Shown piece by piece: positions 1 through 64,000 of a stretch of DNA of 64,000 nt. This DNA comes from Henricia sp. BOLD:AAB3569 (Eukaryota > Echinodermata > Asteroidea > Spinulosida > Echinasteridae), in the NCBI GenBank assembly GCA_037783545.1, contig JBBELK010000369.1, forward strand, positions 310,001-374,000, given 5' to 3'. The notes beneath the pieces were generated by a model that did no database searches, had not been told where the DNA came from, and worked only from the letters and a program-made list of their open reading frames with translations. The position numbers and the translations under genes were made by a program. Each line of letters begins with the position of its first letter. Within the stretch, counting starts at the first letter, position 1.

Positions 1-389
1 TAATTGCAAATATTCATGTCAGCTGATCAGCTGATTTCTTCTTTTTTGTTTCCTCCCATAGAAAATTAAAAGTTGGATATTTTTTGCATTTTCCTCTTTT
101 TTTGTAATGACACAGTTGCATGCATGTACTGTAAGTCCCACAACTGTGCGCGTAATACTGTACAACAGTACGTAGCATGTATACTTACCGGGCCCATCAA
201 GCAAATGATGCGTTCTTTCAGTAACCTTGAATATATGTCATATGCTCGTTCCCCTCGACCCTGCATTAAATGAAAAAAAGACATGGAGAAAAGGTCCAAA
301 TACCAGGTCAAATTACACTTTGAAAAAGAGTAATTTGCCACGGAGCACGCGCTTTGGACACATTTTATGACTTACACCCAAGCCATATA

Positions 390-524
390 GGCACAGGCTC
401 AACAGCAATGCACGCACGCCAAATTCGTGCACGAAATACGCAGCTCTATAGCAAAAGCATGGAGCTGCGTATTTTGTGGCACGAATTTGGAACGTGCTAA
501 TTGCTGACGAGCCTCTGCCTTTAA
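390..524. repeat. GC-rich hairpin MITE, diverged copy
   Basis: The ends are inverted copies (GGCACAGGCTC on the left, GAGCCTCTGCC on the right) of the family best seen at 24376-24516. The inner part reads AAATTCGTGC then its inverse GCACGAATTT around a short loop containing an AGCTGCGTATTT-type word. Arms are diverged from the 24-kb copy. Non-coding. Confidence 0.75.
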
Positions 525-785
525 ACCCCACATTTGAAGCTATGCATTCTAGAATAAATATGTCACAATACTGATCGTCATTGGCGGAAACAATTGTACA
601 AATAACTACGCCTAAATCGTAAATGTTAGCATCTCTGAAATACTGATAGCAGAATCGGTAAAAGATCTTTATCTGGGAATCAACTTTTGTCAATTTGTTT
701 TAAGTGCACACATACAAGTATTTCTTAATTTATTGCAATATTTTTGCCTCAATTATAGGTCATGTGACAGTATGGCACAAATAAG

Positions 786-1190
786 GGTGCATGTTTGTTT
801 CGGACGGATCCAGATCTGCGCAGATCTAAGGTGAACATGGTGAACTCGTTTACTTCGCACAGATCCTGATCGAGATCTGTGATTTTTGGGATCCTTCTTG
901 AGAGATGGTTCAGCGCTAGATCCAAAATGGCGACGTGAACGTTGCGAAGAGTAAATCATGTTGTTTCAATTCTCATGGTGACAACACACAATGCAAATAA
1001 ATCGAGACTGCTTGTTTATTTACTATGAATGTCGTGGGTGAAATTTGGTACAGAAATTTGACAAATTTTGTCATTAAATTGCAATTCACGTGATTTGAGA
1101 TCTGAGTTGAGAGCAGTTTCGTTTGTTTCTGCGCAGTAAAACAACTCGGGATCTGGATTCGGATCTGTCACGAAACAAACACGCCTGAGG
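786..1190. repeat. Inverted-repeat element (TGTTTGTTTCG family)
   Basis: The left end has TGTTTGTTTCGGACGGATCC and the right end the inverse GGATCTGTCACGAAACAAAC. The interior repeats AGATCTG-type words (CAGATCTGCGCAGATCT, GAGATCTG). It looks like a non-autonomous foldback element of about 400 bp; no coding frame. Confidence 0.6.
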
Positions 1191-1231
1191 GAAACATTGA
1201 CTTTACAACTGCCAATTTCACTTTACTATTA

Positions 1232-1369
1232 AAGGTCGCGTTTGGGTGGTCTGTTCTTGATACGGGTGTAACTAGTTCTTGGTGGATACGACATGGTGTG
1301 TGATCCTGTTCCGAGTGTGACATTGTCATTGTTCACGCGTCAAGAACAGACCGCCCGAACTCGACCTTA
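1232..1369. repeat. Short inverted-repeat MITE
   Basis: The left end AAGGTCGCGTTTGGGTGGTC and the right end GACCGCCCGAACTCGACCTT are imperfect inverse copies. TCTGTTCTTGA and TCAAGAACAGA form the inner stem. Total about 138 bp, non-coding. Confidence 0.65.
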
Positions 1370-1759
1370 TACTTTTGCGCTCTAGTAAAACTTCACACGT
1401 CATTGAGAAGCAGACAGTGCTAAAGATGACATGTTCTATCTTTACGTCTTATTCTCTGCAGGCAAAGGCTTACACTAAATCATGCTCTTTTTATTTATGA
1501 ATAAAAAGTAAATAAAAAGACTTCTTCCAAACGTCTTACCGTTTGCTCAATAACGATAGGTACCATTGGTGAATGCACTCTGGTAACGGTGTGAAAGGAC
1601 CGTTGACACCAATGTTGGTGTAGGCGGAAACACAGTGTCTTCATCATCTTCTATAGGGGGGAAGAAAACAAATTTATGAATAGTATTAAAATAAATAAAG
1701 GAAAGATTTTAATTTAATAGCTGAACTTTTTAAATTTTGTATAGTAGGCCTAATAAATA

Positions 1760-2095
1760 AGTGATTATTTTTAGGGATTATGACCCAGGGTCAGGGACCG
1801 CCAGAGTGAATTAATTTGATACAAATGTGGACAAATGTCATCCATGACGCAGTGAAAAGCACCTTGGCTCCACCGGGATTCGAACCACGGACCTTCTGCT
1901 TCTGCGTAACGTGCAGACGCCCTACCAATTGGGCTATGAAGCCAACTGCTGTGAATCACAGCAGTGCAGTTGTTCCTCCTCACTGACAATGACTGATTGG
2001 GATTGGCTATATCACGTGAGCTTAGCAAGCCCTACAGAGGGGTAAACCCTTTAATGAGATAACCACCCCTCCCAGAGATCACTTAAGATACGCCC
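1760..2095 (-). repeat. tRNA-derived SINE, minus strand
   Basis: Read on the minus strand, a tRNA-like body has box A (TAGCCCAATTGGTAGGGCG) and box B (GGTTCGAATCC) and ends GGAGCCAAG. The same body is on the plus strand at 23583-23660. The flanking head and tail sequences are shared with the copies at 23511-23770 and 27535-27625. The tRNA fold is degenerate in the T stem, so this is a SINE and not a working tRNA gene. Confidence 0.8.
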
Positions 2096-2149
2096 CAAAC
2101 CCCTGCCCGGCTTGCCCCAATTATTAAGTATGGATAAGTTATTATTTTA

Positions 2150-2330
2150 ATATTAATTTGAATTTTGATACGAATCGAATGTGGACAGATGTCCATGAGT
2201 TTGGAAAATCTGGCTGCAGTGAAAAGCAACTTGGCTACATCGAGATTTTCTTTCCAAATCTGAAGATACAGTGGCCCATGAAAATTCGGTAGGGGTTGAA
2301 TGAGCAATGGAAAGATTTGAGAAGTTAATC
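2150..2330 (-). repeat. SINE tail fragment
   Basis: The words TGGACAGATGTCCATGAGTT and GCAGTGAAAAGCAACTTGGC match, in inverse, the 3' part of the SINE at 23511-23770. No tRNA-like head is attached, so it is a truncated copy. Confidence 0.6.
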
Positions 2331-2740
2331 ATGGCTTCAAAACTTGTGTAAAAACCATTATGAGACAGCTATTGTCTAAACAAGTCGAACGCAGCCTGGG
2401 AAATACTGATTGACAAACACACCCCCTCTCTTGAGGGCGCTCTTTAAAAATCGTGGGAGCACTTTTCAGGCAGAGGTACAAATAAGCAGACGTGTTTGTT
2501 TCCCATTGCTTTACTTTTCCATGATTGTTTTGCATGTTGTGTCGAGAAAAATCCTCTTTGTTAAACCAAATAGGCCTAGGTAAGTATGCAGCAGAGCATG
2601 AAAAGAATGTAGGTTTTTTTTCTGCCTTCTTACACTTGACTTAGTCTTAGTTTCAGCCTTGCTCTATGGTTTCAGAGAGCTGAATTTCACTTGTTTATTT
2701 GTTGGATTTTAAATACATGTACCATAGGCTAGGCCTATGG

Positions 2741-3165
2741 TATTTTTTCGGTATTTTGTTCGTATACATTGAACAAAGATTTTAAGGAAATTACCTCCTC
2801 GAATCAACAGATAATGTAATTTTAAGATATGCTTCCCACTTGCATTTTTGTCGCAAATGTTGCTTTTCTGTAAAAAAATAACGTTTTCTCCTTCAAAAAT
2901 TGCATTCAGTTACCGGTAGTGCACAAGATAACCATTCCCGCGCGCGCGCAGCGCCCCCTGTTGTTGCGCTTAAGCACAGGCCGCTCGCGCTGTAATTTTG
3001 TGCATTACTTTATGCAGTAATTTTATCATTTATTTATATCAGAAATGCAACATTTGCGACAAGTGGGAAGTATATCTTAAAGTTGGATGATCTGTTGATT
3101 CGAGGAGGTAATTTCCTTTAAATCTTTGTTCAATGTAGAAGGAAAAAATACCGAACCATCAAATC
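2741..3165. repeat. Foldback element with roughly 125-bp arms
   Basis: The left arm (CCTCCTCGAATCAACAGAT, CCCACTTGCATTTTTGTCGC) and the right arm (ATCTGTTGATTCGAGGAGG, GCGACAAGTGGGAAG) are inverse copies over about 125 bp. The middle contains a CGCGCGCGCAGCGCC patch. It sits just upstream of the SGT gene and may overlap its 5' flank. Non-coding. Confidence 0.75.
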
Positions 3166-3342
3166 TGCACTAACCGATGCCTGATGAGTCATTTAAAAAA
3201 AAAATTATGATCAACTCCTGAACTTTTATTACCGCAATTTGAATTTGTAACCACTTGATTCTTGTTGCTCGCAGGAAAATCATTGATCACGACGACAGTC
3301 CAGTTTTACGAGAAACCAACAGCAGTTTAGCCACGTCTCAAC

Positions 3343-6300
3343 ATGGCTGGAGTTAGCCAAGTCATCTTTTCCATTTTGGAGTTTTTCGAGGATCAGATTA
3401 AGGGTGGAACCTTGGGTGAAGAAGCTGTAGAAAGCATTGAAGGTGAGGGCTGAGGCACAAAAGCTGTTAAACGCCACTTCCATAAAAAAAATTGATAACA
3501 ATATCAAGTGAAAGCTGTCAGTCTGAAAATTTGGTAAACGCCGACCGCATTTCCGCAAAAGCCGCTGCATTCACACAGCGCTAATCAGAAGGCGCGCATC
3601 AGATCACGGGTCGCATTCTAGATGGCAGCCCCATGATCGCCGATTGTTCACGCCGAGACGTGAGATTTTTGCCAATTTCCTGGCCATTCAACTCTAATAA
3701 AAATGGAAAACTTGGTTTCACCATCAGGCAAACAAAAACGCCGTCAGCTACGTATTTCTGCCCGTTATACGGCCAAAAAAGCTCATTACCGTGGCAATGA
3801 TGAGATGGACTTAGTAGGTTTTTGCAGCAAAAGGTAGTCAAATTTCATAAACATTTATTAATTAACTGGTAATATCTTTATTAGGAGGTCTAAGAATCCA
3901 AGTTCGAATTTTGGTCATGGCAAAAAAGTCGCGTTTGTAACAGAAGCCACGTTAATAATAACAGCAAGTTTTTATACGGTTTATTTTATTCCATGGCGCT
4001 GTTGCCATTATTACCGGTGCTATCAGGAATTCACAAGAACCATTTCGCGACAACTACATGTACGTGGCTGTTCAGCCAAGGGGCACAACTCTATCAGCAG
4101 TTAGATTGTGGCATTCCTCCAACAGCTCCCCAAATATCGCTTGGGTTGACGAGGCAATTGAGATTGGGTGTCTTGCCCACAGACACAAATACGTTGGCAC
4201 AAGTGGGGCTCGAACCCATAACCCTCCGATTACGAGCACCGCTGTGTACCCACTAGGCCACACATGCTCTCAAGATATTTCTGTTTTTATTTAAGTTGCT
4301 GTACAATGTTTGGAAACTGCCTACGGCATCAACACCCGAGATGACGGAGCGCTCAGGCTAGACCGTTCACTTCGTGAAGTATTCACTACAGTTTATGGAA
4401 CACAGGTAGGCCTAAATCTTGGGCTTCGAACATGCAAAAGCTGGTACCCACCTTCCCACCTTAGATGAGTGTGCAAAACGCACTGTAACCAGTGGAAAAA
4501 TTATTGACTTATTTTTCAAATAGGCCCATTAGCGTGGAAAGACCCATTTACACCCAATTCGCATTTTCTCCTCAGAACGCAAATTTGAGTAGTGAGGCTG
4601 ATTTACCAGCTGACAGTGTTCCTAAAGTTTCACCAGATGTATGCGCAGACACGCAGACCGGTAATACGCAGCCCACAGAAAACGACAAACGGAAAGCAGA
4701 GGACTTCAAGAATCAAGGTATATGTACTACCAGTGTCAACAAAATGTCCTACTTTTGATCTTGAATAACTTTATTTGCCAACGAATTTTAAAAACAGTTG
4801 AAGATCATGTAAAGAAGACCTGACAAACTTTATTGCATCAGCTTTGACCTTTGACGGTGCGGTCATCTTTCCTTTTCCCCTATTATAATTACCGTAACCA
4901 AAGCGAGGCTTGCAGGAAAAATAGTTTGTACCCGTGTCGAAACTGTGGTGTGTGCATCACAATGGCACACACGTAGCGCGATCCTGCAAAAGTTCTCGGG
5001 ATTTTCTGTATTTTCTTCATTTTGTTAGAAGTATTTGTCGAGTCATGGCAAGAGACAGCCATCTTGACTGATAGCCAATTTGCGCATGCGGACTGCAGGT
5101 TTGGCGTTCATGCGATGTGACCTTAGTGCAGTGCGCACGCATTTCTGTGGAGTAACGAGAACTGTATGCTCGAACGCAGCCGTAATGTTCCACTCACACC
5201 CCTACAAAAATTCTCTTGTTACATTTTTTTAGGCAATGAGCTAATGAAGCAAGAGAGATACAGTGAAGCTGTGGAATGTTACACCAAGTCCGTTAGCATG
5301 GACTCCACCAATGCTGTTTACTACAGCAACAGAGCCGCTGCCTACAGCAAGCTAGACAACCACAAAAGGGCGCTAGAGGACTGCGATAAAGCCATCAGGA
5401 TTGACCCCAACTACAGCAAAGCCTACGGAAGGATGGGGTAAAGCACCCTGTTTTATATGGCAGTTAAAGATGTATTGTCATGCGTTTTGAGTGTGGCGCA
5501 TCGAAAAATCATTGTTTTCTTTTAATTTATATTTTTTTAGAAACATAAGTTATTTACTTCAAAATGAGACATCATTGAGAAAAATTGACTAACGTTTAGA
5601 TATTGAACAATTACTGTCAATATTTCAAATTATTGGCAGTCCGTCAATAATTCAATTCACGGTAAGGCGTAGACTTGCCCAAGTCTGACTTCCTGTGTTT
5701 GGACTGTAATGTGCAGCATACAGCATGCCTTCTGGACTAGTGGCCTGTTTAATCTGCTTTTTCCGAGACAAAAGAAAAGAGATTAGACAGGCCACTAGTC
5801 AAGTGGGCGTGCTATACGCTGCGTATTACAGACCAAACGCTGGAAATCAGACTTGGGCAAGTCTAGGTAAGGCTAAAAAACGGCCATATAAAAAGATCAT
5901 TTTTCACAGGGTTGTCAATGTCTAAAATACAAAGTATGTTGGTTTTTTTTAAAATAAAGTAAATGCTTAAAAAATTTGTTCCGAGAAAAAAAAAATTGAA
6001 TTTGCTGAGAACCAATGACAGTATAACTTTAGGGGAGCAATGTTTAACTGAATTTTTTTTTTTGCGACTTAATTTCCCATTTTTTCAGGCTTGCCTACAC
6101 ACATCTGAATGACCTGCATCGAGCAAAGGATGCATATGCCAAGGCCGTTGAGCTAGAACCCAGCAATGATAGCTATCAGACAAACCTGAGGATAGCTGAG
6201 AAGAAGCTCAAAGAAACGGACCTCGGGGTGAGAAAACACCAACATGGGGCCATATATTGTCCCCTTAAAAACCAAAACAGCCTATGTCCATTTTTGGCTA

Positions 6301-8310
6301 TTAAAATCGAGTTACATTATTGGCACTTGTGGCCCACCTAGGGGATCAAGGAGCATAAGGACAATGCATCAACATTTACAAGGTGTAAGTAACATCAATC
6401 TAGAAGATTACTATTTAAGTACAGTCCACACTTGAGCATTTTGCTGTTCTACTGCCGTTGTAATTTGGGCGCGCCAAATTTGTTTTGTAATGGTATTGTC
6501 CTGTTTGGTGGTTGTTGGCAGGGTGGTGGAGGTGGCGGCCTACCCAACCTTGGACCGTCTCTTGGCGGTATGGACTTGGGATCCATTCTCAACAATCCAG
6601 GCCTCATGAATGCGGTGAGTTAATTAGGGAATAAAAGTGGGTTTGGCGAGTCTTAAACTGTATGTTTAATACCGGCTGGAGACCAGGAGGCTGGTAATGG
6701 CGCGAGCCGTAGGGTGAGGGGCCACTATCAGCCTTCTGGTCCCCAGCCGGATTGACGTAAAATTCACTAAAAGTTGTCGTTTTGCGTAACCGTGTGTGAC
6801 CGAAACCTCACTAATACCGCTGAAATCTTGTTCTTTTATTCCCATCTACCAGGCATCAACGCTTCTGCAGAACCCCCAAATGCAGAACATGTGAGTATGC
6901 ACATAACATGCTGTTTTCCCTGTTATAGACCCTTTTCCCTTGGGGCTATGTTTTACGAGCAGGGCCCAATTTCATGGCGCTGTTTTAGTTTAGCAGCCAA
7001 TTTTGTGCTTACGGAGGCTCTGGCTATTTCATTGAGACCGTAACCTTAAGCACTGCTAAACGTCTGCTAGCTTCAGAGGCAAAATTTGCTAAACACTTGT
7101 GATGCATCAATGCCTGTTCCCAAGCATGCGTATGCTTAAGCACGCCGCGGCCGTGAAATAGCGGTAACGTTAGCAGCACGTTTCTGCTACAGTAAGCACA
7201 CGTTTTCAGCTAGCACTTAAGCAGCACAATGAAATTGGCAACAGCGCCAGTAGTACCCTGTAAGGTAGATATGTTTATTATTATTAATATTATTAAATGT
7301 GTTTTTGTTGCAGGATGAGTTCATTAATGGGACAGACCATGCAAGGTGATGGAAGTGGTAACGAAGACCAACAAGCCAGCATGGCTAACTTATTACAAGT
7401 GTAAGTACCCATTTATTGCCAACATTCCTGGGGCCAATTTCATGGCGCTGTTCAGCACAAACATTTGCTTAGCACAGAATTTACTTGCCTTGTATTGCAA
7501 AAATAAGTTGTCAGCCAAAATGTTATTTACTAATATTTTGCTACTGTTTCTTAAAACACAATTTGACATACAGTTTTGGCTGCTAACCCATTTTATAAAG
7601 CAAAGAAATTCCGTGCTAAGCAAATGTTTGTGCTAAACAGTACCATGAAATGCATAGTTCCGACCTGTCAATCAAGCCGAACCCGCCGACCAATCACAAC
7701 AGAGCTAGCAGACGGCGCCCACATAGGTCAAAGTGATGCAATCATCACAACAATCATGCGATTTTCTGCCCATACAGTTTGTATGTTGTATGCGCCAGTG
7801 ACCGGGTGAATTTTGGTTTCAATGTCGGGCGATTCGCTGTTAAAAGGTAGGAAAGCGCATTTTTATGAATATATGTCATCCCTGCATTACTATCCCTTTG
7901 CTCAGTGTGTGCTACGGTAACTGTCGACCCTAAAACATAAATACCTTTGAGTTTTCTCCAATGAATCTGTGCTTTCCATGCCGAGTCCCGTTGCTTTGTA
8001 CGTTGTGTCGCCATTTTTTTGCCATGGCTTGTGAGCACATAGCAACAGTATCTAAGGGGCGGGGTTAACTGGGCAATCTCGGAACTATGCATTGGCCTAG
8101 AAACAAAATCTTGACAAGTTTCTTTTGACTTTCGATATTTTTGCCATTCTCTCCAGAGGGCAACAGATGGCCAGCCAAATCCAACAGCAGAATCCTGAGC
8201 TAGTTCAGCAAATACAAGGCATGAGAAATCGGCCGAACCAGCCCAGTGGGGGCAGCAGTGATGACACAGACAACCAATCACAAGACGGCGCTAATCCGCC
8301 TGCAAGTTAG
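3343..8310 (+). CDS. SGTA: Small glutamine-rich TPR-containing co-chaperone (SGTA/SGTB type)
   Basis: A cytosolic co-chaperone of the BAG6/GET system that passes tail-anchored and mislocalised membrane proteins between chaperones (family knowledge). The coding exons are 3343-3442, 4296-4405, 4576-4717, 5233-5437, 6089-6227, 6522-6614, 6853-6890 (38 nt), 7314-7400 and 8157-8310. They sum to 1068 nt, i.e. 355 aa plus TAG; human SGTA is 313 aa. All introns are GT-AG and every phase joins cleanly. Residues 1-70 are the N-terminal dimerisation domain, and an insert at about 71-105 is acidic/polar and poorly conserved. Three TPRs lie at about 110-211 (KNQGNELMKQ, SNRAAAYSKL, SKAYGRMG motifs, including carboxylate-clamp positions). 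A Gly/Met/Asn-rich client-binding tail follows (LNNPGLMN, QNPQMQNMM) and then a short Q-rich end (QQQNPELVQQ). The start was chosen because MAGVSQVIFSILEFF aligns with the family N-terminus. It is probably the single pre-duplication orthologue of vertebrate SGTA and SGTB. Confidence 0.93.
4020..4262 (-). repeat. tRNA-derived SINE in SGT intron 1
   Basis: On the minus strand, TGTGGCCTAGTGGGTACAC resembles box A and GGGTTCGAGCCCC is a box B. A following part contains GGGCAAGACACCCAATC and GCCTCGTCAACCC, a core-like sequence typical of tRNA-SINEs in deuterostomes. It ends near the ACATGTACGTGG word. Intronic, non-coding. Confidence 0.7.
5670..5865. repeat. Inverted-repeat MITE in SGT intron 4
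   Basis: TAGACTTGCCCAAGTCTGA at the left is mirrored by TCAGACTTGGGCAAGTCTA at the right. An inner stem pairs GGACTAGTGGCCTGT with ACAGGCCACTAGTC. About 196 bp, non-coding. Confidence 0.75.
6671..6752. repeat. Short GC-rich hairpin in SGT intron 6
   Basis: GGCTGGAGACCAGGAGGCTG at the left faces CAGCCTTCTGGTCCCCAGCC at the right, giving a near-complete stem of about 22 bp with a loop of about 37 nt. Probably a small MITE; no second copy was seen in this window. Confidence 0.55.
6962..7250. repeat. GGCCAATTTCATGG-family MITE (SGT intron 7)
   Basis: The ends are CCCAATTTCATGGCGCTG and an inverse-type AATGAAATTGGCAACAGCGC. The inner words TTAGCAGCC, GGAGGCTCTGGCTATTTCAT and GCTAGCTTCAGAGGCAAAAT recur at 22745-22866 and 54340-54535. 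It is one of the commonest families in the window (also 7430-8098, 11645-11885, 22355-22866, 26753-27000, 35700-35870, 37010-37275, 58745-58950). Confidence 0.7.
7430..8098. repeat. GGCCAATTTCATGG-family MITE split by a second MITE
   Basis: The left part begins GGGGCCAATTTCATGGCGCT and runs to ACCATGAAA at 7650. The expected right terminus TTGGCC appears at 8092, after the inserted element 7651-8091. Removing the insert restores CCATGAAATTGGCC exactly. Lies in SGT intron 8. Confidence 0.8.
7651..8091. repeat. TGCATAGTTCCGA MITE, copy A
   Basis: The ends are TGCATAGTTCCGA and its inverse TCGGAACTATGCA, 441 bp in all. A near-identical copy is at 60213-60650 and a partial one at 53262-53512. 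The high similarity of two copies 52 kb apart points to recent mobility. No transposase is encoded, so it is non-autonomous. Confidence 0.85.
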
Positions 8311-8561
8311 CTTAACCACGTGCTTGTTCTTTGTTAAAGGGGTTGTGTCACGGTTTGCGCATGTGCCAAATTTTTTCCATTTTTTGACATACATGCGCGT
8401 CGGAAGTATGTGGTGTAATTTCGTTACACAATACCATTGATCACTGTGTTTCAAGAAACATACATTCGTGTACATTGTGTACTAAATACTTAACATAGGC
8501 AGTGTTTACAATATGCAGAAATCAGCTACATACGTACGTCATGTGGTGTCTGTCGGTGCCT

Positions 8562-9162
8562 GCAGCCGATTTCACGAAACACTGCGCAACTTGCGCAACT
8601 TGCGCCATGGCGTAAGACTTACGTAGCTGCGCAATAAACCCAAGATCGATTTCATTAAACTTTCCTTAGCTGCGCAACATTTATTTTTTTACTTTAGCAC
8701 TTGTAACTTCTAGGACGAGGATAACTTCTAGTTTATCAACAACTATTTGATGTTTGCGCTTGATAAAATAGTCGTACATAAAACATACGTCGTTGTTTTT
8801 CACAAATTTTGCACGGTCATTATGGCTGCCATCGCTCATGTCACTCGGTCATCATGCGTCGCGTCGCAGTTTTCACTGATGATAAAGGCAGTTTTCTACT
8901 AACGGAAGGCTGGGGTTCAGTTCGTTGACATGCGGTAAATAAGCACGTGTAGCTAGCTGCATTATCGCCATTTTTCACTGTACTACGACACATTTTTCCA
9001 ACTTACGCCACATTTTATGGCGTAAGTCGGCGAGTTGCGCCATATCCAAATGTGGCGCAACTTTCGTGAAACGCGCCGCAACTTATTGTGCAAGTTGCGC
9101 AATAATTTATGGCGTAAGTGGACTTGCGCAATTGCGTAAAGTTTCGTGAAACCGGCTGCTTG
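8562..9162. repeat. Foldback MITE (GCAGCCGATTTCACGAAAC family)
   Basis: The left end GCAGCCGATTTCACGAAAC and the right end GTTTCGTGAAACCGGCTGC are inverse copies. GCGCAACTTGCGC-type words are iterated in both arms (ACTTGCGCAACTTGCGCC left, GCGCAATTGCGTAAAG right). A short copy of the same family is at 43430-43592. Confidence 0.75.
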
Positions 9163-10095
9163 AAAACCGTGTTTTTCCAGTGACGGACGATTTGCTGTAA
9201 ATTTACTGTCGCAGCCAAACCCGCATGCCAGTTTGGTTGAAATCAAGGTTGAATAAACTCATTCGATTGGTTGACAAATCATTCGATGACGTTTCTGCCA
9301 TGTTTTTTCTTTTTTTTTTTACTGATGGGATGAAAATACTCTTTCGAATTATGGCCACCCGGTGATATTGATGTTTAACGGCTTACAGATATGGCAAACG
9401 GCACCAGTTTTAATAAAAAAGTAAGGCATCAGAACAACCTGACAGTTGAGAAGTACACCACAGCCAGAATTACTAAAGTATTATAAGGGATGGCCAAGAT
9501 TGAATACAATATCCAGTAACCCCAAAGACAAAACCTAAAAAAGTTCGCCCAACTTTTTCAAGTTTTGCTACGCATGCGCAAACCATATGGTCTGCATGTG
9601 TTGCCAAAATGATCCCCTTTACTGTAGAAAGACCCCTATACAATCACTTATAATCTAAATTTGGAGGATTCTACCTTGAATTTGTGTGTGGTTCAAGAAA
9701 ATCTGTAAAAAAAACACTGAATGTCATACCTGCATTTTCACAAAATCCCATTTAGTTGACTGTTGCTTCTCTATTATTAATTGCTGGTATTTCTGTTAAA
9801 AATAATGGAGGTTTTTAATTTATCACACTCAATTGCTGATATTTCTGTGTACTACATGTATTGGCTAATTGAAATTCATAAGTCTTATAAAATATATGGT
9901 AAAAAGGTCACTGATGTCACAGGGATGCTGTATCCCAACTTCATGGAATGACCCAATTATAATATCCAAGATTTCAATTGTACAGTGTAGATGCAAATTA
10001 TCGCATACCACGGCGGGGCGATGTTGGTTCAGTGTATTACACATTACAAAAAGCCCAGTATTATGTAAAGTTGAACCTCGTTAATAAGAGGGTCC

Positions 10096-10812
10096 CTATA
10101 GACCGTATCGAATAGCCGCCATTTCGTGGGGCACCTTTTGTAGGGCCCCTAAAATGCTCAATAACTTTATGCACAGTTTTTGCTGCATATCAAGGATTAC
10201 TTGTGTAGAAAGACAATACTACTGTTCATTTTGATGCCCTATGAATAAAAAGTGGCATTTTTCAACTTTGAAAATTTCTTCACATAAACTCACAGAAAGA
10301 GGCGCTGTTTGGGGCATGTCACTTTAGGAACACACAGCAAAAAAGCAAAGAAAAAACAAGACTTCAAACTGGAATTGTAGAAAATTGCTGCAGTTTCCAG
10401 CCTTAGTTTTTTCATTGTTTGCAACAGACAACATGTAAAACAAACCTAAACCGTCATGGGTTACAAAAGTTTCAGCAAGTTGGAGAAAATTGTGGAAACT
10501 TTTGTGCACAGTTGAATGAGATTTTCTTGTGTTTTCATAATGTGACATCACCACTTTGCTCATGCATATGTAAATTTTCATTAGCATAAAAATCAAAAAC
10601 CTTGATTTTAACCCCCAAACAATTTCCAAGTAGGGTTTTTATGATTGTAAATTAATGGACTAGTTCCATAGCACAGATTTCATTGATAAAAAGACTATTT
10701 CAGGGGCCCTGTAAACCGTTCAAAAATTGAAGCACAATATGTGCAGCCATGCATGTCCTCAAGGAACAAAGTAACTGCCCACGAAATGGCGGCTATTCGA
10801 TACGGTCTATAG
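10096..10812. repeat. CCGTATCGAATAG MITE interrupted by a larger repeat
   Basis: The termini TATAGACCGTATCGAATAGC and GCTATTCGATACGGTCTATA are exact inverse copies. Compared with the compact copy at 43109-43257, an extra block of about 570 bp bounded by AGGGCCCC and GGGGCCCT lies inside. That block is related to 42400-42995. It is therefore a nested pair of repeats. Confidence 0.8.
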
Positions 10813-10877
10813 GACTTTGTACTATCTGGAATGAAAACACCAAAATATTCCTCGTTATAAGCAGAAAATTTTGACAG

Positions 10878-10989
10878 TGCTTTTATTCAGCAATGCGCGC
10901 GCGGTAGGTCCATGCCTTTGCTATGAAGCTGCGTGTTTCGTGGCACGAATTTGGCGCGCGCGCATTGCTGACGAGCCTGTGCCTTTAAG
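10878..10989. repeat. GC-rich hairpin MITE, left-truncated copy
   Basis: It matches the right arm and loop of the 24376-24516 element (CCATGCCTTTGCTATG, GTGGCACGAATTTGGCGCGC, GAGCCTGTGCCTTTAA), but the left arm is shortened to CAGCAATGCGCGCGCG. Confidence 0.75.
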
Positions 10990-11440
10990 GAGGTTTAACA
11001 ATAGTTGTTTGGGAGTTTGGATGGAGGTGAAATGTCTTTCCAAGAAAGCTGTTTTGCATACAGTGCATCTTCAGTAACATTAACACAGATTTATTTAGCA
11101 ATATGTTTATCTGTGGTTCATAAATAAATGATTGTGCGCAGTTTCTTATTCTTATGAGGAATGTGTTGGGAGGTAAAAAATAAAACATGATTTTGTTTTT
11201 TCATTTAGTGTTTGGTTTAAACTTCTTGCAGTAATCGCATGTGGTCAGGGACAGTTGTCCATTTCGGAACAGAATAAATTTTCAAAGAGATTTTTACCTT
11301 GAGATGTACGTATTCAGTACAGTGTCATGTCTAGCCTTTTGGCAAGGCTTTGGGGTTATATTTTTTGGTAAAATGTGGGATAATTGAGCATCTTGAGCGG
11401 AGTATAGGCTGGGCAAACGTTATGCCTTCTGTCTGTGAGG

Positions 11441-11553
11441 CTGGATCCGAATTAGTGGCTTTGGCTATGGCTGTTGCTATGGGCGGACAATGAAAGTCCT
11501 TAGAAACAGAATAGCAACAGCCACAGCCAAACCCACAAATTCGGATCCAGCCT
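11441..11553. repeat. Inverted-repeat MITE
   Basis: AGGCTGGATCCGAATTAGTG at the left mirrors AAATTCGGATCCAGCCT at the right. The inner stem pairs GGCTGTTGCTAT with ATAGCAACAGCC. About 113 bp. Confidence 0.75.
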
Positions 11554-11644
11554 AAATGAAATGAGACACTCGGCGTGTGTAGACTCTACTCAAGTCACCA
11601 AATCGCCCCAATTCACGAGGCCTTGTCAAAAGGCTATGTCATGT

Positions 11645-11885
11645 CTGGAGGCCAATTTTATAAAGCTGTTCAGCAGAAAAATTTGCTTAATCCAAAAATG
11701 TATTTCCTTTAGAAAAATGGGTTTTCAGTCAACAATTTGTATGATGTGTATTACAATTGACTGGTGTTCTGCTATTCTTGCTAAAAAACACAAGTTGACA
11801 TGCAATTTTGACTCTTAACCCATTTTTATAAAGCAAACAAATTTTGAATTATTTTCTCTTCAACAGCTTTGGAAATTGGCCCCAG
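11645..11885. repeat. GGCCAATTT-family MITE copy
   Basis: It begins GAGGCCAATTTTATAAAGCT and ends with the inverse AACAGCTTTGGAAATTGGCC. Internal GCTTAATCC and TTAACCCATTTTTATAAAGC words match the copies at 7430 and 58745. Confidence 0.65.
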
Positions 11886-12499
11886 GAAACCAGCAAGAAA
11901 GCGATATTTGTTTGCAAAAGTGGAAGACGTATTTGGACAAAAACATCCTTTTGTGCCACCTGGGAGCCAAAGGCAACTGTAAATCTCTCAATTTGCTGAA
12001 TGTGTCAGAAATTGAGAAAGCTTTAAATTATTTGATGACAATAGTTCTTTTGAGGGAATGCTTGGAAATATATGTATGTTTATTTTCTTGAAAGCAAGAA
12101 AAATAGGGAAATGGACGTAAAGGTAGTTTTAAAAACCAGGATTTTTTAAACCGAGAACCAAACTAAAGCTTTTTAAATGCCAGTTCTACTTTACGGAAGT
12201 GAAACTTCATTTTTAGTTAAAGTCGCAGGCTCGTCAATGCGCGAATTTCACCGCGCTACTTGCCCTAGCAAAAAGCTCACTGTACTAAGCTGACCGTATG
12301 TCATTTCTCAGTACGAGAAAACAAAACTAAAATTAATCAGTAAATAGATCAGAGAAAAAATGGTGGACATGGATTGACCATGTGCTTAGAATGAAAGAAA
12401 GAAGTTACTGCATGTGCATAGGGCCAGGGCCTACTGCACTTTACTATCTTTTCTAAAATATTTTAGTAGGCCTACATAATAGGGCCTACGATTTTAAAA

Positions 12500-12625
12500 A
12501 CGACTATAGAGACAGAATGCAGTCACATTCACCGTGAGTAGGCAATTTGTGGATATATTGTCACTCATTTCAATTTGAAAACTTTCCCCCTGTCATGGCC
12601 GCCGGACGGTCACATGCAAAGGGTC
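12500..12625. repeat. CATGGCCGCC MITE copy
   Basis: The words GAGACAGAATGCAGTCACATT, CACTCATTTCAATTTGAAAA and CCCTGTCATGGCCGCC match the better copies at 23945-24100, 31830-31970 and 60755-60900. Confidence 0.65.
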
Positions 12626-13019
12626 TACACTTTCTTCACTCACTGTCACTGTGCGCCGCGCACGGCGTAAGCGCATCTTTAGCTCGCTCTACCACGTGAT
12701 CAGTGATTAAATCATTGTGTTAAAGGTGTATTTTGTCAAATTAAGTTTTGGAGATGAATTTCCCACTTCAGTCGCATGCGTAACTGGCAACTCTGCATAT
12801 CTATAAATGGTGCATATTTGCATTTTGTTCATAAAGCGTGTGGTCCATATGGCACATCATCGGCACGGGACAACAATACGCACATAATTAGTCATCAAGG
12901 ACTTATAAAGGTTTTGAATAATTTTTATTAGGCCTATATATATACACGTAGGCCTACTGACCAATAGAATATCGCCGCGCGGAACTGCCTAGCGTGTTGA
13001 GATTTGTCTATGAAATGAA

Positions 13020-13640
13020 TTTCGTTTTAACATGAATCATAAAATACATCCCAAAAATATTATCCATGGGAAGAAAATTGAAACTTGTGGAAGCAGAAGG
13101 GTTGGTGTGATCACTGCACTGCTTTGTGGAACCGGATAAATTAGTTTACAAAACATCAGTGTTTTTTTTACGATATCCCTGAAAATACATGTAATACAGA
13201 TCGATAACGCGAAATTGGAATGGTAATGAGAAAAATATAACAAATAATGTATGGTATCAAAATCTCAACACCCAAAGGGAAAGGCCTGGGGGAGGGGCGG
13301 GTTCAAAATGTAATATGAATACGCTTCTTTTTAGCTTTAAATTTGATAGAATTCAGTTGAAAGTTTACATTTAACTTCCCGTTTATTAAACAGTGATTTA
13401 TTTTTTTCGCGTAGGGGCCTATATTTTTAAGGATATCGTCAAAAACCCACCAATGTTTTGGAAACTAATTTATCTGGTTCCATTAAGCAGTAATTATTAC
13501 ACCATCCTTTTTGCTTCCACATCCACATTGGAGATTGCAAATTTTCTTCCCTTGGATAGTATTTTGGGGAGGCATTTTATATGATTATGTTAGAACGAAA
13601 TAAATTTTTTTGGGGAAAAATATGGTACGCTCCTTTAAAT
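13020..13640. repeat. Two GGAGCGTG-family MITE copies upstream of calreticulin
   Basis: One copy is at 13020-13265 and the inverse copy at about 13390-13640. Shared words are AAAATATTATCCATGGGAAG, AACCGGATAAATTAGTTTAC, TACGATATCCCTGAAAATA and ATAGTATTTTGGGGAGGCAT. The full family unit is about 310 bp (see 34165-34475). Confidence 0.7.
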
Positions 13641-13708
13641 ATATATACATGTATAAAATACTTGACTTTGCGTATGCGGAAAGGAGGCGCTGTCCCAAAC
13701 GGGCACCG

Positions 13709-13727
13709 CGTGGTTTACTGTGATTGG
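13709..13727 (-). promoter_or_regulatory. Exact ER-stress response element (ERSE) of the calreticulin promoter
   Basis: The sequence is CGTGG, nine bases, ATTGG. On the minus strand this is CCAAT-N9-CCACG, the published ERSE consensus bound by NF-Y and ATF6 in promoters of ER chaperones. It lies about 220 bp upstream of the calreticulin ATG. The match is exact at all ten fixed positions and in spacing; function is inferred from family knowledge. Confidence 0.8.
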
Positions 13728-13756
13728 TCAGAGTCTCTCACTGCTTTACCGTACGT

Positions 13757-13775
13757 CCAATCAGAGCTGGCCATC
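13757..13775 (+). promoter_or_regulatory. Degenerate second ERSE-like site
   Basis: CCAAT, nine bases, CCATC: the CCAAT half and the spacing are exact, while the second half matches CCACG at three of five positions. It sits 30 bp from the exact ERSE, in line with the paired ERSEs of vertebrate ER-chaperone promoters. Confidence 0.45.
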
Positions 13776-13945
13776 TGGATGGCTGATTCACGTGCGCGTG
13801 GTACGTGTACACAAACTTACGGGCACATGCCTTTTTTTTTCATACGATCGTGAGGTACAAGTCGAGGCGAGATCGTTCGATCCTTTCTGCACAATCCTAC
13901 ACTACAGTTCAGTTTTCTAGCTGCAAAGAACGCTAAAAAAGCACC

Positions 13946-16900
13946 ATGAATTATTGTGTATTATTAATAGTCTGCGCTTTTTTATCACTATCAAGTGCAA
14001 CCATTTATTTCGAGGAACAGTTTGATGGTGAGTAAGTAAATGTTGGCATAAATTCCGCATAACTTCGAGTTCGACGGGACAAAACGGAGACGTGCATGGA
14101 ACTGGGAAGAAGGGAAAATATTATATTGAATGAATGGTTGCATAGTTTGTAACTCAAAAATTCGTCTGTCCTTAAAACTATTGGTAAGAATTTAGGGAAA
14201 GAATTGATAAGTTGATCACGGCTTCAGACCTTGTAAAACATATGAAACGGGCTAAAATTAAAAATTGCAAGTGTTTCCTCACAAAATCTAAATTTTTTCC
14301 CACTCCAAATTTGCGGTTTTTCCATCAGATCTGCACATTCCAATGCTAGATCTGAGTCATTTTAAAGAAAAAAATTCTAATCTACTGCTCAACTCTTACC
14401 AACACCGGAAAATGCCCTAAATACATGTGATGTAGGCCTACCGGGTTAAAATTCCCCCTTTCCTTCCCCCCCCCCCCCCCCCCCCACCCCCTAAACCCCC
14501 ACCCCCCTAAACCCCCCTTTCCTCCCCCAAAGGGGGCCTAGGCCTACCTCAAAACTACCAGAAAACATTTCGAAACACTCGAAAGCCCCTAGCCCAGCGA
14601 GCAGTGCTTCTGGAAAACCCTCGGCCCTGTTGCCTAATTTACCCCAAATCTGTGGCAAACTCACGCAAATGAAATTTGTCCCATGGCTCTGATATTTGCT
14701 CAATATTCCGAAGAGTACGCATCGATCCGATGTCTAGTTTCGGTGAAATCGTGGGGAAAGTTTGAGACCTTCCGTGCGATGAAATACTGACTCTTTGACC
14801 AAAAATCAAATATGCGCATGCGCGAGAGCGGAGAGGTCAACACAATCTGGACTGGTTCGCTGTCCTCATATTTACTTCCCTTCATCTTACGACGAAGGGA
14901 AGTAAATTGAGGATGTGGAACCAGTCTAGTGTTGACCTCTCCGCTCTCGCGCATGCGCATATTTGATTTTTGGTTAAAGAGTCGGTATTTCATCGCACGG
15001 AAGGTCTCAAACTTTCCCCATGATTTCACCGAAACTAGACTCTTCGGAATATTTGCAAACTGGGGTGAGTGCACCTATTGAGCAAATATCAGAGCCATGG
15101 GACAAATTTCATTTGCGTGAGTTTGCCACAGATTTGGGGTAGATTAGGCAACAGGGCTGAGGGTTTTCCCGAAGCACTGCTTGCGGGGCTAGAAAGCCCC
15201 AAAACACAAGAAAACGTCGGGGAAAACACTGACCAGAAAATACCGGAAAACCGTCTGTTTGCTGTAGGTTTTGGGCCTTTGGGGTGTTTTCCGGAAATGT
15301 TTTCTGGTATTTTTGTTTCTGGTAGCCTATAGTAAAACCCAGTGGGTGTCGTCATCTGTCCATCCTGTAAGCAAGATAGCGACAATAACCATGAAAGGTG
15401 GATTCACACTGAGCATTTTTGCGCGTAAACTTGACACGCATCAATTTGAGAAAAATCGGCCTGGATAGAATTTGGTTTGGAAAGACACACTAAAAACCAC
15501 AGAATAAACTTGGACAAAAAGCGGGTTTTTTTTTTGATTCTGTGATTTTTAGTTTGCTGGATTTACTTCAAATTCCCCTCCAGGCCGCTTTTTCTCAAAG
15601 CGACATCCGTCAAATTTATGAGAGCGTGAATCCACCCTTCTTACCGTGCCCGCATGTGCCAATTTAAAGACAAAATATGGTCAACTTCCCAATTTTTACC
15701 TGTTAATTTCTTTCTTCTTAAACAGACAAATGGAGTGAAAGATGGGTGTCGTCAGAACACAAAGATGACCTTGGAACATTCAAATTGTCAGCTGGAAAAT
15801 TTTACAATGACGCAGAGAAAGACAAAGGTATGTCTTATATGCCATAGACCTAACAAAAATAATGACGTCCTAGTTTGTTTACATGTGCACAATTATATGT
15901 ACGGTATAGACATCTCTCAAATGACGTCACTTCCTCCAGATTGCCACGTGCACCAGGATCTTGAGCGCGACGTGCATTGGCTGCTTCAAACAAATGTGTT
16001 CTTGCAGTGATATGATGAAATGGCTATCATACAACCATCTTTCGGGGCTGAGTAGCCATGATGATTAGCCAAATTTTCTGATTGCTGGATAGTCCATCAG
16101 TATAGACCATATCAAATAGATGCCATCTTGTAGGGCAGTTTCTTTGTTCCATGAGGACATGCATGGGTAGCATTTAGTGCTTACATTGCTGACTAATTTA
16201 AACAACTAATGTACATTTTTGTATAGTCGCCAGTTCTGTGAGGTCGCCATTCCATTTATCAGCCATTGTTCATCAATAGGGTGGCGATGTCACGGACCGT
16301 GCTTTTCTGATACTGTGTAGCACAGCCCCAATCTGATGTGCGTGCACACTGGGTGCACCAAAGGACACACGTACACACACGCGTTATGTATCGGGTTAAT
16401 GCATTGTGCGTGTGTGCAATACGCTTGTGAGTACAGTATCAAAACATTCTGTACAACAGTAACGAAAACGTGCAGTTGAAAACATACGGAATTAACTGAA
16501 GTTTTTAACACCAAATGGACAACAATCTTGCAGGAATCTTGTAAAACAAAGGAGGTATAAGCTTAATTTTATATAACAATAATATTGGATGTCTTTTTCG
16601 GGCGATATGACAATATACCGCACCCGTCATGAAAATAACGAACTCGCCTTTGGCTCGTTTAGTATTTTCATGATTCATATTCTCGTACCCTCAAAACCAT
16701 CCAATAATTATCCTGCAGGTCTCCAAACAAGCCAGGATGCCAAGTTCTACGCTATGTCATCAAAGTTCGACTCCTTCAGCAACGAGGGGAAGGACCTGGT
16801 CATCCAGTTTACTGTCAAGCACGAGCAGAAGATTGACTGCGGAGGCGGTTACGTAAAGATCTTCCCCAGTGAATTGGACCAAAAGGACATGCACGGAGAT

Positions 16901-19900
16901 TCACCTTACAACATTATGTTCGGTAGGTAGCAGGGGCCAATTTCATAAAGCTGTTCAGAACGACAAATTTGCTTAAAGTCCAATACAGGGTTGCAGTAGT
17001 GTCCGTCACAAGTCCAGCGCCGATAAAATCACAAGTCCATGACAAGTCTCGCACAAGTCCATGACAAGTCTCGCACAAGTCCATGACCAGTCTCGCACAA
17101 GTCCATGACAAGTCTCGCACAAGTCCATGACAAGTCTCGCACAAGTCCATGACAAGTCTCGCACAAGTCCATGACAAGTCTCGCACAAGTCCAGTAACAA
17201 GAAGCAAAGGATGAACACGCACAAAAGAATGCCTTTTTTGGAGTTCATCTGAATAGCTTGTGACTTGAATTATGACCCAGGGACTTGTGATGGATTGTGA
17301 TGGACTCAACTACAACCCTGGCCCAGTTACATCATTTGCAGTTACCAAAAACATTGGCCTTTTTCCAAATCTGGACTTGGGCTCAGGCTCAGGCTCCACG
17401 TAAACCACATGGAGACGGAGACGAAGCCGAGATTTGGAAAAAGGCCATTTACTTCACGAGTTGACAAAAAAGAAAACTAAGTGTTGATAGCAATGGTAAC
17501 AAACACCACATGATTTGTTTTCCCGTTACACAACACACTTGACCAACGGCTTTACATCCCTTCCAAAGGATGGAGCAAGTGCCTTGCTCAAGGGAACAGG
17601 AACCACAGCCGGGTTTCGAACCCACAACCCAAAGTTTTCGCCCGAATATTGCGAGTCAGTGACTTAAACCGTATAATCTGTCTTTAAAATGAAAATTTCC
17701 CATGACGATGTTCCACCCATCATCTTTTTTTCCTGCAGGACCCGACATCTGTGGACCAGGCACGAAGAAAGTCCATGTCATTTTTAGTTACAAAGGAAAA
17801 AATTTGCTCACCAAGAAAGACATCAGGTGTAAGGTATGTGATGCAGGTTTTTTTGAAAGAATTGGGAAGTTGATCATGGCTTCGGACCTTGTGTGCAAAA
17901 CATATGAGACGAGCTGGAAAATGTCTAAGTGTTTCCTCACAAAATCCTACAATTTTCTCACTCCCAAATTTGGGTTTTTCCATCAAATCTGTACTTGCCA
18001 ATGGCAATCTGTGCTTGGCTGTAACGTCAATACAGTGTATCATTAAAGTGTCATTACATACGTATTACATTCATAAGGGCCATCCAAAATTGTAAATTTT
18101 CTGTAAAAGGGGGAGGGGGTCAAGTGCCACGTAAAACTTTCCATGCACTTTAAAATGTTGACATTTTATGGTACTGCCAGACAAATGTTGAATAGTATTA
18201 CGGGGGAGGGAAAGGGTCTTGAAAAATACTACGCTCTGTAAAACTGAAAATGTTGACAACTTTAGACGGCCCCAACAGCAACATTACATATTTTGATTTT
18301 TTAACAGGACGATGAATTTACGCACCTTTACTCATTGATCGTTCGGCCGGACAACACGTACGAAGTGCGCATCGACAACAAGGAAGTGCAGAAGGGCAAC
18401 CTCGAGGATGACTGGGACTTCCTGCCACCCAAGAAGATCAAGGACCCCGACGCTAAGAAACCAGAGGACTGGGACGATCGGGAAAACATCGACGATCCAG
18501 AAGATGCCAAACCAGATGTGAGTGTTCAGCCTTTTGTCATTAGTTTAAAGGAGCGTGACCAGATCATATTTTTGAACCGCCCCCCATTTTTCCAATGGGT
18601 GCTCAAATTTTGAAACCATATCATTTGTCATATTTTTCTCATATTTTTCGCAAATTTACTGTTTTCATCCCATGGATAGTATTTTGGGGAGGTATTTTAT
18701 ATGATCGTTGGGTTAGAATGAAATCCATTTGAAATCTGGATAAGCTCCTTTAATACCAGTAAATGAACAGTTTTTAAAACTGGAGAACTGAACTAAAGTT
18801 GGATTGTGTACTTTTTACTTGTGATTCCACAGGATTATGAAAAGCCAGAGTTCATCCCAGACCCTGATGCCGAGAAACCAGAAGATTGGGACGAAGAAAT
18901 GGACGGCGAGTGGGAGCCACCGATGATTAGCAATCCAGAATACAAGGTGACAATGCAGAAATAAACTTGAGTGACCTGAAAATTTTGAATTATGTTTGTA
19001 GAAAATGGCTTTAAATTATATTCATAAATACCTTAGACAGTTTATGCATCCCTATTGGCTGAGAGCACGTCACATGGCCAGTCTTTAATAGACAATAAAG
19101 GCCCAGCCAGTTTTAAACACTTTTCGGCCTGACCCGCACTGCGTGTGCCTGAAAGCAAAATGTGCACTGTTCCCCCTTGCGGGATCCTTGCGATACTTTG
19201 TAAGGCTCAGAGCACAGATGATGACCAATATTTACCGGATTATGAATCTAATGATTCGAAATGATTCCCCTTCTGATGTGCTCTGAGCGTGACCAGATCA
19301 TATTTTAATACCATATCATTTGTCTCATTACCAATCTGAAATGTTGCGTTCTCAATCCGAGATTTTCAAGGATATGGTCAAAAAACCACCGATGGTTTGT
19401 AAACTAATTTATCTTGTTCCATAAAGCAGTGCAGTAATTACACCAACATTTTTGCTTCCACATCCAAATTGGAGATTGCAAATTTCCCGTTTTCTTCCCA
19501 TGAATAGTATTTTGGGGATTCTTAGGTTAGAACAAAATCCATTTTGCTAATCATCCAACGATGATTAGCAATCTGGAATACAAGGTGTGACAATGCAGAA
19601 ATAAAACAACCACAAAAATGGCTAGGGGCCTGAACGGTTTCAAACGCATCTTTAAGACTGGCCAAACCCACTTATATTCCCCATCACGCTTCTTGTTGCT
19701 TACAATACTTCGTTGCTTATACATTGGTAATTCTGGGATTTTTGTGGTAATTTCTATGATTTTGTGTTTGTAGGGTGAATGGACACCCAAGCAAATCGAC
19801 AATCCGGACTACAAAGGCAAATGGGTGCATCCAGAAATAGACAACCCAGATTACGAAGCTGACGATACACTTTACATGTACAAAGACTTTAGCGCCCTAG

Positions 19901-22304
19901 GACTTGATTTATGGCAGGTATGTATGTATGATCAAGCTTGCTTTGTGCAGTTGTGTATATTGACCTATTCTCAGTTTTCTGTGGTTATGCAAGTATTAAA
20001 TAAATCCTTCATTCAGAATTTATCATCTGGATCATGGCCGACAAATGTAATGAAGTTGATGAATGAAATCTCAAATGGATCGTTACGTTGGGCTGAGCAA
20101 TTCAGTAAGAACTCCAGTTTCATAAAGGTTCTTATACCCGGTACCCTCTGCAGACCCGGGTATAATGGGGAACAAAAGGATGAAAAGGTCTCCACAAGGT
20201 TCACGAAATACAAATATGGATTTTACGTATGTACAGATGAGTGGACAGACAAAATTGTGACATTTTTGTTTGCCCACCGTTACATACGTATATGGAAAAT
20301 TTATACACAAAGCTTTCAGAAATGTATGTTGTGGCATCATTTTCTTACATTTTTGGGCACAAGTTATCTCCTGAGAACAGTACAAGGGAATTTCTTTAAG
20401 TTTGGGATAAGCTGAAGACATCTGAAAGGAATTATTGACTGATTTTTCAAATGGGTCCTTTAGGTGTGGAAAGACCCACATACCCTCAATAAAATATCTG
20501 CGTACAGCCCACAATATCCCTAACTTATTGTGAGTAGTGTAGTTTGCGTCTATGCCCCTAGTTGGTTATAAATGTATCTGTTGGAATCCACAACTATTAG
20601 TGCCAAACCGCTCGGCCATATCTCCCCATATACATTGTCGAAAGCGATACTTTGTGAGGCTCAGAGCACAAATGATGACCAATATTTACCGGATTATGAA
20701 TCGAATGATTTAAAGTTATTACCCTTCTGATGTGCTCTGTTGCCTTCACTGTGTCACCGGTCACTGCTTTAAATTGTCACAATTATGCTATTTTGCTTTA
20801 TACTGTACTTTTCCTGTTTTCAGGTAAAATCCGGGACTATTTTTGACAATTTTCTCATCACCAGCGATGTAAAACTTGCAGAGAAACAAGCGGATGATTT
20901 ATGGAAAGTAACAAAGGTATGCTTTTGTTATATAATTAGTCTCTTTCCACATATAATGTTTAAATCTTCTCACCAAAAGATCATACTTTGCAACACTCTG
21001 AGTCAACGGCCTCGGTGACTATTGATTGCTTTCCGGTGACTTCACGCTTTCCATCCACCATTTTGGGTGTCATTTTTCATGACCCACAAGGCCCGAGTGA
21101 TAACCGGCAAGAAAAGCGCATTGGTTGCACTTGCCTTTGTTGCTTAACCTTGCTTTATGTTGTTGCGCCACGGCTGTTGTATCGATAAAGATAAAAATGT
21201 AATTCTTCAGGCTAAAAATCGTGATCAAGTCAAAGCACTTTCATTTTAACAAGCTAAGTGTGTGCTCAATAATTTGAACGTATCACAATGCGAGCGTGCG
21301 GCATCTTCGAATGAAAATACGCTGGTGAGTATATTTTACGCATGTCCATGTGCGTCTCTTGGCGCGCGAGTGTACGCACGTGACCGTTCACACCCAAACA
21401 TTCCCGGATGTTCTACGTCACGGAAAGCAATCAATACACTGCCAGAACGTGTTTACACGTCCTCCGGGGTTAAGTGCGTTAGTTCTATGAAAAGCAGGTG
21501 ACGTGATGAAATGGCTTTTCTATATAACCATCTTTCGGGGCTGATTGTTGGTGATGAGCTGCCAACTTCTGATCACCAGACGGGGTTCGAACATGTCTTG
21601 ACAAGTTCTTCAAAGCCCCAATACAACATTTGCTGTTACCCAAAATTTTACTTCACGAGTTGACAAGAAAAATCCGACTAAAAGTGTTGATGGAAATGGT
21701 AACAAACAACACATGATTTCCAACTGAAGGTGCTTTTTAAAAAAAAAGTAGTCTGCAGACAACTTTTTGGCCATTCAACACAAAAACCATGAATGGATTT
21801 TTCAGTTTTCTGAAGTATTACTGCATCTATGTGGCTGAAATTTCTACACGGCAGATTATCAACATTATTCTTTAGTTACGGCAACGGCACCAGGAGTACC
21901 CTATGGTAGACATGTGCGCTATACAAGTGTCCACCATTACATTAGTTATGTAATGCTGTTATCATGTAATCCATCTTTAATCAGTCTTTCATGCAATCTG
22001 CTACACCACTCGGCATTTTAACCAATGTGGCTTATGAGATTACCAAATGTACTGAATAACGTCGATTTGTACTTTCAAATACCAGGACGGTGAAAAGAAA
22101 GTGAAAGACAAACAAGACGAGGAGGAGACGAAAAAACGGGAGGCGGAAGAGAAGAAGAAGAAAGAGGACGAAGATGAAGACGGGGACGAAGATGAAGAAG
22201 ACGAAGGGCTTGGGGACTTGACTGATGTGGACGAGGAGATCCCCAAGACGGATGACGAAGACACAAAAGATACAGAAGAAGAACAACCAAAAGATGAACT
22301 GTAG
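13946..22304 (+). CDS. CALR: Calreticulin
   Basis: A Ca2+-binding lectin chaperone of the ER lumen that folds monoglucosylated glycoproteins with ERp57 and buffers Ca2+ (family knowledge). Coding exons are 13946-14027, 15726-15827, 16719-16922, 17739-17833, 18308-18517, 18833-18946, 19774-19917, 20824-20916 and 22086-22304: 1263 nt, 420 aa plus TAG, a normal family length. Visible features are a signal peptide (about 1-18, hydrophobic core [14 protein letters not shown]) and the N-domain with family signatures [16 protein letters not shown] and [10 protein letters not shown]. The P-domain has three DPDA/DPE-KPEDWD-type repeats and three GEWxPPxIxNPxY-type repeats. A Lys/Glu/Asp-rich C-domain ends in KDEL. 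The start has a good context (GCACCATGA), and the proximal promoter carries ERSEs. Introns hold many MITEs, a 22-bp minisatellite (intron 3) and a partial copy of exon 6 (intron 6). Confidence 0.97.
14200..14400. repeat. Dispersed repeat (AGTTGATCACGGCTTC family)
   Basis: TTGATAAGTTGATCACGGCTTC, AGTGTTTCCTCACAAAATCT and GTTTTTCCATCAGATCTGCA recur in diverged form at 17853-18005 (calreticulin intron 4) and, inverted, at about 48960-49170. Family type unknown; non-coding. Confidence 0.6.
14467..14520. repeat. C-rich low-complexity tract
   Basis: A run of about 19 C is followed by ACCCCCTAAACCCCC-like units. It resembles telomere-like CCCCTAA words, but only about three units are present, so it is low-complexity DNA adjoining the foldback element that begins near 14575. 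Confidence 0.6.
14575..15200. repeat. Foldback element with roughly 300-bp arms, copy A
   Basis: The left arm (AGCGAGCAGTGCTTCTGGAA, CAAATCTGTGGCAAACTC, CTAGTTTCGGTGAAATCG) and right arm (inverse words ending CGAAGCACTGCTTGCGGGGC) meet at the centre near 14890 (TCATCTTACGACGAAGGG). Copy B, of the same family, is split at 45574-48813. Short ORFs on both strands are mirror images of each other and not genes. Lies in calreticulin intron 1. Confidence 0.85.
15395..15645. repeat. Inverted-repeat MITE (GGATTCACACTGAGC family)
   Basis: GGTGGATTCACACTGAGC at the left corresponds to GAGCGTGAATCCACC at the right. The inner stem pairs TTTGAGAAAAATCGGCCTGG with CCAGGCCGCTTTTTCTCAAA. Copies or fragments are at 33853-34055, about 42992-43075 and 43785-43925. 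Confidence 0.75.
16986..17320. mobile_element. hAT-like MITE (CAGGGTTG...CAACCCTG) with internal minisatellite
   Basis: The termini CAGGGTTGCAGTAGTGTCCG and the inverse-type GGACTCAACTACAACCCTG are shared with the 212-bp element at 24709-24920. That element lacks the tandem array present here at 17031-17194. The flanking 8-mers GTCCAATA and GCCCAGTT match at only 5 of 8 positions, so the target duplication is decayed. Lies in calreticulin intron 3, 63 bp after the donor. Confidence 0.75.
17031..17194. repeat. 22-bp minisatellite, seven full units
   Basis: Unit ACAAGTCCATGACAAGTCTC plus GC, repeated seven times with one internal variant (GACCAG) and a partial eighth unit. The open frames across it on the minus strand are repeat artefacts. 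It is an expansion inside the hAT-like MITE 16986-17320. Confidence 0.9.
17545..17665 (-). repeat. SINE fragment with box B
   Basis: GGGTTTCGAACCCA is a box B-like word. Preceding words GGCTTTACATCCCTTCC and AAGGATGGAGCAA recur at 35050-35200 with CCGGGTACCGAATCC. The fragment appears truncated at the tRNA-like 5' end. Confidence 0.55.
18546..18755. repeat. GGAGCGTG-family MITE, internally deleted copy
   Basis: It starts AAAGGAGCGTGACCAGATCA and ends TAAGCTCCTTTAA-like, with GGATAGTATTTTGGGGAGGT near the right end. The middle third of the family unit is missing. Lies in calreticulin intron 5, 29 bp after the donor. Confidence 0.75.
19190..19285. repeat. Roughly 100-bp repeat, shared with 20643-20745
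   Basis: GCGATACTTTGTAAGGCTCA, GATGACCAATATTTACCGG and CTTCTGATGTGCTCTG are shared, nearly unchanged, with 20643-20745 in the next intron. Both copies are in the same orientation. Nature unknown. Confidence 0.75.
19283..19556. repeat. GGAGCGTG-family MITE copy (calreticulin intron 6)
   Basis: It contains GCGTGACCAGATCATATTTT, AAACTAATTTATCTTGTTCC and TTGGAGATTGCAAATTTCCC, ending at AACAAAATCCATTTTGC. It lies directly upstream of the partial exon-6 copy at 19555-19608. Confidence 0.7.
19555..19608 (+). pseudogene. Partial duplicate of calreticulin exon 6 end plus donor
   Basis: CGATGATTAGCAATCTGGAA and TACAAGGTGTGACAATGCAG match the last 27 coding bases of exon 6 and the first 20 or so of intron 6 (18920-18970), with two substitutions in the coding part and a 2-base insertion after GGTG. 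No acceptor precedes it at the right place, so it is not an extra exon as it stands. The intact exon 6 lies 640 bp upstream. Confidence 0.75.
21640..21860. repeat. Dispersed repeat (TTGATAGCAATGGTAACAAA family)
   Basis: ACTTCACGAGTTGACAAG, TGGAAATGGTAACAAACAAC and GTATTACTGCATCTATGTGG recur at 17450-17540 and, inverted, at 26000-26070 and 29700-29900. ATGCAGTAATACTTCA is also at 36370-36390. Non-coding family of unknown class. Confidence 0.6.
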
Positions 22305-22354
22305 ACATCTATTCAATTTAGCAAGGGGTGGGGGGATGGGTTCAGAGTTAAATT

Positions 22355-22866
22355 TTTTAGTCCAGGAGCCAATTAAATGGCGCTGCATAAAGACGCAGGC
22401 TCGTCAAGCGTGCGCGAGGAACAAACTTGTGCCACAAAATTTACAGCTCCATAGGAAGGCATGGAGCGGTGAATTTCGTGACACGAAATTATGCCTCGTG
22501 CGCGGATTGACGGGCCTGCGTCTTTAAGCGCTGGCTGAAAACGTGTGCTTACTGTGGCAGAACAGTTGTGCAAACTTTGCTGCTATTTCACGGCCGCGGC
22601 ATGCTTGAAGGAGCGTGTTCAGATTTTTCCAGAAAATGGATTTCTTTTTTAACCTAAGAATCGTATAAAAACAACTGCCCAAAATATCCATGGGAAGAAA
22701 ACGGGAAATGTGCGATCTCCAATTTGGATGTGGAAGCTTAAGCAAGTTTTGTCTCTGAAGCTAGCAAACGTTTAGCAGTGCTGATAAAGTTACGGTCTCC
22801 ATGAAATAGCCAGAGCCTCCGTTAGCACAAAATCGGCTGCTAAACAGCGCCATGAAATTGGCCCTA
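22355..22866. repeat. GGCCAATTT-family MITE carrying two nested repeats
   Basis: The outer termini are AGGAGCCAATTAAATGGCGC and GCGCCATGAAATTGGCCC. Inside are a GC-rich hairpin MITE (22390-22532, with AAAGACGCAGGCTCGTCA and CGGGCCTGCGTCTTT ends) and a GGAGCGTG-family fragment (22606-22742). Confidence 0.7.
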
Positions 22867-23315
22867 GATTTGCATTACATCAATTGATTAGCATAACACT
22901 GATAATCACAGTTGCGTTTGAATAGCCTACACTGATATACACAAAGTTTACACCAGGGAAGCCTCCAAAACGTGCAAAATAGATGCCATGCCACAGGGTT
23001 TTGCATTGTATTCTGGGAACACGGGTCAAAGATTGTTGCTAGGCAGGGCTTTCATAAACACTGTTACTGCTTCATTCATGGTTATTTGTGACTTGGTCGT
23101 ATATGTTGCATATCAATGGAAAGCTCATTCATTGCCTTTCAAAGTGACACCACATTTGTAACGATTGCTTGTTCGAGGCCTCAACTACTCTGTTGGGTGT
23201 GTCTCAAACAGAATGTTCATTACATATGCGCAGAACGACAACTATATGGAACCTATTGGCAATTTTGTTTCTGTGCTGTTCATCCCAAACGGGACATCTG
23301 ATCATATGCAGCGCG

Positions 23316-23480
23316 ATATGTGGCAGAGGGTATCCCCCTACCATTGTTCCCCCATTGTGTCCTAAACATCCAAGGAATTTCCAAGGAATTCCTTTCAGTT
23401 TTAGGGGGTGTTGGTGCGTAACAAAAGGGAAGAGTGTGTTGAGGTTAGGGGGGAGTCCCTTTGCCACATATCGTGCTGGT
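23316..23480. repeat. ATGTGGCAAAGGG MITE copy
   Basis: The ends are GATATGTGGCAGAGGGTATC and the inverse-type CCTTTGCCACATATCGTGCT. Other copies are at 25500-25670, 38465-38665 and 43076-43345 (interrupted). Confidence 0.75.
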
Positions 23481-23510
23481 TGGATAGGCTTTCTAATGAT
23501 ATATGATATC

Positions 23511-23770
23511 ATTGTAGGGCTTGCTAAGCTCACGTGATAGCCTTTCCCAATCAGTGAGGAACAACTGATTCAAGACCACCAGTTGGCTTCATAGCTCAAT
23601 TGGTAGGGCGTCTGCACGTTGAGCAGAATGTCCGCGGTTCGAATCCCGGTGGAGCCAAGTTGCTTTTCACTGCATCCAGATTTCCCAAACTCATGGACAT
23701 CTGTCCACATTGTATCAAATTTATTCACCCCGGTGGTCCCTGGGTCACAATCCCTAAAAATAATCACTTA
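23511..23770 (+). repeat. tRNA-derived SINE, plus-strand copy
   Basis: The tRNA-like body is at 23583-23660: acceptor GGCTTCA pairs with TGGAGCC, D arm TAGCTCAATTGGTAGGGC, a 5-bp anticodon stem TCTGC/GCAGA, and box B GGTTCGAATCC. The T stem pairs at only 3 of 5 positions and base 33 is C, so it is not a functional tRNA. The head GCTTGCTAAGCTCACGTGAT and tail CCTGGGTCACAATCCCTAAA are shared with the copy at 1760. Confidence 0.85.
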
Positions 23771-23944
23771 TTCATACGATATATGATATACACGTACATC
23801 CTAAAATATAGTACCAAAGGTATTCCACCCGACACATTTTTCAATTTTTTTTAGTGATTTAGATCGTTTGAATTTCTCCAATCTTCAAAGTCGTCAACAG
23901 CCAGCCATTTGAAGTACATGTAGGTTATGTGCTCTTAGTTTTGC

Positions 23945-24100
23945 TATAGACCCTATGCACGGGCGGATAGACAGGGGGCAGTCACATTGTCACCATGTGT
24001 CATGCACGAGTAGGCACTTTGTGAATCTATTGTCACATAATTTGAATATGAAAACCTGCCCCTTGTCATGGCCGCCCGTGCAAAAGGTCTATACAGTACT
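23945..24100. repeat. CATGGCCGCC MITE copy
   Basis: TATAGACCCTATGCACGGGC at the left faces GCCGCCCGTGCAAAAGGTCT at the right. The inner stem pairs CAGGGGGCAGTCACATTGTC with the inverse words around TGCCCCTTGTCATGG. Copies at 12500, 31830 and 60755. Confidence 0.8.
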
Positions 24101-24375
24101 TAAGTAAGCAAGTTATCCATTGTGTTGCTGAGGTTACTGGGTCCACACTAAAACCAGTGAACTGTCTGCCTGTGCTTTAGCAATGGATGTTTCAGATTAC
24201 CAGCGAATGTTGTCTATTAGGGCTATTATAATAGATTAGTGTGGAACAAATTTAAGTTGTACTGAAACAGATTTCTGTATGGTGTTTCAAATTTTGATGT
24301 TCATGCAAGTGATTTGCATCCCACCAATAGATTTGAGAAATTAATTTTCCAACCTTTGCACTTTTGTCGTAGGGA

Positions 24376-24516
24376 TTAAAGGCACAGGGTCGTCAGCAAT
24401 GCGCGCGCGCCAAATTCGTGCAACGAAATACGCAGCTCCATGCCTTTGCTATGGGGCTGCGTATTTCGTGGCACGAATATGGCGTGCGCGCATTGCTGAC
24501 GAGCCTGTGCCTTTAA
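24376..24516. repeat. GC-rich hairpin MITE, best copy (141 bp)
   Basis: From TTAAAGGCACAGGGTCGTCA to its inverse TGACGAGCCTGTGCCTTTAA. The two arms are almost perfect complements for about 65 bp each (AATGCGCGCGCGCCAAATTC, ATACGCAGCTCCAT) with a loop of a few bases. Other copies lie at 390, 10878, 22390 and 26092. Transcribed on either strand it would make a long miRNA-like hairpin. Confidence 0.9.
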
Positions 24517-24708
24517 CGGCTGTTTTTCGCTCAATTTACTTCATTGGTTATTTCCGGACAAAAAGGTCCCCATTTCTGATTTTAAAACTGTTTTGGTGAG
24601 AATGTTTTGTATTTTATTTTAAAATTACATTTGTATGGGCGTGTAAATCGGCAAAGGACGTGTGTATACCGTACAAACTTGAACAAATTTCTTAAGTACA
24701 CTTTTTAC

Positions 24709-24920
24709 CAGGGTTATAGTCGAGTCCATCACAAGTCCTCGCAAGCCTTCACAAGTCCCTGGGACTTCTTTTGAAGCTATTCAAATGAACTCCAACAAAG
24801 GCATTTGTTTGTGCGTGTTCATCCTTTGCTTCTTGTTCTTAGACTTGTGACGGACTTGTGATTTTATCGGCTCTGGACTTGCGATAGACTTGTGATGGAC
24901 TCGACCAGACTACAACCCTG
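24709..24920. mobile_element. hAT-like MITE, 212 bp, with 8-bp target duplication
   Basis: The termini CAGGGTTATAGTCGAGTCCA and the inverse-type TCGACCAGACTACAACCCTG are flanked by CTTTTTAC (left) and CTTTTTAT (right), a 7-of-8 match. CAG-starting ends plus an 8-bp duplication are hallmarks of hAT transposons. No transposase present. Confidence 0.85.
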
Positions 24921-25499
24921 CTTTTTATGTTAGCATGTAAGGACATTTTTTAATTTGAAAATCAAATTTATGGAGCGATTTGTTTTCCCCTGTCCCGTTT
25001 GATCAGAATAAAACTCGTCATCAGTAATTTCCCTTCTCTCCCCTATTGTTTTTTATTTAATAAAACAAATTAATCTCTTGGAAAGGGTTGTTATTTTTAA
25101 GCTCACATGATAGCCAATTCCAATCGGTGCTTTTGAAGAAAAAAAATTACAAACGAGCACGTGGTTTTCGACCAGTAAAACGACCCACCATTTCAGTTTA
25201 ATTTTGTGTGTTCCGATATATTCTATGGTGTCCCAAAAAAGTCCAGGCCAAATCCAGGTTTCCTTGGATTCTGATTTCTTGCATGTAAAACAGTCAATCG
25301 AAACAAAGGTTACGTCATTTTTATTTTTGGTGCAGCAAAGTAGGCCCTCGTAGGAGTGACTGCTCATTGACTGTAAAATAGTCAAATCTGGTTCATGAAC
25401 TAGTGTGTGACTGCTGCACCAAAAAATGACCATAACTTTTGACTCGTTAACTGTTTTTCTTGTAAGAAGATTCCCTCTCAGGATATGATTCGGGGAAAT

Positions 25500-25670
25500 T
25501 CTGTATACCCAGTACGATATGTGGCAAAGGGACTCCTAACGCCCCTGTACCTCAACACACTTCCCCTAAAAACTGAAAGGGATTCCTTTGAAATTCCTTT
25601 GATGTTTGAGACACAATGAGGAAACAATGGTAGGGGGATACCCTCCGTCACACATCGCGCTGCATGTGTA
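25500..25670. repeat. ATGTGGCAAAGGG MITE copy
   Basis: GTACGATATGTGGCAAAGGG at the left and CCCTCCGTCACACATCGCGC at the right. CCTTTGAAATTCCTTTGATG inside matches the copies at 23316 and 38465. Confidence 0.75.
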
Positions 25671-26091
25671 ATTCTGAGGTTGCCTGATTTTCCTGGACAT
25701 TTTGGGGGGAGAGGGGTGGGACACCTGTACATTGATTTTTATGTACAGTCTGTACTACATGTATTTGATTTGAGCGGTTTAAGAAAAACTGACTCCAATA
25801 CATTTTAAAGAACCAAAAGCAGATTGTACAAATGCCCCAAGCAATCCAAGTAGATTGTAAACATTTCAGCTGCATAGATTTAGTGTAGCTAACCTCAGCC
25901 CTAACTCATAATTATAAAGTTAGGGCTGAGGTAACCTCAGCTATCTACTAGATGTAGTCATACTTTTTTGTGTTCAATGAAACCGGTAACGCATCGAATG
26001 GTAAAAACGTCGTTTGCTATCAACACTTTTAGTCGGGTTTTTATTGTCAACTCATGAAAGAAAAAGTTTGGGTCAGTGCAAATTATGTTAA

Positions 26092-26168
26092 AGGCACAGG
26101 CTCCTCAGCAATGCGCGTGCCAAATTCGTGCCACGAAATACGTAGCTCTGTGTAGCTGTACCTTTAAA
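26092..26168. repeat. GC-rich hairpin MITE, right-truncated copy
   Basis: TTAAAGGCACAGGCTCCTCA, GCGCGTGCCAAATTCGTGCC and ACGAAATACGTAGCTC match the left arm of 24376-24516. A short GTAGCTGTACCTTTAAA end closes it, with most of the right arm missing. Confidence 0.7.
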
Positions 26169-26505
26169 TTCGATCCGGCCAGGGCTGGCCAGGGTCCGTC
26201 GAAAAACGGATTCACCCTTCGTTCGACGGACTGGCTCGAACGCGTTGAGCCATAAACTTGCACCAAGTCCTCTTATTAGTTAGGCCTTATTTCGTGGCAT
26301 GCAAAGATCAAAAGTTCAATCATCAATGTGCAAATAGGTATCGAGGTTTTCAATTATCTCCTTTTTTTCTAAACCTCTTTTCCTCTTCTCGGTTCTTGGT
26401 TGCCATTCTATCGATATTATTGCTCAAAAAAGAAATTGTACATTGTAGTGTCGATGCAACGCTGAGCGCGGAGGACTTGAAAAGTTTAGTAATCATCATT
26501 TCAAG

Positions 26506-29500
26506 ATGGAGGCACCCGTACCCAGGGAGAAGGAGCATTTGCTCTCTTTGAAAGGTAATTTGTGAACACCATCTTGTGGGATAATACGTAACCCAGTTTT
26601 ATTCAATGAGGTGGGTTTTAATGGCGTGAATTCCGTTCACTTGTCAACATTTAGGCGCTGTGTGCAAAGTACTTTTAAGTTGACGCGACTGTCTCAGATG
26701 ACGTTCGCCGCGCGCACCCGGCCGGGCCGGCTCTAAGAAATATACTTAACTGGGGCCAATTTCATGGCGTTGCTTAGCACGAAAATTTGCTAAGCACAAG
26801 ATTTATTTGCTTTATAAAATGGATTACAAGCCAAAATTATACACCAACTTGTGTTCTTCGCAAGAGTAGAAGAATACCTTTCAATACACGTCACTTACGA
26901 TTTTGGAGCCCTGGCAATCCATTTTTGCAAAATAAAGCAAACAAATCCTGTGCTAAGCAAATTTTTGTGCTAAGCAACGCCATGAAATTGGCCCCTGGTC
27001 GCCACATGATACACCGTGTGTTAAGTCTATGGAACAGGGCACCCAGGATTTGCCTTTTCATGATCTATAAACCGTGTAAAAATATTAGTTTGATGATAAA
27101 AACACAAAATTAACAGGAAAAAATGTCATTATTTTACTAAGGAAAAACTTAAAAATTTTCGGAGTTGTCTCAGACATAAAATTATAGGTGCAATGCGTGG
27201 GGTCCATGTGGGTGTCCATGCATGGTAATCTTTCTGCCGGGTGTGGTTGAAACTCGGAGGTCAGAGGTAACCCGGAGGTTATTTACCGTCAAGTAGCTCC
27301 GGGTTTACTGTCAACGCACCAACTACACGTTAGCAAAAAACATCTACCTCCGGGCACCTCCGGGCACCTCCGGGCACCTCCGGGCACCTCATGGCACCTA
27401 GCTCCTGGCACCTCCTGGTACCTCTGACCTCCGGGTTTTAGAAAATTTCCCTTTCTGCCCCATCTCTACCTCGCCCAATTTCTACTTGGCGCCACCCAAC
27501 TTCACAATGGCTTTTATAAACATTTTTGTTATCTGGGTCGTATCTTAAGTGATCTCTGGGAGGGGTGGTTATCTCATTGAAGGGTTTATCCCTCTGTAGG
27601 TCTTGTTAAGCTCATGTGATAGCACACTGTGTTTCAATATTTTTGGATACTCTACTTCCGAGTTATAAAACAGTGCTTGGTGCACATGTATCACTCTGTT
27701 AATTGTTTTCTTCTTTCTGCAGTTATGCGGTTAACCAAGTCTGCGTTTATAACCACAAGCCCCGTCTTGTTTGAGCCCAGAGACTTAGCAGGTAAGCAGT
27801 GTTCGACTTAGACGGGTGCACGCATGCACTGGTGCATGTACTTTTTTACCTGTGCATGTAAGGATTTGTATTTACGTGCACACCGTGCACGTACTTTTTT
27901 TAGGCCCAATTACGTACCTGGTATATTTCCCCACGTTGAACCAGCCATAGACCAACTTGTCACAACGCACGCACCGTACCTGTACCGTACACGCAACGCA
28001 CGATCAGACGATCGATCGATCAACCAGCGCTATCACGGTACATATTGCCAAGACTGTACCGCTGTGTGCGTAGACGTGAGTGTGGCCGTTTTCTAAACAC
28101 TTCCTTCGTCTATATGTTCAGGGTACATGCAATTCACCATCCAAGCAATACAGCGCGTGAGCACGTAGCATAAAAACGACTAGAAAAACACTAGGGGGTA
28201 TCGCAATTGAGCAATTGGGTATACCCCTCTTGGCCACCGCTGTATGTTGTGCATGTACACATACAAACACGTGCATGACTAGTGTGTGTAGCGATCGCAG
28301 ATGATCATTTCCAATGCACTGTATTCAGATCATTCAGACACTTTCGTGCGATATTGTGAATCATCCGATAGCATACCTAGCTGCCAACTAGTCCGATTTT
28401 ATCGTATTTGTTCCGATTGTTAAGTGTTAAAAGTGTTGAAAATCGGAACAATCGAAACGGTCGACTTGACCTGACTCCCCCGCGCCGCATGTATTGTGTA
28501 CATGAAAACAGGTGCAGTACATGGATATCTGTGGTGCAGTACTAGGTCAACTCGAACGTTGCAAGTTTCACTACAGTCCGATTTTGTTTTTTACTCGGCA
28601 ATGTTGGCAGGTATGCGATAGTGACTTCTAAAACCAGGTAAATGTAAGGGTGTCAAACTTTTGAAGTTTTATTATATATCCTTGATGAAATTAACAATAG
28701 GGACTGTACAAGTACAACAAATGCATTTTATTGAACAAAACAAAACAACACCATTATTAAACAGCGAATACATAAATAATACTCTTTTTTTTAATGAGAT
28801 GTGTGCACAATTTTTTCGTGCATGTAAAAGTTGCTCTGTGCATGTAACTTTTTTAGTCTACATGCACCAGTGCATGTAATTTTTTTTTTCTAAGTCGAAC
28901 CCTGCAGGTAAGAATATCTAAAGAAGTTGCGCAACTGGGAGCATCCACTCATGTGTACGTTTCCGGAGCGTGCACATCAACAAGGCAACTCAGTAAAGCC
29001 TAGAGTACATTGACCTTGCAACTGGAAGCAACTGTTGCTTCCAGATGCTGTCGATGTGCCCACGTGATCAGATGCACTCGTGCAACTGACAGCAACTAGT
29101 TGCAAGTACGCGTACATCGACGCAACTGACTGCAACTGTGTACAACTAGTTGCCAGAGAGTAGAACATGAGCAACTCGTGGAAACTGGGATTTTTCCAGT
29201 TGCCAGTAGTTGCAAGTGCGCATACATCGACCTTTGTAAGCAACTGATCAGTTTCTCCCAGTTGCTGCGAGTTGCTTCTAGCTTCCGGAAACATTAGTTG
29301 CCACTAGTTGCTTCCAGTTGCAAGGTCGATGTATGCTAGGCTTTACTCCACCAAAGGGCTTCACAGCTAGATTGACCAGATTCTATTGATTCACTCTGTT
29401 TCAGGCGGCTCTACTACGCAGGACATCTGTCCAAAACTTGGTCTACCAAAAGGAATGGAGCACTTTGGAGTTGGGGAGCTGCTTATGCTACCTCAGAACT

Positions 29501-32500
29501 TTGGGTATTTGTTGATCTAAATGAGTTGTTCAGGATTTATTTAGCAATGTACACATATTCCCTCATTAAAGTTTGTGTAAAAATCGGTAAGCCGGTTTAA
29601 ACCGGTCTGCCCAAACCTAAAGACAAGTTATGATTGGAAAACTTTTAAAAACGGGAACAACAGCATTACATAACTAAAGAATAATGTTGATAAACTGCCT
29701 TGTAGAAATTTCAGCCACATAGATGCAGTAATACTTCAGAAAACCTGAAAAATCCATGCATGTTTTTAGTGTTGAATGAATTGTAAAAAAATTAAAAAGC
29801 ACCTTCAGTTGCCAATAAAAAAAGGTAAAATTTTACATGAGAAAAAAAATCATGTGGTGTTTTTACTATTGCTATCAACAATTTTAGTCTTTTGGGTAAC
29901 TTAAAATGATGTTTTGGGGCTTTTTAGACCAATACAGAGGTTCCCTGCAAGGAGCGAATTATTTAGTTAAAGATAGTATACATGATTGATAAACTGTTAC
30001 AAATAGTTTTATCCCCCTGTGTGATTGAAGATATGCATGATTAAAACTAACCTGAGCAAAAACTAGCTCTGTACTTCGTCTAACTTTTGAGAAAACAGTC
30101 AAAAAAGGGTTTGCAGTAATTTTTCCCCAAAACCACTTCGCCCTGAACCATTTCGCCCTGAACCACGGCCTGTGCACGAAGAGGTTTTGGGGCGAAGTGG
30201 CATTTTGGCGATGTAGTGTTTTTGGACGAAGTAATTTGGGGTGAAATGGCACTCGGGCGAAGTGGCACTTGGGCGAAATGGCACTTGGGCGAAATGGTTT
30301 TGGGGCAAATTGAATTTTTGTCTCATGAGACGAAAACTAATTGTTTTACTCATTTTTCAAAGACTATAGCACTTCAGACAAAACCATTTCAGGGGAAGTT
30401 TTCTACGGTCATCATGTTTATATTGTGTAAGTTAGGCGTAAATCTGTGAACATTTCTGATTTTCGAGATTACCAATGATGTATACTGCCTTTAAATTATT
30501 GGTCTGTAACTTATTTTTACAACAGTCCTCTTACATCAAAAATGCAACATGTCTCTTTTATATCTGAAGGAGCATCTACCTTGGGGAGACTTTTTCCAGC
30601 TACGTTAGCGTACACAATGACAGTGGGCAAGTCGTCAAGGACATTTTACTCAAGACAGACTTACAGACCAGCTCACAGCGGTTGACGTTGTCTGGGGCAG
30701 GCACCCCACCCCAACCAGAGCTCGCCCCTTCAGAATGCATTGACGAAGTCATTCATCACGAGGTCAAAGAACTTGGCACGCACATGTCAGTTATTTATTT
30801 GATTTGATTTATATGTACGATACCAAGCAACAAGATCTCTGACACACAAAGCAGATGCTCTACCAGCTGAGCTATGAGGCACAGTGGTATGCTCATTCAG
30901 GTTTTCTCCAAGACCTCTGACACACTGGGCAGATGCTCTACCAACTGAGCTATGAGGCACAGTGGTTTACTCCCTCAGGTTTCCCCTAAGACCTCTGACA
31001 CACAAAGCAGATGCACTACCAGCTGAGCTATGAGGCACAGTGGTATACTCCCTCAGGTTTTCCCCCAAGACCTCTGACACACCGGGCAGATGCTCTACCA
31101 GCTGAGATATGAGGCACAGTGGTATATTCCCTCAGGTTTCCTCTAAGATCTCTGACACACCAGACAGATGCTCTACCGGTTGAGCTATGAGGCACAGTGG
31201 TATACTCCCTTAGGTTTCCCCTAAGACCTCTGACACACAAAGCAGATGCTCTACCAGCTGAGCTATGAGGCACAGTGGTTTACTCCCTCAGGTTTCCCCT
31301 AAGACCTCTGACACACAAAGCAGATGCTCTACCAGCTGAGCTATGAGGCACAGTGGTATACTCCCTCGGGTTTTACCCAAAATCTCTGACACACCAGGCA
31401 GATGCTCTACCAGCTGAGCTATGAGGCACAGTGGTATACTCCCTCGGGTTCTACCCAAAATCTCTGACACACCAGGCAGATGCTCTACCAGCTGAGCTAT
31501 GAGGCACAATGGTATACTCCCTCAGGTTTTCCCTAAGACCTCTGACACACAAAGCAGATGCTCTACCAGCTGAGCTATGAGGCACGTGGTATACTCCCTC
31601 AGGTTTCTCCTAAGACCTCTGACACACAAAGCAGATGCTCTACCAGCTGAACTATGAGGGCAGTGGTTTACTCCCTCGGGTTTTCCCTAAGATCTCTGAC
31701 ACACAAAGCAGATGGTCTACCAGCTGAGCTATGAGGCACAGTGGTAGAGAACCCGAGATTTTTGACATAAGCTGTAAGAGATTAAAGTTGTGAGACACCC
31801 TAAAACTACATGAAAATGCCAGTGATGGCAGTATAGATGGCCATAATAGAGGGCAGTCACATTGTCACAGTGCGTCATGCACGAGTAGGCACATTGTGGA
31901 TCTATTGTCACATAATTTAAATATGAAAACCTGTCCTCTATCATGGCCGCTAGGCATAAGGTCTATTGCCTCATCTTGATGGGTTATTGAACAATTTAAA
32001 TTTTTTTGGTAAAAAATACTTATTGTTTTCCATATTATCACTGTATTCATAGCTTGGTTTGTGCAGTTAGCTACACCACTCTGGATTGTGAGAGCATGTA
32101 CTTCAGAAAATTCTTCAAATTTCAGGTAAGACAGCCTTGAAATCAAATTTATCTATTAGCAATTGTGCCTTTCTAAAATTATTTATACTCCTTTGGTAAA
32201 ACCTTGATATATTTTTGGACCCGGCTTGCAGGTTTTCAAAAACATCTCTCTATAGACCGTGTGACTTTTGTTTACATATAAAGAGCCCTCTATTCAAATC
32301 TTGCCTGTGCATCCATCATGCTTTGCATATTAGGGGATGCTTTGCATATTTGTGACAATCGTGCATGTTACATTCGAACACAAAATGCGCTACACGCGCA
32401 CGAGTTCTAAACCGACCCAAACCGGTTGCGGTGATGATGTGCCATTCAATAACACAGTCGTTTCTTATCTAGCTTTTCATTATCCATATTTATGCACAGC

Positions 32501-35500
32501 AAGATGCGTGCGCACACCCAATGTTTTGATGCCTGCCGTGATGTCAGAGGTCACACCGTTTATATTATTAAAATTTTAAGCTTACATTTGAAGATGGGAA
32601 TACCTTGACTTTTGAATTTATTGACAACTAGACCCAATCATTCTAGGGAAATAACTTTGACAAAGTTCTGACAAAGATCAAAAATGACATTTTCCTGATG
32701 ATGTGAACGGGCCACTCTTCGTTTGATCAGAATCATAAATCTTGTACAACTGTCTTGCCTTTACATGTAGGTATTAAAACCTTTGGATGTCAAGACAAAG
32801 TTCTACAATGCAGAGGTAACGTCTTGGTTGAAGCCAAAAACTGCCAGGGACATCAGTGTTCTTAACTGGTCGACAATTTGTCCGGGCGCGCTGAGCAGCG
32901 CCCTCATGCGATGAACTCTGACAAACCCCGGTTCTCTGCGTGAGGGCGCTGTTCAAAACAAATGCATACAACTGTCACACAACTGTCACAGCCGTGGATT
33001 GGGTCACCGATGCGATAGATATGTGTGGTATTAAGTCAACAAAAATTACACTAGTGGCCAGCGAATCATGTTTGGCGATTTTACACCTAATTTTGGAATG
33101 ACTCGGCCGTATTACTGAAGTGTTTTTAGAAGGTAAAATATATTATTTTTGTCCGGGCGACTGAGTTTTTGGTCCGGGCGGCAAATTTTTTGTCCAGGCG
33201 TTAATGGTACCTCAGATTATTTTGTCCGGGTGGCGCGCCCAGACAAAACAGCTAGTGAAGAACCCTGGGACATGGCATTAAAATTGGCATTTTGTGTGTA
33301 AATGTGTGTTTAATGTATGGAATGTGCATGTAGAATATATAAACTCCTCAAAAAAGTTCGGAAGGTCAAGTTTGACTGATGATTTCTCTCTTGTTGCAAA
33401 ATAATTTTCCGTGAATTTTATATCATTGGAAAGCCCTGTTATTCCTCTTTACGATGATGTCATTTGTTATGATTAAGCAATTGAGGGATGTGCAGCACAG
33501 CTAAATACGGGGCGGGTGTAAAGTGAAATGTCACAAAATGCATTGCTATTGTCAAAAAGTGCATTGACACATTCCCATCCTCCAAGCAAAAGGGGAATGC
33601 ACTGCATGACAATAGCAGTGAATTTTGTGACATTTCACTTTCCACCCACCCCTGTATAACACTATACTGCACATTGTTATTTAGTAACAAGAGAGAAATC
33701 GTCAGTCAAACTTGACTTTCCGAACTTGTTTTGAGGAGTTTATAATGGGCCTGGTTCAGCCGCTAATTTCTAGATCTAGTCACAAAAACTCAGCCAAGAT
33801 TGTTTGACATTGGACTCATTATGTGAAACAGTGTTCTGCATGACCACTTTAAGGCTGGATTCGTACTGAGCCTTTTCGCGCATAAATATGATGCGTGTCA
33901 TTTTGAGAAATTGGTGTGGAAGGAATTTTGAGTACACTTTATTTGTGGTTTTCAGGGCGTCATTTCACTCGAAATTCCCTCCATACCGCTTTTTCTTAAA
34001 GCAAGATGCATCAAATTTATGCATAAATAGACTTGGTGTGAATTCGCCTTTACATGTATTAGAGTGAACCGCCCTGCTAAATTTTTAGGCTGCCCTATTA
34101 AATTGTGCTTTTTAACCAGAGTTTTACATAGTAATTTTATAACAAATATTTAGTAACATTAATCATATAAAATCCACAATCATATAAAATACCTCCCCAA
34201 AATACTATCCATGGGAAGAAAACAGGGAATTTGCAAACTCCAATTTGGATGTGGAAGCAAAAAGGTTGGTGTAATCACTGCACTGCTTTATAGAACGGTA
34301 AATTAGTTTACAAAACATTGGTGGTTTTTTTTACGATATCCTTGAAAATATACGGATTTAGAGCATGAAATTTTAGAATGGTAGTGAGAAAAATATGACA
34401 AATGATATGGTATCAAAATCTCAACACCCATGGGGAAAATGGGAGGCTTAAAAATGTGATCTGATTCTCGGAGCATGTGGATGTAGTGTTGTTGTTTATC
34501 GTAGTCGCTAACTGTGTTTCTTTGCCACTTATTGCTTGCTTCTGCATGTGATGTTACTGGCCTGTGTGTTCATTCACCATGACTGCTGCACTGTGTCTCT
34601 GTGTGCTATGTGCAGGATTATGTAGTAAGTCTGCCGTTTAAATGTTTTTTCTGCCCGTTTAGTATACAGGGTGTCCCAAAGAACATCTAGGTCAAACCTG
34701 GCAACCTCAGAATCCATGGGCGTAGGCTGGTTTGGTCATAGGGGGTGCAATTTTCATGAAAGCGGAACTCCAACTCTTGAAAAGCCGGGATCGTCAAGTT
34801 GGGTGATCAGTCACTCAGCAGGAAATGGGGGGGGGGGGGGATGGTGGTGGTGTGGGGGTGGGGGTGGGGGTGTGGGTGTGGGGGGTACCTTTTCCAACAC
34901 CCCTCGAAATTTGTCTTCAATTTTGCCAATTGTGTTTGACAACAACACAGATCCGTCAATGACACGTACCATGACGTATCACACCCCTGGAATCTATATT
35001 ACTCTTCATGAAAGAGTGCCTCTGGGATCTTTTAAGTGCGTTACTCAACACACTGGACCAATGGCTTTACATCCCTTCCGAAGGATGGAGCAATTGTGGT
35101 TAGATGCCTAGCTTAAGGGCACAGGTACCATGGCCGGGTACCGAATCCGCAACCCCAAGTTTTTACCCGACCCAAATCACTCGGCCACGGTACCCCACAT
35201 GCATGGTTGCACGTGCTTACATTGTTTACAATTTAAATATCAAAAGTTGCCCTACAAGATGGCAGGTATTCGATACTGTCTATAAGTGCGTAACTTGAAG
35301 ATGCTCGTCCCAGGTCGAACCTTTCGGGTCGAACTAACGTACCTTTCTGGTGCGCCGAAGAGACAACTACATGTACGTGTATCTAAGCGCTCGAATTATT
35401 CGCATTGTAAATTCCCCGTATTCTATTCCACATTTTTTTATAAAGTCTGATGAAGTTTACCTGGAGGCGCAGATACAGAACATTACACAGTCTCCGATGG

Positions 35501-38007
35501 TGATGGAAAGAGTCTTATTGGAACCAACATCGGAGTACGGAGTCAGGGAACTCAACGCGCTGGAGGCCAATGGAAAAAGGTATCGCCCATATTTGGATTT
35601 GCTTCGTTGTATTTGTAGAAGCTATAAGGGGCCATCCAAAGTTGTCAACATTTTCACGGAACTACAAAGCATAGGAAAGGGGGGTTCAAGGGCCGCGCAC
35701 GACTTTACATGCCTTAACTGCAGGGCCAAACTTTGCTTAAGATAGTGACGTAACAATAGCCGTTTCCAAGCGTGGTCATGCTTAAAAACTCCGCGGTCAT
35801 GAAATAGGGCCTAGCGCTTAACTCGTCTGCTATAGTAAGCACGCCTTTTCAGCTAATACTGAAATTGGTTCCTGGTCTTAACTTTCGGCCAATCAAATTT
35901 GCCTTTTTAAAAAAATTGTATTTTTGGCCTAAAATAATCCTGGCGTAAACTGGCTAAAATGATTGTACCCCCAGAAGTCCTGACAGAGTTGCATTTTTTG
36001 TTTGATTTTGCCGTTTTTGACACAGAAGTTCCGAGACAACCTTTGGTAGTTTCAACTACTTAAATCCCATGGACACCAGGCAATACCTATACTGTCTGAA
36101 GGCCAAACCCTTGCCTGGTACAGACAAACCAGCCGTCATCAAAGGTGTGTCGAATATCGGCAAGTTGGATATAGTCTGGAAGACGGGCATGGGGGAGAAA
36201 GGCCGGTTACAGACCAGCCAGCTACAGAGAATGGTAATGTATTTCGGGTTACGTTCGAGCGTGTACTAAAGGTAGTATACTGGTTTGGTAAACTGTTAAA
36301 ATTGGCATGATTTCCACTGGTAATTGAAAGCATAGGTCGAGAAAATACTTTGTATAAATTTCAGCCACATAGATGCAGTAATACTTCATAATAATTCAGA
36401 ATTGTTTTTAGAGGGTAATTACCAAACAAGTAGACTACTTTTAACACTGGTCAACCATGCGTTCATTCTGTGGGTAGTCTCCGTACATATAATCATGGAC
36501 AAAGTTGTTTAATATGACGGAGTCGACCATTTATGGCAGTTTTCCCCCCTTCTCCATATTTATGTTTCATAGGCCCCAGGTTACGGTGACGTCAAACTAA
36601 ATGTGACGGGGGTACCAGACTCAATCGTGATAGAGAAGCCATTCCAGATCAAGTGTAGAATCACTAGTTGCTGGTAAGTACAGCTCGTTTGGGATTGTTC
36701 GATCTTCGTTAAGTCAGATGTGAAAGCACACTTCTTTAACTTGCGATGATTAACTAATCTTCGTCGAACGAAGCAATTTTTTCTAGTGAGAACGAAGTCT
36801 AAGTCTCCTTTCTTTATGCGTCTATCAGTGAACGTACAATGGACCTGAAGCTTGTTCTAAACAACACTGGAAATGGCTTGCTGTGGCTGGGAGTGTCTGG
36901 GAGGCAGTTAGGCAAGCTAGGACCTGGTGCTTGTATGGATATTGAGCTGGATCTACTATCTACTGTCCCTGGATTACAGGTACATGACAATGTAACCTAA
37001 GTCCTGGGCCCAATTTCATAGAGCTGTTTAACAGCCCATTTTCCGTTAACCGAGCATCAGGCCATTTCATAGACATCGTCAACGGTAAGCAACTGAAAAC
37101 CTGCCTTAACCGCAGAGCCAAATTTTGCTTAAGATAGTGACGCAACAATGGCGGTTTCCAAGCGCACGCATGCTTAAGCACACTGCGGCCGTGAAATAGC
37201 CTTAACATTAGCACAACTTTTCTGCTACAGTAAGAACATGTTTTCAGCTAGCGCTTAACCAGCTCTATGAAATTGGGCTCAGGTTTACACCCAATAATTT
37301 TTTTTACAATCTTTGACATCGACTTGTCACTATAACGCCACTAAAAGTTACAGGAGCGTGACCAGATTTTGTTCAAAAAAATGAATTTCGTTCTAACCTA
37401 ATAATCGTATAAAATACCTCCCCAAAATACTATCCATGGGAACAAAACATGTAATTTGCAATCTCCAAGTTAGATGTGGAAGCAAAAAGGTTGGACAGCT
37501 TTATGGAATGGATAAGTTAGCTTACAAAACATCGGTGGTTTTTTGATGATATCCTTGAAAATATACGTATTGATCGATGAGAGCGTGACATTTCAGAATG
37601 GTAATGAGAAAAATGTGGCAGATGACATGGTATAAAAATCTGAACACCCTTTGGAAAAATTTGGGCTCAAAAAATGTGATCTGTAAAAGAAATTTACTGT
37701 CATGACGACTTTACTTGAACTGACTTGGCCAACGTGCCTGACTAGACTTGACCCGCATTGACCCGACTTAACTAACATACTTGACTTGATTTGAGACTCG
37801 ATGGTAATTTGACTTGACACGACTTGGGACACAATGGCAGTTTGACTTGAGTTGGGACTCATTTACATAATATTCAAATATTATTTCTCCCTTTGTCAAC
37901 AGAGTGTATCTGGGCTACGGCTGACTGACACCTACCTGAAGAGAACATATGAGCATGACGATGTGGCACAGATATTTGTATATTCAGAGCACTTGGTTGG
38001 TGCATGA
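26506..38007 (+). CDS. TRAPPC13: Trafficking protein particle complex subunit 13
   Basis: A subunit of the metazoan TRAPP tethering complex (TRAPPIII, Rab activation and autophagy/Golgi traffic; family knowledge, DUF974 family). Coding exons are 26506-26554, 27723-27791, 29405-29504, 30570-30785, 32053-32125, 32771-32815, 35446-35579, 36026-36233, 36573-36673, 36829-36979 and 37903-38007. They total 1251 nt, i.e. 416 aa plus TGA, against 417 aa in human. The phases join without a break. Conserved blocks are [17 protein letters not shown] at the N-terminus, [83 protein letters not shown] and [20 protein letters not shown]. There is no signal peptide, membrane segment or catalytic motif. The exon 4 donor is the weaker GTCAGT. 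A 9-nt candidate microexon at 34616-34624 could add three residues. A hAT-like element sits exactly at the exon 2 donor. Confidence 0.95.
26753..27000. repeat. GGCCAATTTCATGG-family MITE (TRAPPC13 intron 1)
   Basis: GGGGCCAATTTCATGGCGTT at the left and AACGCCATGAAATTGGCCCC at the right are exact inverse copies. The inner stem pairs TGCTTAGCACGAAAATTTGC with the inverse words near 26960. About 248 bp. Confidence 0.85.
27345..27440. repeat. CACCTCCGGG decamer tandem repeat
   Basis: ACCTCCGGGC is repeated about four times without change and then decays to CACCTCATGG, CACCTAGCTCCTGG and CACCTCCTGG. Related CGGAGGT words occur in inverse just upstream (27256-27280), giving a small hairpin potential. 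Confidence 0.75.
27535..27625 (+). repeat. SINE head fragment
   Basis: GTGATCTCTGGGAGGGGTGG, TTATCTCATTGAAGGGTTTA and TAAGCTCATGTGATAGC match, in inverse, the sequence at 2010-2095. No tRNA-like body follows, so the copy is truncated. It ends about 100 bp before TRAPPC13 exon 2. Confidence 0.65.
27797..28904. mobile_element. hAT-like element, 1108 bp, inserted at the exon 2 splice donor
   Basis: The ends CAGTGTTCGACTTAGA and TCTAAGTCGAACCCTG are inverse copies at 15 of 16 positions. Both sides carry the 8-bp target duplication CAGGTAAG (27789-27796 and 28905-28912). The duplication is the 5' splice site of TRAPPC13 exon 2. Sub-terminal GTGCATGTA words are iterated at both ends, as in hAT transposase-binding regions. 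No transposase frame exists inside (longest open frames are about 90 codons and unlike any known protein), so it is non-autonomous. Confidence 0.9.
28990..29349. repeat. Foldback element rich in AGTTGC words
   Basis: AGTAAAGCCTAGAGTACATT at the left mirrors GATGTATGCTAGGCTTTACT at the right. The interior is a dense series of GCAACT and AGTTGC words (AACTGGAAGCAACTGTTGCT, AACTAGTTGCAAGT), which can pair in many registers. Lies in TRAPPC13 intron 2, 55 bp before exon 3. Confidence 0.75.
30125..30312. repeat. 16-bp minisatellite (GGGCGAARTGGCACTT)
   Basis: On the right side three head-to-tail units read GGGCGAAGTGGCACTT, GGGCGAAATGGCACTT and GGGCGAAATGGTTTTG. The left side carries the same word in inverse (CCACTTCGCCCTGAACCATT). 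The overlapping open frames on the minus strand are repeat artefacts. TRAPPC13 intron 3. Confidence 0.75.
30836..31765 (-). repeat. Tandem array of 12 tRNA-like half-units (about 78 bp each)
   Basis: Each unit, read on the minus strand, contains TGCCTCATAGCTCAGCTGGT then AGAGCATCTGC, i.e. the acceptor, D arm and box A of a tRNA-like sequence, followed by an AAACCTGAGGGAGTATACCA spacer. Box B is absent from all 12 units. The array starts 50 bp after the TRAPPC13 exon 4 donor. Two related units, with box B, form the head-to-head structure at 38813-39119. Minus-strand open frames here are repeat artefacts. Confidence 0.9.
31830..31970. repeat. CATGGCCGCC MITE copy
   Basis: GGCCATAATAGAGGGCAGTC at the left and TGTCCTCTATCATGGCCGC at the right. 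GCATGCACGAGTAGGCAC-type middle words match 23945-24100. Confidence 0.75.
32854..33267. mobile_element. hAT-like MITE with GTCCGGGCG interior
   Basis: The ends CAGTGTTCTTAACTGGTCG and CTAGTGAAGAACCCTG are inverse-related, flanked by GGACAT on both sides. The interior iterates TTGTCCGGGCG words (four times in 33150-33235). It begins 38 bp after the TRAPPC13 exon 6 donor. No coding capacity. Confidence 0.7.
33338..33745. repeat. Foldback element (AAACTCCTCAAAAAAGTTCG)
   Basis: ATAAACTCCTCAAAAAAGTT and AAGTCAAACTTGAC-type words at 33338-33400 are mirrored by TTGACTTTCCGAACTTGTTT and GAGGAGTTTAT at 33700-33745. The inner stem pairs CATTGCTATTGTCA with TGACAATAGCAGTG. About 405 bp. Confidence 0.75.
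33853..34055. repeat. GGATTCACACTGAGC-family MITE copy
   Basis: AAGGCTGGATTCGTACTGAG at the left, TTGGTGTGAATTCGCCTTT at the right. TTTTCGCGCATAAATATGAT and AAGCAAGATGCATCAAATTT correspond to the inner stem of 15395-15645. Confidence 0.7.
34165..34475. repeat. GGAGCGTG-family MITE, near full-length copy
   Basis: Word order: ATAAAATACCTCCCCAAAAT, ACTATCCATGGGAAGAAAAC, TTGGATGTGGAAGCAAAAAG, GTTGGTGTAATCACTGCACT, TTACGATATCCTTGAAAATA, GACAAATGATATGGTATCAA and ATGTGATCTG. Full copies elsewhere end in inverse GGAGCGTGACCAGATC / GATCTGGACACGCTCC. TRAPPC13 intron 6. This family has about a dozen copies in the window. Confidence 0.75.
34616..34624 (+). CDS. TRAPPC13: Candidate 9-nt microexon of TRAPPC13
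   Basis: GATTATGTA is bounded by an acceptor (CTATGTGCAG) and a consensus donor (GTAAGT). It lies between exons 6 and 7, and both flanking junctions are phase 0, so inclusion adds Asp-Tyr-Val without a frame shift. The upstream 50 bases are rich in TGC/CTG words, the context favoured by SRRM4-type neuronal microexon regulators. Vertebrate TRAPPC13 carries a few extra residues at this same point. With so short an exon, chance remains possible. Confidence 0.4.
34827..34892 (+). repeat. G-rich low-complexity tract
   Basis: Runs of five or more G are separated by T or AT (GGGGGTGGGGGTGGGGGTGT). It could fold as a G-quadruplex on the plus strand, which is the transcribed RNA sense of TRAPPC13 intron 6. 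No function known. Confidence 0.75.
35040..35205 (-). repeat. SINE fragment related to 17545-17665
   Basis: GGCTTTACATCCCTTCCGAA, GGATGGAGCAA and CGGGTACCGAATCCGCAACC are shared with the copy in calreticulin intron 3. The box B is decayed. Confidence 0.5.
37005..37275. repeat. GGCCAATTT-family MITE copy (TRAPPC13 intron 10)
   Basis: GGGCCCAATTTCATAGAGCT at the left, AGCTCTATGAAATTGGGCTC at the right. TGCTTAAGATAGTGACGCAA and GTTTTCAGCTAGCGCTTAA are shared with 35700-35870 and 6962-7250. Confidence 0.8.
37360..37690. repeat. GGAGCGTG-family MITE copy
   Basis: It begins AGGAGCGTGACCAGATTTTG and ends ATGTGATCTG, with AATACTATCCATGGGAACAA, TAGATGTGGAAGCAAAAAGG and ATATCCTTGAAAATATACG between. 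TRAPPC13 intron 10. Confidence 0.75.
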
Positions 38008-38464
38008 AAACATAGACTTTGGTGATTCCAAAATTTAAGGAATTACGATTCTATAAAACTGATTCTATACATGTGCCCAGCATGATATATAACCGGCTCC
38101 AGCAAAACCCAACACTTGTGATGAAAATTCAAAATTTAAGTTTTGGTATCAGCTTAGTGTACATACAAAAAGGTATCTTTTAAAACATGTTTGAGGAAAT
38201 TCTGATAATTTTTGGCGAAGTTATGACCATTTAAAGTATGACAGATCAGAAAAAGTGAAATGGAGCTATTGGTCTTTAAAGTTTGACAAACTAGTTGATT
38301 ATTTAATATGAGGAATTTTGAGACAGTTCAAACAACAAAACAAATCTTGAACTTGAATGTATCCCGATGTTCAAGTTGATTCTGCCAAAGTTGGTCCCAG
38401 AGGCCATTTGTTAAGGTTGTGGGCCCATATCACGTAATGGGAAATGCCGAGAAGCGTCGGGTTT

Positions 38465-38665
38465 TGCCAGAGTTGGTCACATATGTGACAAAGGGACTTC
38501 CCCCTAACGCCCCTATACCTCAACACACTCTTCCCTTTTGTTAACGCACCAACACCCCACTAAAACCTGAAAGGAATTCCTTTAAAATTCCTTGGATGTT
38601 TGAGACACAATGGGGGAACAATGGTAGGGGGAGGTACCCTCTGTCGCATATCGTGCTGCATAGGA
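38465..38665. repeat. ATGTGGCAAAGGG MITE copy
   Basis: CATATGTGACAAAGGGACTT at the left, CTCTGTCGCATATCGTGCTG at the right. The uninterrupted middle CGCCCCTATACCTCAACAC shows the target site used by the insertion at 43109. Confidence 0.75.
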
Positions 38666-38812
38666 TTTTGAAAACAAACGTTGGAACTAAAATTAGGAAG
38701 AATTCTCGGAATTTAGCAGTGTTCCCAATTTCAAGTAGATTGTAATTGACTCCAGATATTCGCCCAAGCTTAGTGGTCAGTTGTGATATCACCTTTGAAC
38801 AACCAAACTTGT

Positions 38813-39119
38813 GATGAGAGAAAAATCGTAAGGGCCTTTACGGGATTCGAACCCGAGACCTCTGACTCACCGTGCAGACGCTCTACCGGCTGATGAGCGA
38901 TAAGGCACAGTGGTAGACTCTCTCGGGTTTTCCCCTAAGACCTCTGACACACCAGGCAGATGCTCTACCAGCTAAGCTATGAGGTGCAGTGGTATACTCC
39001 CTCAGGTTTCCACAGGGAAAACCTGAGGGAGTATACTACTGTGCCCTATAGCTCAGCTGGTGAGTCAGGGGTCTTGGGTTCGAATCCTGATAAGGCCCTT
39101 ACGATTTTTCTCTCATACT
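38813..39119. repeat. Two tRNA-like SINE ends in inverted orientation
   Basis: The left arm on the minus strand has box B (GGGTTCGAATCCC as inverse of GGGATTCGAACCC) and box A words. The right arm on the plus strand has GCCCTATAGCTCAGCTGGTG and GGGTTCGAATCCTGATAAGG. Outer ends AGAGAAAAATCGTAAGGGCC and GGCCCTTACGATTTTTCTCT are exact inverse copies. The middle repeats the unit of the 30836-31765 array. Confidence 0.8.
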
Positions 39120-39757
39120 ATCTTTGAACTGTTAACCACCGGTGAACTGTTTTGTCACAAGCAAAGTCCAGCCGAAAATGAAAAGTAGAATGTGTTTTGC
39201 TGTTGAAAACACAAGGAGCAAGTTCGATTCATGACTAGAGTTGACCACTGGTCAAACGTCATCCTGGCAACATACATGCGGATTAACGTGAAAGCGTGAA
39301 TGCCTTTGGTTAGTCAACTGGTTCCGTGCAAAACACTGCATCAACTCAATACCTGATGGGAACAGTGACCAGCGCGACCGTACCCTGTGGGCTGGTTCCA
39401 AATGGTCGACCAGACACAACTAACCATCGTTAACTAAACTGCATTCGGTTGCAAATAGTCAAACTATAGTTAACTATAGTCGTTAATCGAAGTTTTCCTT
39501 CCCAGTTTGCCCTTTCCTGGGAATATGCTATTCTTTAAAGGTGGACATCCCTGAAATTTTTCCACTTTAAATTAATTAAAATAGCATTGCCATCATTAAT
39601 AAAATCAATATAAATTTAACTAGAAATGTTAAAAACAAGAAACAGGATGTATAATTTAACAATTACACAAATAAAGTGAGTCTCCGTGAAGCTGATCTGT
39701 GTGCAACTTTGAGTCCATTCTCTTTGATGTGCTTGACTTAATTGGCAGATATCCTGC

Positions 39758-40070
39758 ATTAAAGGAGGAGACCCGATTTTAAAAAGAAAAATTGGTTTTG
39801 TTCTAACCTAACAATCACATAAAATAACTGCCCAAAATACTACCTATAGGAAGAAAACAGGAAATTTGCAATCTCCAATTTGGATGTAGAACAAAAAAAG
39901 TTGGTGTAATCACGGTACTGCCTTATGTAACCGGATGAATAAACGTAGGTGGATTTTTGACGATATCCCTGGAAATATACGGATGATATGACAAATGATA
40001 TGGTATCAAAATCTCAACACTCATGGGAAAAATAGAGGCATCAAAAATGTGATCTGGTCATCTCCTTTAT
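39758..40070. repeat. GGAGCGTG-family MITE copy, adjoining the 5.1-kb element
   Basis: It begins AAAGGAGGAGACCCGATTTT and ends ATGTGATCTGGTCATCTCCT, with CCTAACAATCACATAAAATA and TTGGATGTAGAACAAAAAAA inside. The large element begins 7 bp further on, so the large element may have inserted in or beside this MITE. Confidence 0.75.
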
Positions 40071-42399
40071 TTCACTTAGTCTGGGAGCCCAGACCAATTT
40101 GTTCATCATCACGAGTACAAAAGGTCTGAGGCGTGGAATCAATAGGTGGGGCAAGTGTGACCTCCAAATGGCATTTCTTAAGTTGCAGATCCTGTACCTA
40201 AGGGAGGGGGGAGGCCCCCTTTTGACCCCAAAATCACTTTTATAAACGTTTTCGAGTACATCGATCAAACCTTTACCAAACTATCCTCTGGTAAACCCTA
40301 ATTAATGATCGGCATTTCTTAAGTTGCAAATCCTGTACTTAGTATGCTTAAGAAAGCCCTTGATTAGCAGTAATTAGCGGTTTAATTATCATATCGAGTA
40401 CATCAACCAAACCAACGGTAATAAATTCTCTGGGGTTTCCTCAGTAATGAATGACCTTTCTTAAGTGTCAAATCCTGTACCAAATCCCCTTAAGAAAAGG
40501 TCAAAGGTCATTCATTTGCAGTACACACAACAGCCGTCGGCAAAAAGCCCATTTGTTTTGAACGGGTAGCGCTATGAGCAAACGACTGTTTTGTGTTTCA
40601 TCCGCGGTTTAATCTCCGCTCGTTTTATGCGGACTCAGGCGAAGTTATCTGGCACTGGGATGGTTGAAATAATTCAGCAAAGTACACTGGCCAAAGAAAG
40701 ACGTTCTTAGTTCAGCTTCTGTGGCGATTTCGCTCGGGAAAATGTCAGTACCAGGTGAGACTGTATTTTTTAACGCAACCAGTCAAAGGAAAGATTCCGT
40801 CTCCGCTATGGGTTCCGTAGACACATCGCTTTGATGAATTTACCAGATTCTGTTTAGTGCACGTGTAATCAAATTCAAAATTTACAATTGCAATATTTGT
40901 CACCGTCAAAAGCCGCCGATTACATTATGGAGTGCCGAAGTGTGAGGTGTTGCCACGGTAATTGGCTCCAAACATCATGGCTGTCAGATAAAACACCATT
41001 CAAAAGCACAGGGAAACGGTTCAGTGATATTTAGCGTATACCAATTCCCAGCATTGCCTTGAGTGACGTATTTTCCTCGGTATCGCTCAAATGCATCGCA
41101 AAGGCGACTTTATCACAGGTCAGCAAACAATTAAACGGCTAAAGCTGCATGTTTCTTCCTTTTTGTCAAATACGTTGTATTAGAGCTAAGCTGTTTCCCC
41201 TATGAAACGGTCTTAGATGCCCACCGTGCATCCTCAGTCGTTCCGATGTCCGCTTATGCTTTTATGGTAACACTCCTTATGCGAAATCTGTAGTGTTCTG
41301 CACAAGACGTGATGTGTATCACCACATGTGCTCACCGAAACATGTGCACACCAAGACATGGTGGCTTATGTTTAAAAATTTAAAAATGGGCACCCGTCAA
41401 TTCGTGACAGTATGGATTTTATTTTTTTCAAATCTCTGTGCGGGTTTATGCATTTTCTGAAACTTTACATACGCACTTTGTTCACCATAATTAGAAACAA
41501 GTTTAGTTGCCAAAAAAATGCCACAAATGGCTGTCTCCGTGCACCGTGCAAGTCATAACATATTAAAATACATGCTGTACGTCCTTTATTAATGAATCAA
41601 AATTTTAATTATTTCAGAGAAATACTACTAAAGATGTAAGGGCAAAAACAACCTTACTTAACACTACTAAAGATGTTCAAAGCAATGGTAACAAACACGA
41701 CATCATAATTAGTTATAGCTGTAAGTACTTTTTGGTGTCTAATAAAAGTGCGATTATACATTTGCATAGATGGGATACTTTAAAAAGCCATACTGATTAT
41801 GACCATAACATTTTATTGAGTTACAATGGCCCTTTATAATTCTATAATGACCTCAGTCTGATTTATTCGATAAGTGCGCCATGAGCATCTTTTTTGATGG
41901 ATACCGGCGCATTATAAATGTTCATTATTATTTATTATTAAGTCATTCATCATTCAGGACACCATTTAACTCTTTTTGGTTTGATTGTCGATTGTAAGAC
42001 AGTTGTGATTTTGATAAGAATTTCATTTGATTATGGAATTATTGGGGATTGGGTAGTCTTGGGGTACCAAACGACAGAGTTAGGGAGGAAAGCACATATG
42101 TAAACAAATGGTGATGTCATTATGTTTCATGGTCCATTAATTTGGGATTAAAAATCCTGTGTTCACGTCTGGAAAGCCAAAAGGCGAGGAAAACCGTACT
42201 TGCACCAACCCGACCGGCGTCAGTGATCGAGTGATGACGTTCTGCTGTGTGATGGGCATTTTTTTAAACTATGGACCCGGCCACCATTGTTACGTCAGTT
42301 GTCAGGGTAATTGGGTCTAAACAGTATTAAAGTAATATCGCGCGTCATTGTTTGTTGCTAAGGTTACTAGGTCAACACTAAACAAAATCTGGACTTCTT

Positions 42400-42995
42400 C
42401 CATGGGCTAACTTAAAGGGCTGTGACATCCAAAATAACTTTGTGCCTAAGCTTTGCTTCATAATGATGGAATACTTGTTCAGCAAGACATACTATTGTTC
42501 GTTTGGATGTAAAATCAATAAAAGGTGGCCTTTTGCAACTTTGAAGATTTCATTGCAATAAATCACAGACAGAGGGCGCTGTTTTGAGTGCATCACATAA
42601 GGAAGACAGAAGGGAAAAGTTAAGAAAAAACATAAGACTTCAAGTTGGACTTGTGGCAAATTGCTGCAGTTTCTACCCCCAGTTTTATCATGGCTTACAG
42701 CAGGCAACATGTAAATCAAACTCAAACAGCCATGGATTACAAAAGTTTCAGGAAAATTGAGAAAAAAGTGGAATCGTTTGTGCACAATTGTATGTGATTT
42801 TCCTGTCTGTGCCTCTTGTGACATAGTGACCTTGGTCATGAATATGCATATTTGCATTAGCAAAAAAACTAAAAACCTTCGTTTTAACCCCCAAAGCAAG
42901 CTCCAAATAGGATTTTTATGACTTTAACTGAGTAGAGTGGTTTTAAAGCATAGATTTCATTGATAAAAATCCTAAATAAGGGGCCCTTTAATGGG
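42400..42995. repeat. Roughly 590-bp repeat, related to 10120-10690
   Basis: AGGGCTGTGACATCC at the left, AAGGGGCCCTTTAA at the right. Shared words include ACCTTCGTTTTAACCCCCAA, CATAGATTTCATTGATAAAA and GAGGGCGCTGTTTTG. It is the block nested in the MITE at 10096-10812. A minus-strand open frame of 135 codons (42492-42899) has a diverged counterpart at 10324-10629. Confidence 0.75.
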
Positions 42996-43075
42996 TTGAT
43001 TCACACGGAATTTTTTCCCCGTAGATTTTACGAGCGTCGCTTTCAGGGAAAAGGTCGAGGGAAAATAAATCCAGC

Positions 43076-43345
43076 ACGATGTGACAAAGGGATTGCCCCA
43101 CGTCCTCCTATAAACCGTATCGAATAGCCGAATTTCGTGGGGCAGTTTCTTTGTTCCTTGAGGACATGCATGGTTGCACATATTGTGCTTCCATTGTTGA
43201 ACGGTTAAAGTAACGAAAGGTGCCCCACGAAATAGCGGCTATTCGATACGGTCTATATCTCAACACGCTCTTTCCTTTTGTTAACGCTTTAAATCCTTGA
43301 ATATTTCAAAGACAATAGGGGAAATCACAATGGTGGGTGGGGGTG
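43076..43345. repeat. ATGTGGCAAAGGG MITE interrupted by a CCGTATCGAATAG MITE
   Basis: Outer words CAGCACGATGTGACAAAGGG and ATATACACTCTGC enclose the insert 43109-43257. That insert ends in AAACCGTATCGAATAGCC and GGCTATTCGATACGGTCTA. The flanking TATA words and the uninterrupted CCCCTATACCTCAAC at 38515 show a TA- or TATA-targeted insertion. Confidence 0.8.
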
Positions 43346-43429
43346 GGTATATACACTCTGCATAATGAAGGGCCGGTGGATTCACACTGTCGAGGAAAAA
43401 CGCCAACGCGAAGTGGCTTGAGCACTGCA

Positions 43430-43592
43430 GCCGATTTCACAAAACTTATACGCAGTTGCGTAAGCCCACTTGCACAACATTTTATTGCGTAAGTTGCGCA
43501 ACATTCTTCCGAAGATAACACACAAGCTATGGGGCTTGCGCCATTTGTCAAAAGTGCGCAAGTTGCGCAGTGTTTCGTGAAATCGACTGCAG
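43430..43592. repeat. GCAGCCGATTTCAC MITE, compact copy
   Basis: CTGCAGCCGATTTCACAAAA at the left and GTTTCGTGAAATCGACTGCAG at the right are inverse copies. GCGTAAGTTGCGCAAC in the middle links it to 8562-9162. Confidence 0.8.
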
Positions 43593-46589
43593 GTCATTAT
43601 CTTTAGGAGGTGTCAGAACCATAAGGCTCGAATTTTGGTCACGGCAAAGGAGTTATATTGCCACGAAAGTCACATTTATGGATTTGTTTTGTTTTCGTCG
43701 GTTTTTGATGTCCTTAAAGTAACGACGGAGTGCTCGACAAAGCACTTCGCGTTTGCGATTTACGTGCATCTATAAGACCTTCCTATTAGCCTTTTCGCGC
43801 GTAAATGCGACGCGCGTCGCTTTGACAAAAAGTGTCCTGGTTGTTGGGTGGGGCGATTTGGAGTGAAACGACGCGTTGAAAACCAAATGTTTCGCGTCAC
43901 GACACGTCAAGAGTTTTTTTAGCCATGCAGAACATACGTCAAAAACGCTAGCGAAAAAAAGGATCGGCTTTTCGTTAATCATGAATGCACATGGACTTGA
44001 AATTTACCATGCGTCGCCTGACATACTGCGCGTACCGTGCGGATCCGTTCCATACCCAGTGTGGACTACCCAAAATACTTTCCAAAATACTTCCCAAAAT
44101 ACTCTATCCATGGGAATAAAACAATTCCAATCTCCAATTTAGATGTGGTAGCAAACAATTTTTTTGGTGCAATCATTGTTCATGGAACCAGATAATAATT
44201 TACAGAATGTCTTTTTGAACGACATAGGCCTATACGGATTGAGAGCGCGAAATTTCAGAATGGTAACGAAACAATTGAGCACCACGCCGCCACCACCACC
44301 ACCACATGTGGCTACTGGCTACGCTGCTGGGTGGAATACCTGGACGGTCACTTATGAATACACTCAAACTATAACTTGACAATAACTTTATAATTTAGGA
44401 ACTAGTAACGTCCCATGAATGCAACGTGTCTATACAGAATCCGTGGCGGAAATTTGCTTTGACTGCTTGCGTTGTCCATAGTCTCACCTGGTAGGCCTAC
44501 TTACATTTTCTCGATTGAATTCGCTACAGAAGTTGAACTAAGAACGTCTTTCATTGGCCAGTTTACTCTACAGAATTATTTCAACCACCCCAGTGTCAGA
44601 GAACTTCGCTTAAGTCCGCATAAAAGGAGAGGAGATTAAACCGCGGATGAAACACAAAACAGCCGTTTGCTAAAAGCGCTAGCCGTTCAAAACAAATGGG
44701 CATTTTGCCGACGGCTGTTGTGTGTACTGCTAATGAATGACCTTTGACCTTTTCTTAAGGGATTTGGTACAGGATTTGACACTTAAGAAAGGTCATTCAT
44801 TACTGAGGAAACCCCAGAGAAATTATTACCGTTGGTTTGGTTGATGTACTCGATATGATAATTAAACCGCTAATTACGGCTAATTAAGGGCTTTCTTAAG
44901 CATACTAAGTACAGGATTTGCAACTTAAGAAATGCCGATCAATAATTAGGGTTCACCAGAGGATAGTTTGGTAAAGGTTTGATCGATGTACTCGAAAACG
45001 TTTATAAAAGTGATTTTGGGGTCAAAAGGGGGCCTCCCCCCTCCCTTAGGTACAGGATCTGCAACTTAAGAAATGCCATTTGGAGGTCACACTTGCCCCA
45101 CCTATTGATTCCACACCTCAGACCTTTTGTACTCGTGATGATGAACAAATCGGTCTGGGCTCGCGCTCCCAGACTAACTGTTCATTTTGACAGTCAAACT
45201 TTTGTGAAGTTCTGTCATTACGCCCTCATCGGCAGCTGAACCCCAACTTCGGATTTTTAATTTTGTACCGGTCGGAAGGTCCAGTTCGTCCCCCTCATTC
45301 GACCTTTGCCTGTATTACACCGCGACCCTGCTGATTGCCTGACGATTGAAAGTTACAAAGTAAGTTTTAAGAACATCTGTGCGGAAAAGAAAACAATCTT
45401 TAGGCCTAACGTTAACGTTCGCCAGCTGAAAGTGAAACGGTCAATGACGCATGACTCGACCGTTGAACCAACTCGACTTCAAATTCAAAGTCTTTTCTTC
45501 CTCCATGAGTCAACTCGGCCGTTCACAAAAGTACAAAATCGACCTGTGTGCGTAATGTACTACTCAGCTTAGCCCCGCGAGCAGTGCTTCGGGAAACCCT
45601 CAGCCCTGTCGTCTAATGTATCGTCTAGGCATATAAAATGACGCACTTGTATAATGACGCACTCACCTTTTACTTCAAATTGCGCGGCGCGCACGTACGG
45701 GACTGATGTGCACTCACCGCGACCTTGAAAGTATCACTTAAATGAAATATCCACTCGCATAAAAATGAAGAAAGTCAAGGATTTGCCGGCGAGATATGAC
45801 AAAATTGATAATTTTGTTATTTTAGCAGCCAATTTACAAGATACAAATAATGCGAGGCAATTTTTGCTCATAAAACTGTAATAATCGGCCATAAGAAACT
45901 CTAGAAGGCGGTCCTCTGTCGGCCAGTATTTAACCATGCGTTATTATAATGACAATGGAGTCCATTTTGTCCTTTTAAATTTAATACAGGTCCCCAAATG
46001 GCACTTGTTTCTTATGTAAAGTGGTGCAAAAAGCAGCTCCTAATTGTAAAGTTATGCAAAGAGTCGTGTTGCAAGTTTTATGTACAATTTGTATTATTGT
46101 TTCATTAATTCTAAATTGTCATTTTAAAACTTTTATTTTAGGAGGACCAGTGGAACTTGTAAAATAATTATTTTGTTTCTACGAAAATATATAAAAGTTG
46201 CACATTGATAATTGGGCCAAAAAAAAAAATAGTTCTGCTTCCGATTACATGGCATTTCAAAATAGGGTAGGTAGGTAGGGAATTTTTTTTTTTTTGCCAA
46301 TTTTTTTTGTGCACAATCATATGGAGGCATCTGCGTGTAGTCGAAGTCGGGTAACAAGAGTTTAAAGAAAAAAATTGAGTTTAAGGAAAAGTACAAGTCA
46401 ATCCCTGCCATCCAGTCCAAAACAAACTTTTAATCAATTTATTTGGTCCCTGAAAAGCAGTCGCGCCACCGCTAGGCAGTGCGTGATCGAAATCGATCCG
46501 AATAAATGTAGAATCCATACACTGGAAGGATTATAGACACTGTACATGTACTCCAATGCAGTACTTTTAGTTGATGGATTCTACGCGCC

Positions 46590-46705
46590 GTACATAGTAC
46601 GGCGAAATTTCGCGGGAATAGTACGGCGAAATTTTGCAATAGTGCGGCGAAAATACGCAATAGTGCGGCGAAAATACGCTATAGTCATGATAGTACAGCG
46701 AAGTT
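46590..46705. repeat. Short tandem repeat (AGTRCGGCGAAAATACGCAAT)
   Basis: About five units of 21-24 bp: AGTACGGCGAAATTTCGCGG, AGTACGGCGAAATTTTGCAA, AGTGCGGCGAAAATACGCAA (twice in related form) and AGTACAGCGAAG. Non-coding; the short open frames across it are artefacts. Confidence 0.7.
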
Positions 46706-46880
46706 TTACTGTAAAAAAAAAACCAAGGTGCGCGCTAAAAAAATGGCGAGAATCAGCCACCGTACTCACCAGTCCAGGGCACTACATTCAGCTCTAGCTC
46801 TGCATGCACAGTTTCTGTATTCAGGCGCGCGTATGTACTTCGTTGGCTGGTGTGCTGACATGACGTACGATGTACATGAT

Positions 46881-47435
46881 ATGTACCCCTAGAACTATGG
46901 GGGACTGTATCCCCCATAGGTTATGTTGTTTTTTTCCAATATGGCGGCGCCTGAACTTTAAGATCGGACCGATACGGTTTAAGCTAGCGCAATAATCCGC
47001 TCCCCAATCGCCACCAAACTCCGTCTGATAGTTCTTGAGACACTCACCTTGCGTGTGTCTACGGAATTTCGGTACCATTTGTCCATTAAATTCTCCGAAA
47101 ATAATGTTGGAAAATGAACGGGAACATGTGCGATGCATCCACATGCATCGCACCGAATGCCTCGATCATGCATCCACATGCATCGCACATGTTCCCGTTC
47201 ATTTTCCAACATTATTTTCGGAGAATTTAATGGACAAATGGTACCGAAATTCCGTAGACACACGCAAGGTGAGTGTCTCAAGAACTATCAGACGGAGTTT
47301 GGTGGCGATTGGGGAGCGGATTATTGCGCTAGCTTAAACCGTATCGGTCCGATCTTAAAGTTCAGGCGCCGCCATATTGGAAAAAAACAACATAACCTAT
47401 GGGGGATACAGTCCCCCATAGTTCTAGGGGTACAT
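46881..47435. repeat. Perfect inverted repeat, two 258-bp arms, 39-bp spacer
   Basis: The arms are 46881-47138 and 47178-47435. Checked by eye base by base, the right arm is the exact reverse complement of the left, from ATGTACCCCTAGAACTATGG to GAACATGTGCGATGCA. The spacer holds a further ATGCATCCACATGCATCG-type repeat. Mirrored open frames on both strands follow from the symmetry and are not genes. Confidence 0.92.
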
Positions 47436-47589
47436 GATATGATGACCGCCTCAACCGCCGTATGTGGCGAAAAGATCGTCCAGGCGCGGCGCGCAGCTTA
47501 CATAACCCTTGATGAGACAGGGAACTACCCGGGGATCGTCGCGGTTGTAAAATTTATTGAAAGCGTGCGCCTTTGAAGCACGTCGTTAA

Positions 47590-47672
47590 CAATTTATTCA
47601 TTTATTCATTTTTTCATTTTTTTATTTTTTTTTTTTATTTTTATTTTTTATTTTTTTTTTTTTTCCTCGATA
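47590..47672. repeat. T-rich (TTTATTT) low-complexity tract
   Basis: TTATTCATTTATTCATTTTT grades into TTTTTATTTTTT runs. It could be the tail of a retroposed sequence or slippage; no source element is attached. Confidence 0.7.
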
Positions 47673-49864
47673 AAATTTTTAGGGTCGCAGCCTAAAAATA
47701 GGGTCGGTCGGGAAACCGGAAGCAGAACTATTATTTTTTTTGGCCTTGTTTAGGTTATACCATACATGTAGCTTCATGGTTTTAAAGTTATAACTGTTTG
47801 ATTTCATATTATCAAGTCGTCTGATATAACAGCAAATAAAACTTTACAAGTGCTATAAACTACACATAAATTGCACGTTTTATTGACAGAAGACTATTAT
47901 TTAATCAAAATTGCTTCTATGAAAAAAGTAGCTTGTCTTGGCCACTGTAGTTTTCAGCCTATAGCACGGTGCGTCATTATACATGCCCAACTTCCTTGCA
48001 CAGCTGAACGCGCACGATGCAAAACTTCGCTTGTGCGGCAGAAACTAGATGAGCGCGAGCTTGAGCCTGGAAGATCTTCGTGATACAAGATGATACTTTA
48101 CTGAAAAGAAATATAATGTAAAAGTATCAATACATTCATTAGTTTTCCGAAATTTTCAGGAGAAACTCTTAAGTGCGTCATTATACCTTCCTCGTGGATA
48201 CTCCGGGAAACCCTCAGCCCTGTCGTCTAATCAGCTAATGACTTTATGTACTCCAAATCTGTGGCAAACTCACGCAAATGAAATTTGTCTCATGGCTCTG
48301 ATATTTGCTCAATAGGTGCACTCACCCCAGTTTGCAAATATTCCGAAGAGTACACATCGATCCCATGTCTAGTTTCGGTGAAATCGTGGGGAAAGTTTGA
48401 GACCCTCCTTGCGATGAAATACCGACTTTCACCATGCGCGAGAGCGGAGAGGTCAACACAATCTAGACTGGTTCGCTGTCCTCATATTTACTTCCCTTCA
48501 TCTTACGACGAAGGGAAGTAAATTGAGGATGTGGAATCAGTCTAGTGTTGACCTCTCCGCTCTCGCGCATTTGATTTTTGGTGAAAGTCGGTATTTCATC
48601 GCACGGGGTCTCAAACTTTCCCCAGGATTTCACCGGAACTAGACATCGGATTGATGCGTACTCTTCGGAATATTTGCAAACTGGGGTGAGTGCACCTATT
48701 GAGCAAATATCAGAGCCATGGGACAAATTTCATTTGCGTGAGTTTGCCACAGATTTGGAGTATTAGACGACAGGGCTGAGGGTTTTCCCGAAGCACTGCT
48801 CACGGGGCTATACTCGGCTCAGTGACAGTAGGCCTACTGTTTCTTGTCGCGCACGCGAGTCGGTCGTTGTGACTTTCCCGCAGAAATTTCGTGGTCACTG
48901 TGCCTGTCACTGTGTTACCAAGCACAGAAATTTGCCAAATTTTTTTTTATTTTTTTGTAAGAGTTGAGAAGTTGATCAGAAACTGTTTTCTTTAAAATGA
49001 TTTTGTCTAGCAATTGGTAAGTGCAGATTTGATGGAAAAACCCAAAATTTTGAGTGAGAAAAATTTAAGATTAATGTGAGGAAATACTTAGAAATCGTTC
49101 AGCCTGTCCAGTGGCCTGTCTCATATGTTTTGCATACATTTGAAGCCATGATCAACTTCTCAATCTTCTTTCTGTCAGTTTATCAACATCATTCTTTAGT
49201 TAGACTAGCAACTTAGAAATCTGTGACGAAATCCGTAACCGAAGTTTGCAAGCTTGATGGACCGCTGCATGAAATTGCACTGTGAATCATGCCGCCTTTA
49301 GTTTGTGCATCCTCCATGGTTTGTGTCATTAAATCTGCAAGGCTGATTTCTTTTTGGTGCAGCTATATTAAGGCTGGTTTTCTTTATATTTGTGCCAAAA
49401 AAAATATCACGCAAATCCACCCGCAGGCACTGGTGAGATTTTCCACCCCAAATTATCACCGAAATCGGCAGTTGGCGAGCGCCGTCAACTACCTAGTCTT
49501 GATTCAGGACACCATAAGTCATAGGCATAACAAAGCCCATGCCTATAGCGCCCTCATGCTTTGCCTGTTACTGTTTAATGTCAGTTGAACGACAAGATAA
49601 CGCTTGAATTTAAGACTATCCAAGAAAAAATAACGGTATGAATTCCATTTACTAGTCGCCAAGTCATCATAAGGAGAATAATTGGCGACCAGTAAACGGA
49701 ATTCTTTCTAAAATAACATGTTTCATGCAAAAGAGTGCGCTTTGCATCACATCACAATTTTTGAAGTTGCCGTCTATTTATTTTCATTGACAATTCCGCA
49801 CGTAAATTGGATGCATTTTAACAAGCATAAAACAGCAACCGCTTGATGGATTTTTTCCACAAAA

Positions 49865-49947
49865 GTATTTTTGAAATCTGTTGCAACTTGTCTGTTGTGT
49901 GAAAGTATTTTTGAAATCTGTTGCAACTTGTCTGTTGTGTGAAAGTA
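49865..49947. repeat. Exact 40-bp tandem duplication
   Basis: The 40-base unit from GTATTTTTGAAATCTGTTGC to TCTGTTGTGTGAAA occurs twice head to tail without a mismatch, followed by GTA. Confidence 0.9.
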
Positions 49948-49989
49948 GTTTTAACTCAAAATATAATTTTTTGTCCAAGTCGCTAGTTT

Positions 49990-50335
49990 TGGAAAAAAAA
50001 AAGCTGTGTTTCCTATTACCCGCCCCAACCTAGAAAATCATGCAGAACTTCTATCATTTTGCTAAAAAATCAATAAGAAAAAAAATTTATTGTGCATACC
50101 TAAAACCTAAATTTTGTGTACATCGCCTTTATTTGTTTACCCCTTCAAAGCATGAAAAAGTGGCTCACTCTTGTATTTGTAATGTGGAAGTGGTGGGGAA
50201 AAAAATGACCCTCATCCCACCCTAATATTTTTGGCTGAATAAATTTTGAGCAAAATAAAAAGATATTTCCCACCTACCCACCCCGAATATTTGTTTTATG
50301 TAATAGGAAACGGGTATTTTTTTCTTGGCCTTATA
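49990..50335. repeat. Inverted-repeat element (GTGTTTCCTATTACCC)
   Basis: CTGTGTTTCCTATTACCCGC at the left mirrors TGTAATAGGAAACGGGTATT at the right. The interior is A/T-rich with CCACCTACCCACCCC. TTGGCC ends link it loosely to the elements at 46210 and 47740. Confidence 0.6.
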
Positions 50336-50484
50336 AATGTAATGCTGTTTTTAAAAGTTTTACAATCATGTAATCTTTCTTTAAGTTGTAAAGCAATTGA
50401 TCAAAAATTGCACTTGACCCTTTGTACTGAGGATTATCTGGTTAAAGCACGGTAAAAATTTGCGCGCTTTGGCATGACATTTGT

Positions 50485-50735
50485 AGCTCACAAGCGGCAA
50501 GAATCTCAACCCGGGGCGAACTCGACCCTGCTCGTTTCACACCTGTTTTTAACCTGTGACCAGCGTTTCAACCCGGGGCGAAAAATTTCAACGCTGGTCC
50601 AGAGCAGGGTTGGGTTCAACCCGGGTTGAAACCAATCTCGGGTTGACGCGGGGTTGAAATTTCTCAAGTGTAAAACGTCGCTTTTTTCAACCCCGCGTCA
50701 ACCCCGAAATTGTTCAAGTGTAAAAAGGCCTTATC
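50485..50735. repeat. Foldback element rich in CAACCC words
   Basis: CTCAACCCGGGGCGAA, TTCAACCCGGGTTGAAACC and GGTTGACGCGGGGTTGAAAT are mirrored by TTCAACCCCGCGTCAACCCC. Several overlapping hairpins are possible. Non-coding. Confidence 0.65.
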
Positions 50736-51639
50736 TACATGTACATGTATCTTTAAAGAAATCATATGGGTACAAGTACATGTACATGTACAGCCCACCC
50801 CATTACCCAGTCTTATCTCATAAGTACTGTGTCACTGTTTGCCTTGTACAAATCTCAGGTACAAGGGTCATTGACTGATCACACCAGCCCACGGATCCTG
50901 TTACAACTAGTGCTGCCCTGCAAATTCCACAGTCAGGTGTACATACATACACCCACTGCATCCAACATTTGGTAAGTATTAAGCCAGACGAGTCCTTGGA
51001 TGACTCTTATTCTGACTCAGTCAGCTCTTGTAAATGTAAATCATCTGGGGTTTGGAACAAGTATTAAGTTGTAGAGTACATGTAGTGCCACTCCATTAAA
51101 AGTATTTTGTGAGCTACTTGGGTTCTGTGCCCTTACAATGTACAGTAGTCATATCTCAAGTACACAGGTCAAACTGTAGTGTAGCACTAGTCAGCAGTGT
51201 ACTTTGCAAGGATACACCCCCTGTGCCCAGATCACGGTTGGGATTATTATGATATACGTGTAGCCTGCTGTACAAAATGTATGTATTTACAATGTAGTAG
51301 CTCACATATTTTGAGCAAATTTGTTAACTATTGTTAAACAAAAAGTAGTACTTACTGTATGTATGGTATAGTATTCACGTACATATAATGTGCTTGAATG
51401 TTTGTGAATGCAAGAACTTACAAAAAATTTCAAGAGTTGACAAATTTAATGTTCTATTCCACAAGGCAAAGTCAAGCGGAATAGAACAATCAATCTTTCA
51501 ACGAATGAAATTATGTTCTATTGCACGAATTTTAAACATCCATTATTTGTTTTATTAAACACCAGAATACATTCCTGTCATATGAACTTACAAATTTATA
51601 TAAATGTTTGTGCACACATTCTTTTTTTCAAGGACGCAC

Positions 51640-52035
51640 TCGCGTGAACGAAACTACATGTAGGCTCCTGACTACCCTGATACTAGCCTTCAGTCGAGGC
51701 TTTCATGACGAGGTTTATTTTTCCGCACGTTTTTGTTTGCGCGAAGAAAACTAGTGCGCACGGGCTTGATGAAATACTGGCGCGCACACCACAGATGGTA
51801 TGCCACGATCGCCTTTACAATTGCATTTCAATGGGGAATCGTTACCATATGCTTTAGTTATGTACATACGCTTCTACCAAAACGGTAGACAGAAAGAAAG
51901 AAAAACATAAGCCCCCCCAAAACGGTATGTTAAAGGCGGTTGTGGCAGACAGTCTGTGCGTGCTAGTCTTTTCTCGTGCGCGCTAGTCTCGCGCACGAAA
52001 TAAAACTTGGATGCCTTGACTAAAGGCTACCCTGT
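51640..52035. repeat. Diverged inverted-repeat element
   Basis: ACTAGCCTTCAGTCGAGGC at the left faces GCCTTGACTAAAGGCTACC at the right. CGAAGAAAACTAGTGCGCAC faces GTGCGCGCTAGTCTCG. Arms about 70-80% similar by eye. Confidence 0.55.
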
Positions 52036-52090
52036 TACACGTATTTGGCTTAGTTTTCCATGCTGAATAGCAAGGAAATCAGCCTAAGGC

Positions 52091-52380
52091 CAAACAAAAT
52101 AAATGGTGTGTTTACGGTAACCCGACCTACCTGGAATTTTTGAGGCCAAATTGCCGACCTCAAACTTTTTATTGCCAATTTTCAAGTTGATAATTTTAAA
52201 TGAGCACTTTTTGCAAAAATTTCTAACGAACATAACATTTTCTACACTTGTACATGAACATGGTTAATGTGAGTGTTAATAGTGAGTTTCAAACATTGCA
52301 AAACAACACGCAAATGCATAAACTGAAATGTAAAAAAAAAAAGATAAAATAAAATAATTTTCCTAAATAAAATAGTAGAT
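52091..52380. repeat. GGCCAAACAAAATAAAT element, copy 1
   Basis: GGCCAAACAAAATAAATGGT and GTTTACGGTAACCCGACC begin it. The same interior (CTACACTTGTACATGAACAT, AACAACACGCAAATGCAT) is at 58957-59215, whose far end is the inverse GCACAATTTATTTTGTTTGG. The right terminus of copy 1 is missing. Confidence 0.7.
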
Positions 52381-52637
52381 TGTACCATTTCTTAAAAGCT
52401 GGACAAAGTTTTCATTATTTTCTCCGAAAGCAGATGAGGTACAGAGCTGACCTGTGTACAAGTCAGTTTTTATAATACATGTACGTATATGTATCCTCGG
52501 TCACACATGGAGATATTGCAGTTTCTAGCAGTTTTCCAATCATGTAATTTGAAAATAATGTATAGAAACAATTTCCTCTTTTTTCCCCATCCAGAACAAA
52601 CCTTTTGTGATGTGCCTTTAAATCAACCAGCTTCAAC

Positions 52638-55600
52638 ATGAATGTCAACAAAAGAAGAGGTAGGAAAAGTAGGCCTAAATATGGTAAAAGTGAGCCAGTA
52701 AGTTGTCATAACATTGATATAATCTTTTTCTACTGGTATATTAAAGGAGCTTGTTTAGATCTTTTCAGAAAATGGATTTTGTTCTAACCTAACAATCATA
52801 TAAAATACCTTCCCAAAATACTATCCCTGGGAAGGAAACAGGAAATGTTCAATCTCCTATTTGGATGTGGAAGCAGAAAGGTCGGTGTGATTACTGCCCT
52901 GCTTTATTGAACCGGATAAATTACTTACAAAACATCACACGTGTTCATGAATGATAAACAAAAATTAGCTTACTGGTACTCTATTTCAGTGACCCTTAAA
53001 ACATCTAGTTAGACACCAAAAAGAGGCTAAAAGGTGACAAAATGACGGAGTTATAGCCAAAAAATGTATTTTTTTACAGCTAAAATGTTGATCATCTTGG
53101 ATTTTTCACATTCGGAGGGGTACCCTGGATTTAATAAATTACAATAGACAATTTCGGCGCCTGTATAATGTAGTTTTTGTAAAATATTGTATTCCCTGGA
53201 CTCGGATGGACTCGGCCCAAATCTCCGAGTCCTTACCGCCCGAGTCCGAGTCCGCTGTTCAAAGGTAAGAAAGCGAATTGTTATGAATATATGACATCTC
53301 TGTATCACTGGCCTTTTACTAACTGCGTGCTACGGTAACTGTCGACCCTGAAACATGAATACCTTTGAGTTTTCTCAAATGAATCTGTGCTTTCCGTTGA
53401 AAGTCCCATTGGTTTGTGCAGTGTGTGTAGCCATTTTGACGATAGCGTGTGAGGCATAGCAACAATATCCAAGGGGACGGGGTTAATTGGGCAATCTCGG
53501 AACTATGCATTGAGTCAATTTCAGATTAACTTGGTTAACATCACTCATAGAAACATTCAAAAATAAACTTAATTATCAAATTCTTTATAACAGATGATAG
53601 AGAAGTGCGTTACAGCCAGTTTGGTGAGAACTTCCGTGCTAAGCTGATTGGCATCGACACAGTGGAAGATGCTAGAGGGGACAATATGTGCTTAGGTTCC
53701 ATGGGTAAACTAAAGGTATGCTCACGTCAGTAGCCAGAGGCCAATAGACCGATCCAGTAAGCTCCGCCCATTCTGGAATTGACCAATCACAGCCTCAGGT
53801 TCAGGTAACCAAAATTTTTGGTTACCCGAGTCCTCAAAATGTTGTGCACAGAGCTACGGCAAATGCAGCACGAGTGACGCAAAAACACCATAAACATCAT
53901 TTTTATCAGCGCAGAGGACCCTAGCTGGTTTAAAACAGATTGTATAAGACTATCCTAACCTACTTTTAATCCCTTAATGTGTTTTTGTGTAAACGGGAAA
54001 AACTCACCAAAATTAGCTTGTCGTTTTACTATGTTGTGCATTCTCTGCGTTCTAGATGTGTGTCGAGATGTTTTGTTTGATCGCTCGCGTTACGCGTTAT
54101 GCAGGCGTGTTGTACCGGTACGTGCACGCACACGCACACGACCGGATACTTAAGTGCACATTTTGCTTTCGAGCGTGCAGTTTCTGTGTGCGTGTGCGTG
54201 TTTCAATACGCGCTGACCAGGACGCTGACGCACGGCGCGGCCACGCGACTCTACTGCACACGTGCTTCACAAGTGTGGCATGTTGCTAGGCAATTTCTAA
54301 ATGGGCGGGGCTTACTGGATCGGTCTATTTCATGGCGCTGTTTATCAGCCGATTTTGTGCTAACGGAGGCTCTGGATATTTCATGGGGACCTTAAGCATT
54401 GCCAAACGTTTGCTAGCTTCAGAGGCAAAATTTGCTAAACACTAGTGACGCAACAATGCCCATTTTTAAGCATGCACATGCCTAAGCACGCCGCGGCCGT
54501 GAAATAGCACAGCTTTTCTGCTACAGTAAGCACACGTTTTAAAAATGACTCTCAAGAGTCAGTATTTGTGGTGCTTGACCTTATGTTAATGTTTGGCCAA
54601 TCACATTTGTCTTTTTAAAAAATTGGAATTTTATATTTTTTAAAATAAATAATTTAAACGTCAACTGGACTCTCAAGAGTCAGTATTTGTGGTGCTTGAC
54701 CTTATGTTAATGTTTGGCCAATCACATTTGTCTTTTAAAAAAATTGGAATTTTATATTTTTTAAAATAAATAATTTAAACGTCAACTGGTTAACCCCGTG
54801 TGTTTGGTTTCTTACAGGCAATTGTAAGGGCTTCAGGAGAGCACAAACAACAAATCATCATCAATGTGTCGTTAGAAGGAATCAAAATTATTGACCTCAA
54901 GACGCTGGTAAGAACCGAGTATTTAAATCGCGTGTTTCAAAATAACCATCCTCTTGCAACAGTGCCCCTTTAACGCACTCCCTAACTCCTGCGTACAGTG
55001 GCCCTGTTGAAAACCAGAATTTCAAAATATTAAGCGACTTTAAATGACCATATTTCTACAGATTTTAAACCAGTGTACACCAAACCTTCTGAGAAATAGC
55101 AATGTTACAAGTATTTTTCATCATAGGCGTTAATTTTGTCAGATATGGGATATCAAAGTGACAAATCAGCAAAATTGGTGTTATGCATGGGGCATTCGCT
55201 GGTTGACGCGAAAAGTGTTACGCATTGGACACATGTACAAATATTTCCAAAACGACATTTCCAGAATGAAATGTGTGGGTGTACCTAAGCTTGTAAATGC
55301 CCAACACAAGACATTCCATAAAAAGAGATAAACTAGCTGACAGTTACTGCTAAACGACCAGTTACAGGGCATGAACTTGAAATTTCATTTTATTTTCAAA
55401 CCCCAAATGGAAAACAAAAAATGGGGGTGCGTGAAAATTCAAATCATGCCCTGTAACGGGCAGCTCATTGTGTCCTTTGTGCAAGCCGAAAGTCTGACAA
55501 GTATGTTTTAAGTACAACGACTGCGGATCTCCATGTATGTGTCATTTGCCGCGTACGCCCGGTTCAATGAACTGTTTCATTGCGCTACATGCACGGGTTG

Positions 55601-58600
55601 AAGGAGAATTATGGCAAACCTGTGCCATCTAATCGAGGAGCAAGAACGTTTGATTTTCATTTAATAGTAAAGGTAACTTGGGTAGTTATGAGAGAAATAC
55701 AAAATAATCTTTGCTGAAGTTCGCCATCTATGCATTGTTTGAAACAGAATCGGGGCGGCACAGATTAGGCAAATTTCCGCTGTACAGTTTGTTACTATAC
55801 AAACAATGTGCATTTTGTTTATTCCTGCCTTTTGATACTTTGCCAACTACTCGCGATTAATTGATTACTCGCGAGTAGCAAAATCTACTAGTCGCCCAGC
55901 GGTATACCGTAACATGCATCAAATGGTCTCCCCAGGAAGCAAAACACACACACACCTTTATTCATTTTTTTAACACGGTGACTGGCACATCTGTATAACA
56001 ATAACCTTGGACAAACAGGAAGGATTTCCTCCACCAAACCCGGTCAAATGCATTTGCAACTGTTGGCATTCACAGCAATTAGAAACACTGACAGAGTATA
56101 GTGTCCAATGCCATGTTGAAAATGGCAAATTCTGAAATTTAAGGGTTTTTTTATGGCTTTTAAATGTCAAATTCTTGGTGCTTGATCACCATTGAAATGA
56201 AACAACCAAACTTTGGATGAGAAAAATTGTAAGGGCCAATCGGGATTCGAACCAGAGACCTCTTGGTCAATGCTGATACGAGTTGCTAAAATATATGTGT
56301 GACCTAACACCACAAAATGAGCTGAAAGTCGGAATTTTCAAAAATTGGATATTGGTATTTTTGAATTCAGCAGAAAAAGAGCTTTCCAATGATATATAAC
56401 GCATAAGGTAAAACTATTTCCCCAACGCAACACAGCTTGGAGAAGTGGTAGTGTTTAAACAAATCTTACAAATCTTCAAACAAAATTTCTTACAATGCAC
56501 GAAGAAAGCTATCTTCAAAATTGGTCTGAAAATGTTTTTAATTGATGGATGACGCTAAAAATGTGGAAACAAATAGAATAAGAGTTACTCTTTTCAAATA
56601 TTACAAAACCCTAAAATTGACCTCCCCTTTGAACCATTGGTATAAGAAATAGCGGAGTGCGACTTTACGCTCATTTTGTCGTGACAGGTCGCATTTGTCA
56701 AGTCTTGTCAAAATCTGAAATTTTGGTTTAAATCTGTTGGCAAATGACAAAGTTATTCAGGGTCAAAAGTAGGACATGTAGTACCATTTTCAATCTATGG
56801 ACATACTAAATTGATCACGTCCTTCATCTCCCAGACGAGCCTACACACACATGAAGTGGTCAAGATATCCTTCATCTCGAGAGATCCCAGCGACAAGCGA
56901 GCATTTGGCTATATCTACGGCGAAGCAGGCAACCACAAATTCTTCGCAATCAAAACACAAAACCAGGTAATTTTAGCATGACGTCACTTGGCTGTACAAA
57001 TGATATGGTTTCAAAATCTCAACATCAATGGAAAAAATGGGGAGCTCAAAAATGTGATCTGGACACGCTCCTTTAATACAATGCTAAACGAGTTTCCCTT
57101 GTGATGCTGTGTCTACTGTTTCAGGCTGACGAGCTTGTCCTGGCATTGAAGGACCTATTTGAGATTGTGCTGGCCAACAAACAGAAAGAAGTTTCCGAAC
57201 AGAAGCAGCGAATGCAAGAGCAGACGATGTACCTGCAGCCTAGTTACGACAATCCCTTGGGCTCGCCAACCTCCAAGGCAGCTCCTGAAAATGTCTACTC
57301 GGTAAGTACTCTCTGCGACTATTCCTGAGGTTCCCTAACTTCCAAGTTTAACTCTTCACCTAATAAAGCCTGACCATTGCAAATTTTTATGAAACTTTTG
57401 TGAACTTGTTGATTAAGATCCCACAGTACCAAATATCAAATTTTAGATCAATCGGACCAGTGGTTTGGGAGACACAGCCCCCAAATTGTTGTATCACAAA
57501 GTATGAGCACTTTTCAGGGGGTCAGAACTGTTCTCCCGTTTAGGGAAAACTTTCCCCATTTTGTTAAAACCTTTCTCCCATTTTTAAAACTTTAAATAGC
57601 TGTGTTACCCATTCCAACCTAGAAAATCATTCAGAAGTACCTTTTTGTTAAAATTTTTTAAATCAATTGTTCCCTCTTGATTTTGGTTCAGGAGACTCCC
57701 ACAGCCGTGGCTCAGCCTCCGGCACAATACAGTCTTCTTAGTTTGGAGAACCAAGTCAGCAATCTTCAAATGGTACGTACACACAAACCAAGACAGTATT
57801 AGTTATCCCACTCGCGCTCATGGAATACGGCATAACGTAGTGCGCTTGGGTCTCATATACTTGGATCAGTAGTCCATATACATGTAGCTAGATTTGGTTG
57901 CAGTTCGCCAAAGCGAATCGCACTTTACAGTAATTTAAAGCTCGTGATAAGAAAGAAGATATTCAAGAGTTCTCTGAAGACCCTTTTCCACAACCTGGCT
58001 TAAATTTGTTGATTGTATCCTTGGTATTTGTAACCTTATTGTCCATCCAAAGTTGTCAACATTTCCACATTTCTACAGAGTATAATATTTCTGAAGTTGC
58101 CCCTCCCTCCCCTGTAATATATTAATCAACTTTTTCTGTTAGTACCATGAAATGACAACATTTTACAGTACATCAAAGTCATACACTGCCATCGTGCAAA
58201 TGTTGACATCTTTGGACCACCTGTTACAACCATTTTTGTGATTTTGCCACTTTTGTGAATAGGTTACAAGTTTTGTGGATTTTCGACCACTTTTGTGAAA
58301 TTTCACAAAAGTGGGCAATATTTGACAACCTGTGAGCTTGAAATTCACAAAAAGAGGCGTTTTTCACAAAACTTGTGACCTTTTCACAAAAGTGGTCAAA
58401 AAATCACAAAACTCGTGACCTATTCACAAAAGTGAAAAATTCACAAAAAATGGTTGTAACACAGCCCTAAGCTTAGTATAGCGCGGTATAGGTATTTTAT
58501 ATTGTATTACATTATTATTATAAAACCCATGTGTGTATGTGGTCTAGCTTTGCATGTCTCTGCAAAAATAGTAGAATTGCAAATATCATGTTTTGTGCCC

Positions 58601-61600
58601 AAACAACTGTAAAAGCACAATATTTCACCAATGTAAGGGAATTCCCAAAAAATTAAAACATTGTTTCCTACAAGTTAAGATTTTTTGACATATACAGAAT
58701 ACATGTAGATACAATAGTATACTTTCAGTCTACATGACCTGGGGCCACTTTCAGGGTGCTGTTTAGCACACAAAAATTGCTTAGCACAGATTTTACATGT
58801 ATTTGCTTTATATTGCAAAAATGGGTTACCAGCCAAAATCGTATGTGATGTGTAATTACTAATAATTTGCTACTTTTCCTAAAAACAATATTAGACGCAC
58901 AAATTTGGCTGGTAACCCACTTTCAAAAGCAAATCAAAATTTATTTTTTTTACATCAGGTCGGTAACCCGACCTACCTGGAATTTTGATTGAGCACTATT
59001 TGCAATAATTTCCAACGAACATACCATTTTCTACACTTGTACATGAACATGTTTAATAGTGTTAATAGTGAGTTTCGAACATTGCAAAACAACACGCAAA
59101 TGCATGAACTGTAAAAAAAAAAATGACAAAATAAAATAATTTTCCTACCTACCTACCTGGATTTTCTTTAGGACGTTACCGTAAACGCACAATTTATTTT
59201 GTTTGGCCTCATCTAAGAATGGTTATACATAGCCTTCCAAACTAACAAAACTTTCCGACAGTAGGTCTTTCGATACAGTTGGTCTTTCGAGATGACCTTT
59301 TTTATTTCTTGGACGAAAGACCATGCTCTCCTGTCAGCTATCAGGATCAACGTCAAGAAATTCCCCCACGGAGGACTGTGACTCACAAGCCAGGATATTG
59401 AGAAGTTCCTGTTCCCAGGGCAGGATCATTATTGCAGGCTGAAAAAGATAGACATACATTTAACCTCAACTCTGGGAGTCTTTTTCAAAATGGAGGCCCA
59501 TAATATCACAATTACGCTTGCACAAGAAGTACGTCTAATGAAAAGGTCGGGAAATATGTCGTGATAATGAAAACGCATACACTTGTATGCACTTGCTGAA
59601 ATTTGAATGTGTACTGTAAGTTGTGCAGTATGGACAATCTTCCAGTCTGGGATGTACACGTAAAAATGTAAACTTCGAGGGAATACAGAATTTATACCGT
59701 GAAATCTGGGTAAACAAAAGATGGCGGCCACACTGCGTCGGAAACGCTCGAATGGCTCAAGCTTGCGGCCTAAGGGAGTCCGCTTCTCGCAAGATGTTGA
59801 GTACTTTCATCCGTGCGACGAGGACAAAAGTTTAACCTCTTTGGGTGATCTCCGAGAAAAATGGAAATGTCAGATGAAACAGGAGGGATTCGATGACACT
59901 TCGGCTTGGGTTTCCCATCTCCTACAAATTCATGAGAGGTTCTGTGATTATGTTGCTTGTGTGAGTCCAAGAAGTTGTTCATACATGTATTTCCTGAGCC
60001 TGTGCCTTATTAACAAATTTTTATTGAGTTTGGTTTGTGTTCTGGTGGGACTCAAATATTTTGCGTGCTACATGTAGAGTAGACATCTTAACAACTCGAC
60101 CATTGATATGTATGTGTGACATGTTTATGCAAACTGCTTTTTCATGTGCTAAAACTTGGTTGGGACTCAAACCTACGATCCCCTGTAAAACGATCGTGGA
60201 GTGACTGAACAATGCATAGTTCCGACCTGTCAATCAAGCCGAACCCGCCGACCAATCACAACAGAGCTAGCAGACGGCGCCCACATAGGTCAAAGTGATG
60301 CAAACAATCACGCGATTTTCTGCCATACAGTTTGTATGTTGTATGCGCCAGTGACCGGGTGAATTTTGGTTTCAATGTCGGGCGATTCGCTGTTGAAAGG
60401 TAGGAAAGCGCATTTTTATGAATATACATGTATGTCATCCCTGCATTACTAGCCCTTCGCTCAGTGTGTGCTACGGTAACTGTCGACCCTAAAACATAAA
60501 TACCTTTGAGTTTTCTCCAATGAATCTGTGCTTTCCATGCCGAGTCCCGTTGCTTTATACGTTGTGTCGCCATTTTTTTGCGATGGCTTGTGAGCACATA
60601 GCAACAGTATCTAAGGGGCGGGGTTAACTGGGCAATCTCGGAACTATGCATTAACTCGATAGCACTGGCAACACATAGTGTGTCTTATTACTCAGAGTTT
60701 TTTAGTAATGTTAAGTTGTGTTCTTAGCCAAGGTCAATAAGCAAAGTTATCCAATAGAGTCTTTGCACCGGCGGCCATGACAGGGGCAGGTTTTCATATT
60801 TCAATGATGTCACAATAGATCCGCAAAGTGACTACTCGTGCATGACGTACTGTGACAATGTGACTGCCCCCTGTCATGGCCGCCGTGCAAAGGCTCTATA
60901 GTAGCCACTTTTATTAAATGTAAGATTTGAAAGAGGATGAGTCAAGCTATGAGTACATGCTTTTCAATTGAGGGTGTGTTTGGCAGAAATGTAGGGGCGC
61001 TTTAAGGAGAAAGTGCACTCAAACAGGGATATTGTCAAAAATCCACCAAAGTTTAGTAAACTGGTTTATCCGGTTACATAAAGCAGTGCAGTGATTACAC
61101 CAACCTTTTTGCTTCTACATCCATTGAAATCAATTTTTTTTATAAATCTGGTCACGCTCGTTTAAAAGAGTGTATTCAGAAAACGGATTTCGTTTTAACC
61201 TAATAATCGTATAAAACACTTCCCCAAAATACTATCCATGTGAAGAAAATAGGAAATTTGCATAGCTCCAATTTGGATGGAGAAGCAAAAAGGTTGGTGT
61301 AATCACTGCACTGTTTTATGGAACCAGATAAATAAGTTTACATTACATCGGTGTTTTTTTTACGATATCCTTGAGAACGCAAAATTTCAGAATGGTAATG
61401 AGAAAAATATGACACATGATATAGTATCAAAATGTCAACACCCATGGGGGAAAAAGGGTGGATCAAAAAATGTGATCTGGATAGGCTCCTTTAATTCCAA
61501 ATTTAACTGCCCTTTTTCTTTAAAACTTTCAGGGTATTACAGCCATGGAGAATCTTGACCTATCTGCTCCAGAGCCACCGGTATCACCCCCTGTAATCCC

Positions 61601-62767
61601 TGCTGATCCCTTTGCCCCTACTGATCCCTTCGCCCCTACTGCGTACCCCTATGCCCCTTCCAGTGGGCCTCCCCAACAGCCTCCGCCCCCGCTTCGCCCC
61701 CCTCAGGCTGCCCCTAGTGCCGCACCTCAGCCGGCACCCCGCACCATTCCGCCGGCTGCAGCCCCAGTGCGGCCCGCGCCATCGGCAGATCTGTTTGGTG
61801 AAGCTCCGGTAAGGGGGCGTCCAAAGTTGTCAAAATTTTTACTGTTCTACAAAGAGTAATATTTTTTAAGATCCGCACTCCCCCCCCCCCCCCACCCCCT
61901 CCCCCGAAATACTACTTATCAAAAATTGTTGTCACTACCATGAAATGTCAACATTTTACAGCGCATGTATAGTCCCCCCGATTCCCCCAACTTCCCTTTC
62001 CTACACTTTGTAGAACTGTAAAATTTTAACAACTTTGGACGGCCCTTAATATCAAAATTCTATTTTCCAGCTTAGCACGAAAATTTATACCAGTTATGCA
62101 GATTTTTCGCTTTGTCTGTGATGGATTAATAAGTTGCATTTCATTTGTTTCTATTGGATATATATATTCCGTGAATACAGATCAAATTTAATGAGTCATG
62201 CCCATGTGAAGTGTGAAAAATTACACATACAGTGCAAAACCCAGTTCAGTGTGCCCATCAACGTGAAAAGTTACGATTATCTGTATTCGCAACTGTATTT
62301 TTCACCTTGCAAAACCTCTCTAATGGTTTTTTATACAACCAAACATGGTATTATCGGGATTCAAACCACTGATAATTTGTTGTTTGTGCATGGCCATTCC
62401 AGGCACGCGTGGCCACGGAGCAATCCAAACCATCAGACGACCTCTTCAAAGAGTTCAAGGACACCTTCACCCCACAAGCGGCTCCCGCAGGAGCCTCAAA
62501 TCCATTTAGCGGTGGAGGAATGGGCGGGGGTTTTGGCATGGCGCAACCAGCTATGGGCGGGTTCCAACAGCAACCATCATTCGGTCAAAGGCCCATGGGC
62601 ATGGGTATGGCCCAGCAGCCCATGGGTATGGCCCAGCAGCCCATGGGTATGGCCCAGCAGCCCATGGGTATGGCCCAGCAGCCCATGGGTATGGCCCAGC
62701 AGCCCATGGGTATGGCCCAGCAGCCCATGGGTATGCCCATGGGAATGGCCCAAATGGGAATGCAACA

Positions 62768-62849
<82 letters not shown>

Positions 62850-64000
62850 ATGTTCAGCGCCGCCCCAGCCAGTGGTTCGTTCGACCCCTTCACCCTACAA
62901 CCCCAACAGGTCCACCCAAAACCTGCCGAGATGAACAGCGGACCTGCCAGAAAGCCTGATCCATTCGGAGACATCGCCGTTCTGTCAGGCCCTGCAGACA
63001 CCAAGGACCCCAAAAAGAAAGACCCTTTCGCTGGCTTCAAAATGGCCAAGCCAGGAGAGGTTAGGGTTCCGAGTCTGAACCCCGCGTCCAATAACACAAC
63101 TGGTAATTCACCACCTTTATCACTCGATCTAGAACAGTCATTTGACATAAGCGAGGATTTTAGCCTTCCCTCACCACAAGGCCCGCCGCCACCCTTGCCT
63201 GCTTCAATCATAAAACAGGGTTTGACGATTAGTTTAAATCTTGACAATGTTGGGGACACTCCCCCGCCTCCACCGCGGAGGGTTAGGAGTAGTGTACCCT
63301 CATCAGAGAGTTCACAATTCCCTGTTCCTCCCCGCGATAAAGCCCAGTCACCAGGCCTCTCAAAAGAACTGCAGAGTACTGTAAGAATGTCTCCTGTCGG
63401 TGCTAACAGAAACTCACCCTCGCTAACCAGAAACCCTTGCTCCTCACCCTCCAACCTGGCTTCCCTTGCCACCATTAACAGTCATCTAAACGGCCGAGAT
63501 GATAGCATGGCAGACTTTGCCTCATCTCATTCAAACAGCACCGGGGACCTGAGCCCTGTAGGAGGGATTCCAAGTCCCCCCACGCAATACATGCCGGCTT
63601 CCACATCATCACCTCGCACCAGTCCATCTCATTCAGTATTATCATGCTCATTGCCAAAGGATTCTCCGCTCTCTAACACTAATTCATCGAGTCCATGTCA
63701 TGTACTTGAATCTGACTCTATGACGACACCCTCACAAAGCAGCAGTAGCGTGGCGATCAACACCGCCACCTCATTAAATCATAATGGAGCCCTCGACGTA
63801 CTCTCAAGTTCCGCACCAGTGTCGCACTCATCCCTGATTCATCGGCGTGCCCACGCATCCATGACAACCTCATCCTCGAACCCCACTCTCAGCATAGTCC
63901 CTGTTCCAATTCTTCCCGTCACCGACGACCCTTTTGCGGACGACCCCTTCTTGCGCGAATCTCCAACTGTGAAGAAAGTCTTTGTCTTGCCTCAGAAAAT
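52638..64000 (+). CDS. DAB: Disabled-family endocytic adaptor (PTB domain), 3' truncated by window edge
   Basis: Adaptor linking NPxY-tailed receptors to clathrin/AP-2 and to signalling (DAB1/DAB2, Drosophila Disabled). Exons are 52638-52659, 53594-53715, 54818-54907, 56835-56966, 57125-57301, 57692-57772, 61533-61808 and 62403-64000 (open at the edge), giving 832 codons. The PTB domain is about residues 18-150 (FRAKLIGIDTVEDARGDNMC, GEHKQQIIINVSLEGIKIID, KRAFGYIYGEAGNHKFFAIK). The tail has a clathrin-box-like LLSLE, seven DPF and one NPF motif, a DDPFADDPF cluster near the edge, PPPPPRR (SH3-type), six MAQQ-containing heptapeptide repeats (about 396-418) and 29 consecutive Gln (421-449). DPF/NPF content fits DAB2-like endocytic function. 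The tiny first coding exon is least certain. It has an in-frame TGA upstream (52608), a strong acceptor at 52594 implying a 5' UTR exon, and fits phase 1. From exon 8 on, coding is one uninterrupted exon of at least 1598 nt. Confidence 0.9.
52743..52935. repeat. GGAGCGTG-family MITE fragment (DAB intron 1)
   Basis: AAAGGAGCTTGTTTAGATCT, AACCTAACAATCATATAAAA and TATTTGGATGTGGAAGCAGA in the family order; the right part after AACATC is missing. Confidence 0.7.
53262..53512. repeat. TGCATAGTTCCGA MITE, partial diverged copy
   Basis: AGGTAAGAAAGCGAATTGTT, GTGCTACGGTAACTGTCGAC and GGGCAATCTCGGAACTATGCA match the right two-thirds of 7651-8091, at visibly lower similarity than the pair 7651/60213. 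Lies in DAB intron 1. Confidence 0.75.
53737..54535. repeat. GGCCAATTT-family MITE split by a 583-bp element
   Basis: GGCCAA at 53739-53744 continues as TTTCATGGCGCTG at 54328. Between them is 53745-54327, whose ends TAGACCGATCCAGTAAGC and GCTTACTGGATCGGTCTA are exact inverse copies. The insert is GC- and CG-rich (ACGCACACGCACACG). It begins 29 bp after the DAB exon 2 donor. Confidence 0.8.
54547..54788. repeat. 121-bp tandem duplication before DAB exon 3
   Basis: The block GACTCTCAAGAGTCAGTATT ... TTTAAACGTCAACTG occurs twice head to tail (54547-54667, 54668-54788), differing only by about one base in a T/A run. It ends 29 bp before exon 3, so the branch-point/acceptor region adjoins the second copy. 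Confidence 0.9.
58221..58463. repeat. Hairpin element with iterated CACAAAAGTG
   Basis: CTGTTACAACCATTTTTGTG at the left and CACAAAAAATGGTTGTAACA at the right are inverse copies. Both arms are built from CACTTTTGTG / CACAAAAGTG words spaced 20-30 bp. DAB intron 6. Confidence 0.8.
58745..58950. repeat. GGCCAATTT-family MITE, diverged copy
   Basis: GGGGCCACTTTCAGGGTGCT opens it. AAAAATTGCTTAGCACAGAT, TTACCAGCCAAAATCGTATG and TTGGCTGGTAACCCACTTTC form the arms; the right terminus is lost. DAB intron 6. Confidence 0.6.
58957..59215. repeat. GGCCAAACAAAATAAAT element, copy 2
   Basis: GGTCGGTAACCCGACCTACC through CTACACTTGTACATGAACAT to TTACCGTAAACGCACAATTT and TTTTGTTTGGCC. It shares its interior with 52091-52380. 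Confidence 0.7.
59721..59960 (+). CDS. Unrecognised 80-codon exon-like ORF inside DAB intron 6
   Basis: ATG at 59721 is in a strong context (AAAAGATGGCGGCC). Eighty codons run to a good donor, TGT|GTGAGT, at 59960/59961. The protein is basic at the start (MAATLRRKRSNGSS) and has KGVRFSQDVEYF, a fit to the PP1-docking pattern [KR]x[VI]xF. It continues with an amphipathic helix-like stretch (LREKWKCQMKQEGFDDTSAW) and HERFCDYVAC. Composition is unlike the surrounding intron and looks like real protein. It ends in phase 0, as DAB exon 7 begins. It could be the first exon of a nested gene, an alternative first exon of DAB, or a pseudogene fragment. I do not recognise the family. Confidence 0.5.
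60213..60650. repeat. TGCATAGTTCCGA MITE, copy B
   Basis: Ends TGCATAGTTCCGACCTG and CTCGGAACTATGCA. Nearly identical along its whole length to 7651-8091 (a few substitutions and short indels by eye). DAB intron 6. Confidence 0.85.
60755..60900. repeat. CATGGCCGCC MITE, best copy
   Basis: AGTCTTTGCACCGGCGGCCA at the left, TGGCCGCCGTGCAAAGGCTC at the right. The inner stem pairs CATGACAGGGGCAG with CTGCCCCCTGTCATG. Confidence 0.85.
61007..61497. repeat. GGAGCGTG-family MITEs, two adjoining copies
   Basis: 61007-61160 is a partial inverse copy (ATTGTCAAAAATCCACCAAA, CTGGTCACGCTCGTTTAA). 61163-61497 is a nearly full copy ending ATGTGATCTGGATAGGCTCC. They end 35 bp before DAB exon 7. Confidence 0.75.
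61879..61910. repeat. C-rich tract in DAB intron 7
   Basis: A run of 14 C followed by ACCCCCTCCCCC, flanked by a GGCGTCCAAAGTTGTCAA / TTGACAACTTTGGACGGCCC-type inverted repeat (61814-62045) that recurs in pieces at 35630 and 58045. Confidence 0.6.
62590..62849 (+). repeat. Coding minisatellite (21 bp) plus CAG/CAA tract
   Basis: CCCATGGGTATGGCCCAGCA plus G is repeated about six times, encoding PMGMAQQ. It is followed at 62763-62849 by 29 uninterrupted Gln codons, mostly CAG with a few CAA. Both lie in frame in DAB exon 8. Long runs of Leu or Cys in other frames are shadows of this tract. Confidence 0.95.

Follow-up and report, generated by a model that had tools for sequence, protein, structure and literature searches.

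A young, non-autonomous hAT-like transposon at the splice donor of TRAPPC13 intron 2 in the sea star Henricia

What becomes of splicing when a transposon inserts directly into the 5' splice site of an intron? This question is raised by a 64,000-nt stretch of the Henricia sp. genome assembly (hereinafter, the window), where a 1108-bp element sits at the junction between exon 2 and intron 2 of TRAPPC13. Comparison of this copy with an uninterrupted counterpart in the same assembly indicates, with high confidence, that the 5' splice site of intron 2 was hit by a young non-autonomous hAT-like transposon, with the exon-side donor probably still in use. Unless noted otherwise, all coordinates are those of the window and all features of the gene and the element are on the plus strand.

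The exon numbering follows the first-pass annotation of this DNA; exon 1 was not located. Exon 2 (27723..27791), delineated by sequence and reading frame, is preceded by the acceptor TTTCTGCAG and ends in GACTTAGCAG, and the frame from 27725 is open through this exon, across the acceptor at 29404 and on to ...LLMLPQNF. Exon 3 (29405..29504) is bounded by the acceptor CTGTTTCAG|GCGGC and by the donor TTTGG|GTATTTG (at 29505), whereas for exon 4 there are two candidate acceptor AGs, 30569 and 30572, of which the frame favours 30569. The identity of the gene rests on Pfam matches, namely, the TRAPPC13 N domain at C369:340571-340792, inside the window, and the TRAPPC13 middle domain at 35338-35745. 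Thus, the assignment of the interrupted donor to a TRAPPC13 exon holds, given that the frame runs across the acceptor at 29404 and that the TRAPPC13 domains match the downstream exons; the peptide encoded by exons 2-4 had no match in the PDB.

The duplicated donor and its empty counterpart

The octamer CAGGTAAG forms an exact pair at 27789-27796 and 28905-28912, with exactly 1108 bp between the two copies. The left copy is the exon-side donor CAG|GTAAG, with the intron starting at 27792: the sequence reads ...GACTTAGCAG|GTAAG, the octamer being followed immediately by the terminal sequence of the element, CAGTGTTCGACTTAGA. On the far side, TCTAAGTCGAACCCTG is followed by the second CAGGTAAG and AATATC, and this right copy makes up a second potential donor. 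Both copies and the inverted ends of the element are as the first-pass annotation had described them. Within the window, the octamer occurs on the plus strand only, at 27789, 28905 and 32123, and is absent from the minus strand. The chance that a given pair of ends is abutted by an 8/8 match is ~2e-5 (assuming a GC content of 0.41), but the interpretation of the pair as a target-site duplication is independent of this estimate because it follows from the empty site.

The assembly (740.7 Mb in 2104 contigs) was searched with window positions 27300-27796, which yielded 43 matches from the best 40 of 2721 candidates. Besides the window itself, one match among those scored includes the exon 2 part of the query, C329:5362848-5363014 on the minus strand, which is 99% identical and extends exactly as far as the final base of the left duplication; the other matches from the best 40 candidates represent a short repeat located farther upstream. 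The C329 partner reads GACTTAGCAGGTAAGAATATC, with one CAGGTAAG and no element. The empty site that the first-pass annotation had proposed to seek in related species was found, therefore, in the same assembly, and it supports the claim that the insertion struck the exon/intron junction itself. Relative to the empty site, the exon-side donor keeps positions -3 to +5, the sole change being A to C at position +6, so that the duplication left an intact core donor next to the exon and produced the second one on the far side, as claimed.

Intron 2 is 230 bp long in the C329 partner compared with 1613 bp in the window copy. The element and one duplication account for 1116 bp of this difference, in agreement with the proposed growth of the intron by 1.1 kb, and the other 267 bp fall in the region of a fold-back repeat. 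This repeat (28992..29347), with outer arms at 28992-29033 and 29306-29347 that are 93% complementary, takes up much of the remaining intron and is shorter, by the same 267 bp, in C329.

The empty site proves the insertion regardless of whether the C329 copy is an allele or a duplicate. The C329 chain is collinear with window positions 18437-53458, with 22.5 kb aligned at 92% identity, and the collinearity reaches both ends of the 30-kb stretch compared (C329:5344501-5374500). Exon 2 differs between the two copies by one silent substitution, exon 3 is identical, and the coding part of exon 4 contains four differences that leave the protein unchanged. Matches to the TRAPPC13 N domain are restricted to C369 and C329 (three matches, with four of the four candidates scored). 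Two collinear versions of this region are present in the assembly, ~8% different where aligned and separated by many large indels, a pattern that resembles an unmerged diploid, and the simplest reading is that C329 and C369 represent both haplotypes of an organism with very high heterozygosity. The empty locus might instead be a recent segmental duplicate, in which case the insertion could be fixed at its own locus. The identity over the aligned parts is indeed low for alleles and the indels in the 30 kb compared are numerous, but a duplicate appears unlikely given the collinearity up to both ends of that stretch and the presence of the N domain on two contigs only, as expected with both haplotypes in the assembly.

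Direct repeats of 8 bp can mediate deletion, and it is conceivable in principle that C329 once carried the element and lost it, either through excision or through a precise deletion mediated by the two CAGGTAAG copies. Excision of hAT elements, however, usually leaves a footprint; the C329 site is perfect, without a footprint, and the element is very young, which makes such a loss highly improbable. The preferred reading remains an insertion into the window copy, with C329 representing the state that preceded it.

The element, its family and its target sites

The element (27797..28904) is a non-coding DNA transposon that is present in copies across the genome; its longest stop-free stretch is 94 aa, and it is therefore non-autonomous. 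The left terminal inverted repeat, CAGTGTTCGACTTAGA (27797..27812), matches 15 of the 16 positions of the right one, CAGGGTTCGACTTAGA on the minus strand (28889..28904), which is preceded by a run of T. Inside the terminal repeats are subterminal ones, three GTGCA[T/C]GTA units at 27832..27893 and three copies of GTGCATGTA at 28818..28878. Such a set of three GTGCA[T/C]GTA units per end, all read on the plus strand, is a plausible candidate for a transposase-binding arrangement.

A DNA search with the element, in which the best 40 of 1241 candidates were scored, gave 43 matches at no fewer than 40 places, the window included. These 40 places, that is, the window and 39 others, were compared together with their flanks, and four truncated copies (L040, L045, L046 and L047) were left out of the duplication count. 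Among the 36 end-to-end copies, the 8-bp duplication is perfect in 34, carries one mismatch in one and is lacking in one (L033), so that the refuting outcome named in the first-pass annotation, other copies with different ends or devoid of 8-bp duplications, did not materialize. The duplicated sequences vary between copies, as expected with independent insertions. The family is young: its copies differ from one another by 1.5% on average, the window copy departs from the majority sequence by 0.27%, and L026 and L027, which occupy different sites, have zero substitutions between them. By their left ends, the copies fall into at least two subfamilies, CAGTG..GACTT and CAGGG..GATTT.

The first bases of hAT elements follow the consensus YARNG, which is matched by the starts CAGTG and CAGGG of this family. 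The length of the target-site duplications, nearly always perfect, is typical of hAT transposons as well, and the 16-bp inverted repeats are within the 10-25 bp given for hAT elements in PMC3942097. The element is likely to belong to hAT, as the first-pass annotation had it; duplication length and ends fit, but no transposase is tied to these ends, and the class is not proved. The genome contains 37 matches to the hAT dimerisation domain, and the 16-bp end, allowing for up to two mismatches, was absent from all of the 30 hAT-domain loci scanned out of these 37, with ~3.2 kb covered at each, so that ends farther out would be missed.

Two of the loci, L069 and L070, were considered as a potential partner and rejected because their 12-base match, CAGTGTTCGACT, sits inside a different, 4.9-kb repeat, with back-to-back ends. 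The latter repeat, 99.7% identical on two contigs, encompasses a hAT dimerisation domain within a 433-aa stop-free stretch. A 2046-bp relative (L088, C620:2672174-2674259), which shares its ends with the family, is flanked by the 8-bp duplication GTGGATTG and contains additional internal sequence, and is possibly a step towards an autonomous element; the four stop-free stretches scanned in it contain no transposase domain and gave two unrelated matches below the cut-off (E 0.12 and 0.15). An autonomous, transposase-bearing partner with these ends was not found among the loci scanned and the matches listed, the latter being 100 of the 116 places and 100 of the 178 ends that match the end pattern; a longer partner may be among the remainder.

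A close parallel is provided by the BuT2 MITEs of Drosophila willistoni (PMC3942097), non-autonomous hAT elements that share with this family the 8-bp duplications, the short inverted ends, the lack of coding capacity and the presence of young, similar copies at different sites. The present element, at 1.1 kb, is longer than the 532-927 bp quoted there for the BuT2 short copies, and the loci scanned gave no autonomous partner for it.

Does this family seek out splice sites? The genome contains 178 intact ends CAGNGTTCGANTTAGA (85 forward and 93 reverse, compared with 2 for the control). The tetranucleotide AGGT lies within 8 bp outside an intact end in a single case, the window copy, against ~3.2 cases expected from base composition. 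Because the pattern is present at either end of the element and the search took in the two strands, this count covers donors in either orientation, and the lack of any excess suggests a chance insertion at the donor that happened to be tolerated, with no sign of splice-site targeting. The chance that one of 90 insertions takes this exact register of some donor is ~1-4%, assuming 100,000-300,000 introns, and comparable cases can be expected to exist once the full set of transposon families in a genome of this kind is considered. In the duplications themselves, T at position 3 and A at position 6 are weakly overrepresented (31/70 over both positions, uncorrected p 0.006).

Splicing of the enlarged intron

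The geometry of the duplication suggests how the intron could have remained functional. The transposase would have made a staggered cut of 8 bp, and since this stagger fell exactly on CAG|GTAAG, gap repair would have copied the core donor to either side of the element. With positions -3 to +5 preserved, the spliceosome would keep using the exon-side donor and pair it with the original acceptor at 29404, so that the element would be removed within the 1613-bp intron. The allele probably escaped selection through the lucky register of the insertion rather than through any splice-site seeking by the element. Use of the exon-side donor is expected, and we infer that ordinary one-step splicing of the longer intron is the likeliest outcome.

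If the element were retained, the protein would read ...DLAG and then KQCST followed by a stop, with the TAG located in the left inverted repeat; such an immediate stop implies that either the exon-side donor works or the allele is damaged. A damaged allele, in which the intron would often be retained or the distal donor used, leading to a stop and mRNA decay while the other copy of the gene works, is compatible with the position of this stop only a few codons past the end of the exon (DLAGKQCST*), with the existence of the empty gene copy in the assembly and with the competition that an identical core donor 1.1 kb downstream would present. We nevertheless regard it as an improbable outcome because the exon-side core donor is intact up to +5 and, in the parts of exons 2-4 compared, the coding sequence differs only silently from that of C329.

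Ordinary splicing from the exon-side donor is, however, not the only way in which a functional message could be produced. The distal duplication could act as an acceptor and then as a donor, TTTTTTTTTTCTAAGTCGAACCCTGCAG|GTAAG (28905-28912), a possibility missed by the first-pass annotation. In such two-step, stwintron-like splicing, the element together with one duplication would be spliced out first, from the exon-side GTAAG to the distal CAG, which would restore the donor CAG|GTAAG, and the restored donor would then remove the old intron. The defining feature of a recursive site, AG|GT after a pyrimidine tract, is present at this position, with a tract that is good at a distance and weak beside the AG. 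Specifically, the distal AG|GTAAG comes directly after the T-rich end of the element, and pyrimidines occupy 18/24 positions from -28 to -5, a level reached by two of the 185 AG|GT sites on the plus strand of the window, this site included. From -20 to -5, pyrimidines make up 10/16, compared with 11/16 for the exon 3 acceptor, but 39 of the 185 AG|GT sites are equal or better over this interval, and close to the AG, from -14 to -5, the distal site has only 6/10, compared with 8/10 for exon 3 and 10/10 for exon 2. For the candidate exon 4 acceptor at 30572, the respective values are 11/16 and 5/10. On balance, two-step removal of this intron seems doubtful.

Known recursive introns show both likenesses to this locus and differences from it. 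Ratchet points of Drosophila, as presented in PMC8605326, are adjoining acceptors and donors, and thus the intronic AG|GT juxtaposition is shared; these sites, however, reside for the most part in long introns and depend on a cryptic exon, whereas the intron in question is only 1.6 kb long. The [D] stwintrons of Lipomyces have been proposed to begin with a donor duplication (PMC7138796) and also share with the TRAPPC13 intron a nested layout that is possibly removable in one or two steps. In that case, the duplication is a 4-7 nt tandem one, in a yeast, and splicing is confirmed with RNA, in contrast to a transposon target duplication that also brings the AG of a potential acceptor. For the stwintrons of Hypoxylaceae, an absence of target duplications is described (PMC12403724).

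It is a tentative possibility, then, based on the arrangement of the signals, that the target duplication built a recursive intron with a zero-length exon in one mutational step. If true, this would amount to a direct route from a transposon to a ratchet point or stwintron, with the empty counterpart preserved in the same genome. Judging by titles and abstracts in the open-licence literature, a weak basis for such a statement, the formation of a ratchet point through a target duplication has not been described. The locus provides for a direct test of whether an AG|GT duplicated beside a transposon end makes an intron two-step. The favoured reading is still the one-step removal of the enlarged intron from the exon-side donor.

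Relation to intron gain and other repeats of the window

The first-pass annotation likened the insertion to introners, that is, transposon-born introns. The analogy is valid in that the duplication supplies splice signals but fails in that the intron pre-existed: it is found in the empty copy, bounded there by the same donor and acceptor, and hence no intron was gained. Nor do many members of the family reside as introns at splice-competent sites, to judge by the single AGGT among the 178 intact ends, and on these two grounds the classification as an introner family was rejected. Ac/Ds is a hAT element, and intron gain by maize Dissociation has reportedly been described by Giroux et al. 1994. 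Introners, according to PMC9860276, derive one or both of their splice sites from target duplications, much as the duplication here provides a donor and a potential acceptor; however, introners create new introns in many genes, unlike the present element, which entered an existing intron and belongs to a family without an AGGT preference. Insertion into AGGT accompanied by its duplication is one of the proposed routes of intron gain, for which the evidence is described as indirect in a review (PMC3443670). The shared feature of the cases discussed there, including maize Dissociation, is a duplicated AGGT flanking a transposon, but in those cases the transposon enters an exon and gives rise to a new intron.

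What sets the TRAPPC13 insertion apart from the cases in these papers is that an existing donor was hit by a transposon. The locus offers a clean natural example of such a hit, and a very young one, in which the core of the donor was spared and both the filled and the empty copies are represented in one assembly. An 8-bp stagger can span the core donor, which could make such insertions tolerable.

Some other repeats in the window came up in the course of the analysis. A region with a weak, below cut-off match to adenylate cyclase was tried as a synteny probe and discarded as uninformative, being composed mostly of repeats. Upstream of exon 2, a repeat of ~90 bp (27534-27623) has dozens of matches in the genome, mostly 93-98% identical. 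Another high-copy, low-divergence repeat is located at 7649-8095, with many ~445-bp matches in the genome at 96-98% identity.
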